A stretch of 64,000 bases of DNA from Hirschia baltica ATCC 49814 (GTDB lineage: Bacteria > Pseudomonadota > Alphaproteobacteria > Caulobacterales > Hyphomonadaceae). The stretch lies in NCBI RefSeq assembly GCF_000023785.1, contig NC_012982.1, positions 3,224,001 through 3,288,000 on the forward strand. The letters run 5' to 3'. This document shows, piece by piece, positions 1-64,000 of the stretch. A program made the translations under genes and the position numbers. The notes beneath the pieces are model-generated. The model made no database searches, had not been told where the DNA came from, and saw only the letters and a program-made list of their open reading frames with translations. Positions within the stretch are counted from its first letter, which is position 1; every line of letters starts with the position of its first letter.

Positions 1-339
1 GTCAAACGGTTTTGGAATATCACATGCCTGCAACATCACGGGACATAATTTACCATTCACACGGGCATCATCAGCTTCAGAGCGCACCCAATCAGATGCC
101 ACTGCATTCTCCGTCCAGCAGACCACAACCGCTTTGGCGTCTTTTAAAGCCTTCTCGATAGTGATCTCATAACTATCACCAGGCAATAAAGAGCGGTCCC
201 ACCAAACATTCAAACCAGCTTTGGTTAGCGCACTTGCGACCATTGCTGCTTTATCGCGATCTTTAGAGCTGTAAGATATAAAAACGTCAGTTTTTTCAGC
301 AGTCGAGTTCGCTATTTCAATGTTTTTGGCGTCTGTCAT
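1..339 (-). CDS. TIR-domain protein, N-terminal part (runs off the window)
   Basis: Reading the minus strand from an ATG at 339 gives 113 open codons to the window edge, so only the N-terminus is visible. Residues 18-30 (DVFISYSSKDRDK) are the first strand and box 1 of a TIR domain, GLNVWWDRSLLPGD (42-55) is the BB-loop region, and Glu88 in SDWVRSE sits where bacterial TIR enzymes carry the catalytic glutamate. TIR proteins of bacteria commonly cleave NAD+ or make cyclic ADP-ribose derivatives, in defence (for example Thoeris) or signalling; the effector or sensor domain that would decide this lies outside the window. A membrane-protein gene starts divergently at 537. The TIR assignment is firm; any role in phage defence is only a possibility. 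Confidence 0.85.
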   Translation of the reverse strand, partial: MTDAKNIEIANSTAEKTDVFISYSSKDRDKAAMVASALTKAGLNVWWDRSLLPGDSYEITIEKALKDAKAVVVCWTENAVASDWVRSEADDARVNGKLCPVMLQACDIPKPFD

Positions 340-461
340 GGTTTCTGTCCCATATTTAACCTAAAAAACGTCTAGCATTCACAATGAAGTGACGTAAGGA
401 CTTTATCAAGAATATAAGTTTCCCCCTTGAAGCGATTCACGGTCTGGGCTTTCTTAAAGCA

Positions 462-481
462 ACTGAACTGTATTGTTCAGT
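462..481. promoter_or_regulatory. Inverted repeat between the TIR gene and the membrane-protein gene
   Basis: ACTGAAC (462-468) and GTTCAGT (475-481) are perfect inverted copies around a 6-base centre, lying in the 197-base divergent gap. A T-run follows at 487-494. It could be an operator shared by the two divergent genes; the stem is too short to call a terminator. Confidence 0.3.
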
Positions 482-536
482 CTAGGCTTTTTTTGGTTAA
501 GTCGTAGAGTATCGCCTAGACGTTTGAGGAGTTTGC

Positions 537-1919
537 GTGTCCGATAGTGCATTGTCAAAAATAGGTCGCTTCTGGTCATTCCTCACAGGTCACGGCGCAA
601 GTCTTGTTGCTCTGGCGGGTTTTATCGTCGTCTCCATTATCGCCACTGCTATGGGATTTTCAGATCTGCGCATGGCAAATGCAGGTAAGACCTCCCTCAC
701 CCTCGCAGAAGCCGCACCCATATGGGGCATCACAATTTTTGTCGTCCTCACAATGGTTGCAGGCTTAAACGCAGCACTCGGCGTCGGCATGAAGCCGGTC
801 CGCGAAACGCCGACCAAGAACGACCTTCTAGAAAACCCGGACGCAAAACCAAAAACATTTAAACGCCGCATCATGCTGCGTATTCTTGCCTGCTTCTTTT
901 ACCTATTCTTCGCCTTCTGGTCTGTTGGATTTGGATATGGTTTCTTCTGGAAAGAATTGGCTGGTGAAGAATTTACCCGCAATCAATTTTCCGCTGCCAT
1001 TGAAAAAGTCTCTACATCTGTCGATGCCGCCAATGAAGCCCTCAGCATTGTGGAAACATCCGTAATCGGCGCATCCACCACCGCTCGCGAGCGCGCAGAC
1101 ATTGAAGCCAGCCAAGGCGGCACATGTTCAAACCGTCCCAATTCCAAAGAAGGAGATGGCCCCCTCACCCGCGCACGTTTCGCCTTCGCTGATCGCGCCA
1201 AAGCCTTGCGGGATGATGTATCCGATAGTTGGATTGGCCGCCTCACAAATGACCGCACAATATTGCAGCACCGTATCAGCGCGCTATCCACAAACATCGT
1301 ACCTTCAGGCGTCACAAACCCTGAAGAAATTGCGCTATTAGAACAATTAGCCATTGCGCCGCGCTTATCCTCAACCGATAGAGAACGCGTCTTCACCCAA
1401 GTTTTTGATGATGCCCGTGCCTTTACCGCAAAAGCCAACGCCTTACGCATATCAAATGCGCCGCTATTTGCTGACCGTCTTGAAACGCTCGCAGCCAATG
1501 TTGGTCCTGATCCACAAAACCCAAACCGCGCAGATCCGTCACGCACTAATGATTCTTCTTATTGTTGGGATACGGTCCTCACCGAAAAACTACGCGCATC
1601 TGCGCAATCCTTGCGCTCCCTCGAAGATATGAAAGCGCCGGAGTTTGAATTTACTGAAGGCCCAAAAGCGACACGCGCAGCTTTCTTCAATTTGGCAAAA
1701 ACCATCACACCCCCTTGGGACAAAACAACAAATTTTGGTGAAAAAGAATTTATCGCGCTCTTCGCCAGTATCGCCGTCGATCTTGGTATTATGTTCCTAA
1801 CGCTCATACGCGCCATGATGGAAAACAAAGGCAAAAAACGCACAGCACGCCGGCCACAAATAATGCGCCTTGCTGATATTCAAGAAGCCAATAGACAAGC
1901 CGATTTTGGCCCCAGATAA
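537..1919 (+). CDS. Hypothetical multi-pass membrane protein with large central soluble region
   Basis: The product is 460 residues starting at a GTG preceded by GAGGA at 526-530. I do not recognise the family. It has three hydrophobic segments near the N-terminus (about 21-41, 61-84, 112-137), a soluble and partly helical region of about 260 residues containing two cysteines (in GGTCSNRP and SSYCWDT), one more hydrophobic segment at about 405-428 and a basic C-terminal tail (KGKKRTARRPQ). The layout suggests a sensor or channel-like protein with an extracytoplasmic helical domain between the third and fourth helices. It is divergent from the TIR-domain gene, which is compatible with a shared defence or stress function, but nothing in the sequence proves a link. 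Confidence 0.75.
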   Translation: MSDSALSKIGRFWSFLTGHGASLVALAGFIVVSIIATAMGFSDLRMANAGKTSLTLAEAAPIWGITIFVVLTMVAGLNAALGVGMKPVRETPTKNDLLENPDAKPKTFKRRIMLRILACFFYLFFAFWSVGFGYGFFWKELAGEEFTRNQFSAAIEKVSTSVDAANEALSIVETSVIGASTTARERADIEASQGGTCSNRPNSKEGDGPLTRARFAFADRAKALRDDVSDSWIGRLTNDRTILQHRISALSTNIVPSGVTNPEEIALLEQLAIAPRLSSTDRERVFTQVFDDARAFTAKANALRISNAPLFADRLETLAANVGPDPQNPNRADPSRTNDSSYCWDTVLTEKLRASAQSLRSLEDMKAPEFEFTEGPKATRAAFFNLAKTITPPWDKTTNFGEKEFIALFASIAVDLGIMFLTLIRAMMENKGKKRTARRPQIMRLADIQEANRQADFGPR

Positions 1920-1923
1920 TGTG

Positions 1924-2958
1924 TTATAAAGTTTTGCTATTTCTACCCTTGAAACGGCCTAACTTTTTGTTCTGCTCTTTTTTGAACATATAGTTTTCCG
2001 TTTCCAAAGGGACATACACCTCTCCCTGAACATGGTTTGCAGATTCCTTGTTTTTTCCTTGCAAGAAAACACCATGTCCATGCGGCTGATCGCCAAACCA
2101 TGCGCCAACCCATGTCAAAACATCATCAAACCCAACACCAAAACCAACCCTTACGCCATTGATAAACTGACCGCTATAGGTCTGGTCTCTGCCATCCACT
2201 TTCTGCGTCAAAATTCCAAACCCATGCGCATCTATGCCATCGGTTTCACCTTCATACAGAATATCCTCGACAAACTCTGTCTTTTTCCATTTGATCCGGC
2301 CCCAACACACACCAGCGGAATTTGGTTTTGTATGAGAAAATGACTTTCCCAATTCTTCGCGTGCCATAGCCGCCGCCTCCTCGGCGCGACGCTCTGAATA
2401 CCGCGCTGATATAAAGGCCTGTCCTGCTTCATCAGTATAGTCTTCAGCATCAACAAGGCGCTGAAACTCAGTTCCAGCCTTGCGCGCAAAAGTCAGCGTA
2501 TAGCGCTCCATGCGCGCTTCATCCGCCTGTTTTATACTCTCTTCTAATTCGACGAAATCAATATTGAGGGAATCCTCCCCCTCCTCAAAAATTTCCTTGG
2601 CGCGAAATGGCAGGCTCGGCATTCCAATCTGGCGCCCAATCACTCGCAGCAGCGTCTTCCACTCATCCTCCAACCCGGACATCGTCGCAGTGGTGATGCG
2701 AAATACACCTTTTGCAACCTGTTTGGGCGGATCATTATCAAGCACCACATAATGTGACCCGTCCGTTGTCGTGGGGTCCAAGATCATAAATGTTTCAGAA
2801 CGTGCGCCCAGTAAAATCAAATCAGGTGGAAAATGCAGAGAACTTTCGTCTATCTCTTCTGTTCGCACCTCAAACCGGCGCAGCCAGTTTAAAAACTCAA
2901 CCATCAGCTCAGGATCTATATCATCACACATATATGTAAGTGGACGCGCTGTAGACAT
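1924..2958 (-). CDS. Hypothetical protein with C-terminal MORN-like repeats
   Basis: A 344-residue soluble protein with no signal peptide. The first 210 residues match nothing I recognise; they contain an acidic, helix-rich stretch (about 125-200). The last third carries degenerate MORN-type repeats: HGFGIL near 245, YSGQFINGVRVGFGVG at 261-276 and WVGAWFGDQPHGHGV at 284-298. MORN repeats act as protein- or lipid-contact modules. The gene is convergent with the membrane protein ending at 1919, with four bases between the two stop codons. A TTAACCAT octamer resembling a CtrA half-site lies at 2996-3003, upstream of its start. Function unknown. Confidence 0.7.
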   Translation of the reverse strand: MSTARPLTYMCDDIDPELMVEFLNWLRRFEVRTEEIDESSLHFPPDLILLGARSETFMILDPTTTDGSHYVVLDNDPPKQVAKGVFRITTATMSGLEDEWKTLLRVIGRQIGMPSLPFRAKEIFEEGEDSLNIDFVELEESIKQADEARMERYTLTFARKAGTEFQRLVDAEDYTDEAGQAFISARYSERRAEEAAAMAREELGKSFSHTKPNSAGVCWGRIKWKKTEFVEDILYEGETDGIDAHGFGILTQKVDGRDQTYSGQFINGVRVGFGVGFDDVLTWVGAWFGDQPHGHGVFLQGKNKESANHVQGEVYVPLETENYMFKKEQNKKLGRFKGRNSKTL

Positions 2959-3079
2959 AAATTCACCTGCTTAAAATTGCGAAGACATACGAACATTAAC
3001 CATGTTGGAAATTTACGCCCAAACAATGGCTCAGGGCTAGCCCTGATTTTCAATTGCACGCACGAAAGCCAAATCAAGG

Positions 3080-4255
3080 CTACATTCCTGGACGCGGCTT
3101 ATCATTTTTCGGCATTATTGACTCAAATGGCACGCGATCATTGCCCTTTGCGCCCTTGCTGGGCTGTTCTTTGTCGGCACTTCGAGTTGAATTTTTCTGA
3201 TAACCATATTTGCGCAATAATCCGCGAAACTGATTATAAGACAGACCAAGATGCTCTGCCGTGTTTTTCTGGTGGCCGCCACACGCTGCAAAAGCATCAT
3301 CAATCAGCCTTTGCTCAAAAGCCGCTGTCTGTTTTTCAAAATCAATCGGCGCATGCGAATTATGATGCTCCAGCGCTTCTCCAAGATAATCAATTTCCTC
3401 GGTCGGAATTTGTTGCTGCTTATTTTGTCCCTCACCGCCAAGCTCCACGGCGGGTCTAAACCCTGATGCAAATGGATCAAGCGCATCCATATTGAGATTA
3501 ACCGGCACATCTATCTCATGCGGCGCGCGCATCGCAAGGTCACGATACACGGCGCGCTCGGATGCATTCTTCAATTCGCGCACATTCCCCGGCCAGTCAT
3601 GCGCTTTAAAGGCAGCAATTGCGCCGCGCGAAAACCCCGGAAAAACAAATCCAAGTTCGCGCGCCATCTTGTTTCCGAAATACTCAGCCAGCTCCGCAAT
3701 ATCTTCACCGCGCGCCCGCAAGGGGGCCAACGTAATCACATCAAATGCCAAACGATCGAGAAGGTCAGCACGAAACCTTCCATCATTTGCGCGCGATGGC
3801 AAATCAACATTCGTCGCGCCAACCACGCGCACATCACAATGCAAAACTTCCTCGCCGCCCAAGCGTTGAAATTCTCCATACTCAATCACACGCAACAGCT
3901 TTTCCTGCACTTCCATACTCGCCGTTGCGATCTCATCGAGAAAAAGCGTGCCTTTATCGGCCTGCTCAAATCGTCCCAACCGGCGCTTAGTCGCCCCCGT
4001 AAAAGCGCCCTGCTCATGACCGAATAATTCAGAGTCTAGCAAATCCTCAGACAAAGCCGCGCAATTGACCTTCACAAACGGCCCATCCCACCGTTTGGAT
4101 AAGAAATGCACACGCTCTGCAATAAGCTCTTTACCCGTTCCACGCTCGCCTACGACTAGCAAAGGCCGCTCAATAGGAGCCGCAAGTGAAACGCGCTCTA
4201 AACTCTCCAACCACGCTTGTGATTGCCCGATTAATTCTGGTGCTGATCCGATCAT
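3080..4255 (-). CDS. pspF: PspF, sigma-54 activator of the phage-shock operon
   Basis: 391 residues with no receiver or other N-terminal sensor domain, as expected for PspF. Walker A is GERGTGKE (36-43), the sigma-54 contact loop GAFTGA is at 83-88, Walker B is LFLDE (104-108), and a Fis-type helix-turn-helix lies at about 315-352. The C-terminus extends some 40 residues past the HTH, so the protein is longer than the enterobacterial one (about 325). In known systems PspF is held inactive by PspA and drives the psp promoter when the envelope is damaged. Here it is divergent from that operon, with a consensus -24/-12 promoter in the gap, the classical arrangement. Confidence 0.93.
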   Translation of the reverse strand: MIGSAPELIGQSQAWLESLERVSLAAPIERPLLVVGERGTGKELIAERVHFLSKRWDGPFVKVNCAALSEDLLDSELFGHEQGAFTGATKRRLGRFEQADKGTLFLDEIATASMEVQEKLLRVIEYGEFQRLGGEEVLHCDVRVVGATNVDLPSRANDGRFRADLLDRLAFDVITLAPLRARGEDIAELAEYFGNKMARELGFVFPGFSRGAIAAFKAHDWPGNVRELKNASERAVYRDLAMRAPHEIDVPVNLNMDALDPFASGFRPAVELGGEGQNKQQQIPTEEIDYLGEALEHHNSHAPIDFEKQTAAFEQRLIDDAFAACGGHQKNTAEHLGLSYNQFRGLLRKYGYQKNSTRSADKEQPSKGAKGNDRVPFESIMPKNDKPRPGM

Positions 4256-4391
4256 AATGCATATTATATACTATATTTGTATTTTTTCTACATTTATTTT
4301 TCGTACTTTTTATACATTTTTATTAACGCGAATCTTGCCGTAAAACTAAAAAATACAGCAAAATCAAATACTAATAAAATTAATTTAAAAC

Positions 4392-4407
4392 TGGCACGGT
4401 GTTTGCA
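4392..4407 (+). promoter_or_regulatory. Sigma-54 (-24/-12) promoter of the psp operon
   Basis: TGGCACG (4392-4398), four bases, then TTGCA (4403-4407): a full match to the sigma-54 consensus, with GG at 4393-4394 and GC at 4405-4406 correctly spaced. The predicted transcript start is near 4418. The AT-rich stretch 4256-4391 upstream is the natural place for PspF and IHF binding, though I cannot point to individual sites. Confidence 0.93.
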
Positions 4408-4461
4408 AATTACTTGGCATACACGGCGACAAAGGGGCCGCCAACAACGGAGAATAAATGC

Positions 4462-4599
4462 ATGTACGACAATACAGATCACTCAAAGTCCTCGACCGAA
4501 GACACACTTAACCGGTTGGGCAACTGGCTTAAGTCTCGCCCAATTGAAAACTGGGGTTTCTTCATTGCAGGCGTGATCATCGCACGCATTCTCTTTTAA
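4462..4599 (+). CDS. 45-residue membrane peptide, first gene of the psp operon
   Basis: ATG at 4462 follows GGAG (4449-4452) by nine bases and lies about 45 bases after the predicted transcript start. A longer reading from GTG at 4399 is excluded because that codon lies inside the promoter. The peptide has a polar N-terminus (about 30 residues) and one hydrophobic helix at the very C-terminus (NWGFFIAGVIIARILF), so it looks tail-anchored. I do not recognise a family. Position as the promoter-proximal gene just before pspA suggests a regulator or membrane partner of PspA, comparable in place but not in sequence to the small accessory Psp proteins of enterobacteria. Confidence 0.75.
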   Translation: MYDNTDHSKSSTEDTLNRLGNWLKSRPIENWGFFIAGVIIARILF

Positions 4600-4625
4600 T
4601 CACTGACCCTAAAGGATACCGAACA

Positions 4626-5294
4626 ATGGGAATTTTTTCTCGCTTTGGAGACATCATAAACTCAAATCTGAACGCCATGCTCGACAAGGCTGAAGACCCT
4701 GAGAAAATCGCACGTCTAATCATTCAAGAAATGGAAGACACACTTGTAGAAGTCCGCACAGCCGCAGCCCGCACAATGGCAGACAAAAAAGAACTTCAAC
4801 GCGAAATGCGTGAACTTCAAATTGTCCGCGATGACTGGTCTGCAAAAGCAGAACTCGCAATCGAAAAAGACCGCGAAGACCTTGCACGTGGCGCTCTCTC
4901 AGCGAAACAACGCGCCGAACGCGAAATCGAAAGCCGCAAATCAGCCCTTGCTGCAGTCGATGATGCCGCCGCAAAACGTCAGGATGATCTTGGCAAACTT
5001 CAAGCCAAACTTGAAGAAGCTAAAACCAAGCACCGCGCTTTGATGGTCCGCCGCCAAGCAGCTGAAGAACGCATCAAAGTTCGCTCACGCATTGATGATT
5101 CAAAAGTTGATGACGCATTGCACCGCTACGCAGCAGTTGAGCGCAAAGTCGATGAATTAGAAGCTTATGCCGACACATACGACCTCAAAAGCAAAACACT
5201 TGAAAGTGAATTTGCAGACCTTGAGGCCTCAGAAAGTGTCGAATTGGAATTAGCCGCCATGAAAGCGCGCAAGAAATCAGGATCGGATAACTAA
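4626..5294 (+). CDS. pspA: Phage shock protein A
   Basis: 222 residues, the normal PspA length. The N-terminal amphipathic helix (MGIFSRFGDIINSNLNAMLD) and the following PEKIARLIIQEMED are family hallmarks, and the rest is almost entirely coiled coil. PspA is a peripheral inner-membrane ESCRT-III-like protein that stabilises damaged membranes and, when idle, inhibits PspF. It is the second gene of the operon and its stop codon shares one base with the pspB start (TAATG at 5292-5296), which implies coupled translation. Confidence 0.96.
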   Translation: MGIFSRFGDIINSNLNAMLDKAEDPEKIARLIIQEMEDTLVEVRTAAARTMADKKELQREMRELQIVRDDWSAKAELAIEKDREDLARGALSAKQRAEREIESRKSALAAVDDAAAKRQDDLGKLQAKLEEAKTKHRALMVRRQAAEERIKVRSRIDDSKVDDALHRYAAVERKVDELEAYADTYDLKSKTLESEFADLEASESVELELAAMKARKKSGSDN

Positions 5295-5554
5295 TGGACG
5301 AAGATATCCTCATCCCGATTATCGCAATCCTGTCGATATTCGTGATCTTCCCCGGCATGTGCATGCATTACTTTACAATGTGGCGCAGCAATAAAGGCCT
5401 CTCAGCAGATGACGAGAGAATGCTGGAAGATTTATGGCGTTCCGCCCGCACAATGGAGCGCCGCATCGAAACAATAGAAAAGCTGATCGAACCAGAGGGG
5501 CCTGAAAAAGCCCCTCGCCGCCCCAGAAGCGATTTTCGCGACCTCGACGGTTAA
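5294..5554 (+). CDS. pspB: Phage shock protein B
   Basis: 86 residues: one N-terminal membrane helix (about 5-27), then a helical cytoplasmic tail with RIETIEKLIEPEGPEK, the PspB signature area. It ends RSDFRDLDG, slightly longer than the 74-residue enterobacterial protein. PspB and PspC sense inner-membrane stress and draw PspA away from PspF. Its start overlaps the pspA stop by one base. The tail module (R-x-E-x-hydrophobic-E followed by F-R-D-L) recurs in PspC and three later small proteins of this operon. Confidence 0.93.
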   Translation: MDEDILIPIIAILSIFVIFPGMCMHYFTMWRSNKGLSADDERMLEDLWRSARTMERRIETIEKLIEPEGPEKAPRRPRSDFRDLDG

Positions 5555-5586
5555 TACGATCAATTCAGAATAGAAAGAATTTTAAG

Positions 5587-5991
5587 ATGGACGAGTATTC
5601 AAACTATAAAAATCCTAAGAGATTTTACCGCCCGACAAATGACCGCATGATTGGTGGTGTTTGTGCCGGTATCGCCGAGCGCATGGGATGGGACCCGTTA
5701 TTGGTTCGTATCGCAGCCGTTGTATCTATGATTACAGGTGTATTTTCCGGTGTTGTTTTTGCCGGATATCTCATCACATGGGCTGTCACACCCAAGCGTC
5801 GCACAATGCACAATATGACAAAGGACGAAGAGTCTTTTTGGCAGGGCGTATCTGACCGCCCGAAAGTTACACTGTCTAACATCAGATACAAATTCATGGA
5901 CCTAGAAGACCGGATGCAGGGTGTAGAAAAAGCCGTCACATCAGATGAATGGCGCCTACGCAGACAATTTCGTGATCTAGAAAAAAGTTAG
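5587..5991 (+). CDS. pspC: Phage shock protein C
   Basis: 134 residues. The PspC domain covers about 12-70, with the signature MIGGVCAGIAERMGWDP and a long hydrophobic stretch at 38-68. The C-terminal tail (105-134) contains RMQGVEKAVTSDEWRLRRQF and then RDL, a helical module also present in the three small proteins encoded downstream. PspC acts with PspB as the membrane sensor of the Psp response. The gene lies 32 bases after pspB in the same orientation and is surely co-transcribed. Confidence 0.94.
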   Translation: MDEYSNYKNPKRFYRPTNDRMIGGVCAGIAERMGWDPLLVRIAAVVSMITGVFSGVVFAGYLITWAVTPKRRTMHNMTKDEESFWQGVSDRPKVTLSNIRYKFMDLEDRMQGVEKAVTSDEWRLRRQFRDLEKS

Positions 5992-6011
5992 CAAAAATCG
6001 AGCTGTATTAT

Positions 6012-6039
6012 CGGACCTCCCAAAAAATATAATGGTCCG
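6012..6039 (+). promoter_or_regulatory. Intercistronic hairpin after pspC
   Basis: CGGACC (6012-6017) pairs perfectly with GGTCCG (6034-6039) around a 16-base AT-rich loop. No T-run follows, so it is unlikely to be a full terminator. It may stabilise or process the psp transcript and set lower expression of the distal genes. Confidence 0.4.
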
Positions 6040-6073
6040 GTAGCGCAGCGAGAAGCAGAAGAGGGAAAATAAA

Positions 6074-6331
6074 ATGGCACTGCAATTCTCAACACGCGTC
6101 ATAGCGGCAACAAGCCTACTGACAACTGGTTTAATCGCCCTGACAATCGCATCTCAGAATGGTGAAATCAGCGTTCGAACCGCCGGCTTAGAAGTGAAAT
6201 ACTTCCAAGCAGACGCACAAACAGGCAAAGCACTTGAAATCAATCAGGAACAATGCCCGCCGCAATGCCCTCTTCTCGATATCAATTGGAAAAAATACGC
6301 AGACGCAACTAGCTTGAAGATTTTACGCTAG
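6074..6331 (+). CDS. Small membrane-anchored or secreted protein in the psp operon, unknown
   Basis: 85 residues after GAGGG (6060-6064). The N-terminus has one hydrophobic helix (about 9-26, AATSLLTTGLIALTIAS) that could be a signal anchor, followed by a soluble part with a cysteine-proline cluster (EQCPPQCPLLD). I know no family for it. It lies between pspC and three PspB-like proteins in the same direction, so it is probably under the same sigma-54 promoter. Unlike its neighbours it lacks the shared C-terminal R-E-R-F helix module, and its conserved-looking part would face the periplasm if the helix is an anchor. Confidence 0.65.
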   Translation: MALQFSTRVIAATSLLTTGLIALTIASQNGEISVRTAGLEVKYFQADAQTGKALEINQEQCPPQCPLLDINWKKYADATSLKILR

Positions 6332-6385
6332 ACATCGAATTTTCTGCTAAATTGCAAACGACAACAAGAAAGAGGAGACAGAAAA

Positions 6386-6691
6386 ATGGAAGGCGGACAA
6401 GTAATGGTCGTCTGCATCGTGGCGCTAGTGATGTTGACCAGCCTGATCAAGGCATCAATCCAAAGCAAAAACAATGCAAACAAAAAAGATATGCGGAAGG
6501 CAAACGAAAACACTGCTCAAACAGACGAATTGCTTTTCAAAATGAACGACCAGCTCGACCGCATTACAGCCAGACTAACAGCGCTGGAAACCATTGTGAC
6601 CGACGAAGACCGCGAGCTTAAACGTGAGTTCCAAACCTTAAAAAGCGACGTTTCCAATGTCCGTAAATCCGTAGACACAGACCGTTATTAA
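6386..6691 (+). CDS. PspB-like small membrane protein, paralogue 1
   Basis: 101 residues preceded by GAGGAG (6371-6376). One N-terminal membrane helix (about 6-23), then a coiled-coil tail with RITARLTALETIVTDEDREL and KREFQTL. The order helix, linker, heptad region and R-x3-LE-x5-D-x4-LKR-x-F motif copies the PspB/PspC tail. It is not a strict PspB by sequence in the membrane part. Likely role: an extra sensor or oligomerisation partner in the Psp membrane complex (inference from context and shared module). Confidence 0.75.
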   Translation: MEGGQVMVVCIVALVMLTSLIKASIQSKNNANKKDMRKANENTAQTDELLFKMNDQLDRITARLTALETIVTDEDRELKREFQTLKSDVSNVRKSVDTDRY

Positions 6692-6706
6692 GAGAAAGCC
6701 CAAATT

Positions 6707-6931
6707 ATGGATGTATTTGTATTTGTCGTCATTATCGTTGCCATTGGTTGCGGCACAGGAATTGTCACCTCCTATTTTGAAAATAAAGGCAAGTCCGGAA
6801 GCAAGATTAGCGACGCAGAGTTTGCCGAAATCGTCAGCAAATTAGACAAAACCATTACCCGCGTTGAAACACTTGAGCGCTTGGCCCTCGATAGCGACCA
6901 AGACCTCAAACGAGAATTTCGCAACCTTTAG
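6707..6931 (+). CDS. PspB-like small membrane protein, paralogue 2
   Basis: 74 residues, exactly enterobacterial PspB length. N-terminal helix VFVFVVIIVAIGCGTGIVTS (3-22), then YFENKGKSG and a coiled coil ending RVETLERLALDSDQDLKREF-RNL. It is a close sister of the protein encoded at 6977: both begin MD(V/I)(F/Y)VF, both have a YFE motif after the helix, and both have LD-x4-TR-x-ETLERLA. It starts 15 bases after the previous gene, so the genes are translated from one message. Confidence 0.78.
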   Translation: MDVFVFVVIIVAIGCGTGIVTSYFENKGKSGSKISDAEFAEIVSKLDKTITRVETLERLALDSDQDLKREFRNL

Positions 6932-6976
6932 TGAATACAATATAAGCACTCACTCTATTTCAAACAGGCAAATGTT

Positions 6977-7222
6977 ATGGATATTTATGTATTTTTTCTG
7001 CTGTTAGCCGTCATCATATTCGTGACTTGCGGCGTCACAATCTATTTTGAGGCCAAAGTCACCGCAGGAAGCCGCGTCACGGAAGGTCAGTTCAAAGAAC
7101 TTACTGAAAAACTGGATATCGCCCTCACAAGAATTGAAACGCTGGAACGTCTAGCCACAGACGAAAACGAGCACCTCAAACGCCGCTTTGATGAAATATC
7201 AAAACAGCCAAATTACGCCTAA
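6977..7222 (+). CDS. PspB-like small membrane protein, paralogue 3
   Basis: 81 residues; membrane helix about 3-23, then IYFEAKVTAGSRVTEGQF, a heptad region and RIETLERLATDENEHLKRRF. Clearly a tandem duplicate relative of the protein encoded just upstream. It is the last gene of the psp operon: 19 bases after its stop comes the stop codon of the opposing mnmC gene. No good terminator hairpin was seen in that gap, so read-through antisense into mnmC is possible. Confidence 0.78.
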   Translation: MDIYVFFLLLAVIIFVTCGVTIYFEAKVTAGSRVTEGQFKELTEKLDIALTRIETLERLATDENEHLKRRFDEISKQPNYA

Positions 7223-7241
7223 GATAATTTATGACACACAC

Positions 7242-9221
7242 CTAATCTTTTTTCGGTTTTTCACGCTTCAATTGACGCATAAAAAACCGCGCCGGTGCAA
7301 TGAGTTCTCGACTGTCAGCCCCAGTTGGAACTGGCCCCCCAAATGCATCGGCGACGATTATCTGCGCCAGAAATGGTGCCCATGTCAGCCCGCGCGACCC
7401 TAAGCCCCCCGCTGCATACATACCCCGCTGATAAAGCGCCTTGAAACCTTGCCCATCTATAGGTTTCAAGGCTCTTCCTGTCCGCAGATCCTCACCATAA
7501 TGCGCTCGATAGGCTGCAAATTCCGGCAATCGCCCCGCAAAAGGCAATTGATCCGGCGTTGCCGCGCGCACAGCCGTTGCAGATTGGACCTTCCCAGAGA
7601 GAATTTTTTCTTTGAGTTCTGGTGCCAACACATCCAGCGCAAGCATATTCTCCGCCCGCGCGGCATCACTCGCTTCTGGCGCTTTCCCATCACTATCTTG
7701 ATAGGTGGCCCCAAATACGATTTTACCATTCGCACCCACAACATAATGCCCCTTTGACCGCGCAAAGTCAGGGCCATCATATTGCGCATATTCCAATTGG
7801 CCGCCGCGTCCGCGCAATGGCAGCCCCTCGCCGCCCGCAAGATCAGCTATCCCCATGCCTGCCGCGATGACAACAAGATCCGCCTCATATTCAAAGACCT
7901 GCCCATCACGTATCGCCGTCACACATCGTTGTGCGCCATCTACCGCACCAATCGAGGTGATTTTCGTATTCCAGACAACATTGATATCTTTGAGCAATTG
8001 CGACCGCACATCCACAGGTGAAACCGCCATAGAAGAAAGATAATTCAGACCCATCTGCCTGCCCTCATCTTCCAAAACACCAAGTAAATCAGTATCCAAT
8101 GGCGGATCATCTTTTATCTTCGCATGTCGCCCAATCTCTTCATTCGAACTTGAAAAATGCGCCGTATCCACAGGCCATGCGCCAATATTTTGCGTCTTGT
8201 AAAAGGCAATGGCAGCAAGATAGGCATCAATCAAAAGCCTTGCTTGCGGCGTATCTGCGCCATCCAGTCTTGGTGCAACCAAACCAAGCGGATTTGCGCT
8301 CGCGCCTTCTTCTATACCTTCCCCCTTATCCAAAACCGTCACATCACAGCCGCGTTCATGGAAAGCCTGCGCCATGCATGCCCCCATAATTCCGGCCCCA
8401 ATCACAATCACGCTAGCAGGACACGCTCGTTCGGTGTTCAGCAGCAATGGATCACAATATATCTCAGGCTTGGGCAGTGTTGGATAAATTGCCTGCATTC
8501 TTTCGCGTTTCGTGCCAAATCCGGGCTGTTTGGAAACCTCAAAACCACCCGCAGCGAGTGCCCTTCTAACATGTCCCGCCACGGTATAGGTGCCAACAAC
8601 ACATTCAGGCGCTGAATGTAGGGCAATTTGCGCCATCACCTCTGAAGACCACATTTCTGGATTTTTTGCTGGCGAAAATCCATCCAAAAACCAGGCATCG
8701 GCTTTAAAAGCTGTATTTTTTAACGCCGGTTCAATCTCATCTTGAACAATCAACAGTGACATACCAAAATCTAGACAGAGTCTCTGCACTCCCTTCGCAC
8801 GAACTGGCCACAAACTCAGCAGTGTTTGCACATCAGATGCTAACTCTGGCCACACTGAAAGCGCAGTTTTTGCATCCTCAACCCGCATTAAGCGCCCTTC
8901 AAAACTGATCACTTCCAGCCTTGCCTGCGGATTGGGACGATGCTCTCGCCACAGCTGACGCAGCGCCGCAATATTTAGCCCCGTGCCAAATCCCAGCTCT
9001 CCAATTGTGAAGGTATTTGATGCACTTATCCCCGCCCTCATGGCTTGCCAGCGATCAACTAATCCACACCCTCTAAAAAAAACCTCGCGTGTTTCTTCCA
9101 ACCCATTAGATACGCTAAAATACACATCATCATTGATCTGATCACGCGGAACTCCATCCTCTTGCCAATATAATTCGGGTCGAGGCGGAAGACGTTTTGA
9201 TTTGAACATATTTTCTGACAT
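7242..9221 (-). CDS. mnmC: Bifunctional tRNA mnm5s2U34 methyltransferase/oxidase MnmC
   Basis: About 659 residues, typical of MnmC. The N-terminal half is the SAM-dependent methyltransferase (ELGFGTGLN motif, then FLDGFSPAKNPEMW), the C-terminal half an FAD oxidoreductase starting at VIVIGAGIMGACMAQAF. The enzyme removes the carboxymethyl group from cmnm5s2U34 and then methylates nm5s2U34 in the wobble position of certain tRNAs. I chose the ATG at 9221 (MSENMF); a reading from 9245 adds MRRRIRVC, which does not look like the family start. Convergent with the psp operon. Confidence 0.93.
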   Translation of the reverse strand: MSENMFKSKRLPPRPELYWQEDGVPRDQINDDVYFSVSNGLEETREVFFRGCGLVDRWQAMRAGISASNTFTIGELGFGTGLNIAALRQLWREHRPNPQARLEVISFEGRLMRVEDAKTALSVWPELASDVQTLLSLWPVRAKGVQRLCLDFGMSLLIVQDEIEPALKNTAFKADAWFLDGFSPAKNPEMWSSEVMAQIALHSAPECVVGTYTVAGHVRRALAAGGFEVSKQPGFGTKRERMQAIYPTLPKPEIYCDPLLLNTERACPASVIVIGAGIMGACMAQAFHERGCDVTVLDKGEGIEEGASANPLGLVAPRLDGADTPQARLLIDAYLAAIAFYKTQNIGAWPVDTAHFSSSNEEIGRHAKIKDDPPLDTDLLGVLEDEGRQMGLNYLSSMAVSPVDVRSQLLKDINVVWNTKITSIGAVDGAQRCVTAIRDGQVFEYEADLVVIAAGMGIADLAGGEGLPLRGRGGQLEYAQYDGPDFARSKGHYVVGANGKIVFGATYQDSDGKAPEASDAARAENMLALDVLAPELKEKILSGKVQSATAVRAATPDQLPFAGRLPEFAAYRAHYGEDLRTGRALKPIDGQGFKALYQRGMYAAGGLGSRGLTWAPFLAQIIVADAFGGPVPTGADSRELIAPARFFMRQLKREKPKKD

Positions 9222-9289
9222 GCAAACACGAATACGCCGCCTCAACCCAACTGGCGAGACGGCGCATACAATTTTTTATAAATGCAGAA

Positions 9290-10156
9290 TTAAATCTGAG
9301 GCGCAGCGTTTAGAGCTTCTTCCATTTGAGTGAATGAAGGCTGACATGATGTCGGAACAGATCCACGCCCTAGCTCAACTGAAATCTGAGCCGCATTACC
9401 GTGTAGGTGAGAGACTAGCACATCCTTGATGATCTTGTAGAACTGACCTTCTTCATCCAACACCTCGCCCATACGCGCCGCAAACGGGCCCACAATACCA
9501 TAAGCGATAAAGATACCGAGGAATGTCCCCACAAGCGCAGAACCAATCAATTTACCCAAATATTCAGGTGGCTGAGAGATCGCACCCATTGTTTTAATAA
9601 TACCAAGCACCGCCGCAACAATACCCAAAGCCGGAAATGCATCGGCGAGGTTTTGAACAGCATGTGCCGCGCCATGCGCCTCACTATGATGTTTCTCAAT
9701 CTGTTTTTCGATAGCATCTTCCACCTGATGCGGATCATCCATATTCATCGTCATCATGCGCAGCGTGTCACAGATAAGATCACAAGCGAAATGATCCTTC
9801 AGGATCTTGGGATAATTTTGAAATATGCTTGAATCTTTGGGGTTTTCAATATGAGGCTCAATCGCCACAACCCCCTTGGTTTTCATCGTCTTGGTCAACA
9901 CAAAGAGCAGCGTTAAAAGATCCTGATAATCTTTGGCTTTCCACTTTGGACCCGACAGAGCTTTACCAAAACCACCCATCGCACCTTTGATTGTTCCCAT
10001 CGAGTTTGAGATTAGAAAGGAACCAACACCGGCACCACCAATCATCATCATCTCGAACGGGGCCGCCTTAATGATCACGTCGAAATGACCACCGGCAAGC
10101 GCAAACCCACCGAAGACCATGCCGAACACAACGAGTAGGCCTATGATCTGAAACAT
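9290..10156 (-). CDS. motA: Flagellar motor stator protein MotA
   Basis: 288 residues with four membrane helices (about 3-22, 34-52, 170-192, 200-222), a large cytoplasmic loop between helices 2 and 3, and the conserved prolines in FPALGIVAAV and YGIVGPFA. MotA with MotB forms the proton-driven stator of the flagellar motor. No motB is adjacent: the upstream flank is a 290-base gap and then an unrelated plus-strand gene, so the partner must lie elsewhere, as in Caulobacter. Confidence 0.95.
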   Translation of the reverse strand: MFQIIGLLVVFGMVFGGFALAGGHFDVIIKAAPFEMMMIGGAGVGSFLISNSMGTIKGAMGGFGKALSGPKWKAKDYQDLLTLLFVLTKTMKTKGVVAIEPHIENPKDSSIFQNYPKILKDHFACDLICDTLRMMTMNMDDPHQVEDAIEKQIEKHHSEAHGAAHAVQNLADAFPALGIVAAVLGIIKTMGAISQPPEYLGKLIGSALVGTFLGIFIAYGIVGPFAARMGEVLDEEGQFYKIIKDVLVSHLHGNAAQISVELGRGSVPTSCQPSFTQMEEALNAAPQI

Positions 10157-10447
10157 AAAAGATATCCACCAAAAGATTCAACTTAATTAGATCTCTTTAT
10201 GACTGATTATCCTTAATGTTAGGTGTGAGCATTCAAAAAAACAGACAGTTTACATTAGGATTTGCTTCATCTCATTTTTACAGATTATTCAAACAACACG
10301 GTCAAACTCAGCATTCGCCAATATTAGAATTGTGTCATTATCCACCCTCCACTGCTCTACGACCTAGAAAATGCCACAAGCTTCCGTTATCAACGGATAA
10401 ATGACAGATCACGCTTTTGGTTGGACGACGAAATTAGGAGCCACCTG
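10157..10447. other. Divergent intergenic region motA / secreted protein
   Basis: An AT-rich 290-base gap that must contain the motA promoter (minus) and the promoter of the small secreted protein (plus). I found no convincing sigma-28, sigma-54 or CtrA site and no RNA gene in it. Confidence 0.5.
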
Positions 10448-10831
10448 ATGAAAAAAATGTTTATCATCTCACTATTTACAGCAAGCCTTACCGCACCTGC
10501 TTTGGCCGCTGTTGGCAGCTGTGAGAAGCCGGCTGAAATCAATGTGCCTGAAAATGTCGCTCAATTATCTTTGACAGAATTTAAAAATATTCACCAGCAA
10601 GGTGAAAGCTATATGGACAATGCCAAGTCATATCTCAAATGTCTGGATGGCATTATCTATTCGACTGCTCCAGAAGACCCGATCGTCTCCAAAGCCGGAA
10701 AAGCACACAGCAATTACGGTGAAGAATGGGGCGTTGTCTGGGGTCAACTCAATTTAGCTTGCGTCAATTGGGAAGTCGCTCACGCCACTCAATTTCCTGG
10801 CGGATGCCAACCCAAAAACCCAACGAGCTAA
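10448..10831 (+). CDS. Small secreted protein of unknown function
   Basis: 127 residues from the ATG at 10448, which follows AGGAG (10436-10440); an in-frame upstream reading from 10421 would bury the signal peptide and is rejected. Residues 1-19 (KKMFIISLFTASLTAPALA) form a classical signal peptide with an ALA cleavage site. The mature protein has cysteines in GSCEKP, LKCLDG, LACVNW and GGCQP, compatible with two disulfides in the periplasm. No family recognised. It is followed by a good rho-independent terminator, so it is a single-gene unit. Confidence 0.75.
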   Translation: MKKMFIISLFTASLTAPALAAVGSCEKPAEINVPENVAQLSLTEFKNIHQQGESYMDNAKSYLKCLDGIIYSTAPEDPIVSKAGKAHSNYGEEWGVVWGQLNLACVNWEVAHATQFPGGCQPKNPTS

Positions 10832-10857
10832 TCTAGGGATAGAAAACGAAAATAGCT

Positions 10858-10890
10858 AAACGCGCCCCCTGTGATTCGCGGCGCGTTTTT
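10858..10890 (+). terminator. Rho-independent terminator of the small secreted protein gene
   Basis: AAACGCGCC (10858-10866) pairs with GGCGCGTTT (10880-10888) around a 13-base loop, and the T-run continues to 10890. It also separates this gene from the converging mltB-like gene. Confidence 0.85.
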
Positions 10891-10898
10891 ATTGCCGA

Positions 10899-12242
10899 CT
10901 ATCCAGCGGCTGCCGCTTTCACGCTCGCCAACATCTCCATCGTTGGGAAACCATCGGCTAATAAATTACGGTCTTTCTGGAATCTCTGCAAAGCTGCACG
11001 CGTGCCACGTCCCGCCAATCCATCCACTGGGCCTGCATCATATCCCATTGAATTAAGGGCAGCTTGCAATTCTTCCACCTGAGACTTTGTCAGCATCGTA
11101 ATATGCGTTGGCCAAGCTTTCACCAGATCAGGTCGTCCTGCCAATTTATCCGCCAATAAGCCTATAGATAGGGCATAACTATCGGCATTGTTATACGTCT
11201 TGATGACATAGAAATTATCAAACAACAAAAACGCTGGGCCATATGATCCAGCTGGAATAAATAATTCCGCTTCAAGGTTTGGGCTTGCTGTGCGCCCACC
11301 TTCAATCTTAAAGCCAAGCGCCTGCCAGATCTGAACTTTACGCTTTGTACCATCAGCCAGCGCATAATTTGGGTTATCCGGTAAAGACACCTCCAACGCC
11401 CAAGGCTCACCACGTTTCCAACCAGACGCTTCCAAATAATTGGCTGCCGAGGCAAGCGCATCTGAACGCGAGTTCCAAACGTCCTTCTTCCCGTCTCCAT
11501 CCCCATCGCGCCCATGCGCCAAGAAAGTGGACGGCATAAATTGGGTTTGACCAAAGGCCCCTGCCCAGCTTGCTTGCTTTAATTGCTCTCTTGAAACAAT
11601 GCCTTGCTCGAGAAGCTTAAAGACTGAAATTAACTGCGCCTCTCCAAAGGCTGTACGTCGCCCTGTGTAGGCAAGCGTCGCCAATTGACGTACGGCATCA
11701 CTACTTCCCAATATACGCCCATAGCTGGTTTCCATACCCCAAACTGCGGCAAGTATCTCGCGTGGCGGTGTATATTGAACCTCAATAGTGTCGAAAAGAC
11801 CAACAGTCTCTGCCAGCTTTTCTTTACCAAAAGACACACGATTTGGGTGCGTCGCGGATGCGACATAATCCCATATCGGTTTAACAAACTCGGCTTGATC
11901 ATCACCAATTGCCGCAGCTTTCACCAATTCTAACGGCACGACACTTTGCAAAACGCTGTGAACAATTTCTACATCACGACCAGAATTTGCTGCTTCTTGA
12001 GCAAACCTCACGCGCCACGCATCAAACTCAACAACACCCGAAGGCACAAATAATGGCACCTCCACATCGGTTGGAGCTGTTGGTGTCGGAGTGGGTGTTG
12101 GGGTCGGTTCAGGGCTTGGTGCCTGTGGTGTTGGCACACCCGGATAGGTTTCTGGGCGCGGCAATTGATCAGCTGCACACGCACTTAGTGCAACAAGCAT
12201 TATACCCGTTGTACTTAGCCATTTTATCACATGTGGCATCAA
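10899..12242 (-). CDS. Lytic murein transglycosylase (MltB family) lipoprotein with PG-binding domain
   Basis: 447 residues. Lipobox LSAC with Cys22 predicts an outer-membrane lipoprotein; a Pro/Thr/Ser-rich tether follows (about 27-57). The catalytic domain contains AVWGMETSYGR (the glutamate is the acid catalyst) and the family motif GAFGQTQFMPSTF. The last 60 residues (QVEELQAALNSMGYDAGPVD and on) are a peptidoglycan-binding type-1 domain. It cleaves glycan strands to 1,6-anhydromuropeptides. Divergent from rpmJ; a TTAA-N7-TTTA sequence at 12291-12305 upstream resembles a CtrA box with one mismatch, too weak to call. Confidence 0.92.
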   Translation of the reverse strand: MMPHVIKWLSTTGIMLVALSACAADQLPRPETYPGVPTPQAPSPEPTPTPTPTPTAPTDVEVPLFVPSGVVEFDAWRVRFAQEAANSGRDVEIVHSVLQSVVPLELVKAAAIGDDQAEFVKPIWDYVASATHPNRVSFGKEKLAETVGLFDTIEVQYTPPREILAAVWGMETSYGRILGSSDAVRQLATLAYTGRRTAFGEAQLISVFKLLEQGIVSREQLKQASWAGAFGQTQFMPSTFLAHGRDGDGDGKKDVWNSRSDALASAANYLEASGWKRGEPWALEVSLPDNPNYALADGTKRKVQIWQALGFKIEGGRTASPNLEAELFIPAGSYGPAFLLFDNFYVIKTYNNADSYALSIGLLADKLAGRPDLVKAWPTHITMLTKSQVEELQAALNSMGYDAGPVDGLAGRGTRAALQRFQKDRNLLADGFPTMEMLASVKAAAAG

Positions 12243-12390
12243 AATCCCCTATCCTACTAAACTGCGGTTTATCCCTAGCATTAACCCTGTTTTTAAAGCC
12301 TATCCATCATTTCTTGCATGACGATTATGTTATTTTTCCACTATTTTCGTCAGTAAGCTCCAAAATTTTCATACTCATGCTGAATCATCG

Positions 12391-12428
12391 TTGACAGATC
12401 CTAGATAGAGCGCGTATGTACCGCGCTC
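12391..12428 (+). promoter_or_regulatory. Probable rpmJ promoter with overlapping palindrome
   Basis: TTGACA (12391-12396) is a perfect -35, followed at 18 bases by TATGTA (12415-12420) as a weak -10. The -10 lies in the loop of a perfect 7-base inverted repeat, GAGCGCG (12408-12414) and CGCGCTC (12422-12428), which could be an operator or a 5' hairpin. Confidence 0.5.
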
Positions 12429-12491
12429 AAATTTTTGCTACCAACGCTCACGGCCGCTCTGTAAACGGGGCCGCAGAAAGCTAGAAGAACG

Positions 12492-12617
12492 ATGAAAGTT
12501 AGAAGCTCTCTTAAGTCTCTTAAGAACCGTCACAAAGACTGTAAAGTCGTGCGCCGTAAAGGTCGCGTCTACGTGATCAACAAAACAGACCCTCGCTTTA
12601 AAGCGAAGCAAGGCTAA
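12492..12617 (+). CDS. rpmJ: 50S ribosomal protein bL36
   Basis: A 41-residue basic protein beginning [20 protein letters not shown] and ending DPRFKAKQG, the alphaproteobacterial form of bL36. This version keeps only one of the zinc-ligand cysteines (Cys17), which is common in alphaproteobacterial bL36. It is the last protein to join the large subunit. It is alone, not in the spc operon, also normal for this group. A probable promoter lies about 70 bases upstream and the HAD hydrolase gene follows 28 bases downstream. Confidence 0.95.
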
Positions 12618-12645
12618 GCCTTTTCCTGTTTTAGGAGTTTAGTTC

Positions 12646-13260
12646 ATGACAGACCAGATTGTTCTCTTCGATCTGGGAAATGTTGTTGTGGACTGGGATC
12701 CAACACGCCTTTATCGGCAATTACTCGCCTCGCAGGAAGAAGCTGAACGCTTCTACCGCGAGGTTTGTACGCTTGAATGGCACACACATCACGACCGTGG
12801 TGTGGACATGCAAGAAAATGCTGCACGTCTGATAGAAGCTCATCCTGACAAAGCAGAACTTATCCGTGCATGGCGAACCGGTTGGCTTGAAATGTTTCAC
12901 GGATATGTCCACGGCGTTCCTGAAATTATTCAAGAACTTATAGAACAATCTACGCCTATTTATGCCCTGACAAATTTTCCGGCTGAAAAATGGGAAGAAA
13001 CAGCTCAAGCATTCCCTGTGCTTCAAGCGTTTAAAGATGTTATTATTTCCGGCGTTGAGAAAATGGTCAAACCAGACCCACGCATTTATGAACTCACACT
13101 AAAACGCTTGGGCTCACCTATACCATCCAGCATTATTTTCTTTGATGATCGCCAAGATAATATTGATGCAGCCAAACGTGCAGGCATCACCTCTTTCTTA
13201 TTCACGGATGCGCAAACTATGCGCCAAGACCTTGAAAAAACCGGCATTCTTACAAAATAG
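12646..13260 (+). CDS. HAD-superfamily hydrolase (YihX-like)
   Basis: 204 residues. Motif I is LFDLGNVVVDWD (nucleophile Asp9), motif II ALTNFP, motif III the lysine in EKMVKPDP and motif IV FFDDRQDNIDAA: a complete HAD set. The DLGNV version of motif I groups it with the YihX/epoxide-hydrolase-like HAD-IA branch, which dephosphorylates small sugar phosphates. It follows rpmJ by 28 bases and may be co-transcribed. The substrate cannot be read from the sequence. Confidence 0.85.
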   Translation: MTDQIVLFDLGNVVVDWDPTRLYRQLLASQEEAERFYREVCTLEWHTHHDRGVDMQENAARLIEAHPDKAELIRAWRTGWLEMFHGYVHGVPEIIQELIEQSTPIYALTNFPAEKWEETAQAFPVLQAFKDVIISGVEKMVKPDPRIYELTLKRLGSPIPSSIIFFDDRQDNIDAAKRAGITSFLFTDAQTMRQDLEKTGILTK

Positions 13261-13329
13261 TCATTGCACTAGGGCTCACTTTTAAAACTACGCCTTGCTT
13301 CTGCCTTCAAGCTTTGCCCATATAACATT

Positions 13330-13887
13330 ATGAGACTCGCCAAATCACTCTTTTGTACACTTGTATTATGGATCTCTCTGCCATTGAGTGGTCTAGCAGA
13401 CTCCCCTATTGGCCCCGCCCAAAAACTGCTTGATAAGCTGGCCGTAGCCAAAACCGAACATGAAGCAAACTATCTCTACGAAGATATTATTGCCGCTTGG
13501 CTCAACTCAGGTGGTCCAACAGTCGATATTTTGATGGAACGAGGCATAGATGCTCACAGTCAAGACAATCTCGCCCTCGCAAGAGATATGTTTGACCGCG
13601 TTATTCTTATCGAACCTGATATTGCTGAAGCTTGGTATCGTCGCGGCGTCGTTTTTTATCTTGATGGAAAATACGATCAGGCGATCCTTGATTTTGAACA
13701 GGCGCTAGAGTTAGAGCCACGCCACTTTGAAGCATGGCTGGGATTGGCCGCAATTTTTGAAGCCGTCGAACATAGAGAAGCCGCGTTAAACGCTTACCGA
13801 CAAGTGCTAAAACTTTTCCCTCACTCACGCCACGCAAAACAATCAGTCGCCCGATTAGAACCATTAATCGAAGGTCGAGCGCTCTAG
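13330..13887 (+). CDS. Periplasmic TPR-repeat protein
   Basis: 185 residues with a signal peptide (about 1-23, ending LSGLAD). Three to four TPR units follow, the clearest being AEAWYRRGVVFYLDGKYDQA and the next, FEAWLGLAAIFEAVEHREAA. TPR arrays mediate protein contacts; a periplasmic location is predicted from the signal. It matches the small TPR lipoprotein-like genes often found in Caulobacterales, but no specific function can be given. The gene stands alone, 69 bases after the HAD hydrolase. Confidence 0.8.
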   Translation: MRLAKSLFCTLVLWISLPLSGLADSPIGPAQKLLDKLAVAKTEHEANYLYEDIIAAWLNSGGPTVDILMERGIDAHSQDNLALARDMFDRVILIEPDIAEAWYRRGVVFYLDGKYDQAILDFEQALELEPRHFEAWLGLAAIFEAVEHREAALNAYRQVLKLFPHSRHAKQSVARLEPLIEGRAL

Positions 13888-14032
13888 TATTTTGGCAATC
13901 TGATTCTTTTTTCAACATTCCCCAGTAAAGTGTATGCAAAACTTGCAAATCTACTCAAATGAGAGCTGGACCTCTGCGCGAGACACGCTAGTGTCCGCCT
14001 TTCTTTCTTGGAATTTGTCTTGAGGAATTAGA

Positions 14033-14308
14033 ATGGACGAAGAAGACAACGTTGTTGGCGCAATGGGCTCTATGGACCCTACGACGCGGGACAAACTACG
14101 CCAGACAATCGAAAAAGTTGAACGACTTGAAATCGAAAAAAAAGAAATCGCGGAACAAATCAAAGAAGTTTTTGCTGAAGCAAAGGCCTTTGGATTTGAC
14201 CCCAAAGCGATGAAAGAAGTCATCAAACACCGCAAACAAGATCCCGATAAACGTGAAGAGGAAGAATTGGTCCTCGGCACATATCTGGCAGCCCTTGGCG
14301 AAATCTAA
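14033..14308 (+). CDS. gapR: Nucleoid-associated protein GapR (DUF2312)
   Basis: 91 residues, the size and composition of GapR: an N-terminal coiled coil (DKLRQTIEKVERLEIEKKEI) and a C-terminal helical part with FGFDPKAMKEVIKHRKQDP, the DUF2312 signature. In Caulobacter GapR binds overtwisted AT-rich DNA ahead of replication forks and transcription, as a dimer or tetramer ring. The start has a good GAGGAATT Shine-Dalgarno (14020-14027). A small hairpin GACAC-GCTA-GTGTC lies at 13982-13995 in the upstream region. Confidence 0.93.
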   Translation: MDEEDNVVGAMGSMDPTTRDKLRQTIEKVERLEIEKKEIAEQIKEVFAEAKAFGFDPKAMKEVIKHRKQDPDKREEEELVLGTYLAALGEI

Positions 14309-14333
14309 TACCTCTATTAGATTATGAGTTATT

Positions 14334-14864
14334 ATGGCTCGCGATATCGATGATAAAAAAACGAAAAAGGCTTTGCGTAAGCTGCGCAAAGCCAAATCGC
14401 GCGCCGAATCTGAGGATGGCCCCGGCCTTACAGATTGGGAAAAAGAGTTTTTCGAGGGCGTAGAAGAACGCCTAGAAACCTTTGGCTCAGCTTTTAATGA
14501 TCCCGAAAAAGGCAATCTGGACAGCGCACTCTCCGCACGCCAAACGCATATCGTGCGTGAAATTGACAAGAAAGCGCGCAAGAAAAACGGCGGAATGAAA
14601 CGTTCCAGCTTTAAACCCAAACTGAAATCAGATTCAAAAACTAAAACCAATAATTTTTCACCACGTGGCCGCGACATCAATGATGACATTGAAACAAACA
14701 TCAACGCGCCGAAAATGCCGCCCCAACCAAGCTCACCAACCTTATATCTGGCTAGCACTCACACCGAGGAAAATAAGCGGGCGACAAATGATGCCCCCTC
14801 AACCTCAGAAACAGCGAAACCGCTTCCCTTTAAGGTTATCCAAGGCGGAAAAGCACAGTCTTAA
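14334..14864 (+). CDS. Conserved hypothetical protein downstream of gapR
   Basis: 176 residues, soluble, highly charged. The N-terminal part is basic and helical (KKTKKALRKLRKAKSRAE), followed by LTDWEKEFFEGVEERLETFG and DPEKGNLDSALSARQTHIV; the second half is low-complexity, Ser/Asn/Pro rich. The LTDWEKEF region resembles proteins I have seen annotated only as hypothetical in Hyphomonadaceae and Caulobacter. It begins 25 bases after gapR in the same direction, so it is likely in the same transcript. The lysine-rich N-terminus would suit DNA or RNA contact, but that is a guess. Confidence 0.7.
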   Translation: MARDIDDKKTKKALRKLRKAKSRAESEDGPGLTDWEKEFFEGVEERLETFGSAFNDPEKGNLDSALSARQTHIVREIDKKARKKNGGMKRSSFKPKLKSDSKTKTNNFSPRGRDINDDIETNINAPKMPPQPSSPTLYLASTHTEENKRATNDAPSTSETAKPLPFKVIQGGKAQS

Positions 14865-14911
14865 TATTTACGCCTATATTCGCGCGATCTATTTTAAACA
14901 GAACTCAAATA

Positions 14912-17776
14912 TCAGGAAGCTGCAAAGGTAAATTTAAACCGTGCGCCGCCAGTATAATCTTCATCCAACCAAATCTTACCGCCATGACGTTCAATAATTC
15001 TGCGGCAAATGGATAGACCAACACCATCTCCCTTTGGTGGAGAAGCGGATTCATGTACGCGTGTAAATATCTGAAAGATTTCCTGACTATAATCCGGCTT
15101 AATCCCCAATCCATTGTCCTGCACAAAGAACACAGGTACTTTGGATTCCGTATCCACCCCAATTGTGATAACAGGCGATGCGTCCGAGCGATATTTCATC
15201 GAATTTTCAATGAGATTCTGAAATAAATTCAAGACCAACTCTGCGTCAACATCAATAGAAGGTAGCGGATTGACCACAATCCTACCCCCCACTTCCTCCA
15301 GCTCGTCGCTTAACAAGGCCTCTATCATAGAAATGGTCTTACGCAGATCAGTTGGCACTCGCTTCAGCTCACTTCTAGATACGCGCGATAATGCATTCAA
15401 AGAATCCACCATGGCTTGACCATGGACTGCATTTTCTTGGATCAACGCAGCATATTCTGCGGCCTCACTATCGGGCTGAACACTTAATGACAACAGCTCG
15501 GACAGCATTCTCATATGACGCAAGGGCGCTTTCAAATCATGAGAAACGACAGTATTAAATTGTTCAAGATTTTTATTTGCTGCTTCTAATTCATCGACCA
15601 CAACAGCAAGCTTCATCTCTGCATGTTTTTGTCTGGTGATGTCAGTACTTATAATCAACCAGCCCTCATTCTCAACGCCTTCGCCCAAGACCGGAATAAT
15701 ATCAATACTTTCCCAAGTATCTGGCCCCAGACCTCCCTCAACTTCAACACCAAGCATTGCTTTTCCTGTCGCAAGGACTTGTTCGTCCAGTGCAAGGCAT
15801 GCCTTCTCATCAAAATTCACAAAAACATCTTGCGGCCGTAGGCCAACAATATCCTTCACTGACATGCCGACCAGATCAGCGGCTGATTTATTGACCTTCA
15901 GATACCTGTGATTTCTATCTTTTCTCCAGATAGAAGTCGGCACATTGTCAAAAATCAGCTGCAATTCATCACGGCTTTTTTCAAGTTCCTCACGCGCAAG
16001 ATCTAACGTTTTCCGTTGAGAAATCATGCGGGCGATGACTGAAATTATCCCAATCTGAAACTCATCATATTCGGTTTTATTTGCCTGCTCTGATATAAAA
16101 GATACAAAAGAGACCACATCACCTTGCACAAATATTGGTGCCGCAGCGTAAGCGCGGACAGATATGTCTTCGCCTTCATACAAATTCGACACCAAATCTA
16201 TATCTGATAGAAAAACAGCCTTATCCAGAGGCCAGATTCTAGATAAAATAGTCTTTTCAAATGGAAAATATGTTAGCTCATGCGCACAATCATTATCTTT
16301 GCTACTGCACTCCATTCGAACATTGTCACCCTCAATAGCACAAACGAAAGCATACTCCATTCCCAGCGCAGTTCGTCCGGCGAGAAGCATTTTCTTCAAA
16401 TATTCATCTGTCGAAATATCCAAATCAGCCGAAAGTTCATATAGTTCCATTAAAGCCCGTTCGCGGCGCTTCTTATCAGAAATCCCACGCAAACCAATTT
16501 GCAAAGACTTCTCACCATCCTTCAACACTGAAACACGAAACCATTCTTCAAAATTGGGGGAAATATAGTGGTGATCAAATACCAGCAATTCATCCATATC
16601 TAGCGCCGGTAAAATCTTCTCCACCAACCCAGTCTTTCCGACATCAGGGAAGGTTGCTAACACTCTCTGTCCCATCATATCGAGCTCAGAAAAACCAGGA
16701 AATGCATATCGCCCCAAATCGGCGTATTTGACGATTAAGTCTTCAAATTCTCCAATTGGTGAAAACACAACATCTACGCAAAATCCCATCTCCATATTCG
16801 CTGCTAGAGCCGAACGATGATGTGCACTCATCACCTCCAATTGAGTTGGATAATTTTGGTGTTCAGAAACATCTTGAGCAAAAATAACTAAAACTGGCTT
16901 TTGACCATTTTTATCCAGTGTCAGCTCAACATTCACTGGATAAATAGAATGATCTTTCCGAATAAAGGCCGTTTCAAAAGTAATTTTTTGCCCATCATGG
17001 GAATCTAGCAGGGAAATATGTCTATCCAACTCGTCAGGACCGATGGAACATAGCTCCAAAAATGTTAAACTCTTTAATTCCTGACGCGTATATCCAAGTT
17101 TTTTACATACCAAAGCATTTGCGACAATTACCCCCCTTTGGGTTGTATCGAGAATGAATACTTCGCCAGATATGCTTTCTACAATCGCTTTCAAACGCGC
17201 CATTTCCATGCGCACCAAAGCAAATTTTTCTGAATTCAAGACCTCTGGACATGTCGACACCATGTTTTCCAAGAGATCAATAATTGATTTAATTTGAAAT
17301 ATTTCAGCTTCTTTAAATTGTATTTCTGAGGAATGCGCTAGAAAAAAATGTGCCTCCACATCTCCATATGCTTTGAGTGGGAAACAGGCAAAATAGTTGG
17401 CCTTCTGCGAAATATTAAGCAAAATTTCATTGTTGGCTGAGCGTTTTTCCTTAAAATCAGAAAGAATGCACCCTTCTGGCTTATTGTTAAACTCAGACCA
17501 ATATGCATTCCCGATGGCCGGATCACGTTGGTGTTTTTTAAACGCGCCTTGATGAAGTATAAATTCATCTCCGGTTTGCGCGCACCGAAGACCTATCATC
17601 TCAACCTGAAATATGCTGTATGCTAGTTTCAATAGACCTTTTACGAATTCATCAGACCTATTAACTACTGTAGATTGTGGATCTTCTACGACTAGATATG
17701 CAGCCTTCCATAACTCGTCAAATCGATCGAGTTCGAACTGCTGTCTAGACTTGAAATCTGTTTCAGAACCCGTCAT
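14912..17776 (-). CDS. Soluble hybrid-sensor-type histidine kinase with GAF and PAS domains
   Basis: 954 residues without membrane helices. Order: a GAF-like region (about 20-175), a PAS domain (195-305), a further PAS-like region (320-435), a GAF domain (440-590), a PAS domain (602-720), a HisKA dimerisation domain with phospho-acceptor His746 in NTVVSHDLKAPLRHM, and an HATPase domain (N-box NLIEN 854-858, DNGLG 887-891, GDGVGL 916-921). The FNTVVSHDLKAPLR H-box type is typical of phytochrome-like kinases, though no bilin cysteine is evident. It is divergent from a single-domain response regulator starting only 59 bases away, its probable partner. Confidence 0.92.
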   Translation of the reverse strand: MTGSETDFKSRQQFELDRFDELWKAAYLVVEDPQSTVVNRSDEFVKGLLKLAYSIFQVEMIGLRCAQTGDEFILHQGAFKKHQRDPAIGNAYWSEFNNKPEGCILSDFKEKRSANNEILLNISQKANYFACFPLKAYGDVEAHFFLAHSSEIQFKEAEIFQIKSIIDLLENMVSTCPEVLNSEKFALVRMEMARLKAIVESISGEVFILDTTQRGVIVANALVCKKLGYTRQELKSLTFLELCSIGPDELDRHISLLDSHDGQKITFETAFIRKDHSIYPVNVELTLDKNGQKPVLVIFAQDVSEHQNYPTQLEVMSAHHRSALAANMEMGFCVDVVFSPIGEFEDLIVKYADLGRYAFPGFSELDMMGQRVLATFPDVGKTGLVEKILPALDMDELLVFDHHYISPNFEEWFRVSVLKDGEKSLQIGLRGISDKKRRERALMELYELSADLDISTDEYLKKMLLAGRTALGMEYAFVCAIEGDNVRMECSSKDNDCAHELTYFPFEKTILSRIWPLDKAVFLSDIDLVSNLYEGEDISVRAYAAAPIFVQGDVVSFVSFISEQANKTEYDEFQIGIISVIARMISQRKTLDLAREELEKSRDELQLIFDNVPTSIWRKDRNHRYLKVNKSAADLVGMSVKDIVGLRPQDVFVNFDEKACLALDEQVLATGKAMLGVEVEGGLGPDTWESIDIIPVLGEGVENEGWLIISTDITRQKHAEMKLAVVVDELEAANKNLEQFNTVVSHDLKAPLRHMRMLSELLSLSVQPDSEAAEYAALIQENAVHGQAMVDSLNALSRVSRSELKRVPTDLRKTISMIEALLSDELEEVGGRIVVNPLPSIDVDAELVLNLFQNLIENSMKYRSDASPVITIGVDTESKVPVFFVQDNGLGIKPDYSQEIFQIFTRVHESASPPKGDGVGLSICRRIIERHGGKIWLDEDYTGGARFKFTFAAS

Positions 17777-17835
17777 TGCTTAAGTCACAATCCCATTTGC
17801 TTCGCTGTCATAGTCGCCACAAAAGACTCCACATT

Positions 17836-18258
17836 ATGAGACGAACCGCCCCCAAAACACCTGCTATCTTGCTTATCGATGATCATGCTGTATTTGCAAA
17901 AATATTCTCGGCATATCTTCTACGTACACACTTCAATAGCTATTTTGTGGAGAATGCAACCTCATTGCACATTGCTACTCAGCACTTAAAAAATCAATCG
18001 TATGATCTGATTGTCCTAGACAACCGAATTCCACCGCATCTCAATTACATTGAATCAGTTAATATTCTAATTAAAGCAAATTGGACTGGCCCTATTTTGC
18101 TTATGAGTGGAGAAGAGATCAAACTTGATGAAGAATCATCTGGAGATAAACACATTTCGTGTTTCTTATTGAAAGATGACCTGAATGAGAACACGCTCAA
18201 TCAGGCCATAAATCAATGCTTAAACAAGCACACTTCGCAGTCCATTCAGGACAGTTAA
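17836..18258 (+). CDS. Single-domain response regulator
   Basis: 140 residues from ATG 17836; an upstream in-frame TTG at 17776 would overlap the kinase start codon and adds nothing conserved. Receiver features are all present: acidic pair Asp15-Asp16 (LLIDDHAVF), phospho-acceptor Asp62 in IVLDNRIPP, Ser91 in LLMSGE and Lys113 in FLLKDD. There is no output domain, so it probably acts by protein contact, like Rcp1-type partners of PAS/GAF kinases. It is divergent from, and presumably phosphorylated by, the large kinase next door. Confidence 0.85.
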   Translation: MRRTAPKTPAILLIDDHAVFAKIFSAYLLRTHFNSYFVENATSLHIATQHLKNQSYDLIVLDNRIPPHLNYIESVNILIKANWTGPILLMSGEEIKLDEESSGDKHISCFLLKDDLNENTLNQAINQCLNKHTSQSIQDS

Positions 18259-18269
18259 ATACACTTATA

Positions 18270-19694
18270 TTAAAGTGCTTTGACGATATTCTCGACCATC
18301 TTTTTGGCATCATCGAGCAACATCATTGTGTTTTCGCGGTAGAATAGATCATTTTGAACCCCTGCGTATCCAGACGCCAAAGAGCGCTTGATAAACATAG
18401 TGGTTCCCGCATTCCAAACCTCAAGAACAGGCATACCATAGATAGGTGATGCTGGATCATCCTTCGCGCCAGGATTAGTGACATCGTTTGCACCAATCAC
18501 AAACGCAACATCAGCCTGTTTGAACGAAGAGTTAATGTCATCCATTTCGTAGATTTCATCATATGGCACTTGCGCTTCTGCAAGGAGCACATTCATGTGA
18601 CCCGGCATGCGCCCAGCAACAGGGTGAATAGCGTAAGATACATCAACACCCGCCTCTTTCAGACTATCTGCCATTTCTTTAAGTGCGTGTTGAGCTTGCG
18701 CCACCGCCATACCATATCCCGGCACGATGATAACTTTAGATGCATTCTTCAAAATAAAGGCCGCATCATCAGCAGATCCAATTTTGACCGGCTTGTCGGA
18801 ATTATCAGCGCGAGCAGACGTATCCGCATCATCGCCGCCAAATCCACCTGCAATCACAGATATAAAGGAACGGTTCATCGCTTTACACATGATATAAGAT
18901 AGGATCGCACCTGAAGCACCAACAATGGCCCCTACAACAATCAAAGCAAAGTTTGAAAGCGTGAAACCAAGTGCCGCTGCTGCCCATCCTGAATATGAAT
19001 TCAGCATAGAAATAACAACCGGCATGTCCGCACCACCAATTGGCAATACAAGTGTAATACCTGCAATCAAAGCCAATGCAGCAATCGCAAGAAGCAAATA
19101 CCCATTACCTGCCTGCGCGACGGGTGAGACCGCCAACATAACAGTCAACGCAACCAGTCCAGCCACGATTGCTAAGTTCAACCAATGACGTAATGGCAAC
19201 AATACTGGACCACCCGGAAGCGAACCATTTAGTTTAAGAGCCGCAATAACAGACCCAGAAAAAGTTATCGCCCCGATAAGCGCTGAAAGCGACATTTCCA
19301 CAAGGGATCGTGGCCCCATAACGCCATTTTCACCAATCAACCCAAATGAAGCCGGCGCATAAAAAGCAGCAAGTGCGACCAATAAAGACGCCAAGCCCCC
19401 AAGCGCATTAAACATACCCACCATTTGCGGCATGGATGTCATGGGCGCACGTGTAGCTAGAACAGCCCCCACGCCTCCACCAATAGCAACACCACCAGCA
19501 ATCAAGCCGAAAGTGACACCATCTAGATTGTCTTTGATAAGAAAGAGCGTTGTCGCTGCTGCGAGCGCCATTCCAAAAATACCGATCTTGTTACCCTGAC
19601 GCGCCGTTTCCGGGCTGGATAGTCCGCGAATGGAGAAGATAAACAACACCGCACAGACAAGATATAAAAGGGCTGAGATATCAACCGTAGACAT
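18270..19694 (-). CDS. pntB: Proton-translocating NAD(P) transhydrogenase subunit beta
   Basis: 474 residues. The first 270 are membrane-spanning (about nine helices) and the last 180 are the NADP(H)-binding domain III, with GYGMAVAQAQHALKEMAD and the VIGANDVTNPGAKDDP segment that wraps NADP. With PntAa and PntAb it couples hydride transfer from NADH to NADP+ to inward proton flow in the inner membrane. It is the last gene of a minus-strand operon: subunit-IV-like, pntAa, pntAb, pntB. Confidence 0.96.
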   Translation of the reverse strand: MSTVDISALLYLVCAVLFIFSIRGLSSPETARQGNKIGIFGMALAAATTLFLIKDNLDGVTFGLIAGGVAIGGGVGAVLATRAPMTSMPQMVGMFNALGGLASLLVALAAFYAPASFGLIGENGVMGPRSLVEMSLSALIGAITFSGSVIAALKLNGSLPGGPVLLPLRHWLNLAIVAGLVALTVMLAVSPVAQAGNGYLLLAIAALALIAGITLVLPIGGADMPVVISMLNSYSGWAAAALGFTLSNFALIVVGAIVGASGAILSYIMCKAMNRSFISVIAGGFGGDDADTSARADNSDKPVKIGSADDAAFILKNASKVIIVPGYGMAVAQAQHALKEMADSLKEAGVDVSYAIHPVAGRMPGHMNVLLAEAQVPYDEIYEMDDINSSFKQADVAFVIGANDVTNPGAKDDPASPIYGMPVLEVWNAGTTMFIKRSLASGYAGVQNDLFYRENTMMLLDDAKKMVENIVKAL

Positions 19695-19717
19695 AATGAT
19701 ATTCCTTTCTGTGAGTG

Positions 19718-20167
19718 TTAGTTACTTGAAGAACTTGCAGATTTTTCAGCTGCGGGACGTTCTTTTTTCTTATACATGGCAAGCATTCTATTGGTGACCA
19801 TAAAGCCCCCAAAGATATTGACACATGCAAGCGCAACCGCACCTGCACCCAACCATTTTGCTGTCCAGACTTTTTGTACAATTTCTGGATCACTTGTACC
19901 AAGCGAAGATGCCGCAGCGGCGACAATTGCACCAACAACCACAACAGCAGAAATAGCGTTAGTCACTGACATCAAGGGCGTGTGCAATGCAGGCGTTACT
20001 GCCCAAACCACGTAATATCCAATGAATGCAGCCAGCACGAAAACTGCAAGTCTAAAGATCAATGGATTGATCGCGTCATTGCCAGTTTGCGCCAAAGCTG
20101 CAGGCGAAAATATGAGAGCCATAAAAACCAGACCACTCACAAGGGATGCAGGCTTAATCGTAGACAT
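19718..20167 (-). CDS. pntAb: NAD(P) transhydrogenase subunit alpha part 2
   Basis: 149 residues from the ATG at 20167, which follows AAAGGATAATT; a longer reading to 20203 lacks a ribosome site. It has three or four membrane helices and the segment [20 protein letters not shown], the conserved transmembrane part of the alpha subunit. A hydrophobic N-terminus ending ALA looks like a signal peptide or first helix. In alphaproteobacteria the alpha subunit is split in two genes, as here. It lies between pntAa and pntB. Confidence 0.93.
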
Positions 20168-20244
20168 AATTATCCTTTCTTTTCTCACCATACCGCAAAA
20201 CACGATTCGTGTTGCGTTGCAGCATTTCGAGAAATTTTCTTGTT

Positions 20245-21381
20245 TTAGGCCGGTTCCGGCACGAGGGATGGATGAACAACTTTTCCGTCTTTAGTTAGAG
20301 CAGATGACGTAACGACCTCGTCATCCCAATTGGGAATCAAAGCACCATCTGGCCCCGAAATAAGAGCAATAAAGTTCAATAAATTCTTCGCATACAATGC
20401 AGAAGCATCAGCTGCGATAGATGCAGGAAGGTTTGTCGGGCCATAGATTTTAACATCATGAACCTCAACGACTTCATCTGGCCGGGACAATTTGCAATTC
20501 CCACCTTGCGCCGCAGCAAGATCAATTATCACAGATCCTGCGCGCATGGATTTGACCATATCTTCGGTCACCAATTCCGGCGCTTCACGCCCTGGAATAA
20601 GCGCTGTGGTAATCACAATATCCTGTTTGGAAATATGGTTGGCAACAAGCTCTCTTTGTTTGGCCTGATACTCTGCAGACATTTGCTTGGCATACCCACC
20701 AGCTGTTTCAGCAGCTTTAAACTCGTCATCTTCAACCGCGATGAATTTGGCACCCAGAGAAGCAACTTGTTCTTTGGTAGCAGGACGCACATCTGTCGCA
20801 GATACGATAGCACCCAAGCGACGCGCAGTCGCGATCGCCTGAAGACCAGCAACACCAACCCCCATAACAAACACTTTTGCGGGTGCAACCGTGCCTGCAG
20901 CCGTCATCATCATCGGCATGGCGCGGCCATACAAGTGAGATGCTTCAAGCACAGCACGATATCCAGCAAGGTTTGCTTGAGAAGACAGCGCATCCATAGA
21001 TTGTGCACGCGAAATACGCGGCACAAATTCCATAGCAAAGGCAGTAATACCCGCCTGTGCGTATGCATTTGCTTCTTCAACAGCGCCATGAGGCTCCAAC
21101 AAAGCAATCAAAGATTGACCGTTAGAGAAATAGGACTTCTCATCGTCTAGAGGTGCCCTCACCTTCAATACCAAGTCAGATCCTTCAAGGGTCGACTTCA
21201 TATCAGCGGCGATTTGTGCACCTGAACTAACAAATTCATCGTCAAGAATACCAGAATTTATCCCAGCACCCTTTTCAATTTTTACTTCGTGTCCGGCAGC
21301 AATCAATTTCTTGACAGTTTCCGGAGTGGCGGCAACGCGAAGTTCCTTTTCGCGCCGCTCCATGGGAACGGCTATTTTCAT
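20245..21381 (-). CDS. pntAa: NAD(P) transhydrogenase subunit alpha part 1
   Basis: 378 residues: the soluble NAD(H)-binding domain I, starting [20 protein letters not shown] and containing the dinucleotide fold [18 protein letters not shown] and the [17 protein letters not shown] segment. No membrane helices are present, which confirms the split alpha form. It hands the hydride from NADH to the NADP site of PntB. The gene begins 16 bases after the subunit-IV-like gene ends and is followed by pntAb. Confidence 0.96.
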
Positions 21382-21397
21382 GGCAGTCCTGTGTGTC

Positions 21398-21703
21398 TTA
21401 CATTAAGGCACCGCCGAGAGAGACCATGACTTGGACAAATAAGCCCAAAAATACCAAACCACCAACTGCAAGGAGGAAACCGCCTCCTAGACCCATCACC
21501 ATTCCGCCGATAACACCGACAATGGCGAAAAGTGCCATGGCTACCATCCAGTGGACGCCCATGGTCAGTGTGAAAGTCGCATACCCGAGTATCAATGTCA
21601 GAAGTAGAGATGTCCAAGCAGTCACTTTCAAGAAACCTGAATAGGTTGCTGTTTGTGATTTGACATCCATCTGACCGCGTACGTACTCGCCTGTCTCGCT
21701 CAT
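21398..21703 (-). CDS. aa3-type cytochrome c oxidase subunit IV-like membrane protein
   Basis: 101 residues from ATG 21703, eight bases after AAGGTG. The N-terminal half (RGQMDVKSQTATYSGFLKVT and one helix) matches the short bacterial aa3 oxidase subunit IV family. The rest adds two more hydrophobic helices, which the minimal oxidase subunit lacks. In this place, directly before pntAa with 16 bases between, its job may be linked to transhydrogenase assembly and not to the oxidase; oxidase genes are not in the window. It is the first gene of the pnt operon. Confidence 0.75.
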   Translation of the reverse strand: MSETGEYVRGQMDVKSQTATYSGFLKVTAWTSLLLTLILGYATFTLTMGVHWMVAMALFAIVGVIGGMVMGLGGGFLLAVGGLVFLGLFVQVMVSLGGALM

Positions 21704-21970
21704 TAGTTTCACCTTTTTCGTTCAACGTTTAGATAGCTACCGTGAATTTTTGAGACAAGCAGAAAATCATCCTCATATCTACGGTATAAATCGTAGTGAT
21801 AAGACAAAAATATGCCACTAAAGCCGCAATCTTCACAAAATTATTTTTTTGTACTCCAAGCCTAGTCGATAGACACTTAGAACACGAATTCTTGAAATAT
21901 CCTCAACAACGCAAAAGGTCCAGCGCTGTATCTATATATAAGCTGTCCCAAAGGTCGCACGTTGGCAAAA
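21704..21970. other. Gap between mscS-like gene and pnt operon start
   Basis: 267 bases of AT-rich sequence that must hold the pnt operon promoter on the minus strand. No gene, RNA or hairpin of note was found, and no terminator for the converging side is needed because the mscS-like gene also runs on the minus strand. Confidence 0.45.
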
Positions 21971-23065
21971 TCAATCTTGCCTTTCAGAGGGATGTTCCTG
22001 CATCGTATTAATCGCGCGAATTGGATATGGGATTGTAATTCCCTCTTTTGCGTATCGTTTATGAAGAAGTTTGATGAATTCAGATTTCACAAAGAAGCGA
22101 TTGAAATACTCTTTGGCCCGCAACATAACCGTAAAATTGATGCTAGAGCTATCAAAGGTGTGAAACACCACAAATGTCTCATAATCAGAAACACCCCATT
22201 TATGTGTTTTCAAAACATGGCGTGCCACTTCCAACGTCACTCGCTCGACATGGTCCAAATCGGAATCATAATGCACACCAACTTCCACCGGCACCGATAA
22301 CTCTGGCGATGGATAATAATAGTTGATCAGCTTGGAATTGGATAATTTAGAATTGGGAATAATTATGAAATTGTTGGGCAACATTTTTATCCAAGTCGAC
22401 CGCCATCCAACCTTCTCCACAAACCCCTGTTCACCTGTCTCTAATTCGATGTAATCACCAACCCGTACGATTTTATCTGCCACAAGCTGAAAGCCAGAGA
22501 AGAAACTTTCCAAAGTGGGCTGAAGCGCCAGCGCAATAGCAAGTGATCCAATCCCCATGGATGCAACTATAGGCGTGATCGAAATTCCCAAAGTGCTAAG
22601 CCCAATAAGAACACCGATAACCAATACAAAGATACGAGAAACGCCTTTGACAAGGTCACGGCTATTATTGAGCAAGGAAGAGCTTTTCGAATATCTTTCA
22701 ATCGTTGTTTGAGAAATTTTATCCGCAAACAAAATCACCGCCAGTATGAGAAACACATTCGCAACGACTGACGTCAATCCATGAATGCGATCGCTTCCGA
22801 CTTCATATTCAGACAGTAACGCGCCCAAAAGAACAACGAGCAAGGCAAAGAGTGCGATCGTTAGTGGGCCCTTTATAGCAGTTAGAATTAAATTGCGGCG
22901 ACGCCCCTCCGGTGCAGGCAACAAACGTGACAGAATAAAAATCAATACCCACCGAAAAGCAAACAACCCGACAAAGGCTATTAGCATCGCCAAACTTAGC
23001 CCCACTCCCAAAGGCAATTCAGTGACTTTCTGTATTATATGTTCCACTTGTTCGGAAAACGGCAT
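21971..23065 (-). CDS. Small-conductance mechanosensitive channel (MscS family)
   Basis: About 364 residues from MPFSEQVEH (ATG 23065); a longer reading to 23113 adds a non-hydrophobic lead that is not conserved. Five hydrophobic segments precede the pore helix ITPIVASMGIGSLAIALALQ, with the typical Gly/Ala packing, followed by the beta domain (GDYIELETGEQGFVEKVGWR) and the C-terminal alpha/beta domain. The family opens under membrane tension to release osmolytes. It has two more N-terminal helices than E. coli MscS. It is a single gene between the M3 peptidase and the pnt operon. Confidence 0.92.
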   Translation of the reverse strand: MPFSEQVEHIIQKVTELPLGVGLSLAMLIAFVGLFAFRWVLIFILSRLLPAPEGRRRNLILTAIKGPLTIALFALLVVLLGALLSEYEVGSDRIHGLTSVVANVFLILAVILFADKISQTTIERYSKSSSLLNNSRDLVKGVSRIFVLVIGVLIGLSTLGISITPIVASMGIGSLAIALALQPTLESFFSGFQLVADKIVRVGDYIELETGEQGFVEKVGWRSTWIKMLPNNFIIIPNSKLSNSKLINYYYPSPELSVPVEVGVHYDSDLDHVERVTLEVARHVLKTHKWGVSDYETFVVFHTFDSSSINFTVMLRAKEYFNRFFVKSEFIKLLHKRYAKEGITIPYPIRAINTMQEHPSERQD

Positions 23066-23245
23066 GATATCGCTTTTTCTATAGCTACAAGAAAGCACAT
23101 CAACGAGCTGCACTTTATTCTAAGCTTCAGCGTCAAATTCTTTTTCATCAGAGACAAATGTGAAATGGAAATTTAGCTATATAAGTGCGTCTCCGCCTAA
23201 AAGACTGACAATTTCTAGATCAACTGAACCTAGTTGAGCATAGAT

Positions 23246-24952
23246 TCAGCGCCCCCGACTCTCTAATTTTTCCATGTTAAAATCAGGATCAGTTTCAATG
23301 CTTGGTAAGGCGTACGCAGACTGTGAGCCCAATCTATCCAAAGCGCGATCAAAAGCACCGTGTATCAATTCACTTATATTGCGAATACCCAAAAGCGACG
23401 CCGCCTCATCATAACCGATATTTCCACCTGCTTTTAAAATACGCAGCATTGGCCGCTGCATTTTATCAGAAGCGCTCTCAATTCTCTTGGCAGCATATCC
23501 AGCCAATGCCCAGCCTAGCAAATATGCCATTGGGTATCCCGGCGCAGATAAACTGGAAGAATGCCGCCTCCAAAATGGCGCATAGCCTTTCAAAGAAATA
23601 TCAGGACCGTAATGGGCTCTCAATGCATGAATCCAAACCGCATCGGCCGACATATCCTGTGTTGCAATCCCCAATTCACGCTCAAACATCGCAATTGCAG
23701 GCTGATGAACCAACATCGCAAAATCTTGGTCAGATATACCATTATTATCATCACTCAGATTCACATGCTCAAATAGAAGTGCAATGGTTTCTGCTACCGC
23801 CCACCCCGCGTCACTTTGCATCGCCCCTGAGGGAGCAGATAAATAAGCATGCACAGCATGGCCAAGCTCATGCGCTAAAGTACGTTCACTTTCCGCAGAC
23901 CCATCAAAAGGCGCATACACAAAAGGGCCAGCCTCGACCTTTCCTTTCCGGCCATATAGAACAGGCGTTGTAAAACCGCCGCCTCTTCCACGCGGCTGAA
24001 TCAAATTATTGGACTCCACCAATCTGCGCGCGGCTTTATTCACCTCTTCGCCCAAGCTTGATAAATTTCGTAATACATCTTGTTTTGTATCACGCCACGC
24101 TTTGGTTTCCCGACTGTCATCAATACCCGCATAGCGATCATGCCAGAAGATCAATTCGCCACTCGCTTTTGATTGAACCGCTTTTGATTTTAGGTATTTT
24201 TCCGTAAGCTGAGGTGCCCGCTCCAGCGCGACGCGACGCGCTATTTCTAGCGTTTTTTCAGATGCATCTATTGCAGCAAAATTAAATCTCTTCTTCTTAG
24301 CAAGACGAGCGTGTGCGCGAAATAAGTCTTCCCCCTTCGAGCCAACCTCTTTTAGCCATTCGCCCATTTGGTCTGCCGCAGCAATGCGAATCTCCCTGTC
24401 GCGATTGCGCAAACCTGCCCCTAATTGTGCAAGCCCACCATAACGGCGCGCCATATCGTGAATGGATTTATCATAACGATATTGAGATACCCAATGATGA
24501 TCAAAAGCAAATTGTGCCTGCTCGGAATAACTCACAGCCGCACGCCAAGGCATAACGGACACGCCTTGCCTACGTTGAGACGACTTCCATTTGGCGGGGG
24601 CGTCTGTGGAATTTGAGACAGACCATATGGATAATGCCTGCAATTGCGTACGTTCTGTATTTAAATCGTTAAGTATAGATAACGCTTCAACTTCCATATC
24701 ACTTCGCAAATCTGTCGTTAACGACAAATACATATGCAAGAAGAGCCGGATCTTTCGCATCAACGCGTTAGCTTGTTCCATCTCACTATACAAATGAGGT
24801 TTATCGGCCAAACGATCGCTCACCATAACCTTGACCATTGCTTGCAAACGTTTTTTGTCTTTGAGCAATTTCTTGTCAGCTGGACTATGGTAAAGGCTAT
24901 TTCCCCATCCTCCCAGCTTATCTCGGTTCATTTTGAGCCAATCTGGCGCCAT
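23246..24952 (-). CDS. M3-family zinc oligopeptidase (PepF-like)
   Basis: 568 residues from ATG 24952. The zinc motif is HELGH in ERTLAHELGHAVHAYL, with the third ligand glutamate expected in WAVAETIALLFE; YAPFDGSAES upstream and the helical C-terminus fit M3B oligoendopeptidase F. An open frame continues to a TTG at 25114, but it would run antisense through the start of the regulator at 25073, and the family's usual N-terminal motif (here NSLYHSPADKKLL) already lies about 15 residues after the chosen start. The enzyme trims cytosolic peptides. No secretion signal. Confidence 0.85.
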   Translation of the reverse strand: MAPDWLKMNRDKLGGWGNSLYHSPADKKLLKDKKRLQAMVKVMVSDRLADKPHLYSEMEQANALMRKIRLFLHMYLSLTTDLRSDMEVEALSILNDLNTERTQLQALSIWSVSNSTDAPAKWKSSQRRQGVSVMPWRAAVSYSEQAQFAFDHHWVSQYRYDKSIHDMARRYGGLAQLGAGLRNRDREIRIAAADQMGEWLKEVGSKGEDLFRAHARLAKKKRFNFAAIDASEKTLEIARRVALERAPQLTEKYLKSKAVQSKASGELIFWHDRYAGIDDSRETKAWRDTKQDVLRNLSSLGEEVNKAARRLVESNNLIQPRGRGGGFTTPVLYGRKGKVEAGPFVYAPFDGSAESERTLAHELGHAVHAYLSAPSGAMQSDAGWAVAETIALLFEHVNLSDDNNGISDQDFAMLVHQPAIAMFERELGIATQDMSADAVWIHALRAHYGPDISLKGYAPFWRRHSSSLSAPGYPMAYLLGWALAGYAAKRIESASDKMQRPMLRILKAGGNIGYDEAASLLGIRNISELIHGAFDRALDRLGSQSAYALPSIETDPDFNMEKLESRGR

Positions 24953-25072
24953 TTTAGTGCAGTCCTTTAAAATTGCATCATAGTATTTAAGCACGATTTC
25001 ATAAGTTCGTGCCAAGTTGAACCATGAAAACGAGGTCGCGTTGTTTCGGCCGCTTAAATGATGGTTAAGATA

Positions 25073-26554
25073 ATGGCGAAAACTGTTCTTATTGTTGATG
25101 ATGATCCTACCCAACGCCGATTAATGCAAGCGGCTGTTGAACGCCAAGGATTTCGAGCGCGTCTGGTCGAAAGTGGAGACCTTGCACTAGAAGAAGCATC
25201 AGATGCTAAAAATGGTATTTCTGTTGTTTTGCTTGATCTAATTATGCCCGGTCTTTCCGGTATGGAAACACTTGAGCGTCTTTTAGAGCGTCGCCCAGAC
25301 CTACCCGTTATCGTGCTCACTGCATCTGGCGGTATTGATACAGTTGTTCAAGCTATGCGCGCAGGAGCGGTCGATTTCTTCGTCAAACCCGCTTCTCCAG
25401 AACGTATTGTCGTTTCGCTTCGCAACGCTTTAAAGGTCTCGGACCTTCGCGGTGAAGTCAAACGTCTCTCCAAGAAATCTGAAGGCACTTTAGGCTTTGA
25501 CGACATGATCGCAGGTGCACCGCTAATGCGCCAAGTCGTTCGTTTGGGACAACGTGCAGCCAAATCGAACATCCCTATCCTCATCACTGGGGAAAGCGGT
25601 GTTGGTAAAGAAGTTGCGTCTCAATGCATCCAAAGTGCATCTGAACGCGCAGGCAAACCATTTATCACCGTGAACTGTGGAGCCATCCCAGAAAACCTTG
25701 TTGAATCCATCCTTTTTGGTCACGAAAAAGGAGCATTCACGGGTGCACATGAGAAAAAACTAGGTAAATTCGCCGAAGCAGATGGCGGCACACTCTTTCT
25801 AGATGAAGTGGGTGAACTTCCCCTTGATATGCAGGTCAAACTCCTTCGCGTATTGCAAGAAGGTGAAGTCGACGCCGTTGGTTCACGCAAACCAACCAAA
25901 GTGGACGTTCGGATTATCTCAGCGACCAATAGAGATCTCGCGCAAGCTGTCTCAGAAGGCCGCTTCCGTGAAGATCTGTATTACCGCTTGAATGTATTCC
26001 CAATCGAAATGCCGTCTCTGCGCGATCGCAAAGAAGACCTACCGGCATTGGTTGATCACTTTATTCGCCGCTTCAACGCACAAGAAGGCATGTCAATTAC
26101 AGGTGCGTCCTTGGAAACAATGGGCATGATTGCAGCGCATGACTGGCCTGGAAACGTACGCCAGCTGGAAAACTCAATCTTCCGCGCAATGATATTGTCA
26201 GAAGGCGACGAATTACAGCCTGTTGATTTCCCTCATATTTCTGGCCTTACACCAAATTACGAGATATTAAAAACACCAAATAATGGTGCAAGCATATCGG
26301 ATGCAGCCACAACAGCGACACAGCTCAACAGCCCACTTGGCGGTCCTGTCTCCATTGTCGATGACAATGGTGAATTACGCCCCCTAGAAAGTGTTGAACG
26401 CGACCTAATCCAATACGCAATTGATCTATATTCAGGGCACATGTCACAAGTGGCTAGACGCCTTGGGATTGGTCGCTCAACCTTGTATCGCAAAGTGCGC
26501 GAATATGATCTGCGCGTACGCGATGATGAGGAAGAAGATCTAAACGTCGGCTAA
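25073..26554 (+). CDS. Sigma-54-dependent response regulator, TacA-like (NtrC family)
   Basis: 493 residues from ATG 25073; two further in-frame ATGs lie upstream at 25058 and 25061. Receiver domain 1-120 with phospho-acceptor Asp55 (VVLLDLIMPG) and Lys105 (FFVKP); AAA+ domain with Walker A GESGVGKE, the sigma-54 loop GAFTGA and Walker B TLFLDE; C-terminal Fis-type HTH (GHMSQVARRLGIGRSTLYRK). The overall layout and C-terminus are like Caulobacter TacA, the regulator of stalk and polar genes fed by the ShkA-ShpA relay. No kinase is adjacent, which supports an orphan regulator such as TacA. Other NtrC-family members remain possible. Confidence 0.85.
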   Translation: MAKTVLIVDDDPTQRRLMQAAVERQGFRARLVESGDLALEEASDAKNGISVVLLDLIMPGLSGMETLERLLERRPDLPVIVLTASGGIDTVVQAMRAGAVDFFVKPASPERIVVSLRNALKVSDLRGEVKRLSKKSEGTLGFDDMIAGAPLMRQVVRLGQRAAKSNIPILITGESGVGKEVASQCIQSASERAGKPFITVNCGAIPENLVESILFGHEKGAFTGAHEKKLGKFAEADGGTLFLDEVGELPLDMQVKLLRVLQEGEVDAVGSRKPTKVDVRIISATNRDLAQAVSEGRFREDLYYRLNVFPIEMPSLRDRKEDLPALVDHFIRRFNAQEGMSITGASLETMGMIAAHDWPGNVRQLENSIFRAMILSEGDELQPVDFPHISGLTPNYEILKTPNNGASISDAATTATQLNSPLGGPVSIVDDNGELRPLESVERDLIQYAIDLYSGHMSQVARRLGIGRSTLYRKVREYDLRVRDDEEEDLNVG

Positions 26555-26612
26555 TTAAAATTTTTATCAAAGCGTTCAGCCTTGAATGATTTTATGTGTT
26601 AGGTGATCTTGG

Positions 26613-26637
26613 CGCGTGTGAAGTCCAATCACACGCG
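26613..26637 (+). promoter_or_regulatory. Perfect 9-bp hairpin between the TacA-like gene and the ABC transporter genes
   Basis: CGCGTGTGA (26613-26621) and TCACACGCG (26629-26637) are exact inverse copies around AGTCCAA. There is no adjacent T-run (the next one is at 26652-26657), so it is either a poor terminator for the regulator gene or an operator/5' leader hairpin of the exporter operon. Confidence 0.5.
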
Positions 26638-26658
26638 TTAAGTAATTCTGGATTTTTT

Positions 26659-27627
26659 ATGAACGCCCCAAATATAAACGCCCAGTCACCACTTGAACTT
26701 CGCGCAACAAGCAAGTTTTTCAAGGGAAAAGCTGCGGTAAAAGATATGTCCTTCAGCGCTCCCAAAGGGCAAATATTGGGGTTTCTTGGCCCAAATGGAG
26801 CCGGCAAGTCCACAAGCCTGCGTATCGCTCTTGGCGTTCTCTCTCCAGATAGCGGAGAGGCATTGCTTTTTGGTGAAAAACCCAATCTGAAAAATCTTAG
26901 ACGCGTTGGCTTTTTACCTGAAGAACGCGGCCTATACCGGAAAATGACAACACGTGCGATCATTTCCTATTATGGACGCTTAAAAGGGCTAGATCGCAAA
27001 ACCTCCCTTTCCCGTGCAGACGAAATGCTACAACGTTTTGGCCTTGGCGATCACCTAAAGACAAAAATATCCGACCTTTCCAAAGGTATGGCCCAAAAAG
27101 TCCAAATCCTATCCACACTTGTGCACAAACCCGACTTGATTATTCTTGATGAACCTTTTTCTGGGCTTGATCCCGTCAATCAACAAGACCTTGAATTACT
27201 CATCCGTGAAGAGCATGCACGCGGTGCAACGATTATTTTTTCAACTCACGTCATGGAACACGCAGAGCGTCTTTGCGACCGCTTAGTCATTATCGGCAAA
27301 GGCCAAAAACGTTTTGACGGCACTATAGATGAAGCCATGAGCCTGATCCCTGAAACAGCCGATATCAGCACAGAAGGTAATTTTGACCTTCATGCTGCGT
27401 TGGAAAAATCAGGCTTCACTTCTTCATATGATAAGGAAGATGAGACCGGAAAACACTGGCGCATAGACCTTTCACACGGTGAACGCGCTCAAGACGTGTT
27501 ACGCGCAGCGATCAATGCAGGTGCACCTATCACCTCATTCACACCGCACCGCGCCAAATTACGCGACGTTTTCGTCTCCCTTGTTGGTGAAGATGAAAGC
27601 CCTGCCGAGACTGAGGAAAACCACTAA
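26659..27627 (+). CDS. ABC exporter ATP-binding protein (NatA-like)
   Basis: 322 residues from ATG 26659 (an upstream in-frame TTG at 26596 would place the hairpin at 26613 inside the gene). Walker A GPNGAGKST, signature LSKGMAQKVQ, Walker B LIILDEPFSGLDP and the switch histidine in FSTHVMEHAE. The C-terminal 80 residues are the extension typical of NatA/DrrA-type exporters. It energises the membrane partner encoded next, sharing one base with it (TAATG at 27625-27629). Likely substrates are sodium ions or hydrophobic compounds, but this cannot be read from the sequence. Confidence 0.9.
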   Translation: MNAPNINAQSPLELRATSKFFKGKAAVKDMSFSAPKGQILGFLGPNGAGKSTSLRIALGVLSPDSGEALLFGEKPNLKNLRRVGFLPEERGLYRKMTTRAIISYYGRLKGLDRKTSLSRADEMLQRFGLGDHLKTKISDLSKGMAQKVQILSTLVHKPDLIILDEPFSGLDPVNQQDLELLIREEHARGATIIFSTHVMEHAERLCDRLVIIGKGQKRFDGTIDEAMSLIPETADISTEGNFDLHAALEKSGFTSSYDKEDETGKHWRIDLSHGERAQDVLRAAINAGAPITSFTPHRAKLRDVFVSLVGEDESPAETEENH

Positions 27628-29093
27628 TGATCCGCTCAATCTGGCTTGTCGCAAGACGCGAATATCTTGGCTATGTCTCTGCATTGGGATTCTGGCTTGG
27701 CCTTATTCTGACACCACTTGGTCTGGCAGTGGGTGTGCTTGTGCCCGGCATGATCATGAAAGCTCAACCCGCACGCTATTATGCCGTGGTCGACACCCAA
27801 GATAGCCTGCAAGAAGCATTGGATTGGCAGTTTGAAAGCTGGCAAAGCAGCGATACTAAAATGATGCTCCGCCAATCCCTATCCACGACATCTCCAGCGG
27901 AAAAACGCAGAATAATCAACGTCTTTGAAAAAGCTTATGCGGAAGGCTCTTCTCCCCAAGAAGCATTAGACAAGGCCGACGCGCCCCTGCATTTAAAAGC
28001 CTCCCCGATTAATTTTCATCCTATCAAACTACCTAATAAATCAGTTGAAGAGGTGGAAAAAATTCTGACATCAGGTCAGACATTTAACGGCCCTGTTGGA
28101 AGACACACATTGTTTGCCGCCATCATCGTCAATCGCGACCAAATCGGCAATATTGCCAGTGTTGATTACATCTCACCAGATATTGTAAATTCAGAATTAA
28201 AACAAGCCGTTACAGGCGCACTCAAATACCTAGCTAGACTAGAATTGTTTAAAAGCGTTGGCGTCACGCCCACTGAAATTAGAAATGCAGACGCAGATAT
28301 CCCCTCTCTATTCGTGCGCAAACCGGGCTCACTTGAACCCAATGAGAACCAAAGCAGCGAAGTCACACTCACCGATCGCGCGCCCTTTGTCGCGGCGACC
28401 AGCATAGCAATTGCGTTATGGCTTTTGATATTTTCGGTGGTGAATTTTCTACTGACCGGCACGATAGAAGAGCGCTCGAACAAAATTTTCGATAGCCTAC
28501 TTACAAGCGTCAGCGTCACAGACTTACTCTCGGGCAAATTATTAGGCGTGCTTATGTTATCCGCCACTCTTCTATGTGCGTGGATGTTAATGGCGACATG
28601 GGCAGCCCTATACGCAGATCAAGCCATCAGCCCAGCCGCGTGGGAATTTGCGCAAGCTGCACTAGACCCAGCACTCATATTGCCCGCTTTAGCAGGCTTT
28701 CTAGCTGGATACCTTCTGTATGGCGCAGTCTTTCTTGCCCTCGGCGCAATGTGCGACACTATCCAAGAGGCTCAAGCGCTTGCAACACCGCTTATTCTGT
28801 TGCTGACAACGCCCTTATTCATCATCATTATGGCTTTGCAAAATCCCGCTTCAGGCTTTGTCTTCATTATGAGCTGGGTGCCGCCCCTCACGCCATTTTT
28901 GATGATATTACGCGCCCCATTAGAGCCACCTCTTATAGAAGTCCTAGGTCATCTCGCATTAATGCTAGTATCCACTTCCATTGCTTTATGGTGCTCAATT
29001 CGGGTTTATCGCGCCGGTGCAGTTAATGGATTCGGTGTGAAAGAGATTGTTAGCTTCTTTAAAAAGAAAACCATGGGTAAATCAAAGTTATAA
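27627..29093 (+). CDS. ABC-2 type exporter permease (NatB-like)
   Basis: 488 residues. One helix near the N-terminus (about 18-42), an extracytoplasmic domain of about 200 residues, then five or six helices (about 258-470), the ABC-2 layout of NatB/YhaP proteins. EERSNKIFDSLLTS (after helix 2) is the coupling-helix signature of this family. Translation is coupled to the ATPase gene. Its stop codon overlaps the stop codon of the converging isochorismatase-like gene: both lie in the palindrome TTATAA at 29088-29093. Confidence 0.9.
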   Translation: MIRSIWLVARREYLGYVSALGFWLGLILTPLGLAVGVLVPGMIMKAQPARYYAVVDTQDSLQEALDWQFESWQSSDTKMMLRQSLSTTSPAEKRRIINVFEKAYAEGSSPQEALDKADAPLHLKASPINFHPIKLPNKSVEEVEKILTSGQTFNGPVGRHTLFAAIIVNRDQIGNIASVDYISPDIVNSELKQAVTGALKYLARLELFKSVGVTPTEIRNADADIPSLFVRKPGSLEPNENQSSEVTLTDRAPFVAATSIAIALWLLIFSVVNFLLTGTIEERSNKIFDSLLTSVSVTDLLSGKLLGVLMLSATLLCAWMLMATWAALYADQAISPAAWEFAQAALDPALILPALAGFLAGYLLYGAVFLALGAMCDTIQEAQALATPLILLLTTPLFIIIMALQNPASGFVFIMSWVPPLTPFLMILRAPLEPPLIEVLGHLALMLVSTSIALWCSIRVYRAGAVNGFGVKEIVSFFKKKTMGKSKL

Positions 29094-29648
29094 AAGACTG
29101 TCCAACACCAATTGAGCGCTCACAATCTGGCAATATTCACCCGCTAGATTTGCAAGCGACATCGCGTGCACCTCTTCGGCGCTCCTCTCCACGCCATTCC
29201 AATCAGTTTGATTGTGCGTAAAGCAGGCATCTTCGATAAGTAAAATATTCAAGCCAAGGTTCGCGCCATGGCGCACACTTGTTTCAATTGAATTATTGGT
29301 TTTGACGCCGCACAGAAACACTTGTTCAATACCTTGCGATCGTAGCATCACATCAAAACCAGTGCCTACAAACGCACTATGTGTATTTTTGCCGATAATG
29401 GTTTCGCCAGCTAAGGGCAAAACATCTTCTTTAAAAGCATGTGTCGGGCTATCAGGCCGGTATCCAGACCCAACTTCATTTGAATCATGACGAACGTGGA
29501 AAACTGGACGAGATGTTTGCCTCCATGCACGAAGCAAATGGCTCATTTTCGCTTCTGCATCAGGATTATTGCGGACACCCCAAACAGGTAAATCTATTGC
29601 TTTTTGAACATCCAGCACAACAAAAGCAGCATTTTTATCAATATACAT
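29088..29648 (-). CDS. Isochorismatase-fold hydrolase-like protein with Ser in place of the catalytic Cys
   Basis: 186 residues. The fold motifs are present: Asp13 in VLDVQKA and Lys87 in IIGKNTHSAF, two of the three residues of the cysteine-hydrolase triad. The third, normally Cys in a TN-x-C(V/I) motif, is Ser120 in GVKTNNSIETS. Either the enzyme uses serine, has an altered chemistry, or belongs to the sub-branch of this superfamily that lost cysteine hydrolase activity (EntB isochorismatase also lacks the Cys). The gene is a single unit, tail-to-tail with the ABC permease. Confidence 0.82.
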   Translation of the reverse strand: MYIDKNAAFVVLDVQKAIDLPVWGVRNNPDAEAKMSHLLRAWRQTSRPVFHVRHDSNEVGSGYRPDSPTHAFKEDVLPLAGETIIGKNTHSAFVGTGFDVMLRSQGIEQVFLCGVKTNNSIETSVRHGANLGLNILLIEDACFTHNQTDWNGVERSAEEVHAMSLANLAGEYCQIVSAQLVLDSLL

Positions 29649-29664
29649 GACTTACCCCTAGAAA

Positions 29665-29696
29665 ACAGCAAAAGCCGCTACGGCGAACCGAGCGGC
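29665..29696 (-). terminator. Rho-independent terminator of rpsU
   Basis: On the minus strand AGCGGC stem sequences (GCCGCT 29691-29696 and 29674-29679, extended by CGG/CCG with a one-base bulge) close a four-base loop and are followed by TTTTGCTGTTTT. It lies about 95 bases after the rpsU stop. Confidence 0.7.
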
Positions 29697-29790
29697 TATA
29701 TGCAGTTTGAATGATCAATCGGGTATGATCAAATGCAATATAATTGGGTTCAAGCACCAAATTCAAATGAAGGTGCTTGGCAACACCATC

Positions 29791-30009
29791 TTATCTAGCT
29801 TTAAGAAGACCTTCGCGCTGTGCGCGTTTACGTGCAAGCTTACGAGCGCGACGAACGGCTTCAGCTTTTTCACGTGCTTTCTTCTCAGAAGGCTTTTCAA
29901 AGTGGTTGCGGCGCTTCATCTCACGAAAAAGGCCTTCGCGTTGCATTTTCTTTTTTAGCGCTTTCAATGCCTGATCGACATTGTTGTCGCGGACTACGAT
30001 CTGAACGAT
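29791..30009 (-). CDS. rpsU: 30S ribosomal protein bS21, apparently with an AUC start codon
   Basis: 72 residues read from an ATC at 30009-30007: (M)[20 protein letters not shown] and the long basic tail ending [12 protein letters not shown], unmistakably alphaproteobacterial bS21. No ATG, GTG or TTG can start it: an in-frame TGA stands at 30015-30013, only ACA and ATC lie between it and the conserved VQI, and the first canonical codons inside are TTG at residue 15 and ATG at residue 22, which would cut off the conserved N-terminus. GGGAG (30022-30018) lies eight bases before the ATC, an ideal distance. bS21 helps mRNA binding by the 30S subunit. The gene is divergent from coq9, a usual neighbour. 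Confidence 0.88.
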
Positions 30010-30017
30010 TGTTCAAT

Positions 30018-30022
30018 CTCCC
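30018..30022 (-). promoter_or_regulatory. Ribosome binding site deciding the rpsU start
   Basis: GGGAG on the minus strand, with an eight-base spacer to the ATC codon at 30009. It overlaps no other usable start: a TTG at 30016-30014 is too close and in another frame. It is the main reason to believe the ATC start. Confidence 0.8.
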
Positions 30023-30175
30023 GATTTAAAAACCAATAAACACATGTGTCGCGCCTTTTAGGGGGCGTCAAATGCATCAAACTTTGCTAAACTGATTGGA
30101 CTTATACAGCCCGAAGCGGCGGATCTAGCACAAAGAATCGTGCCTGCCTACCTTTACTTGACCTGAGTCTACACC

Positions 30176-30862
30176 ATGAATGCCAAAAAATCCAATGAAT
30201 CTGATCAAATCCCGCCTTCTAAGCGGAATCTGGAAGCATTACTCAATGCTGTAATTGAAGATGCCGCTTTTGATGGATGGAATGACGAGACACTTAAAAG
30301 CGCCGCTAAGAAGCTCCAACTCAGTCAAGGTGAGATCATTCTTGCTGCCCCAGAAGGCATTACAACCCTTTTAAAGGCATGGGCAGACCGGGCAGATCTT
30401 CACACAGCAAATATTCTCAAATCCACAGACCTTTCCAAACTTAAAATAAGAGAGCGCATTGCACTTGGTGTTCGCACCCGCATCGAATTTTTGAAGGATA
30501 ACAAAGAATCTGCCCGTCGTGCATCTCACGCAATTGCTGCGCCTTGGCGTGCAGGTTTAGGCCCTAAATTAGTTTGGAATGCCGCCGATACCATTTGGGC
30601 AGCACTCAATGATAAATCCACCGATGCAAACTGGTATTCAAAAAGAATGGTTTTATCTGGCGTCATTGCCACAACGCTTTCAAACTGGCTTGCGCTGGAA
30701 GAAGACGAAAATGACAATGCATGGGACTATTTAGATGATCGCATTGAAAATGTAATGCAATTTGAAAAAGCCAAAGCCAAGGTCAAGCAAGTGACTGATA
30801 AATTTCCCAACCCTTTGGAATTGCTCAATCATCTCCCCAAAACTGGACCATTGGGCAAATAG
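30176..30862 (+). CDS. coq9: COQ9 family ubiquinone biosynthesis protein
   Basis: 228 residues, soluble, helical. The TetR-like fold of COQ9 is suggested by an N-terminal helical region (LLNAVIEDAAFDGWNDETLK) and the COQ9 signature region IRERIALGVRTRIE followed by WRAGLGPKLVWNAADTIWAAL and YSKRMVLSGVIATTLSNWL. COQ9 binds lipid and works with the hydroxylase COQ7 in ubiquinone synthesis. The gene is divergent from rpsU, an arrangement seen in other Caulobacterales. Confidence 0.9.
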   Translation: MNAKKSNESDQIPPSKRNLEALLNAVIEDAAFDGWNDETLKSAAKKLQLSQGEIILAAPEGITTLLKAWADRADLHTANILKSTDLSKLKIRERIALGVRTRIEFLKDNKESARRASHAIAAPWRAGLGPKLVWNAADTIWAALNDKSTDANWYSKRMVLSGVIATTLSNWLALEEDENDNAWDYLDDRIENVMQFEKAKAKVKQVTDKFPNPLELLNHLPKTGPLGK

Positions 30863-30877
30863 GATAAAAACATCAGA

Positions 30878-30912
30878 TTGACATTTCCCAGATATGGAAC
30901 ATTATTCCATAT
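30878..30912 (+). promoter_or_regulatory. Promoter and overlapping operator of the XRE-cupin gene, predicted leaderless transcript
   Basis: TTGACA (30878-30883), 16 bases, CATTAT (30900-30905): a good sigma-70 pair. The transcript should begin at about 30912-30913, which is the A of the start codon, and no Shine-Dalgarno is present. A perfect palindrome, ATATGGAA (30892-30899), CATTA, TTCCATAT (30105+800: 30905-30912), covers the -10 and ends at the ATG, the ideal place for autorepression by the HTH protein encoded here. Confidence 0.75.
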
Positions 30913-31497
30913 ATGAGAAATGCAGCAACAATACCTGATAATTCGCCGAGTTTTACGGATGCAGACCTCGCCCAAAGGCTGAAAGAGCTACGCGCTGAGC
31001 AAAATTGGTCCCTTGATCAGCTCGCCGAAATCTCTGGAATCAGCAGAGGAACGCTTTTCCGCCTCGAAAAAGGAGAAGTTAGCCCCACAGCCCATGTTTT
31101 AGGAAAATTATGCCCCGCCTATGGCCTGACCATGTCGCGCCTAATGGCAATGGTTGAAACCCAGTTCAGCGCCCTCATTCCTCGCGGCGAACAAAAAATA
31201 TGGTATGATGCCGATTACAGCTTCAAGCGAAAATCAGTCTCACCGCCCTCAACCAATTTATCTGGCGAAGTCATCGAATGTGAGCTCATTGCAGGTGCAA
31301 GCATCTCATATGATAAACCTCCTCGTCGGGGTCTTGAACATCATCTTATTATGCAAGCGGGCCAATTACAGGTCACAGTGGACAATGCCAAATATTCACT
31401 AAAAACGGGCGACTGCCTTCGCTACCAACTCACAGGCAGCTCACATTTTAAAGCCAATAGCGACGCAACAGCTCAATACATTCTCGTCATTATATAG
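30913..31497 (+). CDS. XRE-family transcriptional regulator with C-terminal cupin
   Basis: 194 residues. HTH at about 19-73 (LKELRAEQNWSLDQLAEISG then ISRGTLFRLEKGEVSPT), cupin barrel at about 110-194 (GLEHHLIMQAGQLQVTVD, TGDCLRYQ). This architecture (SutR/PuuR type) senses a small metabolite in the cupin and represses nearby genes. The start codon lies directly at the end of a perfect palindrome and has no ribosome site, so the message is probably leaderless. A GNAT acetyltransferase follows after 10 bases and is the likely co-regulated enzyme, perhaps modifying the sensed compound. Confidence 0.9.
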   Translation: MRNAATIPDNSPSFTDADLAQRLKELRAEQNWSLDQLAEISGISRGTLFRLEKGEVSPTAHVLGKLCPAYGLTMSRLMAMVETQFSALIPRGEQKIWYDADYSFKRKSVSPPSTNLSGEVIECELIAGASISYDKPPRRGLEHHLIMQAGQLQVTVDNAKYSLKTGDCLRYQLTGSSHFKANSDATAQYILVII

Positions 31498-31507
31498 AGA
31501 CTTTCCT

Positions 31508-32053
31508 ATGAAAACCCCTCAAATTGTCGAACTAACTTCGACAGATATTGATCAGTATATCGATAAACTTTGCACAATTTTACACGCCAATGTTCATGAT
31601 GGAGCGAGTGTCAATTTCATTGTGCCATTCAGTTTCGATGATGCAAAAAACTATTGGAAAAACAAAATCCAATCATCCATTGAGAAACAAGAACGCACTT
31701 TATGGGCCGCATTCGAAGGGGATAATCTGGCCGGCAGTGTGCAACTAGATTATTCTATGCCGCCCAATCAAAACCACAGGTGCGAAGTCTCTAAACTGAT
31801 TGTTCACCCAGATTTTCGTCGTCGGGGAATTGCCCGCAAACTCATGGCGCAAATTGAGGATAAAGCACGAGAACTTAAACGCCAACTGATTACTCTAGAT
31901 ACAGTCAAAGGCAGCAAAGCTGAACCATTATATCTATCTCTTGGATTTGAAATTGCAGGCATTTTACCCGGTTTCTCTAGACATCCAATTGAAAACCGTT
32001 TCGACGCCACAACTTATATGTATAAGAATTTAGCGGCCAAGTTTGACGGATAA
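31508..32053 (+). CDS. GNAT-family N-acetyltransferase
   Basis: 181 residues with the acetyl-CoA binding core CEVSKLIVHPDFRRRGIARK-LM (motif A: R-R-x-G-I-A) and a C-terminal YLSLGFEIAGILPGF typical of motif B. It transfers acetyl from acetyl-CoA to an amine of unknown identity. It is the second gene of a two-gene operon with the XRE-cupin regulator. Its stop codon lies three bases from that of the converging purK. Confidence 0.85.
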   Translation: MKTPQIVELTSTDIDQYIDKLCTILHANVHDGASVNFIVPFSFDDAKNYWKNKIQSSIEKQERTLWAAFEGDNLAGSVQLDYSMPPNQNHRCEVSKLIVHPDFRRRGIARKLMAQIEDKARELKRQLITLDTVKGSKAEPLYLSLGFEIAGILPGFSRHPIENRFDATTYMYKNLAAKFDG

Positions 32054-32056
32054 AAA

Positions 32057-33127
32057 CTAGCTTAAAATTTTATTGCTGTGCCCAAGTTTACGCCCCTCAC
32101 CGCCACCGCGTTTGGCATAAATACGGGGTGCAGAGCCATTTTGGGCTAATGTTTCCCAGCTAGCAATATCACGATCACCAAGCAAGTTATCCATGCGTAT
32201 ATCAACGAAGCGCTCAGGTGACGCCAAAGGCCAACCACAGACTGCGCGCATGTGTTGCTCAAACTGCCCAATCAAACATGCTTCTTCTGTCCAATGGCCC
32301 GTATTGTGAACACGCGGCGCAAACTCATTTGCAAGCAAACTTCCATCCGGCATCACAAACAGTTCAAGTGCAATTATTCCAACATATTCAAGTTGTTCTG
32401 CGAGTTTTTGACCCAATTCTTTTGCTGCCTTCCGGGTCGCGTCTGATATATTTGCAGGCAAAGTTGAGGATTTTAAAATACCACCAGCATGATCATTTTC
32501 AGGCGTATCAAAAATAGCAATCTGACCATCTTGCCCTCGTGCCACAAGCACAGAAATTTCACGCTCAAATGCGATAAAAGCCTCTAAAACAGCTGGCACT
32601 TTGCCAATCTTATCCCACGCCGCTTCTGGGTCAGAGCTTTCATCCACACGTGCCTGCCCTTTACCATCATAGCCTTCGCTACGCCCCTTCAACACACCTT
32701 TGCCTCCCAGCTTTTTCAAAGCCGGCAGAATATCTTCAGGGCCTTCGACACGGGAAAATGGTGCTGGTGGAATTCCAATCGAAGTCAAAAATTCCTTTTC
32801 TTTCAACCGGTCCTGCGAACATCCGAGCGCATTGGACTTTGGAAAAACCTGTGTTCCCGCCTTCTCTATAATGTCCAAAGTAGATGCTGGAATATTCTCA
32901 AACTCAAACGTGATGACATCACAACGTTTCGCAAATTGCACCAAACTTGCTTCATCATCATATTCTGCAACAATCACATCAGCACTGACACGAGATGCGC
33001 AACTATCTGATTCTGGAGCAAAAATAATGACATCCAGCCCCATGCGTGCAGCCGCCATGGACAACATGCGCCCTAATTGGCCACCGCCTAAAATTCCAAC
33101 AACGCCGCCAGGTGCTATTTTGTTCAC
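32057..33127 (-). CDS. purK: N5-carboxyaminoimidazole ribonucleotide synthetase
   Basis: 356 residues, ATP-grasp enzyme. The N-terminal GILGGGQLGRMLSMAAARMG nucleotide-fold motif, FEFENIPAS and the ATP-grasp segment GVLKGRSEGYDGKGQ identify PurK; the C-terminal NEFAPRVHNTGHWTEEAC carries the metal-binding residues. It makes N5-CAIR from AIR, bicarbonate and ATP in purine synthesis. It follows purE with 28 bases between and is presumably in one operon. Confidence 0.95.
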   Translation of the reverse strand: MNKIAPGGVVGILGGGQLGRMLSMAAARMGLDVIIFAPESDSCASRVSADVIVAEYDDEASLVQFAKRCDVITFEFENIPASTLDIIEKAGTQVFPKSNALGCSQDRLKEKEFLTSIGIPPAPFSRVEGPEDILPALKKLGGKGVLKGRSEGYDGKGQARVDESSDPEAAWDKIGKVPAVLEAFIAFEREISVLVARGQDGQIAIFDTPENDHAGGILKSSTLPANISDATRKAAKELGQKLAEQLEYVGIIALELFVMPDGSLLANEFAPRVHNTGHWTEEACLIGQFEQHMRAVCGWPLASPERFVDIRMDNLLGDRDIASWETLAQNGSAPRIYAKRGGGEGRKLGHSNKILS

Positions 33128-33155
33128 GAACCAAACCTACTCTATGGCTAGTATT

Positions 33156-33668
33156 TTAATCTTCAACTGTCTCAACAACAGCTTCAGTTTGCGCTTCTCT
33201 AAAAGCTGTGAGTTTCGCGGCGACTTCAGCATCATGACCAGCAATTATACTTGCTGCTAACAAGCCTGCATTTGCCGCCCCTGCATCACCTATCGCCAAT
33301 GTACCGACCGGAATACCTTTTGGCATTTGCACAATAGAATACAAACTATCAACACCTGATAATGCACGTGACTGGACAGGAACACCCAACACTGGAACAA
33401 TCGTCATCGATGCGAGCATACCTGGCAGATGCGCAGCACCGCCTGCCCCCGCAATAATAACTTTCAAACCACGATCTTGTGCTGTTTTTGCGTATTCAAT
33501 CAAGCGCTCAGGCGTACGGTGCGCTGAAACTATCTTCGTTTCATGCGGCACACCCATGCGCGTCAAATAGTCGGATGCAAGCTTCATAGTCGGCCAATCG
33601 GAACGACTTCCCATAACCACACCAACCAAAGGCTGATCAGAATTTGACAATGCTTTATCAGCGGTCAT
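33156..33668 (-). CDS. purE: N5-CAIR mutase
   Basis: 170 residues from ATG 33668, which follows GGGAGG at a normal distance; the longer reading to 33683 would hide that site. Signatures are [25 protein letters not shown] (catalytic histidine) and [12 protein letters not shown]. The octameric enzyme moves the carboxylate from N5 to C4 of the imidazole. First gene of the purE-purK pair. Confidence 0.95.
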
Positions 33669-33896
33669 GAAAAGGCCTCCCACAAGACGAACTGTTTAGA
33701 AAGAAACCAACGCGCATCGCATGTACATGGAATCTTGGAAGCGCGGCAGTATAGGCATAGATCGCTCTACGACAAGTGATGTAAACTGATTGAAGTGTTT
33801 ATTAAACATAATTGCAAACACCCCCTTGCATAGTTTGTTTCTTTTTCACCTAATTGGAGAGAGTGTTAGCAAAAAGTTAATTTTTAAATTATGTTG

Positions 33897-33936
33897 TTAA
33901 CCACACGCTAACTGACAAAGGGTATTCATTAACCAT
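33897..33936 (+). promoter_or_regulatory. CtrA-like binding sites before the diguanylate cyclase gene
   Basis: TTAA (33897-33900), seven bases, CTAAC (33908-33912) matches the CtrA consensus TTAA-N7-TTAAC with one mismatch, and TTAACCAT (33929-33936) is the octamer half-site form. Both lie within 60 bases before the GGDEF gene start. CtrA control would fit the cell-cycle character of the region; binding is not proven. Confidence 0.45.
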
Positions 33937-33951
33937 GGCAAGACTTGTGGA

Positions 33952-34680
33952 ATGGTAATGAAATTTCTCTCAATCTTCTCTGCAAACCGTAATGCAGACG
34001 GAAAAACACGATATATCGTTGAAAATGGCGATATCGGAGTTGAAAAAGCATCTGAGCTTTTTGGAATTTCCGAGGCTGAACTGACGCCAACAGTACGCGC
34101 AGCTATTGCCGCAATGACCGGCGAAATTAGTGAGCTACGAACTAAAAACAAGTCACTTCTAAAATCACTCGAAAACGCGGAAAGCATGGCAGATCATGAT
34201 GCCTTGGTCCCTCTTTTCAACCGTCGTGCATTCGTCCGCGAACTTTCAAGATTGATAGCCTTTGCAAGACGCTATGGTTTGGATGCCAGCGTCATTTACT
34301 TCGATTTAGATGGCTTTAAATCAATTAATGACACGCATGGACATGCCGCTGGAGATAAAATTCTACTCGCTGTTGCGGAAGTACTCATCCAGCAAACGCG
34401 TGAATCCGACCTGTTAGGTCGCCTAGGCGGAGACGAATTTATTGCAGTGCTTACGAGCGTAAAACCTAGCTCTGCACGTGAAAAAGCCGCGCAATTGGCT
34501 GACGAAATTAGAAACATCTCGATCCAACATGAAGGTAAACTTCTTAGTATTGATGCGTCATTCGGGGTCACAACATTGGAACATGATGAAACAGCTGAAA
34601 TCCAAATCGCAAGATCTGATGAAGCAATGTATGCCGCAAAACTACGCCGAAAGGCAAAAGCGACCTCTGAAGCAGGCTAG
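33952..34680 (+). CDS. Diguanylate cyclase (GGDEF domain)
   Basis: 242 residues, soluble. The GGDEF domain fills the C-terminal 165 residues: DHDALVPLFNRRAF, YFDLDGFKSINDTHGH, and the active site GGDEF at 159-163. An RxxD inhibitory site (RESD, 150-153) lies five residues before it, so product feedback is expected. The N-terminal 75 residues are a small helical region with a coiled coil (TGEISELRTKNKSLLKSLEN) that may dimerise the enzyme. It makes cyclic-di-GMP from two GTP. A second in-frame ATG is at 33958. CtrA-like sites stand directly upstream. Confidence 0.93.
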   Translation: MVMKFLSIFSANRNADGKTRYIVENGDIGVEKASELFGISEAELTPTVRAAIAAMTGEISELRTKNKSLLKSLENAESMADHDALVPLFNRRAFVRELSRLIAFARRYGLDASVIYFDLDGFKSINDTHGHAAGDKILLAVAEVLIQQTRESDLLGRLGGDEFIAVLTSVKPSSAREKAAQLADEIRNISIQHEGKLLSIDASFGVTTLEHDETAEIQIARSDEAMYAAKLRRKAKATSEAG

Positions 34681-34713
34681 AAAAAAAATCAGCCTAAAAG
34701 AAAAATTCGCCAA

Positions 34714-34938
34714 TTAGGCGATAATATCTGGAAGAGTATCTCCTTTTAATCTGATATATTCTTCTTTCAGAATTTGCTTTTTTCTCTTTAAAGAAGCCAC
34801 CTCTAAATCAGCTCCACCTTGTACAATAAGAACCTCTATGCGCGTATCAATCAGCTCAATTTCAGATTCAATTTTGGTCATCCGCTCCGCTACTGAAATA
34901 GCAGAATTTTTCGTATCTTTTCCGTCTGCATAATCCAT
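34714..34938 (-). CDS. DUF465 (YdcH-like) small protein
   Basis: 74 residues, entirely helical and charged. The core VASLKRKKQILKEEYIRLKG (48-67) is the DUF465 pattern of two short helices with a hydrophobic turn. Function of the family is unknown. A second DUF465 protein is encoded at 35673 on the other strand; both have the L-K-x-K-K-x-x-x-K-x-E core, so they may be an old duplicated pair. The gene converges with the GGDEF gene (33 bases between stops). Confidence 0.75.
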   Translation of the reverse strand: MDYADGKDTKNSAISVAERMTKIESEIELIDTRIEVLIVQGGADLEVASLKRKKQILKEEYIRLKGDTLPDIIA

Positions 34939-35027
34939 AGTTCAAACTCTCCCGTACTCATAAAATCACAAGACCTTGATGATCGCAAAGCGTTTAAAAG
35001 CCTAAATACAAAAAGCAAATATGCAAC

Positions 35028-35438
35028 TTATACTGAAAATTTCCAATCAAATACCAGCTCAATATTGGTATGATTGGCAACTATCTCCAGAACAATATCA
35101 AAATAAGTAAGTCCTCCTTCTCCAGCCTCCAAATCTGCTAAATTTTTCTTGATCAACGTGATATTAAACAGCTCAGGTTGCTTTAATTTTTCTTGGTATA
35201 AATTTCTTGTTGTCTCCATCCCCAATCGCTGCTTGCTTTGCTCTACATTTGTCCAGATAAGCTTGATCTTTTCACGCCCCTTAATAGCACCAAAACTCCC
35301 ATAGAATAGATCATTTAGCGCATCCAGACTTTGCCCTATGTCCCAATCTTCTTCACTCATAAAGACATGATTCACCTCATCATAAAAAGAGGCAATATCT
35401 GTTATTTTATTTCCATCCAGCGTGAAGGTTTTTGTCAT
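35028..35438 (-). CDS. Barstar-like (ribonuclease inhibitor family) protein
   Basis: 136 residues from ATG 35438 with AGGA upstream; the longer open frame to 35552 adds an unrelated hydrophobic lead. It starts with a beta strand (KTFTLDG), then ITDIASFYDEVNHVFM, GQSLDALNDLFYGSFG and IKLIWTNVEQSKQRLG, the helix-strand order and the D-A-L-N-D motif of barstar, where the acidic residue of that helix plugs the RNase active site. The C-terminal extension (YFDIVLEIVANHTNIELVF) is typical of the proteobacterial branch. No RNase gene adjoins, so it is an orphan immunity-like protein. Confidence 0.78.
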   Translation of the reverse strand: MTKTFTLDGNKITDIASFYDEVNHVFMSEEDWDIGQSLDALNDLFYGSFGAIKGREKIKLIWTNVEQSKQRLGMETTRNLYQEKLKQPELFNITLIKKNLADLEAGEGGLTYFDIVLEIVANHTNIELVFDWKFSV

Positions 35439-35672
35439 TGAAAAATCCTGAAAACTTCGCCGATTTAGCATTCGGCCGAACGCTAAATATAATAAAATTT
35501 TGGAGCATTTTATCATGAGAAGCATACCAAGTACGACCCATGTTTCAATCACGATTGAATTATGAGTGCGTGTAGATAATGAAACAACAAGTGAAATCTT
35601 TTTAAACTCAAAGGTGATGACTCATTAAAAACTCTATGCTTAACTTATCGGACCATATAGTAGGAGGTTTGA

Positions 35673-35840
35673 ATGAGCACAGACGCACGTATCCGTGAAC
35701 TGAGTGAACGTCATAAACGTCTCGAAACGGTACTCGAAGACAAACGAAAACACCCCTCAACAACTGATCAGGAAATGCTTGATCTAAAGCAGAAAAAATT
35801 GCGAATTAAAGACGAGATTATTTCGCTAAAATCTGCGTAA
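35673..35840 (+). CDS. DUF465 small protein, second copy
   Basis: 55 residues after an excellent ribosome site AGGAGGT (35662-35668 region) five bases before the ATG. Sequence begins MSTDARIRELSERHKRLETV and ends KKLRIKDEIISLKSA, the compact two-helix DUF465 hairpin with the L-K-x-K-K-x-x-x-K-D-E core. Strong ribosome site suggests high expression. It is the plus-strand relative of the gene at 34714. Function unknown. Confidence 0.8.
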   Translation: MSTDARIRELSERHKRLETVLEDKRKHPSTTDQEMLDLKQKKLRIKDEIISLKSA

Positions 35841-35990
35841 ATTCTCGTCTCCCCCTCACAATCCCTCGGACAGTAATCGCCCAATTGGAGAAATAGGTTT
35901 TTATTATCTAATTATTGGCTTCGTATTTGCTCTCTCTTCATCTTAAGCGACTATACAAACTCCAAACAGATGACATGAAAGGCTGTAAAT

Positions 35991-36458
35991 ATGCGTGGAC
36001 CAATCGACCCTGAGCAATTGCTGTCCCCAGGGATGTTAAAATCGGCCAACACACTCCTGACAGTGTGCCTCGCAGCATTATCCGCAATGGGTATGCTCCA
36101 CGCGATAGGGCACTTGTTTAAGTGGCGCCCGTTTACAGCACTACTCGTTGCTGCTGCTGCACTCGCGATACCATTAGCCATATGGATGATTGTACGTCTT
36201 CTAAGCGAAGGCTTAGCTGCACAACACAGCCTAAACGAGCGCATTACTCTTCTGAACGAATCTCTCTGGGGGCCAGAAGATGAAGAATGGGAAGAAGTAA
36301 ATTCAGCTGACGAAACTGATGAAGTTGACGGTGAAGTTGAGTCCATTTCTCCCGAAGCTGAAATTGTTGAAGTGACAGAAACAGCAGAAGCAGAAGCAGA
36401 AGCAGAAGCAGAAGCAGAAGATACTTCGGCATCTCAAACTGATGAAGACAGAAAATAG
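35991..36458 (+). CDS. Hypothetical membrane protein with acidic repeat tail
   Basis: 155 residues: two membrane helices (about 20-42 and 47-70, MLHAIGHLFKWRPF between them), then a very acidic cytoplasmic or periplasmic tail. The tail ends in an (AE)n run encoded by six perfect GCAGAA hexamers (36384-36419). No family recognised. The gene is followed by an SDR gene 135 bases downstream in the same direction. Confidence 0.65.
   Translation: MRGPIDPEQLLSPGMLKSANTLLTVCLAALSAMGMLHAIGHLFKWRPFTALLVAAAALAIPLAIWMIVRLLSEGLAAQHSLNERITLLNESLWGPEDEEWEEVNSADETDEVDGEVESISPEAEIVEVTETAEAEAEAEAEAEDTSASQTDEDRK
36384..36419 (+). repeat. (GCAGAA)6 hexanucleotide microsatellite
   Basis: Six exact tandem copies of GCAGAA inside the reading frame, coding alternating Ala-Glu. 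Copy-number change would lengthen or shorten the acidic tail in steps of two residues and never shift the frame. Confidence 0.95.
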
Positions 36459-36575
36459 CCATTCTTCAACATTCAATTTCGAAACCTGAATAACATCAGA
36501 ATGTTACAGGCCGCATCGTTCAAATTTTAGGGTTGGATTTTATGTCCAATCCCTTTATTTGTTTGAACTCAATAA

Positions 36576-37376
36576 ATGACGGAGTTTTCCCGAATGGTCG
36601 CCTCCCCCAAAACACTTGTTATAATCGGTGGAGCCAAACGCATTGGTGAGCATTGTGCGAATGCTTTTACAAAAGATGGTTGGAATGTATTTCTAGCCGA
36701 TACAGATGCTAAAGCTCTTGCGGCGATCAAAGATGATCTAAAGGACAAAGTAGACACACTAGCGCCTTCATGCATCTCAACAAATATGGGATTAAACAAT
36801 ATCCTATCAGGAGCAATGAGCACATTTGGGCGCGTAGATGCGGTATGTCACATCCCTAAATTGCCTGCCGCCAAACGCTTCTCAGACACAAAACTAGATG
36901 AATTTGAAGAGAAAATAATAGCGCCAGCGCGTTCTATTTCTGCAGCGATCCGGCTTTTTAGCGATCAGATGGTTCGGCAAATGGAAGACATGGAGCCAAC
37001 AGAAGCAAAAACAGCCAATCCTAGCTTCATTCAAGTTTTTGGTTTAGGCGCACTCTATGGAGATCCCGGCACCTATTCTCAACACGTCGCACAATCGATG
37101 GCACTGGCAGCAGCCAAGGCAACCACGATTGATCTGGCGGCTCTGCGCATCCGCACAAACGCCATCATCGCCGTTAGGCCGCGTGCAGAGAATGAAGAAC
37201 CTTGGCTTAAAAAGCGCACTCCGCTTGGACGCCATTCTTATGCAGAAGAAATCTCAGCTGCCGCACTCTTTCTAGCCGGAGAAGGCGGCGCGAACATGAC
37301 AGGTCAGTCTATAATTCTAGACGGTGGCCGCTCCATGCTAAATGGCATTTATGACTTAGACCGCACCGCAGACTAA
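36576..37376 (+). CDS. Short-chain dehydrogenase/reductase-like protein lacking the catalytic Lys
   Basis: 266 residues. The dinucleotide motif is GGAKRIG (18-24), a variant of TGxxxGIG used by pteridine-reductase-like SDRs, and the C-terminus LGRHSYAEEISAAALFLAGE with ITGQS-like NMTGQSIILDGG is typical. In the catalytic YxxxK, Tyr167 is present in TYSQHVAQ but position 171 is Val and not Lys, so activity is doubtful. ATG 36576 or 36594 (MVASPK) may start it. It is terminated by a strong bidirectional hairpin. Confidence 0.85.
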   Translation: MTEFSRMVASPKTLVIIGGAKRIGEHCANAFTKDGWNVFLADTDAKALAAIKDDLKDKVDTLAPSCISTNMGLNNILSGAMSTFGRVDAVCHIPKLPAAKRFSDTKLDEFEEKIIAPARSISAAIRLFSDQMVRQMEDMEPTEAKTANPSFIQVFGLGALYGDPGTYSQHVAQSMALAAAKATTIDLAALRIRTNAIIAVRPRAENEEPWLKKRTPLGRHSYAEEISAAALFLAGEGGANMTGQSIILDGGRSMLNGIYDLDRTAD

Positions 37377-37391
37377 GCAAGCAGCGCCAAT

Positions 37392-37431
37392 AAAAAAGGC
37401 GAACAGATATGGAAATCTATTCGCCCTTTTT
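37392..37431. terminator. Bidirectional terminator between the SDR gene and trcR
   Basis: GGCGAA (37398-37403) with TTCGCC (37420-37425), extended inward by AGAT/ATCT, flanked by A6 on the left and T5 on the right, so it can stop transcription from both converging genes. Confidence 0.88.
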
Positions 37432-37453
37432 ACATTGAAACCATTATATTGTT

Positions 37454-38185
37454 TTAGTCTTTGTCTTCCTCAGAAGATTTTCCAAAATTCGCAAACACGT
37501 CATCTGCATTTGGTTCATTCTGGTCAGACTTGCGTTTCGCTTCCGCACCAAAATCAGCGAATGGATCAGAAGTTTCTAATCCACCCTCTTCATTTGTTCT
37601 CAGCATATCAATACCTGCTCCAACGGAGCCGATTTCACGGTTTTCTTCCATTTTCTGACGTTTGGCTGAAGCTTTAGCAACCAACGCATCAAGTTCGAGT
37701 TGAGAACATAGACCAAGCGTCACAGGATCAACAGGTTTTAGGTTTTCAGAATTCCAGTGTGATTTCGTCCGAATAGCTTCAATCGTATTTTTTGTCGTAC
37801 CAATAATTTTAGAAATCTGAGCATCTGAAATTTCTGGGTGGTGACGAATAAACCATGTGATCGCGTCTGGACGGTCACTACGGCGAGAAACCGGCGTATA
37901 ACGTGCGCCCTTGCGCTTTGGTGGAGCAACAACCTTATCAAACTTGGACGATGCTGGTTTCAATTCGTATTTTTCATCTGCTTCGCCGCGAGAAATCTCA
38001 TCACGCGTTAGCTCCCCACGAGACACAGGGTCCACACCGCGCATGTGCTCAGCTACTTCACCATCTGCAATACCTTTTACTTCCAGACGGTGCAGTTCAC
38101 AGAAGTCAGCGATCTGCTCAAATGTCAGTGCAGTGTTGTCAACAAGCCAAACGGCTGTCGCTTTAGGCATAAGAATATTGGCCAT
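37454..38185 (-). CDS. trcR: TrcR, DUF1013 cell-cycle transcriptional regulator
   Basis: 243 residues from ATG 38185, six bases after GGAGG; the longer reading to 38269 would pass through that site. MANILMPKATAVWLVDNTAL and the following TFEQIADFCELH are the DUF1013 N-terminus, and SDAQISKIIGTTKNTIEAIR reads as a helix-turn-helix. The last 60 residues are acidic and low complexity (DPFADFGAEAKR, DDVFANFGKSSEE). The family is conserved throughout alphaproteobacteria and named TrcR in automated annotation; its role in cell-cycle transcription is known only loosely. Confidence 0.88.
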   Translation of the reverse strand: MANILMPKATAVWLVDNTALTFEQIADFCELHRLEVKGIADGEVAEHMRGVDPVSRGELTRDEISRGEADEKYELKPASSKFDKVVAPPKRKGARYTPVSRRSDRPDAITWFIRHHPEISDAQISKIIGTTKNTIEAIRTKSHWNSENLKPVDPVTLGLCSQLELDALVAKASAKRQKMEENREIGSVGAGIDMLRTNEEGGLETSDPFADFGAEAKRKSDQNEPNADDVFANFGKSSEEDKD

Positions 38186-38333
38186 TAGTCGCCTCCAAAA
38201 ACAATTTCGCCCGGCACTTGGGCCGGGCGATTTGATCTCACCTAGTGTGAGACAAAACGTTAGTTGCAATCAGTATACGCATATTTAGCGGATTTGTGAA
38301 TTCCCAAAGCAGAACATTTTCGACAATCTGCTT

Positions 38334-39323
38334 TTACAGCGTCAACATGATTTTCCCGATATGCTCACCACTCGTCATGCGGTCATGTGCTTTTTCAGCC
38401 TTCTGCATAGCAAAACTTGAATCAACAATCGGCCTCACCTGCCCGCTCGCCACCCACGGCCAAACTTCTTCAACGGCCATATTAGCTAAATGCATCTTCG
38501 CTACATCATTGCGCCCCCTTAAAGTTGAACCAGTAATATTTAACTGCTTCATCATGACTTTAAGGATATTCACCTCTCCTTTAAGGCCGCCTTGAACAGC
38601 TATGTGAACCAACCTTCCTCCAAAATTCAATGCATTGATATGTTTAGGCAAGTAATCACCGCCTACCATGTCTAAAATAACGTCAGCACCGCCAACAGCC
38701 TTTAGCTCTTCTTCAAAATCAGTTGTTTTGTAGTTAAATGCCCCATCTGCTCCCAACTCAATGCAGGCTTTACATTTTTCATCGCTGCCTGCCGTCACAT
38801 AGACATTCGCACCCATAGCTTTGGCCATTTGAATAGCTGTCGTGCCAATCCCCGATGCACCTCCTTGAATGAACAAGGTCTCACCAGGGTGTAAAACTGC
38901 TATATCATAGACATTCGCCCACACAGTCAGAACTGCCTCGGGGAGTAACGCGGCTTCTTGTAAAGACACGCCCTCAGGAACAGGCATAACACTTCCATGA
39001 TGTGCAATGGCATATTCAGCATATCCACCAGCAGGCAATAATGCACATACTTCTTGGCCTAATTGCCAATCATCAACACCCTCACCAACAGCTTCAACAT
39101 AACCCGAGACTTCAAGCCCCATAATATCCGGTGCCCCTTCAGGAGGTGGATACATGCCACGTCTTTGAAGGATATCGGCGCGGTTTAACCCTGCCGCCAC
39201 AACTTTTATGAGCACTTCTTTAGCTTTAGGAGACGGTTTGACCACTTCTTCCCATGACAAGGATTTATCGTCCTTAACAATGATGGCCTTCATCATTTGA
39301 TTGGCTGTGCTGTCCTGAACCAT
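38334..39323 (-). CDS. NAD(P)H-quinone oxidoreductase (PIG3-type, MDR superfamily)
   Basis: 329 residues from MVQDST (ATG 39323, GAGGG upstream). No zinc ligands; NADP-fold motif GGASGIGTTAIQMAKAMGA and the N-terminal AGLNRADILQRRGMYPPP are PIG3-like quinone reductase features. It reduces quinones with NADPH in the cytosol. It is divergent from the DUF1192 gene, an order also found in Caulobacter close to rcdA. Confidence 0.9.
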   Translation of the reverse strand: MVQDSTANQMMKAIIVKDDKSLSWEEVVKPSPKAKEVLIKVVAAGLNRADILQRRGMYPPPEGAPDIMGLEVSGYVEAVGEGVDDWQLGQEVCALLPAGGYAEYAIAHHGSVMPVPEGVSLQEAALLPEAVLTVWANVYDIAVLHPGETLFIQGGASGIGTTAIQMAKAMGANVYVTAGSDEKCKACIELGADGAFNYKTTDFEEELKAVGGADVILDMVGGDYLPKHINALNFGGRLVHIAVQGGLKGEVNILKVMMKQLNITGSTLRGRNDVAKMHLANMAVEEVWPWVASGQVRPIVDSSFAMQKAEKAHDRMTSGEHIGKIMLTL

Positions 39324-39437
39324 AACATATCCCTCTTTTGTGCTTTGCAAAGCAGATTAGCGTCGCACCAAGCTTCACGATAGTGCCCAAAGAGGATATT
39401 CTAAATGCCTGTTTCTCTGGAGAGTTGAGGTAATATC

Positions 39438-39608
39438 ATGTTTGAAGAAGAACCACGCATTAAACCACCACGCGCACTCGAGGATATGTCTCTAGAAGAA
39501 CTGGCATCCCAAATTGAAACGCTAAAAGAAGAAATTGCTCGCTGCGAAGCAGAAATTATCAAGAAAAAGTCCGTTAAAAACGCCGCCGATGCCATATTTG
39601 GCCAATAA
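39438..39608 (+). CDS. DUF1192 small protein
   Basis: 56 residues (MFEEEPRIKPPRALEDMSLE to DAIFGQ), missed by length-limited gene calls. DUF1192 proteins have the acidic N-terminal segment, LEELASQIETLKEEIARCEA coiled coil and a small helical end AADAIF, all visible here. Function unknown; it lies between the quinone reductase (divergent) and rcdA, its usual neighbourhood in Caulobacterales. Start codon preceded by GTTGAGG. Confidence 0.85.
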   Translation: MFEEEPRIKPPRALEDMSLEELASQIETLKEEIARCEAEIIKKKSVKNAADAIFGQ

Positions 39609-39781
39609 AGCCGCCTCAAATCGTTATAAACTGGACTCTCTCCTGCATATTAAAACATCATGTAGAGACTTAAATAAGACTCTTCATGCTATATAGAATT
39701 ATGGTCCTGACCTTAGGCAGTGTACAATCAACAAGTATGCGCTACAAAATAATCCAAGGTCCAAAATTATTGGGTGTCTAA

Positions 39782-40324
39782 ATGAAATCTGTTTCATTAG
39801 TCGGAGACGGCTGGAAAAATCGCGTAACCGAATTCGCTTCATCTGAAGTGTTTGACCGTCTTTTCAAAGAGGGCATGGCACTTGTTGAAGAAGCTGCCGC
39901 ATATCTTGATGGACCAGGCCGCCAGCAAAGCCGTCAATTGGATCGTGAAAAAGCCCTTGTGTACGCTGCTGAAAGCATGGAAGTCACAACGCGCTTAATG
40001 CAATCGGCAAGCTGGCTTGTTGTGCAACGCGCCGTCCGTGAAGGCGATATGACATCTGATGAAGCAGGTGAAGACAAATTTCGTTTGTCCGCGCCGGGAG
40101 AATTACGTCAACTCACAGCAGTAGAGCATTTACCTGAAATGCTCCAAGATCTTGTTGTGCGCTCACGAGCTCTTTATGAGCGTGTATGGCGACTAGATGA
40201 AACATTATTTGCCGTCGAAGAAACACCAACTGAAAACCCTGTCGGCAATCAATTACAGCGCCTGCAAGACATAGCTGAAAGCGGTGCTTTTGATCCTCTC
40301 GCGATCTGGCGCAATGTAAAATAA
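39782..40324 (+). CDS. rcdA: RcdA, adaptor-side regulator of CtrA degradation (DUF1465)
   Basis: 180 residues, the DUF1465 length. Family landmarks: SSEVFDRLFKEGMALVEEAA, AYLDGPGRQQSRQLDREKAL, YAAESMEVTTRLMQSASWL and the C-terminal DPLAIW. In Caulobacter RcdA binds CpdR-primed ClpXP and brings CtrA to it through PopA and cyclic-di-GMP. The CpdR gene is also in this window (55902). The unstructured C-terminal end seen in Caulobacter RcdA is short here. It ends before a strong bidirectional terminator. Confidence 0.92.
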   Translation: MKSVSLVGDGWKNRVTEFASSEVFDRLFKEGMALVEEAAAYLDGPGRQQSRQLDREKALVYAAESMEVTTRLMQSASWLVVQRAVREGDMTSDEAGEDKFRLSAPGELRQLTAVEHLPEMLQDLVVRSRALYERVWRLDETLFAVEETPTENPVGNQLQRLQDIAESGAFDPLAIWRNVK

Positions 40325-40346
40325 TGTTAAATATAAACTGAAACAC

Positions 40347-40382
40347 AAAAAAACCCGCTTCAAAATCTGAAGCGGGTTTTTT
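40347..40382. terminator. Bidirectional terminator between rcdA and rpmE
   Basis: CCCGCTTCA (40354-40362), five-base loop, TGAAGCGGG (40368-40376), with A7 on the left and T6 on the right: works for both rcdA (+) and rpmE (-). Confidence 0.95.
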
Positions 40383-40433
40383 ATTGTTTTTCTGACAACT
40401 GAATGAACAGTCTAGAAAATCAGGTGCAACACC

Positions 40434-40661
40434 TTATTTCTTTTTCATAAAGCCAGAGAATTTGTCGTTAAAGCGAGATACACGACCTGCACGGTCCATC
40501 ATGTGCTGGTTTCCACCAGTCCAAGCTGGGTGTGTCTTAGGGTCAATATCCAACTGAAGAGTATCGCCTTCTTTACCCATTGTTGAACGAGTTTTGTAAG
40601 AAGTTCCATCTGTCATCTTGACAGTGATGAAGTGATAGTCCGGATGTACGTCTTGTTTCAT
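40434..40661 (-). CDS. rpmE: 50S ribosomal protein bL31
   Basis: 75 residues from ATG 40661: [20 protein letters not shown] to [12 protein letters not shown]. The long open frame to 40742 adds 27 residues not found in bL31 and is rejected. The zinc-binding cysteines of the classical form are absent (the C-minus type), normal for alphaproteobacteria. It is a single gene, divergent from the ABC exporter starting at 40774. Confidence 0.95.
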
Positions 40662-40773
40662 CGGTACGTGGCCCTTAAACGCCTTGGTCTTAGTTTTTAA
40701 AATCGAAGCAGCGCGCTTACCGGATATAGAGACATTTATCAACCCCTAACTGGGTTTTAGAGCAGAATAAAAT

Positions 40774-42600
40774 ATGACAGAACACCAAACACAAGCCGAT
40801 ATTGATCGCAAAGCTGGCACACAGAAACGTGGATCAGCTGCCCTACCCGATAGACCACGCAGCAAGAAACTACGTCCTCTCTTTCAGTTATGGCCATATG
40901 TTGCTGGAAGAGGTGTTATTTTCTGGCCTGCTCTACTTCTGCTTCTTGCTGGTGTGGGTATCACGCTCTATTTGCCTGTTGTATTGCGCGGCATCGTCGA
41001 CAATGGCCTCGCCAATAACGACATCCCAGCTATCAATAACGGCTTCAAAACCTTTATCGGTGTGGTCATCCTCATGACACTCATCACCTCAGCGCGCTTT
41101 TATTTCATGTCATTGCTAGGTGAACGTGCCGCCGCCGATTTACGATCAGATGTGTACCAAAAACTCATCAACCTCTCATCTGGTTATTATTCCAGCCTGC
41201 GATCAGGTGAAGCTGTCTCTCGTCTAACTGCCGATGTCACTTTAATTGAAAGTTTTCTTGGTTCTTCCGCTTCAATCTTTTTACGCAATGCGCTTTCCCT
41301 CACAGGTGCGCTAATCATGATGTTCATCCTGAACTGGCGCTTAACCGGTGTTATGTTCATCGCAGTGCCGCTCATTATGATACCCATGTTCGTGATCGGT
41401 ACGCGTGTGCGTAAACTCTCTACTGCTGTTCAAGACCGTATTGCTGATGCCGCAGGAGAAGCTTCTGAGAGCCTTGAAGCAATTGAACTGGTTCAAGCGT
41501 ATGGACAAGAAGCCACACGCGCCAGCCGTTTCCGCCAAGCATGTGAAACTGCATTCATCGCTGCCCGTCGCCGCATTGGCGCGCAAACGCTTATGTCAGG
41601 TTCAATTATCTTCGGATTATTTACTGGTATCGCCTTCATGGCATGGCTGGCCATTCAGGAAGTGCTTGCAGGCCGAATGACGTCTGGAGAGTTGGCCCAG
41701 TTTGCGATGTATGCCCTATCAGGTGTTTCCGGTTTTGGCATGCTGGCTGATGTTTTCAATGCGGCCATGCGAACCTCCGGTGCTATTCAGCGGTGTTCAG
41801 AAATCCTCAATGAAGATCCTGACATCCGCGCGCCTGAAAAGCCTCTTAATCTACCATCCCCTGTTACTGGTGCTGTGCGTTTCGACAATGTATCCTTTTC
41901 CTATCCGACAGATTCACAACGCTCGGCACTGAATGGTTTCGATCTCAATATCAAAGCAGGTGAAACAGTTGCGCTTGTCGGACCATCTGGTGCGGGTAAA
42001 TCCACTGTGTTTCGTTTGCTATTGCGTTTCTATGATCCTAATGCCGGCGCAGTCTTGCTTGATGGAATGGATGCACGCGCCGTCACACCACAAGAATGGC
42101 GCGCTCAATTTGGATATGTCCCACAAGAAGCAGCTTTGTTTTCAGGGTCAGCAGCCGACAATATGCGCTTTGCATTCCCAGAAGCTTCAGATGAAGACAT
42201 TATCAACGCCCTTAAAGCGTCAGAAGCTTGGCAATTCCTTCAGACGAAACAAGGACTCGATGCTGAATTGGGCGGACGCGGCAAGAATTTATCGGGTGGA
42301 GAGCGCCAACGGGTCGCTATTGCACGCGCACTCGTACGAAACGCTCCTGTTATGCTGCTAGATGAAGCTACAAGCGCGCTGGATGCCGAAAACGAGCGCT
42401 TGGTACAGTCTGCCCTAGATCGCGCATCAGACGACCGTACAACGCTTGTTATCGCACACCGTTTGGCAACAGTGCGCAGAGCAGATCGTATCATTGTGAT
42501 GGATCAAGGAAGTGTGGCGGAAGAAGGCGATCATGAAAGTCTCGTCAAGCAAGGCGGCATTTATGCCCATCTGGCCGAACTTCAATTTTCAGGCACCTAG
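40774..42600 (+). CDS. ABC exporter with fused membrane and ATPase domains (MsbA-like)
   Basis: 608 residues. Six-helix exporter domain (about 45-340), then the ATPase: Walker A GPSGAGKST, Q-loop, signature NLSGGERQ, Walker B VMLLDEATSALD and switch His in VIAHRL. A 30-residue polar N-terminus precedes the first helix. This half-transporter works as a dimer; MsbA-type members flip lipids or export drugs. The order rcdA, rpmE, ABC exporter is common in alphaproteobacteria, which supports a housekeeping job. Confidence 0.92.
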   Translation: MTEHQTQADIDRKAGTQKRGSAALPDRPRSKKLRPLFQLWPYVAGRGVIFWPALLLLLAGVGITLYLPVVLRGIVDNGLANNDIPAINNGFKTFIGVVILMTLITSARFYFMSLLGERAAADLRSDVYQKLINLSSGYYSSLRSGEAVSRLTADVTLIESFLGSSASIFLRNALSLTGALIMMFILNWRLTGVMFIAVPLIMIPMFVIGTRVRKLSTAVQDRIADAAGEASESLEAIELVQAYGQEATRASRFRQACETAFIAARRRIGAQTLMSGSIIFGLFTGIAFMAWLAIQEVLAGRMTSGELAQFAMYALSGVSGFGMLADVFNAAMRTSGAIQRCSEILNEDPDIRAPEKPLNLPSPVTGAVRFDNVSFSYPTDSQRSALNGFDLNIKAGETVALVGPSGAGKSTVFRLLLRFYDPNAGAVLLDGMDARAVTPQEWRAQFGYVPQEAALFSGSAADNMRFAFPEASDEDIINALKASEAWQFLQTKQGLDAELGGRGKNLSGGERQRVAIARALVRNAPVMLLDEATSALDAENERLVQSALDRASDDRTTLVIAHRLATVRRADRIIVMDQGSVAEEGDHESLVKQGGIYAHLAELQFSGT

Positions 42601-42606
42601 CTGAAG

Positions 42607-43887
42607 CTAATCACCACCATGTCTGATCGGCTCACTTTCATCGGAAGTGAGCTGCATCCATTTGGTTCGCTCAAAACCATAAGCCATATCCATCAACTCA
42701 AATTGGAGACCGACAGGTTTGCTAGACGTTGAATTCCACATAGCAACAATCCCTGTATCCAATACTGGATCAAACAAGATCATGGCACGATAACCTCTCA
42801 CAGCTCCGCGATGTCCAATCAATTTATGACCCGCATAATCATAAACACGCCACCCTAGAGCATAATCAGCATGTGTGACATGCGAAGATTTGCGCCGCAT
42901 GCGATTACGTTCTTTCCACGTTGGTGTACGCGGTGTGTGTATCTCTTGCAAAACATCTTCTGGCAGGACTTCGGGCACCAAACCCATTTGGGCGCGCATA
43001 TATTGCGCTAAATCTTCAATAGATGAGTTCATACCGCCTGCCGCAGGAACTTTATAATAATTGTCATTTAGCTCGACCGGACGCATCATAGAAATTCCAG
43101 ACGAATATCCAAATGGCCGCGCCCAGTTACCTGTACGTTTTAGATCATCTTTCGTTAGGCTAGCTGAACGCATATTAAGGGGTGCAAAAATATATTCTGT
43201 CACCAAGTCCTTATAATCTTTACCAGTTGCTTCTGCCATCACTTCTGAAATCGTGTCAAAGGCAACATTCTGATATGAATGACACTCACCTGGCGTACAA
43301 ATATTGGTCAGTTTACCTAGATCTTTGCGTATGATTTTCGGATCAATGCCATCCTCTAGCCGCGTATCATAGGCATTAGGAACAATCCCCAACTGATGCG
43401 AAAGTATGTCCTCTACTTTTAACGTCGAGAGGCCGTTTTTGGGTAATCGCAAAGACGTATGAAAATCAGATATTGGCGCTTTTAAATCTAACGCTCCATT
43501 TTTATTCAAAACACCAGCAAGTGTACCTGCCATGCCTTTAGACAAGGATGCCCAACGAAAAACCGTGTCTTTATCAACTGCAGGACCACCCGGATAGGTT
43601 TTCCCATATCCTTTTACAAATGAAATTTCGCCCTTCTCAACAACAGCTAGGGCAAAACCGATCATCTGGTCTTCTTGCATTAATTTTTCAGCACGTTGAT
43701 CAATATAGGCAAGGTCAAGCACCGGCGCGGGCGCTGGCGGCGCTAAAGAAGGCGCACTTATATTTGGTTCCTCATCGAAATGATAAGCACTAGATTCCTG
43801 CGCGAGCGCTTGAATACCTGAGAAGAAAACTCCAAGCGCAAAAAATATAGAAACGACTTGATTCATACGACCTAAGAATGACGACAT
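42607..43887 (-). CDS. Serine hydrolase of the beta-lactamase/PBP4* (class C) family
   Basis: 426 residues with an N-terminal signal peptide or anchor (about 8-30, ending AQA). Catalytic SxxK is S114-L-S-K117 (WASLSKGMAG), Tyr in SYQN and the third motif HRG in LIGHRGAVRGY, all as in class C beta-lactamase-like peptidases/esterases. A Pro/Ala-rich linker (50-60) follows the signal. It probably acts on peptidoglycan peptides or esters in the periplasm. The stop codon lies six bases from that of the converging exporter. Confidence 0.88.
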   Translation of the reverse strand: MSSFLGRMNQVVSIFFALGVFFSGIQALAQESSAYHFDEEPNISAPSLAPPAPAPVLDLAYIDQRAEKLMQEDQMIGFALAVVEKGEISFVKGYGKTYPGGPAVDKDTVFRWASLSKGMAGTLAGVLNKNGALDLKAPISDFHTSLRLPKNGLSTLKVEDILSHQLGIVPNAYDTRLEDGIDPKIIRKDLGKLTNICTPGECHSYQNVAFDTISEVMAEATGKDYKDLVTEYIFAPLNMRSASLTKDDLKRTGNWARPFGYSSGISMMRPVELNDNYYKVPAAGGMNSSIEDLAQYMRAQMGLVPEVLPEDVLQEIHTPRTPTWKERNRMRRKSSHVTHADYALGWRVYDYAGHKLIGHRGAVRGYRAMILFDPVLDTGIVAMWNSTSSKPVGLQFELMDMAYGFERTKWMQLTSDESEPIRHGGD

Positions 43888-44095
43888 TTTGAACCTTTGC
43901 CAAATTGACAGACCTATATTGCAAGCTGCACTTTGCGACCAATCGAGTCAGAATTGAGGTGAAACCATCTTTTTATTCAATTTAGCAAAACGCACAGAAT
44001 GTGATTATATTCTGAACCTTCAATCTGAACAGCTCATTAATCAATTATGTTGAGAGAAACAAAATTCAACTCGTCCTCCAGATGGAATATCACGC

Positions 44096-44596
44096 ATGAA
44101 TTTGACCAGAAATTACCAGCAACTTGCCCTCTATAATCAATGGATGACAACCAAAATCTATACCGCCATAAAAGACCTAACGATTGAAGAGCTGAAAAAG
44201 GATCGTGGTGCTTTTTTTAAATCCATTCATTCAACTCTGAACCATCTCCTCTGGGCTGACATTCGTTGGATGAACAGGTTTACTGGTAAAACTTATCCAA
44301 TCCAGGACGGGCAAATGGGCGTCGACTTATTTGACGATTTTCAAACCCTGCGTGATGAACATTTCAAAATGGCAGCATACATCATAAAATGGTCCAACAC
44401 ACTTGAAGAAAACCAAGTATCAGGTGATCTGAGTTGGAAACCCGCATGGGGTGGTGATTTAATCACTAAACCCTTCTGGCTATGCATCACACACTTGTTC
44501 AATCACCAAACCCATCATCGTGGCCAAATTACACAAATGCTCAAGCCAATCGGCATTGATGTTGGCGACACTGATCTGCCGCTTATGCCGAAATAA
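44096..44596 (+). CDS. DinB-family protein
   Basis: 166 residues, four-helix DinB fold. Histidines for metal binding: His50 in STLNHLLWAD and the pair in FNHQTHHRGQITQML near the C-terminus, the usual H-x-x-x-H arrangement. DinB proteins are often thiol-dependent or metal-dependent transferases; enzyme activity is not known for this one. It stands alone, separated from its neighbours by 208 bases upstream and a hairpin terminator downstream. Confidence 0.88.
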   Translation: MNLTRNYQQLALYNQWMTTKIYTAIKDLTIEELKKDRGAFFKSIHSTLNHLLWADIRWMNRFTGKTYPIQDGQMGVDLFDDFQTLRDEHFKMAAYIIKWSNTLEENQVSGDLSWKPAWGGDLITKPFWLCITHLFNHQTHHRGQITQMLKPIGIDVGDTDLPLMPK

Positions 44597-44608
44597 GAGC
44601 ATGGAAAC

Positions 44609-44632
44609 AAAAAGGCCAGAAAATATCTGGCC
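44609..44632 (-). terminator. Terminator of the inositol monophosphatase gene
   Basis: GGCCAGA (44614-44620) and TCTGGCC (44626-44632), loop AAATA; on the minus strand it is followed by TTTTTG and TTTCC, so it stops the minus-strand gene ending at 44644. It may also help stop the DinB-like gene. Confidence 0.8.
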
Positions 44633-44643
44633 CTTAAATCAAA

Positions 44644-45459
44644 CTAAAATGTATCAGAAGACTTGGGCTTCACGCGACCTTCAATACGATCTGTCATTTT
44701 GGCAACCAGTGTAGAATTCCCGCAAACGAGATCCCCATCATTTAGCGGTTCCTTACCGCCAAGGCCATTGACGACACCGCCAGCTTCGCGAACTAGAACA
44801 ATTCCCGCCGCCACATCCCATGGTGCCAACCCTCTTTCCCAGAAACCATCAAAGCGACCAGCAGCGACATAAGCCAAATCAAGCGAAGCTGCACCAAAAC
44901 GGCGAATACCAGCAACTTCACCCATTAAGATGTTAAGTTCTTTCAAAAACTCCGGGTGATCACCACGCCCCATAAAGGGAATGCCTGTGGCAAGAACGCT
45001 TTCGCCAAGTTTACGGCGATTAGATACACGTAGACGTCTATTTTCTAACCAAGCACCTTCACCTGTCTCTGCCCAGAAAATTTCATTGCGGATCACATCA
45101 TGCACAACACCTGCACGCAATTCACCATCGCGCTCAAGCCCGATTGATACGGCGAAATGCGGGATACCATGAAGGAAATTTGTTGTGCCATCTAACGGGT
45201 CAACAATAAAACGGTGTGATTTATCAGATCCCTCTACAATGCCGCCCTCTTCCATCAAAAAGCCATAGCCCGGACGCTTCTTGGATAAGCGATCAAAACA
45301 TATCTCTTCGGCTTTTCTGTCAGCAGCAGAAACAAAATCTGCCGGTCCTTTTTTAGAAATCTGAAGCTGTTCCACTTCGCCAAAATCACGCAATAATTTA
45401 CGGCCAGCCGCCTGAGCAGCTTCAATCATTATCGATACGGTGGGTGAAGGACGCGACAT
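44644..45459 (-). CDS. suhB: Inositol-1-monophosphatase family protein (SuhB-like)
   Basis: 271 residues from MSRPSP (ATG 45459, AGGAAAT upstream). The metal-site motifs are FLMEEGG, VDPLDGTTNF and WDVAAGIVLVREAGG. The magnesium-dependent enzyme removes phosphate from myo-inositol-1-phosphate; SuhB-type members also bind RNA polymerase and NusA in rRNA transcription. A related gene, hisN, lies at 58288; the present protein has the PLDGTTNF form of the inositol group, hisN the PIDGTRAF form. Confidence 0.9.
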   Translation of the reverse strand: MSRPSPTVSIMIEAAQAAGRKLLRDFGEVEQLQISKKGPADFVSAADRKAEEICFDRLSKKRPGYGFLMEEGGIVEGSDKSHRFIVDPLDGTTNFLHGIPHFAVSIGLERDGELRAGVVHDVIRNEIFWAETGEGAWLENRRLRVSNRRKLGESVLATGIPFMGRGDHPEFLKELNILMGEVAGIRRFGAASLDLAYVAAGRFDGFWERGLAPWDVAAGIVLVREAGGVVNGLGGKEPLNDGDLVCGNSTLVAKMTDRIEGRVKPKSSDTF

Positions 45460-45667
45460 TTTTGATTTCCTAAGAGCAGTCTTTGCGATGTGTGTGGAGA
45501 TCACAAAGTAAAATACCAGACGGGGCGTCTATCCTAGTCAGAGCAAATTATCAAGGTAACAAGCCATTGTAGCTCAATTTCAAGGCGATTTTACAAATTC
45601 TACACCCAACAATCAAACCCACCCCTTTTAAATTTCCATCACAAATGAGCAACTAAGAACGAACAAA

Positions 45668-46843
45668 CTATATCACGTAATTGCTATCAGTTATTGCTCT
45701 AAAGGCCGGTTTAGCTTTGTAATTACGATCAAACAATAAAGGGTAATTGGTGCGCTCAGTCGGCCTCTCATTGAGCCATGAATGGGCATCGGAAACTCCC
45801 CAAAATGAAACGTTTTCTACGCTCGGTCGCAATATTAGGCCATTGAAAAGGTCTCTGAAGATTTGCGCCTGAAGCTTTAATCGCTCTGCGGGCACATTCG
45901 CACCAAAATCAGCATCACACCCCGTTTCATTTTGCCAACAAGAACCAGGATCTCCATATACCGACATATCCATTTCCGTAATGTGATTGACGAGTCCAGC
46001 AAAAAGATCATCAACTGCATCAATTGCACTTAATACCGAAGATGCGGCATCTCTATAATCTAAATGGCACTGGTGGCCGACACCATGAATCGGTATGTTC
46101 CGGTCTAGCAGGTCTTCGACTATCTCAATCAACCGGCCTCTTTTATCTTCAAATTCTGTATTGTACTCATTGATAAAAAGTAATGCATCTGGGTCCGCAG
46201 CATGAGCAGCTTCAAATGCCCAATCAATATATTCAGCACTACCAACAGCCTGATACCAATCAGAATTTCTATATGGCGCAGTTGTTTCGCTTGCACTGTC
46301 TGAGACTACTTCATTGACCACATGCCAAGAATGCACCTTACCTTTAAAATGCGTCACGACCTCAGTCACATAATTTTGAAGTTTCGTTTTGATTTCATCT
46401 TTGGAGCCTAAAAAGAAATAATCAGGTGTCGATGAATGCCAGAGAAGCGTATGGCCATGTAATTCAAAACCATTGGCCTCAGCGAATGCAACCAATTTGT
46501 CACCAGCTGAAAAATCGTAAACCCCTTCAGAGGGCGAGATGACATCCGCCTTCATCTCATATTCCGCCATCATAGAATTGAATTGGCTTTTAAGCAGATC
46601 GACTATCGGATCATTTGCATCAATCTGAGGCGTTAGTGCCGCCGAACCGATTTTAAAATTATTCCTATATGTGTTGCGCAACAATCCAGATGTGGGTTCA
46701 TAATCAATTGGCGTCGAGGTGGATGTTGGCGTGGGCGTAGGCGATGAACCTCCCCCTCCACCACTACAACTTCCAAGCGCTAGAAGACTTACGCCACCAA
46801 CTAAAAACTTCAACCGTTGTCGTGCATCGATCTCAGTCATCAT
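45668..46843 (-). CDS. Endo-1,4-beta-xylanase, glycoside hydrolase family 10, lipoprotein
   Basis: 391 residues from ATG 46843 (GAGAGGTAGC before it). Lipobox LALGSC (Cys26) then a Gly/Ser/Thr/Pro tether of about 25 residues anchors the enzyme to the outer membrane. GH10 catalytic acid/base Glu178 in WHVVNEVVSD and nucleophile Glu290 in ITEMDMS, with the substrate-binding HGHTLLWHS. It cuts xylan chains at internal sites. No transporter, TonB receptor or other glycosidase is nearby, so it is a lone polysaccharide-degrading enzyme. Confidence 0.93.
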   Translation of the reverse strand: MMTEIDARQRLKFLVGGVSLLALGSCSGGGGGSSPTPTPTSTSTPIDYEPTSGLLRNTYRNNFKIGSAALTPQIDANDPIVDLLKSQFNSMMAEYEMKADVISPSEGVYDFSAGDKLVAFAEANGFELHGHTLLWHSSTPDYFFLGSKDEIKTKLQNYVTEVVTHFKGKVHSWHVVNEVVSDSASETTAPYRNSDWYQAVGSAEYIDWAFEAAHAADPDALLFINEYNTEFEDKRGRLIEIVEDLLDRNIPIHGVGHQCHLDYRDAASSVLSAIDAVDDLFAGLVNHITEMDMSVYGDPGSCWQNETGCDADFGANVPAERLKLQAQIFRDLFNGLILRPSVENVSFWGVSDAHSWLNERPTERTNYPLLFDRNYKAKPAFRAITDSNYVI

Positions 46844-46962
46844 GCTACCTCTCAAACGCGGTCCAATCGAGCCAATAAAATTCGCTCGACGTTTAAATTA
46901 TTTGGTTAATTATAGAAAAATCAGCTATCTAGGTCAGAATTTGCCGGAAATGTCCGACATTT

Positions 46963-47616
46963 TCAACCCTTTGACTGCATCAAAACGTTAAAAGCTTCAA
47001 CCGCTGCTTTAGGTCCGTCAGCATAGTTCCAGACGCCCGATGAAACAGCAAGAAAATCAGCCCCCGCATCAATCAAAGGTTTTGCATTTTCAACCGTAAT
47101 ACCACCAATCGCAACGCAGGGAACTTCAATAAATTGTTGCCACCAAGTCAATGTTTCCAATTCAGCCTTGGCTTTAGGGTCTTTGGTTTGTGTGGGATAG
47201 AATGCACCAAAAGCAACATAATCAGCCCCCGCCTCACCTGCTTCCATCCCCAAGTGACGGCTATCATGACACGTCACCCCAACAATAGCATCATCACCAA
47301 CAATCTGACGCGCGTCTTTCAAAGTCACATCATCTTGCCCAATATGCACACCATCTGCGCCAAACTTCTTCGCAAGATCTGGACGGTCATTGATCAATAC
47401 AGCCACATCTTTGGCCTGCGCCATTGGAAGTATACGTTTCGCAACTGCTTCTATATGTGCATCACTTGCAGCAACACCTTCACGCGTTTTCAAGCGGATC
47501 TGAAGACACGCAACATCTCCCCCATCCAAGGCTTGCTCACAATCACGTGCAAAAGCTTCCACATCCTCAATAACAGGAGGCGTGATCAAGTATAGGCGGC
47601 ATTCTTGGTTCATCAT
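46963..47616 (-). CDS. thiE: Thiamine-phosphate synthase
   Basis: 217 residues. Typical blocks: [31 protein letters not shown] and the C-terminal [12 protein letters not shown]; the C-terminal [10 protein letters not shown] is also conserved. It joins HMP-diphosphate and HET-phosphate to thiamine phosphate. It is the last gene on the minus strand of the central-carbon cluster, separated from fba by a terminator, so it has its own promoter in 47617-47792. Confidence 0.9.
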
Positions 47617-47719
47617 TTAATCTTATTAAGGCAAAGAGCTTTGGTAACTAAATCTATATGTCAGCCTTTTATGGTTTTTGCATCAGAAAATTGACCAAGC
47701 CGCATATTGTCCCGCTTTA

Positions 47720-47754
47720 AAATAAAAACCCGCCCCTATATCTAAGGAGCGGGT
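47720..47754 (-). terminator. Terminator after fba
   Basis: ACCCGC (47728-47733) with GCGGGT (47749-47754), extended by CCT/AGG; on the minus strand it runs into TTTTTATTTT. It ends the tkt-gap-marC-pgk-fba unit. Confidence 0.8.
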
Positions 47755-47792
47755 AAAATAAATTGTCCAATCAATATGGAAATGCGACTGAT

Positions 47793-48707
47793 TTAGCCAG
47801 CTTTAGAAGCTTCACAAATGCAATCGATTGTTGCTGAAAGCGTTGCATCAAACTCATCATCACTTTGCTTGGCTGAAAGACCTTCAAGCGTCGCACGCGA
47901 GAAACTCGCAATCATGCCTGTGTTAGATGCAAGCTTTGCATTCGCGTCTTCTCGTGAATAACCACCAGAAAGCGCCACAACACGTTGCACGCGTGGGTGA
48001 TCGATCAATGGCTTGTAGAAGTTTGCTTCGCTTGGAAGTGACAGCTTCAACATAACCTGCAAATCGTCTGGCAGCGCATCTAGCTGTTTTGTGATCTCAG
48101 TGCGAAGAATAGCTTCAGCTTCGGCTTTGTCAGCAATTGTGATTGTCACTTCTGGTTCAATGATCGGCATTAAACCATGTGACAAAATCTGCTTACCAAC
48201 TTCAAACTGCTGAGCAACAACAGCCGCGATACCAGCTTCATTAGCTGCATTCACAACAGAGCGCATTTTCGTACCATAAACACCATTGGCAACAGCACGC
48301 TCAAGCAAAGCATCCAAACCTGGGTTTGGCTTCATCAACTGAACACCGTCTTTTTCGTCTGCAAGACCTTTATCAATTTTCAAGAATGGAACAACGCCGC
48401 GCTTTTCCCAAAGATATTTTGCTGTTGGCATGCCATCAATTTGGCCATCCATCGTGCGCTCAAACAAAATAGCACCGATAACTTTTTCGCCATTGAAAGC
48501 TGGTGATTTAATGATGCGAGTACGCATTTCATGAACAAGCGCAAACATTTCATCATCATTGGAATATTCGTTCTCTTCTACACCATAAGCTTTAAGAGCT
48601 TTAGGCGTTGAACCACCTGATTGGTCCAGAGCAGCTACGAATCCAATTTTGGTTGCCGCTTGGTGCGCCATTTCTTTGTTAGTCATTCTATTTTGTCCCA
48701 TTTGCAT
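47793..48707 (-). CDS. fba: Class I fructose-bisphosphate aldolase
   Basis: About 297-304 residues; ATG 48707 and 48686 ([10 protein letters not shown]) are both possible, the second being the usual family start. [17 protein letters not shown] and the Schiff-base region IIEPEVTI identify the class I bacterial enzyme, with no zinc motif of class II. It cleaves fructose-1,6-bisphosphate in glycolysis and runs the reverse reaction in gluconeogenesis. It follows pgk, with an intercistronic hairpin between. Confidence 0.94.
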
Positions 48708-48740
48708 TCGCGTTTTCGCGATTATTGCTTTATTGCGGTT

Positions 48741-48766
48741 GCACGAAACCCTAGCAGATTTCGTGC
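48741..48766 (-). promoter_or_regulatory. Intercistronic hairpin between pgk and fba
   Basis: GCACGAAA (48741-48748) and TTTCGTGC (48759-48766) are perfect inverse copies around ten bases. There is no T-run on the minus strand, so it is more likely an mRNA-stabilising or operator element than a terminator. Confidence 0.45.
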
Positions 48767-48821
48767 CGCCATTTCATCTTCTAACATTATATGCATCTAT
48801 AACGTCAGTTTTGTTACGTTT

Positions 48822-50024
48822 TTAGGCACGTAGCGCTTCAACACCTGGCAAAATTTTACCTTCCATCCACTCTAGGAAGGCACCGCCAGCTGTAGAAATA
48901 AAGGTGAAATCCTCAGCCGCACCTGCATGATTAAGCGCTGCAACAGTGTCTCCACCGCCTGCAACCGCAGTAATCTTACCAGATTTTGCGAGATCACCAG
49001 CACCTTTTGCAGCTGCCACTGTCGCTTCATCAAATGGCTCAAGTTCAAACGCACCAAGCGGACCATTCCAGACAACTGTCTTAGATTTAGACATTTCATC
49101 GACAAGTGCTGCTGCTGCGATAGGACCTGCATCAAGGATCATCTCATCATCAGCCACATCATTTGCGTCACAAATACGCGACGGTGCAAATGCTTTAAAT
49201 TCTTTGGCACACACAACATCTGTTGGAAGCAAAATCTTACAGCCGGACTTTTCAGCAGCTGCTTTAATTTCTGCAACAGTGCCAGTTAGTTCTGACTCAC
49301 ACAGAGATTTTCCTACATTTATCCCATCTGCAAACAGGAATGTATTCGCCATACCGCCGCCAATTGCCAAAGTATCTACTTTGGACACAAGGTTTTTGAG
49401 CAAGTCGATTTTAGAAGATACTTTCGCGCCGCCAACCACAGCCACAACAGGACGAACAGGTGTCCCAAGCGCTGCATCAAGTGATTTCAGCTCTGCTTCC
49501 ATAGACCGTCCAGCATATGCAGGAAGAAATTTAGTTATCCCCTCCGTTGTGACATGTGCACGGTGCGCCGCAGAAAATGCGTCATTGACGAATATATCAC
49601 CAAGCTTGGACATTTCTTCTGCAAGAGAAGTATCATTTTTCTCTTCGCCTGCTTCAAAACGTGTATTTTCAAGAAGAATAACATCGCCTTTACCAGCAAG
49701 ATCAATTGCTTGTTGCGCAACTGGGCCTACGCATGCAGTTGCAAACGTAATAGACTTACCCAACACAGCCTCAATAGCAGGAACAACTGGCCCAAGGCTC
49801 ATCTCTGGAACCACTTTACCTTTTGGGCGACCAAAGTGTGCCAAGAGCGCTACTTTTGCGCCTTTATCGATGAGAAATTTAATTGTCGGCATTGCGGCGC
49901 GCAGACGTGTGTCATCTGTCACTTCGCCGGCATCATTCATAGGTACGTTAAAATCAACACGAACCAAGGCTGTTTTGCCGTCTAGTTCATTGGCAATCGT
50001 GTCTATTGTTCGAAAATTCGACAT
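48822..50024 (-). CDS. pgk: Phosphoglycerate kinase
   Basis: 400 residues. Signatures: [38 protein letters not shown] and the nucleotide loop [15 protein letters not shown]. It transfers phosphate between 1,3-bisphosphoglycerate and ADP. It starts nine bases after marC ends and belongs to the gap-marC-pgk-fba run. A 363-codon antisense open frame across it is a shadow of its codon bias. Confidence 0.97.
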
Positions 50025-50033
50025 GACTTTCTC

Positions 50034-50660
50034 CTAATGGTTTAAATCTATGACATTCAGGACAGCAAAACCGTTTAGAATGGCGTCTACTGCAACAGTG
50101 GACAATATCATTCCCATTACACGACTTATGACACTAGCTCCAGAAGTCCCGATTAATTTTAGTATTGGATTAGCAAGAAGAAGCAGCACAAAAGTGAACA
50201 CAAGCACACCCAGCAACAGCCCTGCGGTAGCGGTTTGTTCCAAAACGGAATGCCCATGATTATCGGTAAGAATAATCACAGTCATAATTGCACCCGGCGA
50301 TGCAATAGATGGCATAGCCAAAGGAAAGACCGCGCTTTGGCTTATTGATTTTGCTTGATTGAGTTCTTCTTCGGGTTTTGAAGGCCCAAATATCATTTGC
50401 AGTGCAAACAAAAACAGAATTATCCCGCCTGCAATCTGAAAAGATCCTAACGCCAACCCAAGCGCTTCAAAAACCAGCTGCCCAAGTATCAAAAACGTGT
50501 AGAGCACGATTGCGGCGATCAACACACCGATAAGCGCCACTTTAGGGCGGTTTTCAGGTGCCATACCTGCGGTAACTGCAATAAAAATGGGGATCGTTCC
50601 AATAGGGTCAATAACCACAAACAGCGTTATCAAATCTCGATAGAGCGATCCCCAATCCAT
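50034..50660 (-). CDS. MarC-family integral membrane protein
   Basis: 208 residues with six membrane helices and the MarC/UPF0056 landmarks LFVVIDPIGTIPIF near the N-terminus and PLAMPSIASPGAIMTVII in the middle. Transport function is suspected for the family but not established. It is inserted between gap (26 bases upstream) and pgk (9 bases downstream), so it is translated from the glycolytic message; that is an unusual place for a membrane protein. Confidence 0.9.
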   Translation of the reverse strand: MDWGSLYRDLITLFVVIDPIGTIPIFIAVTAGMAPENRPKVALIGVLIAAIVLYTFLILGQLVFEALGLALGSFQIAGGIILFLFALQMIFGPSKPEEELNQAKSISQSAVFPLAMPSIASPGAIMTVIILTDNHGHSVLEQTATAGLLLGVLVFTFVLLLLANPILKLIGTSGASVISRVMGMILSTVAVDAILNGFAVLNVIDLNH

Positions 50661-50686
50661 ATACTATACTCTTTAGTCAGTTGTTA

Positions 50687-51694
50687 TTAAATAAATTTTG
50701 CAAGCTCTACTGCAGTGTCAGACATACGAGTTGAGAAGCCCCACTCATTGTCATACCAAGCTAGAACAGACACAAAGTTTCCATCCATAACCTTAGTTTG
50801 GTCAGCGTGGAAAATTGATGAGTGTGGGTCGTGGTTAAAGTCAGAAGATACATGTTTCACTTCAGTGTAACCTAGCACACCTTTCAAAGAACCTTCAGCA
50901 GCTTCTTTAACAGCAGCGTTGATTTCTTCGATTGTTGTGTCGCGTTTTGCAACGAATTTCAAATCAACGACAGACACGTTTGGAGTTGGAACACGTAGAG
51001 AAAAACCATCAAGCTTTCCGTTCAACTCAGGAAGAACCAAACCAACGGCTTTAGCAGCACCTGTTGATGTCGGGATCATAGACAATGCCGCGGCACGTGC
51101 GCGATAAAGGTCATTGTGCATACGGTCGAGTGTCGGCTGGTCACCAGTGTATGAGTGAATTGTTGTCATGATACCTTTTTCGATACCAATCGTGTCATTC
51201 AACACTTTAGCAACTGGAGATAGACAGTTAGTCGTACATGACGCGTTAGAAACAACCATGTCATCAGCGGTCAATGTACCGTGGTTCACACCATAAACGA
51301 TTGTTTTATCAGCATTCGTTGCTGGTGCAGACACAAGAACGCGTTTTGCACCTGCTTCAAGGTGGGCAGACGCTTTTTCTTTTGAGGCGAAGAAACCAGT
51401 ACATTCCATCGCGATATCAACTTTGTTTTCCGCGTGTGGAAGTTCTTTAGGGTCACGAATAGCTGTTACTTTGATCGCTTTACCGTTTACAATGATGTTA
51501 TCACCATCAACAGACACATCCGCCTGAAGTGTACCGTGAACAGAGTCATATTTTAGAAGGTGTGCGTTTGTTTCAACCGGACCGAGGTCGTTGATAGACA
51601 CAACTTCAACATCAGTGCGGTTGTTTTCAATAATAGAACGCAATACCAAACGTCCGATACGGCCAAAGCCGTTAATTGCTATACGTACAGCCAT
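50687..51694 (-). CDS. gap: Glyceraldehyde-3-phosphate dehydrogenase
   Basis: 335 residues. NAD fold [14 protein letters not shown], catalytic cysteine in [13 protein letters not shown] and the histidine of [11 protein letters not shown] are all intact. It oxidises glyceraldehyde-3-phosphate to 1,3-bisphosphoglycerate. Asp in VVSINDLG at the end of the second strand points to NAD+ rather than NADP+ as cofactor. Second gene of the cluster, after tkt. Confidence 0.97.
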
Positions 51695-51779
51695 CTTTAT
51701 ATTCCCTTTTTAGTCCCTGTGAGTGTCGCTACGGAATACATGGCCCCGTAGCGAAGTTTTATCAATATTAGTCAGTCAA

Positions 51780-53762
51780 TTAGATTTGCTTTAATGCGGC
51801 ATCCACAACGGCATCAGACGTGATGTTAAAGTGATTGAACAGATCTTTTGCAGGCGCAGACGCCCCAAATCCATTCATACCAACAAACTCACCATCTGAT
51901 CCTATCACGCTATCCCAACCAAAACGCACGCCGGCCTCGACGCCAACTTTAGGTAAGTTACTGCCAAGAACTTCAGCTTGGTATGCGTCAGATTGCTCTA
52001 GGAATAATTCCATACATGGCATGGACACAACCCGTGCGCCAATGTCCTGAGCTGCGAGCTTCTCTTGAGCTTCCAGTGCAAGACCAACTTCAGATCCAGT
52101 CGCAATCAAAACAACTTGAGCTTCACCCTTGGCTTCAGATAAAATGTAAGCGCCTTTTGCCACCAAGTTTTCATCCGTGTGATCTTTACGTGCCGGCACA
52201 ACACCTTGACGCGTTAAAGCCAAAACAGAAGGTCCGTTTTCACGGCTCAATGCCACTTGCCACGCTTCCATCGTTTCCACACCATCACATGGGCGCATAA
52301 CGTGTATGTTCGGCATCGCACGCAAAGAAGCCACGTGCTCCACTGGTTGGTGTGTTGGTCCATCTTCACCCAGACCGATTGAATCATGCGTCATGACGTG
52401 AATAACGCGCGCACCCATCAAAGCACCCAAACGTATCGCACCACGAGAATAATCAGCAAATGCGAGGAATGTCCCAGAATAAGGGATAACACCGCCATGC
52501 TGTGCCATACCATTCATCGCAGCCGCCATTGCGTGTTCACGCACACCATAATGCATATAACGCCCAGCCCAGTCATCACTGTTCAAAGCCGTTGTGTGAG
52601 ATGTTTTCGTGTTGTTTGAACCAGTCAGGTCTGCCGATCCACCGATCATCTCAGGAATAGCACCTGTCAGCACTTCAAGCGCAGCACCAGACCATTGGCG
52701 CGTTGCTTTTGTCGCTTGGCCTTCAGCAACTTCTTTTTTGTGAGCATTCGCCGCAGCTTCTACGCCTTCAGGAAGCTTGCCTGCCATTGCGCGTGTAAAT
52801 TCAGATGCATTATCTAATGCATTCAAACGTGCTTCCCACGCCTTGCGTACATCCACAGAACGCGCACCCGCAGCACGCCATGCATCCAGCACTTCAGGCA
52901 CAACCGTAAAACGCTCACTTGGTAAACCAAGGTTTTCACGCAGTGCCGCAGTTTCATCTGCTGGGTATGGACCACCGTGCGCTTTACCTTGTCCGGCAAA
53001 TGTTGGCGCACCAAAACCAATTGTAGTTTTACAAGCAATCAAGCTTGGCTTGTCTGTGTTTGCTTTTGCGCGCTCTATGGCTTCAGCAACGGCCTCTGGG
53101 TCATGACCGTCAACGGCATCGACCTGCCATCCAGAAGAGGCAAAACGCGCTGTTTGTTTTGTTGAATCAGCTACATCAGTACCGCCATCAATCGTCACGG
53201 CATTGTCATCGAAAAGTACAATCAACTTGCCAAGCCCCAAATGGCCAGCAAGTGTCAAAGCTTCTTGAGAGATACCTTCCATCAAGCAACCATCACCCGC
53301 AATCACATAGGTGTAATGGTCAACAAGCTCATCACCATAGCGCGCATTCATATTGCGTTCGGCAATCGCCATCCCAACAGCTGTGGCAATCCCCTGCCCC
53401 AATGGACCTGTTGTTGTCTCAACGCCTTCAGTAATGAAATTTTCAGGGTGCCCAGGTGTCTTAGACCCTAATTGACGGAACTGCTTGATATCTTCCATTG
53501 ATACGGATGGGTAACCCGTTAAATGCAACAAAGAATAGATGAGCATAGACCCGTGACCAGCAGACAAAACAAAGCGGTCGCGGTCGGCCCATTTAGGTGC
53601 TGTCGGGTCAAATTTTAGAAACTGAGCAAACAATACAGTCGCAGCATCTGCCATCCCCAAAGGCAATCCAAGATGCCCAATTCCCGCTTTTTCAATAGCG
53701 TCTGTAGAGAGTGCGCGTATGGCATTCGCCATATCCCGATTTGCAACTGTTGATGAACTCAT
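51780..53762 (-). CDS. tkt: Transketolase
   Basis: 660 residues. Thiamine-diphosphate motif GDGCLMEGISQEALTLAGHL-G and FDDN (metal), plus the pyrimidine-domain GVREHAMAAAMNGMA. It exchanges two-carbon units between sugar phosphates in the pentose-phosphate pathway. First gene of the minus-strand run tkt, gap, marC, pgk, fba; divergent from the DUF4164-zapA pair. Confidence 0.97.
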   Translation of the reverse strand: MSSSTVANRDMANAIRALSTDAIEKAGIGHLGLPLGMADAATVLFAQFLKFDPTAPKWADRDRFVLSAGHGSMLIYSLLHLTGYPSVSMEDIKQFRQLGSKTPGHPENFITEGVETTTGPLGQGIATAVGMAIAERNMNARYGDELVDHYTYVIAGDGCLMEGISQEALTLAGHLGLGKLIVLFDDNAVTIDGGTDVADSTKQTARFASSGWQVDAVDGHDPEAVAEAIERAKANTDKPSLIACKTTIGFGAPTFAGQGKAHGGPYPADETAALRENLGLPSERFTVVPEVLDAWRAAGARSVDVRKAWEARLNALDNASEFTRAMAGKLPEGVEAAANAHKKEVAEGQATKATRQWSGAALEVLTGAIPEMIGGSADLTGSNNTKTSHTTALNSDDWAGRYMHYGVREHAMAAAMNGMAQHGGVIPYSGTFLAFADYSRGAIRLGALMGARVIHVMTHDSIGLGEDGPTHQPVEHVASLRAMPNIHVMRPCDGVETMEAWQVALSRENGPSVLALTRQGVVPARKDHTDENLVAKGAYILSEAKGEAQVVLIATGSEVGLALEAQEKLAAQDIGARVVSMPCMELFLEQSDAYQAEVLGSNLPKVGVEAGVRFGWDSVIGSDGEFVGMNGFGASAPAKDLFNHFNITSDAVVDAALKQI

Positions 53763-53898
53763 AATGGCTTCCCTGAATTGTTTTTAGCTGAGTTAAACGC
53801 ATTATAAATTACGTCAAGACCCTTCCGATCAGACCTCGACAAATGGCCATTGCAAAAATTGATTGCATCCAAGTGTTTAGTGAAGCAAAATAGTTAAT

Positions 53899-54210
53899 AT
53901 GGATCAGCAAGATAACGATAAAAAAAGCGAGCAAGCACCCGTCCGAGATATTCTGGGACAGGCTGAATTACGCCTGAACAATGCCGTCACCTCTTTGACG
54001 GGAAGCGTAGACCGTATGCTCGAACGCCTAGAAGCTGCCCGTCCCGCCGAAAGAGAAGCCGAAGCTTTGAGACGCGACCGTGCACGTTTGGCCATGGATC
54101 TTGATAGCGCACGCGCAAGAGAAAAAGAATTACAACAGCTCGCCGATGAAGCCTCTAGCGCTTTAGGAGCAGCAATAAAAGAAGTAAGAGAGGCATTGGG
54201 CAAAGTCTGA
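53899..54210 (+). CDS. DUF4164-type coiled-coil protein
   Basis: 103 residues, almost all coiled coil (about 15-95: AELRLNNAVTSLTGSVDRML, then LRRDRARLAMDLDSARARE). The acidic start and heptads fit DUF4164, a family found just upstream of zapA in many alphaproteobacteria. It probably works with ZapA at the division ring, but that is inference from position. Divergent from tkt. Confidence 0.8.
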   Translation: MDQQDNDKKSEQAPVRDILGQAELRLNNAVTSLTGSVDRMLERLEAARPAEREAEALRRDRARLAMDLDSARAREKELQQLADEASSALGAAIKEVREALGKV

Positions 54211-54264
54211 CATTGTGGGAAGTACAGACATTAATCAAAACCCGTGTCTTTTTGGGGTGAAAAG

Positions 54265-54591
54265 ATGAGCAAAGCAGAATTAATAATCAATAAGAAGCGC
54301 TACATCGTTTCTTGTGAAGAAGGACAGGAAGCACGTTTAACCAAACTTGGTGAACGTCTGGATAAACGTGTCATCGGATTAGCTGAAGTCATGGGAGAGA
54401 TCGGCGTAGAAAGACTATTCCTAGCTGCCGCTCTATCTCTTCTTGATGAATTGGACGATGCAGAAATGGATGCGGGTGTTAAATCACTTGATGAACGGAT
54501 AACAGCAATAGAAGCGCGCGCAGCAAAAGCATTATCTGATGCGGCCAGTCGCATTGAATCATTATCTGCACATTTAGAACGCGCTCACTAA
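54265..54591 (+). CDS. zapA: Cell division protein ZapA
   Basis: 108 residues from ATG 54265 (GGGGTGAAAAG upstream; the reading from 54244 would span this site). The fold is a small beta head (AELIINKKRYIVSCEEGQEA) followed by a long helix (ERLFLAAALSLLDELDDAEM and on). ZapA cross-links FtsZ filaments. The stop codon is the first part of a hairpin shared with the converging flavoprotein gene. Confidence 0.9.
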   Translation: MSKAELIINKKRYIVSCEEGQEARLTKLGERLDKRVIGLAEVMGEIGVERLFLAAALSLLDELDDAEMDAGVKSLDERITAIEARAAKALSDAASRIESLSAHLERAH

Positions 54592-54616
54592 ACCAGTTTG
54601 ATCTCAATCTGGTTTA
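54589..54616. terminator. Hairpin spanning both stop codons of zapA and the flavoprotein gene
   Basis: TAAACCAG (54589-54596) and CTGGTTTA (54609-54616) pair perfectly around 12 bases. The left arm begins with the zapA stop codon and the right arm ends with the reverse-complement stop of the flavoprotein gene. No T-run follows on either side, so it is at best a weak bidirectional terminator. Confidence 0.45.
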
Positions 54617-55798
54617 GGCATTTTGCCCTGCCACATAGCCAGATGACCACGCCCATTGGAAATTATATCCACCAAGCCACCCTGTGACATCAACGGCTTC
54701 ACCAATAAAGAATAATCCCGCTACATTTTTAGCTTCCATCGTTTTTGACGACAGATCATTGGTATCAATACCGCCAATCGTCACCTCAGCGGTACGATAA
54801 CCTTCCGTGCCAACAGGTTTTAACCGCCAAGCTGAAATACGCTTTGCAATCTCTTCCAATTTCGCGTTGGAAAGATCAGCCATCCGAAAGCTAGCATATG
54901 TCTGTTCAGCAATTGATTGGGCCAGACGAGATGGTAAAAATGTTTCCAACACACTTGCCAATTTCTTTTTCGGTGCTTCTTCGCGTCCTTTTTTCAAAGC
55001 AGCCAAAGCATCAACACGTTGCGCCAGATTGACTTCAATTTCATTGCCGGGAAGCCAATAAGACGACGCTTGCAGTGCGGCCGGTCCTGATAAACCTCTA
55101 TGCGTGAAGAGCATGGCTTCATCAAAGGCAATCTCCCCAGTATCAATGCGCGCACGCACAGACACACCAGACAATTCCGACATTTCTGCCAATAATTCTC
55201 CGCCAAACATAAAAGGCACGAGTCCCGGACGTGGATCAATAATGTTGAGGCCAAATTGTTTTGCTAATTCATAAGCAAAAGGTGTCGCTCCCATTTTAGG
55301 AATAGAAAGCCCGCCCGTTGCCACGATAAGTGACTCACAATGCATATTGCCTATACTTGTCTGCACCAAAAATTCGGTATCACGTTTAGAAACACCTATA
55401 ATTTCAGTACTCAACCTGATCTCGACATTATTAGCCGCACAATCATCCAACAACATTTGAATAATTTCAGTCGCACTATCATCGCAAAACAATTGGCCCA
55501 AAGTTTTCTCGTGATATTTGATGCCCTGCTGATCCACGCGCGCAATAAAATCATGTTGCGTATATTGCTTCAGCGCTGACTTACAAAAATGCGGATTTTG
55601 CGAAATGAAGCGGGAGGGATGCGTGTTCACATTTGTAAAATTACAACGTCCACCACCCGAGATACGCACTTTCTCAGCTGGTTTCTTGGCATGATCAATC
55701 ACGCAGACTGATCGACCGCGTTTTCCCGCCTCAATGGCACTAAAAAGCCCCGCCGCACCTGCGCCAAGGACAATAATATCGTAATTTTCTGAAGACAT
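54614..55798 (-). CDS. HI0933/YhiN-family FAD-dependent flavoprotein
   Basis: 394 residues from MSSENYD (ATG 55798; a MVM start at 55804 is also possible). FAD fold DIIVLGAGAAGLFSAIEAGK, the family signature SGGGRCNFTN and the C-terminal GGYNFQWAWSSGYVAGQNA, with VDVTGWLGG before it. Members are oxidoreductases of unknown substrate. Converges with zapA. Confidence 0.9.
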   Translation of the reverse strand: MSSENYDIIVLGAGAAGLFSAIEAGKRGRSVCVIDHAKKPAEKVRISGGGRCNFTNVNTHPSRFISQNPHFCKSALKQYTQHDFIARVDQQGIKYHEKTLGQLFCDDSATEIIQMLLDDCAANNVEIRLSTEIIGVSKRDTEFLVQTSIGNMHCESLIVATGGLSIPKMGATPFAYELAKQFGLNIIDPRPGLVPFMFGGELLAEMSELSGVSVRARIDTGEIAFDEAMLFTHRGLSGPAALQASSYWLPGNEIEVNLAQRVDALAALKKGREEAPKKKLASVLETFLPSRLAQSIAEQTYASFRMADLSNAKLEEIAKRISAWRLKPVGTEGYRTAEVTIGGIDTNDLSSKTMEAKNVAGLFFIGEAVDVTGWLGGYNFQWAWSSGYVAGQNA

Positions 55799-55848
55799 AA
55801 CCACCTTGGAACACGGTTTAAGGCTTTAGCCAAGCCAAGAAGCAAATA

Positions 55849-55878
55849 CAAAAAAGCCGCCAAGTCCCACTCGGCGGC
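55849..55878 (-). terminator. Terminator of cpdR
   Basis: GCCGCC (55856-55861) with GGCGGC (55873-55878); on the minus strand it is followed by TTTTTTGTATTTG. It lies 24 bases after the cpdR stop codon. Confidence 0.9.
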
Positions 55879-55901
55879 GATCTTAACACTATTGACGAAG
55901 C

Positions 55902-56261
55902 TTAGGCAGCCATAACGCGTTCTACTTCATCGACCAATTCTCTTAAGTGGAAAGGTTTAGAAAGCACTTTCGCCCCTGCTGGTGTCGGGCTACCGTTTGA
56001 AAGCGCAACAGCCGCAAAGCCAGTAATGAAAACAATCTTCATTGCTGGATCAAGTTCTGCACCTTTGCGCGCCAGCTCGATCCCATCAAGACCAGGCATA
56101 ACAATGTCAGTCAGAAGCAGATCAAACACTTCTTCCTGAAGTGCTTCAAGCGCTGATTCACCATCATCATAATCACGAACTGTGTGACCTGCCTTTTTAA
56201 GCGCATTCACAAGAAAACCGCGCAGACTGTTGTCGTCTTCCGCAAGAATAATTTTAGCCAT
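55902..56261 (-). CDS. cpdR: CpdR, single-domain response regulator controlling ClpXP
   Basis: 119 residues from ATG 56261 (GGACATT upstream; the reading to 56375 is not conserved). Receiver features: acidic pair Asp9-Asp10, phospho-acceptor Asp52 in LLTDIVMPG, Thr80 and Lys102 in VLSKPFHL. The sequence FITGFAAVAL and the C-terminal RVMAA are characteristic of CpdR; the two final alanines match the ClpXP recognition end described in Caulobacter. Unphosphorylated CpdR primes ClpXP at the pole for degradation of PdeA, McpA and, with RcdA/PopA, CtrA. Divergent from the formylglutamate gene. Confidence 0.94.
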   Translation of the reverse strand: MAKIILAEDDNSLRGFLVNALKKAGHTVRDYDDGESALEALQEEVFDLLLTDIVMPGLDGIELARKGAELDPAMKIVFITGFAAVALSNGSPTPAGAKVLSKPFHLRELVDEVERVMAA

Positions 56262-56401
56262 AATGTCCTGTCTCACCACACCGCTTGTTCGCAATAATAG
56301 CAAACTTCCCATAATTGAGTAAAGTTCCAATGAACAATCAAGTGCAACTTCCTTTATTTCATTGATTGCATTCACCTTGCGTCACGGATTATACCATTGG
56401 A

Positions 56402-57355
56402 ATGCATGGTCACATTCCCTCTTCTGAAGATAAATCAACACAGGCTCAGGATCTAACCTGCCGCCACATTCTTGACGACTCGCAAGAGAGTTTTTCCATA
56501 TCTTACCCAGAATCGCATACAAGCCCGCTCGTCTTTGCCTCACCGCATTCGGGCAGATGTTATCCGCGTGCGTTTTTTAGTGCGTGTATTGCCACCCCTC
56601 TGGACCTCCGCCGCGTGGAAGATGCCTATGTCGATGTATTATTTGATGATATTCCAGCAATAGGGGCTCCCCTGCTGCGCGCACTTGTAGGTCGTGCATG
56701 TCTGGACCTTAACCGAGCCTCCAATGAATTGGACGCTCACCTTATAGATCCACCCATGAAATCACCCCGCCCCAATAGAACACCGCGTGTTCAAGCAGGT
56801 TTAGGGTGTATTCCGCGAATAGCATTTTCAGGAAAAACTATATATGGGCGTAAACTTACCCCAGATGAGGTAAAAAAGCGTATTAGAACAATATACCTAC
56901 CTTATCACAAAGCCCTTGATGCTCTGATAGACACCACCCGCAAACATTTTGGTGTGTCATTCTTGATCGATTGCCACTCAATGCCGTCTCAAAGCGAAAT
57001 AGGCGGAAATTTCCCGGATATCGTTCTTGGCGATCGCTTTGGCGGATCATGCTCTGCTGAACTGACTCAAAAAGTGGAAGACGCTTTCACTTCACACGGA
57101 TACAGTGTTGCCAGAAATCGTCCCTATGCAGGTGGATTTATCACCCAATCACAGGGCCGCCCTGAAAAGCAGCGCCATGCTTTGCAAATAGAAATAAATC
57201 GAAAGCTCTATTTGGACGAACAAAATGTCTTATTGTCAGAAAATGCTAAAAATCTGAAATCCGACATAAATTCAATTTTTAAAGAATTAAATATTTGGGC
57301 AAAGCAAATCGCTCCCAAAACCCCTAAAAATATACCAATCCCGCAATCGCAATAG
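56402..57355 (+). CDS. N-formylglutamate amidohydrolase family protein
   Basis: 317 residues from ATG 56402. The zinc site pieces are FASPHSGRCYPRAF near residue 50 and the DCHSMPSQS segment; NRPYAGGFITQSQG and QIEINRKLYLDE complete the HutG2-like family. The usual reaction is release of formate from N-formylglutamate in histidine breakdown, but no hut genes adjoin, so the true substrate may differ. It is divergent from cpdR, an order also seen in related bacteria. Confidence 0.88.
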   Translation: MHGHIPSSEDKSTQAQDLTCRHILDDSQESFSISYPESHTSPLVFASPHSGRCYPRAFFSACIATPLDLRRVEDAYVDVLFDDIPAIGAPLLRALVGRACLDLNRASNELDAHLIDPPMKSPRPNRTPRVQAGLGCIPRIAFSGKTIYGRKLTPDEVKKRIRTIYLPYHKALDALIDTTRKHFGVSFLIDCHSMPSQSEIGGNFPDIVLGDRFGGSCSAELTQKVEDAFTSHGYSVARNRPYAGGFITQSQGRPEKQRHALQIEINRKLYLDEQNVLLSENAKNLKSDINSIFKELNIWAKQIAPKTPKNIPIPQSQ

Positions 57356-57730
57356 AGGTACGCAATAAAAAAAGGGCTATGCAAACGCACAGCCCGAAAG
57401 TTTTAATAGGGAGGAAACGTTCTGAAAATCAGAACGAATGCGGCGCGAACGCCAGCAAGACCTTTAAACCCCAATCAATTGTGTTTCGCAATTTTTCAAA
57501 ACGTGTAATGACATTTTTCTAAGCATCCGCCCGTTTCGCTTGCATTCGAGATTTTACTGCACTCCGTTTAAGCAGATTCGGTCTCGATCCATATCAAGCA
57601 TGGTTAAAATAAGCCCCATTTAAAAAATCTTCGCCGATTTCCTGCATTTGGCCCATAGATTGCTCAGTACCCCCCGACAGGTATTCAATTGGTACGGTGC
57701 CAAGCGTGCCAACAAGGTCGGAGTGTAACA
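57356..57730. other. 375-base region without a gene
   Basis: It holds a hairpin GGGCT-A-TGC/GCA-C-AGCCC (57374-57395, flanked on the left by seven As, a terminator on the minus strand and perhaps a weak one on the plus strand), a perfect inverted repeat CGTTCTGA-AAA-TCAGAACG at 57418-57436 just after GGGAGG, and then AT-rich sequence that must contain the promoter of the XRE gene. A short transcript or operator around 57418 is possible; I cannot identify a known RNA family. Confidence 0.5.
57418..57436. promoter_or_regulatory. Perfect 8-bp inverted repeat upstream of the XRE regulator
   Basis: CGTTCTGA (57418-57425), AAA, TCAGAACG (57429-57436). A compact symmetric site of this kind suits a dimeric HTH repressor; it is about 295 bases before the XRE gene. 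Confidence 0.35.
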
Positions 57731-58129
57731 ATGGCAACAGATGTAGATATTTATGTAGGAAAGCGCCTTCGTCGCAGACGCCGTCTTCTAGGGATGACCC
57801 AACAAGACCTAGCCTCTGAGATTGGTGTACGTTTCCAACAAATTCAAAAATACGAATGTGGCGCAAACCGCATAACAGCCAGTCGTCTTTTCGACCTTGC
57901 AAATGCTTTGACAGTTAATGTCAGCTATTTCTTTGATGGACTAGCGCCAGATGGAAAACAAGCACCAGCAAATGACGGCAATGACACATTGTCAGGTGAC
58001 ATTCTTTCTCAAAAAGAAACACTTGAACTTGTTCGTGCCTATTATCGTTTGAGCGAACGCCCACGTCGTCGCCTTCTTGATCTTGCAAAAGCACTTGAAG
58101 AAGACAACAAAGATCAAGGTGCCGCATAA
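57731..58129 (+). CDS. XRE-family transcriptional regulator (PhrR/PraR-like)
   Basis: 132 residues from ATG 57731 (GGAGTG upstream, 57719-57724); the reading from 57689 lacks a site. HTH at about 7-66: LRRRRRLLGMTQQDLASEIG then RFQQIQKYECGANRITASRL, the very conserved helix pair of the alphaproteobacterial PhrR/PraR branch. The C-terminal part ends QKETLELVRAYYRLSERPRR and a helical tail. Genes of this type control cell-density or stress responses; the targets here are unknown. It is followed by hisN after 158 bases. Confidence 0.88.
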   Translation: MATDVDIYVGKRLRRRRRLLGMTQQDLASEIGVRFQQIQKYECGANRITASRLFDLANALTVNVSYFFDGLAPDGKQAPANDGNDTLSGDILSQKETLELVRAYYRLSERPRRRLLDLAKALEEDNKDQGAA

Positions 58130-58287
58130 AAGCGTCACGAAACACACTCTGACTAAGGGGTAGACACACACTACCCCTTCACAGAGTCGATATTCATTGA
58201 TCACAACACTGCCAATTTATCGACACTGTTCACACAGTGGTCGACTTTCCGCTTGCAAAATATAGCAGCTCTCGGCATCTTGCTCGT

Positions 58288-59109
58288 ATGAGCAATGCAC
58301 AAGAATTACTAGAACTCACAGCTTTCGCCGAGAAACTGGCCGACGCTGCAGGCAAGACCATTCTACCTTTTTTTAGAGGTGAAGGATCAGTCGCTGACAA
58401 TAAAGCGACATCTGGTTTTGATCCGGTAACAATTGCTGACAAAGCAGCCGAACAAGCTATTCGTGACATCATAGATAAAGAACGCCCTGATGACGCCATT
58501 ATGGGCGAAGAATATGGCTATAAAGCCGGTACTTCAGGCTGGACTTGGTATCTTGATCCCATTGATGGCACACGCGCATTCATGTCTGGCCTTCCCGTCT
58601 GGACAACGCTCATAGGACTAGTGAGAGAAGAAAAATCGGTCATCGGCATTATCGATCAATCCTATCTGAAAGAGCGCTATGTCGGCACACCTTCTGGATC
58701 ATATATGATTGATAATGAAGGTAAAAAACACAGTTTAAAAACACGAAACTGTCCCAAATTGACCGACGCCATACTCGCAACGACCGATTATTTCATTTTT
58801 ACTCATCCCGAACGCGGTGCCTTTGAACATTTACGTGCAACAGCAAAACTCACCCGCTATGGGCTAGATGCATACGCATATGCGCGTGTTGCCGCCGGCA
58901 CAATGGACATGGTCGCAGAAGCTGGCCTACAATCATATGATGTTGCAGCTCTCATCCCCGTCATCGAAAACGCGGGCGGTGTTGTCACAGACTGGTGCGG
59001 AAGACCAGCGCAGCTCGGCGGACAGATTGTAGCTGCTGCAAATCAAAATATTCTGGACGAAGCACTTATTTCACTGCGCCGTTCTGCAAAAGCACTTGAT
59101 TGTAACTAG
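58288..59109 (+). CDS. hisN: Histidinol-phosphatase of the inositol monophosphatase fold
   Basis: 273 residues from MSNAQEL (ATG 58288). Metal motifs IMGEEYG (73-75 Glu pair region), DPIDGTRAF (90-98) and SYDVAALIPVIENAGG. The TRAF form and length place it with HisN, which makes histidinol from its phosphate in histidine synthesis. The stop is directly against that of the converging hydrolase gene (59110). Confidence 0.85.
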   Translation: MSNAQELLELTAFAEKLADAAGKTILPFFRGEGSVADNKATSGFDPVTIADKAAEQAIRDIIDKERPDDAIMGEEYGYKAGTSGWTWYLDPIDGTRAFMSGLPVWTTLIGLVREEKSVIGIIDQSYLKERYVGTPSGSYMIDNEGKKHSLKTRNCPKLTDAILATTDYFIFTHPERGAFEHLRATAKLTRYGLDAYAYARVAAGTMDMVAEAGLQSYDVAALIPVIENAGGVVTDWCGRPAQLGGQIVAAANQNILDEALISLRRSAKALDCN

Positions 59110-60039
59110 TTATATCCCAGCACGATCCAGCATTTTATCAAAAGCGGTCATAAACTGATCCCGACGACTATCTGTTTCCATTAGGATTTCATGCTTTGCC
59201 CCAGCAACTTTGATATGCTGAGCGCTCTTCAAACGACTTGCCAGTAAGGCGTGAGAATGATTGTCCACGAGTGCTTCTTCCAATGCCGATGCAATGAGTA
59301 TTGGGATATTGATATGATCTAATGCCTTGGGCTGAGCTAAAGTCTTAGATACCTTCAGCGCCTCATTCACCCAGCCCCAAGTAATTGCACCCAATGCCAA
59401 TTTTGAGTTTGCTTTGATTAGGTCTTGTTGGACCTTCCAACGTTTTTCATAATTGGTAATGATATTGCCTTCAAATTTCTCATCGAGATCATGCTTATGG
59501 ACAAGTTTTTCAGATCTCCCGATTTTGCACATTATGGGCACAAGCGGATGCAGAATTTTCGCTATTTTAAGCCCCCACATTGGCGCACAAAAAGCAGCAG
59601 CTTCAACATCAAGTACTTGTTGCCGTATTGCTTCTAGGGCGATAGCTCCGCCCATAGAATGCGCCAATACAACTCTTGCTCCATAAAGTTTGTGATCAAT
59701 CGCATTTAGACCACGGCGAAAAGCTTGAATATATGTATTAAAATCATCGATATGTCCCGCTAAGGGATCTTTGAGCATGCGATAAGATAACCCTTGCCCA
59801 GGCCAATCAAAAGCAACAACGCAAAACCCACGCTCTTGCATGTCCCTAGCAAGTTCAAAATATTTTTCGATGAATTCAGTACGCCCAGGACTGATAATAA
59901 TTGTTCCACGCGGCGAAGCATATTTAGAACTAGCATGCGCGAACATTCCACGCATTTGACGGTTTTGATCATCTCTAAAATAGAAAATCTCAATCGATTC
60001 TGGCGCAGGATTATCCGGTATCAGGACATATTCATTCAT
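59110..60039 (-). CDS. Alpha/beta hydrolase, lysophospholipase-like
   Basis: About 309 residues. Nucleophile Ser129 (counted from the first Met) in VLAHSMGGAIAL; the oxyanion-hole region is IIISPGRTEFIEK; a histidine in VAGAKHEILMETD closes the triad. The C-terminal KHEILMETD and FDWPGQGLSYR are typical of the PldB/monoacylglycerol-lipase group. It probably releases fatty acids from lysophospholipids or glycerides at the inner membrane. Single gene. Confidence 0.88.
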   Translation of the reverse strand: MNEYVLIPDNPAPESIEIFYFRDDQNRQMRGMFAHASSKYASPRGTIIISPGRTEFIEKYFELARDMQERGFCVVAFDWPGQGLSYRMLKDPLAGHIDDFNTYIQAFRRGLNAIDHKLYGARVVLAHSMGGAIALEAIRQQVLDVEAAAFCAPMWGLKIAKILHPLVPIMCKIGRSEKLVHKHDLDEKFEGNIITNYEKRWKVQQDLIKANSKLALGAITWGWVNEALKVSKTLAQPKALDHINIPILIASALEEALVDNHSHALLASRLKSAQHIKVAGAKHEILMETDSRRDQFMTAFDKMLDRAGI

Positions 60040-60155
60040 CAAAAACTATCCCCATCAAAACCACGCGCAATTTAAGCAAAACCCATATAATATGAGTGCA
60101 TTCTCAACATATATGGCGAAAAGAATGCACTCTAATTCTGATCAAAATCAGTAGA

Positions 60156-60458
60156 CTAGCTCATGCTTGAAAATAGACCTTGAAGTTTCATAGCAACACT
60201 CATGTCACCAGCAACTTTCAATTTACCTTGCATGAAAGCCATCATTGGATCCATTTGACCCTGAGCAAGTTTTTTGAAATCTTCAAAATCAACAGAAATA
60301 GTGGCATCAGCCTCACCATCTTCATTGGTGACAGCATTCTGAGCACCATCGATGAACAATTTTCCAATGTCACCAAAGTCAAATTTCACTGTGTTGTCAA
60401 AATCTGTTCCTGAAGAAACAACACCGGCAATCTTCGCAGTAATTTCGTTCAAATCCAT
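60156..60458 (-). CDS. SCP2 sterol-carrier-family lipid-binding protein
   Basis: 100 residues covering one SCP2 domain: VKFDFGDIGKLFIDGAQN, ATISVDFEDFKKLAQGQMDP and MAFMQGKLKVAGDMSVAMKL. The MAFMQGKLKVAGD segment is the family signature. It forms a hydrophobic tunnel for fatty acyl or sterol-like ligands in the cytosol. It stands alone between the hydrolase and the lipoprotein gene; a shared role in lipid handling is plausible. Confidence 0.92.
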   Translation of the reverse strand: MDLNEITAKIAGVVSSGTDFDNTVKFDFGDIGKLFIDGAQNAVTNEDGEADATISVDFEDFKKLAQGQMDPMMAFMQGKLKVAGDMSVAMKLQGLFSSMS

Positions 60459-60585
60459 GTCGTAAATCCTTCCTCATATCGAGGCTATTGATAGTGTTTT
60501 GCTACAATTGCCACGATAAAACAGCAATTGCGACTCCCCATATTCTCTTTAGCTGATTTCCTTGGGTAAAGGGAAACCCCCATTT

Positions 60586-61461
60586 TTAAAATCGCAGGGT
60601 AGAACCTAAGCGATAACCAGTATCTGGATCATTGTAAGCAAACAATTTGCGGTCTTTGACTTGCGTTTCTTCCAGTAAATCTGTCGTTTCCATAGTTAAC
60701 AATTTTGATTTCACCTTTACGGAAAAGGATGCCAACGAAAACCTAGACTGTGTAACCTGCCCAACCTCAGCTTCGGCAAACGCTTCTTCATTCACCATCT
60801 CTTCAGTATCGTCTGAACTCTCAAGCGCAAGAATTAGCCACTGATCCACAGCCGCCCTCGTCGCTGCCATATCTGCATCACTTAAGTCCAAGAACACACT
60901 ATCCCCATTTGCATCCACAGCTAGGAAAACAGGTCCTTTGGTATCTTCCAATCCATAATCGGACTTTATTTTTTCTGCTCGCTCATAATCATAAGCATCT
61001 CGCAGTGCATCACAGCTTGAAAAATTGCCTGGTTCATCTTTGAGCAACCAGTAAGTCACAAAAAAATCCTGATCCGGTGCATCTGCTTTAGCCTCGGCAT
61101 GTGTCCTTAACTCTTTCGTGTAAGCATCACACAACACAGCATTTTTCAGCTCTTCACTTTTATCAAACAACACCAAACCAACGGGAAGCTCGCCTTCTTT
61201 TGGCAAAAAGCCCTCGTCTGCTCTTAAAAAATCAGTAACGACCTCAAGGGAAGCAACCTCATCCAATGCAACCTCGTCATCGGAACTTGCTTCCATCCCC
61301 ATATCTTCATCAGGTTCAGGCAGAACAGGAGGAGGAGGAGGCGGAGGTGGTGGTGGAAAATCTTCTTGAGTTTCACTCGGGTAGGAATCCTCAGGTGGCG
61401 CACTACAGGCAAACGTAAATACACTTAGAAAAAGCGCACTCAAAGCAATAAAACGTTTCAT
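60586..61461 (-). CDS. Hypothetical lipoprotein with polyproline tether
   Basis: 291 residues from ATG 61461, preceded by GGGTGTCGGAG; the longer reading to 61527 lies before the signal. Lipobox FTFAC fixes Cys19. A run of ten prolines and an acidic stretch (about 40-75) form a tether, then a folded part with cysteines in VLCDAYTK and FSSCDAL and an acidic Asp-rich loop (AVDANGDSVFLDLSDADMAA). No family recognised. Presumably outer-membrane anchored on the periplasmic side. Confidence 0.72.
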   Translation of the reverse strand: MKRFIALSALFLSVFTFACSAPPEDSYPSETQEDFPPPPPPPPPPVLPEPDEDMGMEASSDDEVALDEVASLEVVTDFLRADEGFLPKEGELPVGLVLFDKSEELKNAVLCDAYTKELRTHAEAKADAPDQDFFVTYWLLKDEPGNFSSCDALRDAYDYERAEKIKSDYGLEDTKGPVFLAVDANGDSVFLDLSDADMAATRAAVDQWLILALESSDDTEEMVNEEAFAEAEVGQVTQSRFSLASFSVKVKSKLLTMETTDLLEETQVKDRKLFAYNDPDTGYRLGSTLRF

Positions 61462-61594
61462 CTCCGACACCCCTTTTATCATAGATAACTTAAAGCTAAG
61501 TCCCACCTTAATAGCATTACCAGACAATGAAAATAGAATGGCACCCCTTCTGCATTGTGAGAAGGGATGCCACGTTAGTTTTTTTAACTTGTTT

Positions 61595-62494
61595 TTATTC
61601 AGCTTCTGGCTTCATAAATTTCAATGTCATACGGTCAGATTCACCAATCGCTGCGTATTTTGCGCTATCGAAATCTGCCGCCGGCTCTTCTCCACGTGGT
61701 GCAGAACGATTTACAGGCGGCAAAGTCCAAACACCAAATGGGTGGTCAGCCGTATCCGCAGGATTTGCATTGATTTCAGAACTTGCCACAAATTCAAACC
61801 CTGCTTCTTCAGCCATTTGACGCACCAAAGACTCCTGAACATATCCACCGCTACCAGAAGGGTCTTGTTCTGCAGCTGTTGGCAAACGGTGCTCAACGAC
61901 ACCCAATATTCCACCAGGCTTTAAAGCTCTAAAAGAATCTGCAAACATTTTGTCGGCATAAGATCCACCCATCCAATTGTGAACATTTCTAAATGTCAGA
62001 ACCACATCGGCTGTTCCTTCAACACCCAACCCATCAGATTCTTTAGATGCAACTGTAAGCTCGATATCGCCGTAAATTTCTGGTTTTGACAAGAACGCTT
62101 CTGTGTATTTCTCGATACCATTTTTTGCATAATCAGAAGATGCTGGATCAAAAGAAGCCGCAATCAATTTTCCGCCACCTGATTTTAGGTATGGCCCTAA
62201 AACAGATGTGTACCAGCCACCGCCGGGCCAAATTTCAACGACAGTGTCACTGTTTTCAACACCAAAGAACTCTAATGTCTCAGCAGGATGGCGCCAAACA
62301 TCACGCTCTGGAGCAACGCGCCAGTCACCCTCCAAAGCAAGCTCAATTGCACTTTTTTCGGCTTCAACTTCAGTTGTTTCTACAGTTTCGGATGCTGATT
62401 TTACATCCTCATTTGTAGGTGTTGATGTTTCTGGCTCACATGCAACGAGTGCAAATACTGCGGCTCCTGCCATCAAAATTTGAGTTGTTTTCAT
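61595..62494 (-). CDS. SAM-dependent methyltransferase-fold lipoprotein
   Basis: 299 residues from ATG 62494 after GGAGGG; the reading to 62626 is not supported. The lipobox ALVAC (Cys19) marks it as a lipoprotein, then a Thr/Glu-rich linker. The C-terminal fold is a class I methyltransferase-like domain: VVEIWPGGGWYTSVLGPYLK corresponds to the SAM loop, and LKPGGILGVVEHRL to the post-I region. A methyltransferase in the periplasm has no SAM supply there, so it may be a non-enzymatic relative; the family is known as extracytoplasmic in several proteobacteria. Divergent from hsp20. Confidence 0.82.
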   Translation of the reverse strand: MKTTQILMAGAAVFALVACEPETSTPTNEDVKSASETVETTEVEAEKSAIELALEGDWRVAPERDVWRHPAETLEFFGVENSDTVVEIWPGGGWYTSVLGPYLKSGGGKLIAASFDPASSDYAKNGIEKYTEAFLSKPEIYGDIELTVASKESDGLGVEGTADVVLTFRNVHNWMGGSYADKMFADSFRALKPGGILGVVEHRLPTAAEQDPSGSGGYVQESLVRQMAEEAGFEFVASSEINANPADTADHPFGVWTLPPVNRSAPRGEEPAADFDSAKYAAIGESDRMTLKFMKPEAE

Positions 62495-62548
62495 GGGTAT
62501 TTCCCTCCACCTAAAATCAATAATTTGGACATTATCTATTTTGTTGCC

Positions 62549-62576
62549 CTTGAACACCCTAATCTTCATTCCTAAC
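62549..62576 (+). promoter_or_regulatory. Possible sigma-32 heat-shock promoter of hsp20
   Basis: CTTGAA (62549-62554) then, after CTTG and 18 bases, CCTAAC (62571-62576): a fair fit to the alphaproteobacterial RpoH form (CTTG, 17-18 bases, CYTAT). The transcript would start near 62583. Confidence 0.45.
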
Positions 62577-62687
62577 TTTAATCCAGAGACGCCGATGACG
62601 GGTCTCTCAAGCAAAGCGATGAACATTTGTTGCGTGATGCTTGGAATTTGAAACTGTGAACCGGAACAATCGACACCCGGATCGCGC

Positions 62688-62713
62688 CTGTTGCTGAAGA
62701 AGGACAGATTATG
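62688..62713 (+). promoter_or_regulatory. ROSE-type RNA thermometer hairpin masking the hsp20 ribosome site
   Basis: CTG-TTGCT (62688-62695), loop GAAGA, AGGA-CAG (62101+600: 62701-62707), then the ATG at 62711. CTG/CAG form the base, TT and CT pair with the AGGA Shine-Dalgarno, and G93 of TTGCT is left unpaired, exactly the bulged-G arrangement of ROSE elements. Heat is expected to melt it and free AGGA. The upstream leader, if transcribed from about 62583, gives room for further stems. Confidence 0.85.
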
Positions 62714-63217
62714 AGCACGATTGATTTAACACCACTATACCGCACAATGGTTGGATTTGACCGCATGGCAAACCTAATAAATACCGCACAGCGACTAGAT
62801 GGTGCACAGGGCTATCCCCCTTATAACATTGAACAATTAGACGAAAATGCATTTGCAATTGAAATTGCTGTCGCTGGTTTTTCTGAAGATGATCTAGAAA
62901 TAGAAATCAAAGAAGGCCAACTGACCGTTGTCGGCAAAAAGGCAGGGCCAGACAGTTCATCAGATGCAAATGAGCGTAACTTCCTCCATCGCGGAATCGC
63001 CGAACGCGGCTTTGTCCGTCGCTTTCAGGTTGCCGATCACGTTATCGTGACCCAAGCCGATTTGAAGCACGGTATGCTGCGTATAGACCTTATTCGTGAG
63101 CTTCCAGAAGCTATGAAGCCCCGCAAGATAGCAATTGGCAGCGGGACATCTAAGGCGCAACCAGAAGCGATTGACGGTCAAGCCACTGCTGAAACAACAA
63201 AAATCGGTGTCGCGTAA
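62711..63217 (+). CDS. Small heat-shock protein Hsp20 (IbpA-like)
   Basis: 168 residues. The alpha-crystallin domain spans about 37-140: PPYNIEQLDENAFAIEIAVA, GFSEDDLEIEIKEGQLTVVG and the C-terminal FVRRFQVADHVIVTQADLKH with GMLRIDLIRELPEAMKPRKI. The I-x-I/L tail region is represented by RKIAIG. It binds unfolding proteins as oligomers. Controlled at translation by a ROSE hairpin over its ribosome site and probably by sigma-32. It ends with a strong terminator. Confidence 0.95.
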   Translation: MSTIDLTPLYRTMVGFDRMANLINTAQRLDGAQGYPPYNIEQLDENAFAIEIAVAGFSEDDLEIEIKEGQLTVVGKKAGPDSSSDANERNFLHRGIAERGFVRRFQVADHVIVTQADLKHGMLRIDLIRELPEAMKPRKIAIGSGTSKAQPEAIDGQATAETTKIGVA

Positions 63218-63304
63218 TAGAGCGCTCTCACCAGAACAAGACTTAAAGATGGATTAGATATTTCGTCCGTCTTTTAAATCCCTGAATGATCCCCCGATTC
63301 AGGT

Positions 63305-63365
63305 AAGCGATACTGCCGATCTCTCTCCCCTCCCGAGATCAGAGCAGTATCGCTTTTTGTTTTTA
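63305..63365 (+). terminator. Strong terminator of hsp20
   Basis: AAGCGATACTGC (63305-63316) pairs with GCAGTATCGCTT (63344-63355), with an inner stem GATCTC/GAGATC, followed by TTTTTGTTTTT. It stops hsp20 and lies just before the stop of the converging rhomboid gene (63376). Confidence 0.95.
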
Positions 63366-63375
63366 AATAAGGCTT

Positions 63376-64000
63376 TTAAACGCTGGATACCAAACTCAAT
63401 ACCTGAGAAATCAAACTATTGAGAATGCCCGGATGCAGACAAACCGTAACAAGAAGTCCAGCAATAGCACCACCGAGATGTGCTTCATGTCCGATTTTAG
63501 AGTCTTCATTCCCAGAAGCAAAAGCAGAATATGAGATGAATGCTACTCCAAATACGATGGCCGGAATGGGAATAATCATAAACAAATAAATCAATGAGAA
63601 TGGTTCAAACATGCAGAATGAGATCAATGCACCCGAAACTGCACCAGATGCTCCAACCGCAGAATAATCAAGCCGTCTATAATTTTCCAATACAGCCCAC
63701 GCTCCACCAGCAATGAGCGATACAAAATAAACCAGCAAATATCCTGTCGGCCCCAGCAGTTTTATTTCTAAATACGGGCCAAAAAAGAAGAGCGTCAGCA
63801 TATTAAGCAATAAATGCCCCGGCGACACATGCAGAAAGCCTGATGTTAAAACCCGATACCATTGGTGCTTCTGGACAATGTCACCAACCAATAAATAATT
63901 CGCACGAAAAAATTTCTCGTTTGAAAAACCGATCAATGAAAATGCCACATTCGCCGCAATTAGCGCCAACGTGATCGGTGCCCCCAATAAAACTTCGAAC
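63376..64000 (-). CDS. Rhomboid intramembrane serine protease (5' end beyond the window)
   Basis: The frame stays open to the window edge, so the start is not visible; at least 208 residues are present. Catalytic serine in VGASGAVSGA and histidine in HEAHLGGAIAG, the structural HVSPGHLLLNM (residues 53-63 counted from a TTG at 63987) and six membrane segments. It cleaves membrane proteins near the outer face of a helix. Convergent with hsp20. The internal TTG 63987 is not the true start. Confidence 0.92.
   Translation of the reverse strand, partial: FEVLLGAPITLALIAANVAFSLIGFSNEKFFRANYLLVGDIVQKHQWYRVLTSGFLHVSPGHLLLNMLTLFFFGPYLEIKLLGPTGYLLVYFVSLIAGGAWAVLENYRRLDYSAVGASGAVSGALISFCMFEPFSLIYLFMIIPIPAIVFGVAFISYSAFASGNEDSKIGHEAHLGGAIAGLLVTVCLHPGILNSLISQVLSLVSSV

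What the first reader, a model, noticed from the sequence alone, without database searches (positions are those of the whole stretch)
4392..7222. Expanded phage-shock operon with three extra PspB-like proteins and a new 45-residue membrane peptide
Behind one consensus sigma-54 promoter come a tail-anchored 45-residue peptide, pspA, pspB, pspC, an unknown membrane-anchored protein and three consecutive small proteins, each with one N-terminal helix and a coiled-coil tail. The usual alphaproteobacterial locus has only pspF, A, B and C. The three additional proteins look like duplicated and diversified PspB subunits that could tune sensor stoichiometry or respond to different membrane signals.
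Basis: partly seen in the sequence, partly recalled or inferred. Interest (0 to 1): 0.85.

Follow-up and report, generated by a model that had tools for sequence, protein, structure and literature searches.

The report
Psp stress operon with extra adaptors
A marine bacterium's membrane-stress (phage shock) operon carries three extra small membrane proteins that are not simple copies of PspB, as first thought, but belong to a separate family, amplified to as many as six genes in relatives, most of whose members end in a tail like the one by which PspC is reported to bind PspA.

Summary
In Hirschia baltica one perfect sigma-54 site is followed by x45 (45 aa), pspA, pspB, pspC, u85 and three one-helix/coiled-coil genes (D101, D74, D81), with pspF divergent. 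'Duplicated PspB' is only partly right. In a tree of 115 rows, 76 D proteins form one side of a branch against 39 PspB, PspC and other extra proteins (support 97/97; few columns). A PspC-type post-coil motif is met by 55 of 64 extra proteins, 79 of 83 PspC tails and 0 of 83 PspB tails; it was written after seeing the sequences, D81 misses it, and whole-tail profiles are ambiguous. Psp-linked arrays of 2-6 D genes occur in 11 of 37 Hyphomonadaceae psp loci, all in one clade, and in another family (f17). In 11 of 12 stretches read, Hyphomonadaceae also keep a D near dut; that slot is empty in H. baltica. x45 lies before pspA in 43 of 46 loci. Best explanation: induced, C-in adaptors displaying PspC-like PspA-docking tails without PspC's head. 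Binding is inferred, not shown. Ravi et al. 2024 already report 'PspB duplicates' in psp operons: a new variant of a known kind.

The parts
3080..4255 (-). pspF, sigma-54 activator (391 aa), divergent
   Evidence: TIGR02974 469.3 bits, cut-off 443.55
4392..4407 (+). sigma-54 (-24/-12) promoter TGGCACGGTGTTTGCA
   Evidence: every scored consensus position matched; GG and GC kept in 11 of 11 array-bearing loci
4462..4599 (+). x45: 45-aa peptide with C-terminal hydrophobic stretch; invariant R, E, W, FF, G
   Evidence: before pspA in 43 of 46 psp loci of the order; no family match of weight
4626..5294 (+). pspA
   Evidence: TIGR02977 277.6 bits, cut-off 242.95
5294..5554 (+). pspB
   Evidence: PF06667 84.2 bits; TIGR02976 57.6 bits, cut-off 51.7
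5587..5991 (+). pspC, with tail VEKAVTSDEWRLRRQFRDL
   Evidence: TIGR02978 112.5 bits, cut-off 104; motif
6074..6331 (+). u85: one membrane helix, then a short part with CPxxC
   Evidence: found in 37 of 37 Hyphomonadaceae psp loci and 0 of 9 other loci of the order; fold prediction poor (pLDDT 51); Pfam only weak single-member hits
6386..6691 (+). D101: membrane helix plus coil and tail LETIVTDEDRELKREFQTL (strict motif)
   Evidence: TIGR02978 (PspC) 2.7e-7 over positions 45-121, below cut-off; two helices 4-35 and 39-100, pLDDT 72
6707..6931 (+). D74: same plan, tail LERLALDSDQDLKREFRNL (loose motif only)
   Evidence: D-family tree and pairwise scores; motif
6977..7222 (+). D81: same plan, tail LERLATDENEHLKRRFDEI (misses the motif at its last position)
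   Evidence: groups with D74 (FastTree 1.0); motif

Best explanation
The locus is a PspF/sigma-54 phage-shock operon extended by three members of a separate small-protein family, here called D, plus two further small membrane proteins (x45, u85). A typical D protein has one N-terminal membrane helix with its C-terminus in the cytoplasm, a short coiled coil and a PspC-type tail, but no N-terminal PspC domain, like a natural 'headless PspC'. When membrane stress frees PspF, the D proteins are made together with PspA, pair with PspB/PspC or with each other through helix and coil, and offer further PspA-docking tails at the membrane. This would raise the gain of the switch, recruit PspA to damage, and let different membrane helices respond to different lesions. 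Shown here: gene content, promoter, homology group, selection, distribution, topology by charge rule. Inferred: co-transcription, PspA binding, pairing, signal specificity.
For: Promoter and tight gene spacing. D is its own group apart from PspB and PspC (97/97). Post-coil motif: 55 of 64 extra proteins, 79 of 83 PspC tails, 0 of 83 PspB tails. D101 matches PspC positions 45-121, helix plus tail. All 37 Hyphomonadaceae D proteins scored as helix-bearing are C-in by charge. In E. coli, overproduced PspC40-119 (helix plus tail) induces psp without co-expressed PspB and contacts PspA in one two-hybrid orientation; soluble PspC69-119 does so only with PspB; leucine-zipper mutants fail to contact PspA (PMC3068692, passages). 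In Yersinia the PspC C-terminal cytoplasmic domain binds PspA in the on state (PMC5596341, passages). D and PspA tend to be lost together: of 105 family genomes 96 have both, 4 neither, 2 PspA only, 3 D only (Fisher p 1e-4). Purifying selection.
Against: Whole-tail profiles are ambiguous: the PspC tail beats the PspB tail in only 29 of 64, many scores lie within the range of shuffles (maxima 8.8 and 5.6 bits), and for D81 the PspB tail scores higher (9.3 against 4.4). Curated models match PspB in 22 and PspC in 20 of 29 D proteins. The motif was written after seeing the sequences and D81 misses it. The charge rule leans to C-in because few residues precede the helix. In E. coli only full-length PspC, not its fragments, passes on the pIV signal, and that paper treats the tail as periplasmic with switching topology. 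Most Hyphomonadaceae have no D in the psp operon. The co-loss may be few events (three of the four double negatives are one genus) and some genomes are incomplete. No expression or binding data exist; no solved structure matches PspC, and the D profile finds only weak matches, best E 0.087.
Confidence: 0.48

Rival explanations
1. The extra proteins act as additional PspB subunits that swap into the PspB-PspC complex and keep PspC silent, changing sensor stoichiometry.
For: Same plan as PspB (helix, coil). PspB models match weakly: TIGR02976 E 6.5e-4, 0.0084 and 0.022 for the three, and 22 of 29 family members; D74 and D81 fit PspB better than PspC. True PspB duplicates occur in L045 and L109/L117.
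Against: Below PspB cut-offs; the tree sets them apart from PspB (97/97); most have a PspC-type extension that PspB lacks (0 of 83).
Confidence: 0.22
2. The D proteins are decoys or brakes: their tails hold PspB or PspA and switch the response off again, a negative feedback.
For: They would be made from the induced operon itself; PspB-PspC cytoplasmic contact is silencing in Yersinia (title of Flores-Kim and Darwin 2016, seen only in the reference list of PMC5596341).
Against: The E. coli analogue PspC40-119 induces psp rather than silencing it (PMC3068692); the sequence does not tell the sign.
Confidence: 0.15
3. The D proteins are general membrane-anchored coiled-coil proteins with their own role (as beside dut) that merely share the psp promoter here.
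For: A D gene near dut in 11 of 12 non-psp stretches read; simple helix-coil build.
Against: D arrays also in the psp operon of another family (f17); joint loss with PspA; tail motif shared with PspC.
Confidence: 0.15

Closest known systems
PspB (PF06667 / TIGR02976)
   Same: one N-terminal helix, coil, same operon
   Different: D proteins score below cut-off, form a separate tree group, and most add a PspC-type stretch after the coil
PspC C-terminal half (E. coli PspC40-119; TIGR02978)
   Same: helix plus zipper-like tail with the same spacing after the coil; D101 aligns to model positions 45-121
   Different: no N-terminal PspC domain; separate genes, several per operon; D81 misses the motif
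'PspB duplicates' and PspC fused to a divergent PspB (Ravi et al. 2024, PMC11237479)
   Same: extra PspB-like genes in a psp operon are already reported (example AOL22920.1), and a PspB-like part fused to PspC is described
   Different: the passages I saw do not describe a separate family, array sizes, x45, u85 or a dut-linked relative; its supplements could not be read here
PspD / PspG of E. coli
   Same: small proteins of the Psp regulon, as x45 and u85 may be
   Different: no family match of x45 or u85 to them appeared in the Pfam/NCBIfam scans; Ravi et al. [quoted passage not shown] x45 lies before pspA

Membership tests
PspF-pspABC phage-shock operon | PspA, PspB, PspC and PspF equivalogs over NCBIfam cut-offs | tested here: met
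   277.6, 57.6, 112.5 and 469.3 bits against 242.95, 51.7, 104 and 443.55
PspF-pspABC phage-shock operon | divergent pspF and a sigma-54 promoter before the operon | tested here: met
PspF-pspABC phage-shock operon | PspF-dependent induction under membrane stress | not testable with these tools
   needs RNA-seq or reporters
PspB | D101, D74, D81 pass the PspB cut-off | tested here: not met
   PF06667 10.7, 15.1, 15.3 bits, cut-off 25.6; TIGR02976 19.9, 16.4, 15.0 bits, cut-off 51.7
PspB | one N-terminal helix, C-terminus in | tested here: met
   3 of 3 in the window and 37 of 37 scored as helix-bearing, by hydropathy and charge only
PspB | groups with PspB in a tree | tested here: not met
   separated from PspB and PspC with 97/97 (80 columns, program warns of few columns and long branches)
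PspC | N-terminal PspC domain (PF04024) | tested here: not met
   no PF04024 match for the three D proteins at E up to 1
PspC | PspC-type post-coil tail motif | tested here: inconclusive
   D101 meets the strict form, D74 only the loose form, D81 neither; 55 of 64 (loose) and 46 of 64 (strict) of all extra proteins
PspC | tail binds PspA | not testable with these tools
   needs two-hybrid or pull-down

The most novel reading that the evidence does not exclude
D is a third family of Psp membrane adaptors beside PspB and PspC: headless PspC-type tails, some on different membrane helices and some soluble (one or two helix-free members in 7 of 8 arrays of three genera, recalling E. coli PspC69-119), assembled into arrays of 2-6 that turn the two-protein Psp switch into a multi-input sensor. 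The D ancestor worked with Psp from a distance (near dut), and its gene moved into the psp operon in the Hirschia baltica lineage.
Probability: 0.32. Interest if true: 0.68.

Novelty: new variant of a known kind. Interest (0 to 1): 0.52.

Why it matters
How PspB and PspC sense membrane damage and hand PspA over from PspF is unsettled even in E. coli and Yersinia; the two papers seen here differ on which side of the membrane the PspC tail lies. Natural, separately encoded PspC-like tails, amplified and diversified in a clade of marine bacteria, would allow direct tests of which part docks PspA, whether the membrane helix selects the signal, and whether the number of tails sets the gain. x45, directly before pspA in several alphaproteobacterial families, is an unassigned candidate Psp component.

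Tried and rejected
Rejected or held back: (1) 'Recent PspB tandem copies': D proteins group apart from PspB. (2) 'The D tail is plainly PspC's': my first test, whole-tail profiles, did not give it (PspC better in 29 of 64); I claim only the post-coil motif, written after looking. (3) 'D74/D81 are the dut-linked gene moved into psp': FastTree groups them (0.90) and the dut slot is empty in H. baltica, but IQ-TREE does not recover the group and D74's best pairwise hit is a psp-linked D of L045 (43.8 bits against 41.5 for a D near dut). Kept as suggestive. (4) GTA head protein NF048001 match to D81 (4.6e-4; 2 of 29 members): 34 residues of coil, judged chance. (5) Rfam: nothing in 3000-7400. (6) u85 model too poor to search (pLDDT 51); no fold search was run. 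Weak Pfam hits of single u85 members (best 0.0016) judged chance. (7) Family f17 could not be named; Sphingomonadaceae is my recall only. (8) My counter gave L078 two D genes: artefact (its pspB and pspC), dropped; L078 ends just after pspC. L063's D at +3899 is its copy near dut and was not counted as psp-linked. (9) Some start choices are wrong (L035 second D; helix-free D of L060, L064, L068), so large gaps and overlaps for those loci are artefacts. In one search, two of the eleven L060/L064 rows pair pspA with x45 and were dropped. (10) The stretch L082 was cut by my own coordinates; only part of its dut is seen. (11) The second PspA loci of G302 and G397 were not read.
Full report
Identity of the window. 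The genome (3,540,114 bases, main contig 3,455,622) has exactly the sizes published for the Hirschia baltica type strain (3,455,622 bp chromosome plus 84,492 bp plasmid; PMC3368421, passages). The contig of same-genus genome G001 (289,833 bases) has the length of a contig titled Hirschia sp. SP140 (L120) and an overlapping range. Family f1 of the tool is therefore Hyphomonadaceae; record titles (Hyphomonas, Ponticaulis, uncultured Hyphomonadaceae) agree.

What is there. Along the + strand: pspF (divergent), a perfect sigma-54 site, x45, pspA, pspB, pspC, u85, D101, D74, D81; the next gene is convergent, its stop codon lying 19 bases beyond that of D81. PspA, PspB, PspC and PspF pass their curated cut-offs. 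The sigma-54 site scores 19.2 of 19.2, and nothing from pspA to 4.3 kb onward scores above 16.7. In the 11 array-bearing loci the GG and GC pairs of the site are kept (18.2-19.2) and it beats every site in the downstream stretch scanned (at most 17.2). A sigma-70 scan finds no more sites than shuffles do (5 against 4.2).

Are the small genes real? Against G002 of the same genus all eight genes are in the same order, with pN/pS of 0.32 (x45), 0.27 (u85), 0.33, 0.18 and 0.29 (D genes), against 0.10-0.19 for pspA/B/C. Synonymous change is near saturation. Within genus g5 (L060 against L064) the six D pairs give dN/dS 0.07-0.15 (two of eleven rows were mispaired and dropped). The D genes are under purifying selection but change faster than the core.

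Distribution of D genes near psp. PspA was found in 46 of 61 genomes (the window, 36 family relatives, 9 others of the order), and one locus of each was read. D genes lie downstream in 11 of 37 family loci (2 to 6 copies) and in 0 of 9 others. Limits: four of the 26 D-free family loci are on short stretches that end 2.6-4.7 kb after the start of pspA, and L078 (order) ends just after pspC. A FastTree tree of PspA+B+C+F puts the 11 in one clade that holds no D-free locus (0.994), so in this gene tree a single gain suffices.

Wider survey. Of 289 genomes drawn across the class, 30 have PspA. One locus of each was read (28, plus the window and L041). Seven of 30 have extra PspB/PspC-like genes: the window; three genomes of family f17 with 3, 4 and 5 D genes (L093 has a fifth, weak one); two of f56 with one clean PspB duplicate and one clean PspC-tail duplicate (about 50 and 49 bits to the matching tail profile); one of f19 with one extra. 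So extra genes of some kind occur in four families, D arrays in two.

What D is. A D profile finds a match (E up to 1e-4) in 99 of 105 family genomes. I fetched 12 stretches around matches outside psp. All 12 hold a D, found with a profile from which the one such row was removed (E 2e-26 to 2e-19). dut is within 150 bases in 8 of 12, within 1.6 kb in three more, and not seen in one short contig. Five of the 12 have a second, shorter D-like ORF (E 4e-10 to 6e-8). In H. baltica coaBC, dut and the helicase are in the same region but there is no D between them, and no D is found outside psp (E up to 1). A tree of 115 rows over 80 columns puts the 76 D rows (46 psp-linked, 18 from the dut regions, 12 from f17; one gene is in twice, as L063 and L085) on one side of a branch against 39 PspB, PspC, f56 and f19 rows, support 97/97. 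The program warns of few columns and long branches. D is thus best seen as a third group of the PspB/PspC-tail superfamily rather than as fresh PspB copies. Whether f1 and f17 share an ancestral D, or one was transferred, is open.

The tail. After the coil, PspC goes on with VT(S/D)xxxxLxRxFxxL; PspB stops. A pattern for this, written after looking, is met by 79 of 83 PspC tails, 0 of 83 PspB tails and 55 of 64 extra proteins (strict form 71, 0 and 46). The 64 include the four f56 and the one f19 extras. The PspB and PspC tails came from loci outside the array-bearing families, many of them gammaproteobacterial. In the window D101 meets the strict form, D74 the loose form, D81 neither. Whole-tail profiles do not decide (PspC better in 29 of 64; 1280 shuffles reach 8.8 and 5.6 bits), and the curated models match both (22 and 20 of 29).

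Shape and topology. Of 47 Hyphomonadaceae D proteins, 37 were scored as having an N-terminal helix, and all 37 have more positive charge after it than before, so the tail should be cytoplasmic; few residues precede the helix, so this test leans that way. Of the ten others, one (L035) has a helix when its start is set right, and nine have none in the whole open frame. These nine lie in 7 of the 8 arrays of genera g5, g7 and g10. AlphaFold gives D101 two helices, 4-35 and 39-100 (pLDDT 72, five rows only).

Link with PspA. Over 105 family genomes: both 96, neither 4, PspA only 2, D only 3; Fisher p 1e-4, and 1.4e-4 for the 89 genomes of good quality. Relatedness is not corrected for: three of the four double negatives are genus g5. 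In 24 relatives of the order outside the family, 7 have matches; all are weak (1.8e-7 to 9.2e-5) and lie at the place of PspB or PspC.

Mechanism. In Yersinia, on-state PspC binds PspA by its C-terminal cytoplasmic domain (PMC5596341, passages). In E. coli, overproduced PspC40-119 induces psp without co-expressed PspB and contacts PspA in one two-hybrid orientation; soluble PspC69-119 needs PspB; zipper mutants fail (PMC3068692, passages). The same paper reports that no fragment replaces full-length PspC in pIV signalling, and it places the tail in the periplasm with a switch of topology. The helix-bearing D proteins are built like the first fragment and the helix-free ones recall the second. 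Extra PspA-docking tails are therefore my best guess; the sign of the effect and any signal specificity are unknown.

x45 and u85. x45 lies before pspA in 43 of 46 loci of the order (absent from the three g14 loci). It is found in 8 of 289 class genomes, all 8 with PspA and directly upstream of it by position; only 24 candidates per genome were scored, so this is a lower bound, and a weak further one is in L099. It is in 23 of 80 named loci, including Litorimonas, Robiginitomaculum, Hellea, Algimonas and Azospirillum, and in none of the gammaproteobacterial ones. Invariant residues are R, E, W, FF and G. u85 is in 37 of 37 family loci and none of the 9 others; its fold is unknown.

Literature. 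Ravi et al. 2024 (PMC11237479, passages) report PspB duplicates in psp operons and PspC fused to a divergent PspB. PMC9239133 (passages) reports multiple PspC per genome and suggests that different stimuli may be integrated by individual PspC proteins. Searches for phage shock with Hyphomonas and PspA (none), with Sphingomonadaceae (one, judged unrelated from its listing), for pspABC with alphaproteobacteria (only Ravi) and for PspB with paralog/tandem (18 papers, 12 listed) showed no description of this family. The library lacks most subscription papers, so this is weak evidence of absence.

Noticed in passing
L080-L091; L204:3080-3756: Hyphomonadaceae keep a D gene near dut (11 of 12 stretches, within 1.6 kb), often with coaBC and a PIF1-like helicase; 5 of 12 have a second short D-like ORF. 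In H. baltica a different 237-aa gene follows dut instead.
   Followed up: partly
L042, L045, L049, L055, L060, L064, L068 (arrays): Arrays in genera g5, g7 and g10 contain one or two D proteins without any membrane helix; one type has a very basic, tryptophan-bearing N-terminal part (RAAWRARRAARxxxxDWxHxxDPKFWGLD in three of them).
   Followed up: partly
upstream of x45 in genera g4, g6, g8, g9 (e.g. L041, L063): The best sigma-54-like site reads TGGCAC with TTGAA, GA instead of GC at -12, in these D-free genera; g3, also D-free, keeps GC, as do the array-bearing genera.
   Followed up: no
G029, G067, G073, G074, G075, G077, G078, G079, G083: In at least nine g4 genomes the D outside the psp operon lies only about 3-6 kb from pspA, so the two loci are near neighbours.
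   Followed up: no
L045 +704 to +1538: Three consecutive true pspB genes before pspC in G011, besides six D genes after it.
   Followed up: partly
window 4571-4597: Weak terminator-like hairpin (5 pairs) followed by ATTCTCTTTT at the end of x45, before pspA; attenuator or chance (nine such sites in the region against 4.8 in shuffles, six of nine on the other strand).
   Followed up: no
window 1924-2958 (-): 344-aa protein with MORN repeats (PF02493, 1.4e-5) next to pspF.
   Followed up: no

What the first reader, a model, noticed from the sequence alone, without database searches (positions are those of the whole stretch)
5905..7200. One helical module repeated in PspC and the three small Psp proteins
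PspC (RMQGVEKAVTSDEWRLRRQF), and the proteins at 6386 (TALETIVTDEDRELKREF), 6707 (VETLERLALDSDQDLKREF) and 6977 (IETLERLATDENEHLKRRF) share R-x-x-x-hydrophobic-E-x-x-hydrophobic-x-(T/L)-(D/S)-(D/E)-x4-L-(K/R)-R-x-F. PspB has a divergent form ending F-R-D-L. A common module in five products of one operon suggests interchangeable binding to one partner, probably PspA.
Basis: seen in the sequence. Interest (0 to 1): 0.65.

Follow-up and report, generated by a model that had tools for sequence, protein, structure and literature searches.

The report
Shared docking tail on Psp proteins
In this bacterium's membrane-stress (Psp) operon, three extra tiny membrane proteins carry the same short helical tail that PspC has at its end, and relatives carry up to seven such proteins, which looks like a multiplied set of docking adaptors, probably for the membrane-repair protein PspA.

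Summary
PspC and the three small proteins at 6386, 6707 and 6977 share a real C-terminal module of about 35 residues: helix A (R-x3-Φ-E), a V/A-T/L-D/S joint, and helix B (L-x3-F/I-x2-L). Profiles of PspC tails and small-protein tails match with P = 6.5e-8, in the same register in both halves, beyond 400 heptad- or hydrophobicity-preserving column permutations. PspB shares only helix A; its "FRDL" end is not conserved.

The window genome belongs to Hirschia (Hyphomonadaceae). Of 105 family genomes, 99 carry such tail proteins: in the psp operon (up to seven per operon, some soluble) or at an unlinked coaBC-dut locus. Related proteins occur in some other Pseudomonadota, and every such genome tested has PspA and PspC. 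In one relative PspC has lost its tail, PspB is missing, and two tail proteins follow.

Best reading: membrane-anchored adaptors made from the PspC/PspB tail, docking on PspA or on the PspB/PspC tails. The PspA step is inferred. PspB duplicates and PspB-like PspC tails are published; the multi-paralogue, anchor-swapping expansion is a new variant. A resemblance of the PspC tail to PspA helices α4–α5 is a lead only, because influenza HA2 reaches similar scores with helix A.

The parts
3080..4255 (-). pspF, sigma-54 activator, divergent from the operon
   Evidence: TIGR02974 469 bits, above cut-off 443.6
4392..4407 (+). sigma-54 type -24/-12 promoter TGGCACGGTGTTTGCA upstream of the operon
   Evidence: exact consensus match, the only one in the window (about one match with up to one mismatch is expected by chance); similar sites upstream in L032, L036, L037
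4462..4599 (+). orf0, 45-aa protein with hydrophobic C-terminus, conserved upstream of pspA in relatives
   Evidence: phmmer hits in more than 40 loci; no Pfam or NCBIfam family
4626..5294 (+). pspA
   Evidence: TIGR02977 277.6 bits, above cut-off 242.95
5121..5234 (+). end of alpha4 to N-terminal part of alpha5 of PspA, the stretch the PspC tail resembles (lead only)
   Evidence: hhalign window scan P 2e-4 here, 2.9e-6 in other-class genomes; weak specificity
5294..5554 (+). pspB
   Evidence: PF06667 84.2 bits; TIGR02976 57.6 bits, above cut-off
5435..5491 (+). helix A half of the module in PspB (RRIETIEKLIE)
   Evidence: A3 x A2 hhalign P 2.1e-5, 25 columns only
5587..5991 (+). pspC
   Evidence: TIGR02978 112.5 bits, above cut-off 104
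5845..5988 (+). PspC tail module, helix A and helix B
   Evidence: A1 alignment: R23, E28, L38, F42, L45, E46 invariant in 41 sequences
6074..6331 (+). orfX, 85-aa protein with one predicted TM and a conserved CPPxC, between pspC and the tail genes
   Evidence: phmmer hits in 14 related loci; no known family
6386..6691 (+). s1, TM-anchored tail protein, 101 aa
   Evidence: TIGR02978 30.5 bits over residues 8-85; third-codon-position excess of changes versus its Hirschia relative G002
6530..6661 (+). tail module of s1
   Evidence: A2 row; found in genome with 59.7 bits
6707..6931 (+). s2, TM-anchored tail protein, 74 aa
6818..6928 (+). tail module of s2
   Evidence: 50 bits
6977..7222 (+). s3, TM-anchored tail protein, 81 aa
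7088..7219 (+). tail module of s3
   Evidence: 55.9 bits

Best explanation
[quoted passage not shown] The three small proteins are membrane adaptors: one transmembrane helix, a short coiled-coil linker and the PspC-type tail facing the cytoplasm. They are probably co-expressed with pspA from the PspF/sigma-54 promoter. Under stress their tails most likely dock on PspA as the PspC tail does, which multiplies or diversifies the membrane sites where PspA is held and polymerises. Shown here: the module, its conservation, the gene order and the family-wide expansion. Inferred: co-transcription, cytoplasmic orientation, PspA as partner, and the effect on PspA recruitment.
For: Module identity by reciprocal profiles, permutations and half-by-half tests. 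31 of 42 family members match the PspC model and 29 the PspB model at E 0.01 or better, with no dedicated family seen. Three small ORFs with excess third-position changes, so real genes. 99 of 105 family genomes carry the module; operons with up to seven tail genes on TM or soluble N-termini. All 34 tail-bearing genomes tested from other families have PspA over cut-off and all 23 tested have PspC at E <= 1e-10, against PspC at E <= 1e-15 in 30 of 249 phylum genomes. L160: tailless PspC, no PspB in the operon, two tail genes next to it. Literature: the PspC C-terminal cytoplasmic domain binds PspA in the on state (PMC5596341); PspC residues 40-119 and its putative leucine zipper are needed for PspA interaction in E. 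coli (PMC3068692).
Against: No interaction was measured. The small tails alone do not resemble PspA alpha4-alpha5. Helix A attracts generic coiled coils, so PspB membership in the module is weak. Co-occurrence with PspA is phylogenetically clustered. The AlphaFold monomer models show only helices, with low confidence for PspC, and say nothing about partners.
Confidence: 0.5

Rival explanations
1. The tails pair mainly with each other: the small proteins form coiled-coil heteromers with PspB or PspC tails and tune the PspB/PspC off-on switch (decoys or spare PspB subunits) without touching PspA.
For: PspB and PspC cytoplasmic tails are reported to interact and silence the response (title of ref. 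15 in PMC5596341). The N-terminal half of the small proteins is PspB-like. L041 also has three tandem PspB genes.
Against: The strongest match of the small tails is to PspC including helix B, the part PspB lacks. In L160 tail proteins persist without PspB in the operon and with a tailless PspC.
Confidence: 0.3
2. They are ordinary PspB duplicates, as already catalogued for psp operons, with a redundant PspB role.
For: Ravi et al. 2024 report PspB duplicates in psp operons and a divergent PspB-like domain at the end of PspC (PMC11237479). s1-s3 are similar in size and architecture to PspB.
Against: Only 15-20 bits against a 51.7-bit cut-off for the PspB model. A true PspB is present in the same operon. 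The PspB signature of the family (DDERMLEDLWRSA) is absent from s1-s3. Some family members have no TM helix.
Confidence: 0.15
3. The resemblance is only that of generic coiled coils; no common partner exists.
For: Helix A of PspC tails from other-class genomes matches influenza HA2 with E 7e-5, so that half has little specificity.
Against: Helix B carries most of the PspC/small match (P 2.6e-6). No heptad- or hydrophobicity-preserving permutation of 400 reaches the score. Other PspA coiled-coil windows score about 7-15 against 34.6. The genome-wide searches return psp genes only, apart from two hits at E 0.39 or more.
Confidence: 0.05

Closest known systems
PspC (TIGR02978), C-terminal cytoplasmic domain
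   Same: Same helix A - VT(S/D) - helix B module in the same register; tail after a membrane segment
   Different: s1-s3 lack the PspC domain PF04024 and score far below the model's cut-off
PspB (TIGR02976 / PF06667)
   Same: Small size, one N-terminal TM helix, then a helical tail with R-x3-Phi-E; weak profile match over most of the protein
   Different: Below cut-off; PspB lacks helix B and s1-s3 lack the PspB signature motifs
PspB duplicates and PspB-like PspC ends described by Ravi et al. 2024 (PMC11237479)
   Same: Extra PspB-like genes in psp operons; recognition that the end of PspC can be PspB-like
   Different: The sections read do not describe up to seven paralogues, soluble carriers, unlinked copies or tailless PspC; its example AOL22920.1 could not be retrieved here
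PspG (E. coli)
   Same: Small membrane protein of the PspF regulon reported to interact with PspC (PMC3068692)
   Different: No sequence comparison was made; recalled only as a functional parallel

Membership tests
PspC equivalog TIGR02978 | Score above the curated cut-off of 104 bits | tested here: not met
   s1 30.5, s2 11.7, s3 12.7 bits
PspC equivalog TIGR02978 | PspC domain PF04024 | tested here: not met
   absent from s1-s3 in Pfam scan
PspC equivalog TIGR02978 | C-terminal helical module (VTSD...F..L) | tested here: met
PspB equivalog TIGR02976 / PF06667 | Score above cut-off (51.7 / 25.6 bits) | tested here: not met
   TIGR02976 19.9, 16.4, 15.0; PF06667 10.7, 15.1, 15.3 bits
PspB equivalog TIGR02976 / PF06667 | N-terminal TM helix plus helical tail | tested here: met
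   hydropathy maxima 2.39-2.70 near the N-terminus; s1 model all helix
PspB equivalog TIGR02976 / PF06667 | Tail binds PspC | not testable with these tools
   needs an interaction assay
PspA-docking tail (PspC C-terminal domain function) | Physical binding to PspA under inducing conditions | not testable with these tools
   known for PspC from PMC5596341; not for s1-s3
PspA-docking tail (PspC C-terminal domain function) | Co-occurs with PspA/PspC | tested here: met
   34 of 34 with PspA over cut-off, 23 of 23 with PspC; clustered by lineage
Mimic of PspA alpha4-alpha5 (ESCRT-III) | Sequence similarity over both helices above coiled-coil background | tested here: inconclusive
   P 2e-4 and 2.9e-6; 15 of 400 and 0 of 400 permutations reach the score; HA2 scores 25 bits with helix A

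The most novel reading that the evidence does not exclude
The PspC tail, and through it the small adaptors, imitates PspA's own alpha4-alpha5N segment, the part that in PspA/Vipp1 polymers contacts the hairpin tip of another subunit. Membrane-anchored tails would then seed, cap or retain the PspA (bacterial ESCRT-III) polymer by occupying a subunit-subunit contact, and some lineages would have multiplied these caps with different membrane anchors.
Probability: 0.18. Interest if true: 0.78.

Novelty: new variant of a known kind. Interest (0 to 1): 0.48.

Why it matters
How PspA, the bacterial ESCRT-III protein, is brought to damaged membrane is not fully understood, and PspC's tail is a docking element with experimental support. 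A family of natural tail variants on different anchors, up to seven per operon, and a natural case where PspC has shed its tail, gives a ready-made set for finding which residues bind PspA and whether docking alone is enough. If the mimicry reading held, it would connect stress sensing directly to a polymer contact of the ESCRT-III fold.

Tried and rejected
PspB ending in FRDL as part of the module: rejected, because the end is not conserved beyond the genus.

The module as a helical hairpin: AlphaFold gave one continuous helix for s1 and one helix for residues 96-133 of PspC, so no hairpin is supported.

Small tails resembling PspA directly: no (P 0.06 for the window where PspC tails match).

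PspC tail against solved structures: the best hits were designed coiled coils and influenza HA2, no PspC or PspB structure appeared, and PspA/Vipp1 chains were not among the rows shown. This lowered the mimicry claim.

F/I covariation between the PspC tail and PspA alpha5N (F-F 74, I-I 12, I-F 8, F-I 0): suggestive, but it is clustered by lineage, includes overlapping loci, and was not corrected for phylogeny.

The key Yersinia papers (PMC4416846, PMC5116940, PMC2782453) are not held.

Full report
What is there. The window holds a psp locus: pspF on the minus strand (3080-4255), a sigma-54 type promoter at 4392-4407, then orf0, pspA, pspB, pspC, orfX and three small genes s1 (6386-6691), s2 (6707-6931) and s3 (6977-7222), all on the plus strand. 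The genome belongs to Hirschia: G001 and G002 of the same genus correspond to named Hirschia records. Comparison with G002 shows that most changes in s1-s3 fall at third codon positions, so these are real genes under purifying selection.

The observation. The quoted peptides are present. A profile made only from PspC tails finds just PspC and s1 in the whole genome. A profile made only from small-protein tails finds s1-s3 and next PspC. Profile-profile comparison gives P 6.5e-8 for PspC tail against small tails over 35 columns, 2.1e-5 for PspB against small tails over 25 columns, and 0.009 for PspB against PspC tails. When the module is cut in two, helix A matches helix A and helix B matches helix B, while crossed halves do not match. 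The module is therefore real for PspC and the small proteins. PspB has helix A only.

What it is. The module is the ordinary C-terminal end of PspC: the NCBI PspC model matches s1 from its TM helix to the end of the tail (residues 8-85 to model 45-121). Across a 42-member set, 31 match the PspC model and 29 the PspB model at E 0.01 or better; no dedicated family turned up (Pfam). The proteins look like PspB in front and PspC behind.

Distribution. 99 of 105 genomes of the family carry tail proteins, in all ten genera sampled. In Hirschia and several uncultured Hyphomonadaceae they lie in the psp operon behind orfX. Operons of L036 and L037 have seven, including proteins with no TM helix and an arginine-rich N-terminus, and short ones with helix B only. 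In three other genera the one or two tail genes sit elsewhere, in most loci examined behind coaBC and dut. A second alphaproteobacterial family (f17, probably Sphingomonadaceae, name not verified) has three to five in the psp operon. Other Pseudomonadota, probably Gammaproteobacteria, have unlinked copies. Every tail-bearing genome tested outside the home family has PspA over cut-off (34 of 34) and PspC (23 of 23), while PspC occurs in 30 of 249 sampled genomes of the phylum at E <= 1e-15. This is consistent with a Psp-linked function, though the genomes are clustered in about eight families.

A natural rearrangement. In L160 (genome G655) the operon reads pspA, an 88-aa PspC that ends after its membrane domain, then two TM-anchored tail proteins; no PspB is present in the operon. 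The tail thus appears to have moved from PspC to separate small proteins. This is one genome, so an individual oddity cannot be excluded.

How it most likely works. [quoted passage not shown] coli PspC is needed for PspA interaction (PMC3068692). By analogy s1-s3 would be extra membrane-anchored docking sites for PspA. Positive charges after the TM helix suit a cytoplasmic tail. The main rival is tail-tail pairing with PspB and PspC.

A lead followed and downgraded. The PspC tail profile also matches PspA between the end of alpha4 and the start of alpha5, in the same register in Hyphomonadaceae (P 2e-4), in other-class genomes (2.9e-6) and in f17 (0.0012), while most other PspA windows stay at P above 0.01. 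Alpha5 of Vipp1/PspA makes subunit contacts with the hairpin tip and is essential for polymerisation (PMC8281802). However, in a blind search of solved structures the other-class PspC tail matched influenza HA2 with 25 bits through helix A alone and no PspA chain was among the rows shown. In Hyphomonadaceae 15 of 400 permutations reached the PspA score, and small tails show no such match. The idea stays as the most novel reading, at low probability.

Comparison with what is known. Ravi et al. 2024 already list PspB duplicates in psp operons and PspC fused to a divergent C-terminal PspB (PMC11237479). The present case extends this to many paralogues per operon, soluble carriers, unlinked copies and a tailless PspC. 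s1-s3 fail the cut-offs of both PspB and PspC models, so they are not filed as members of either. They work, most likely, like detached PspC tails on PspB-like anchors.

Noticed in passing
window 4462-4599: orf0: 45-aa protein with a conserved hydrophobic C-terminus (...SWGFFxAGxxIARILF) just upstream of pspA in most relatives, also in other families of the order; no Pfam or NCBIfam family.
   Followed up: partly
window 6074-6331: orfX: small TM protein with conserved CPPxC, found between pspC and the tail genes in at least 14 related loci; no known family.
   Followed up: partly
L041:5621-6458: Three tandem pspB genes in one psp operon, followed by six tail genes.
   Followed up: no
L036:5416-5601, L037:4886-5179, L038:4364-4525: Short proteins in the operon carrying only the helix-B half of the module (TDEEARLAAEIEKLR) behind a proline-rich stretch.
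   Followed up: partly
L117, L119, L120, L122: In other genera of the family the tail genes sit behind coaBC and dut instead of in the psp operon.
   Followed up: partly
window 6977-7222: s3 also matches NF048001 (GTA head formation protein, RCAP_rcc01685 family), E 4.6e-4, below cut-off; probably a coiled-coil chance match.
   Followed up: no
L075-L100, PspC tail and PspA alpha5N: F/I at one position changes together in PspC tail and PspA in some lineages (F-F 74, I-I 12, I-F 8, F-I 0); not corrected for phylogeny.
   Followed up: partly
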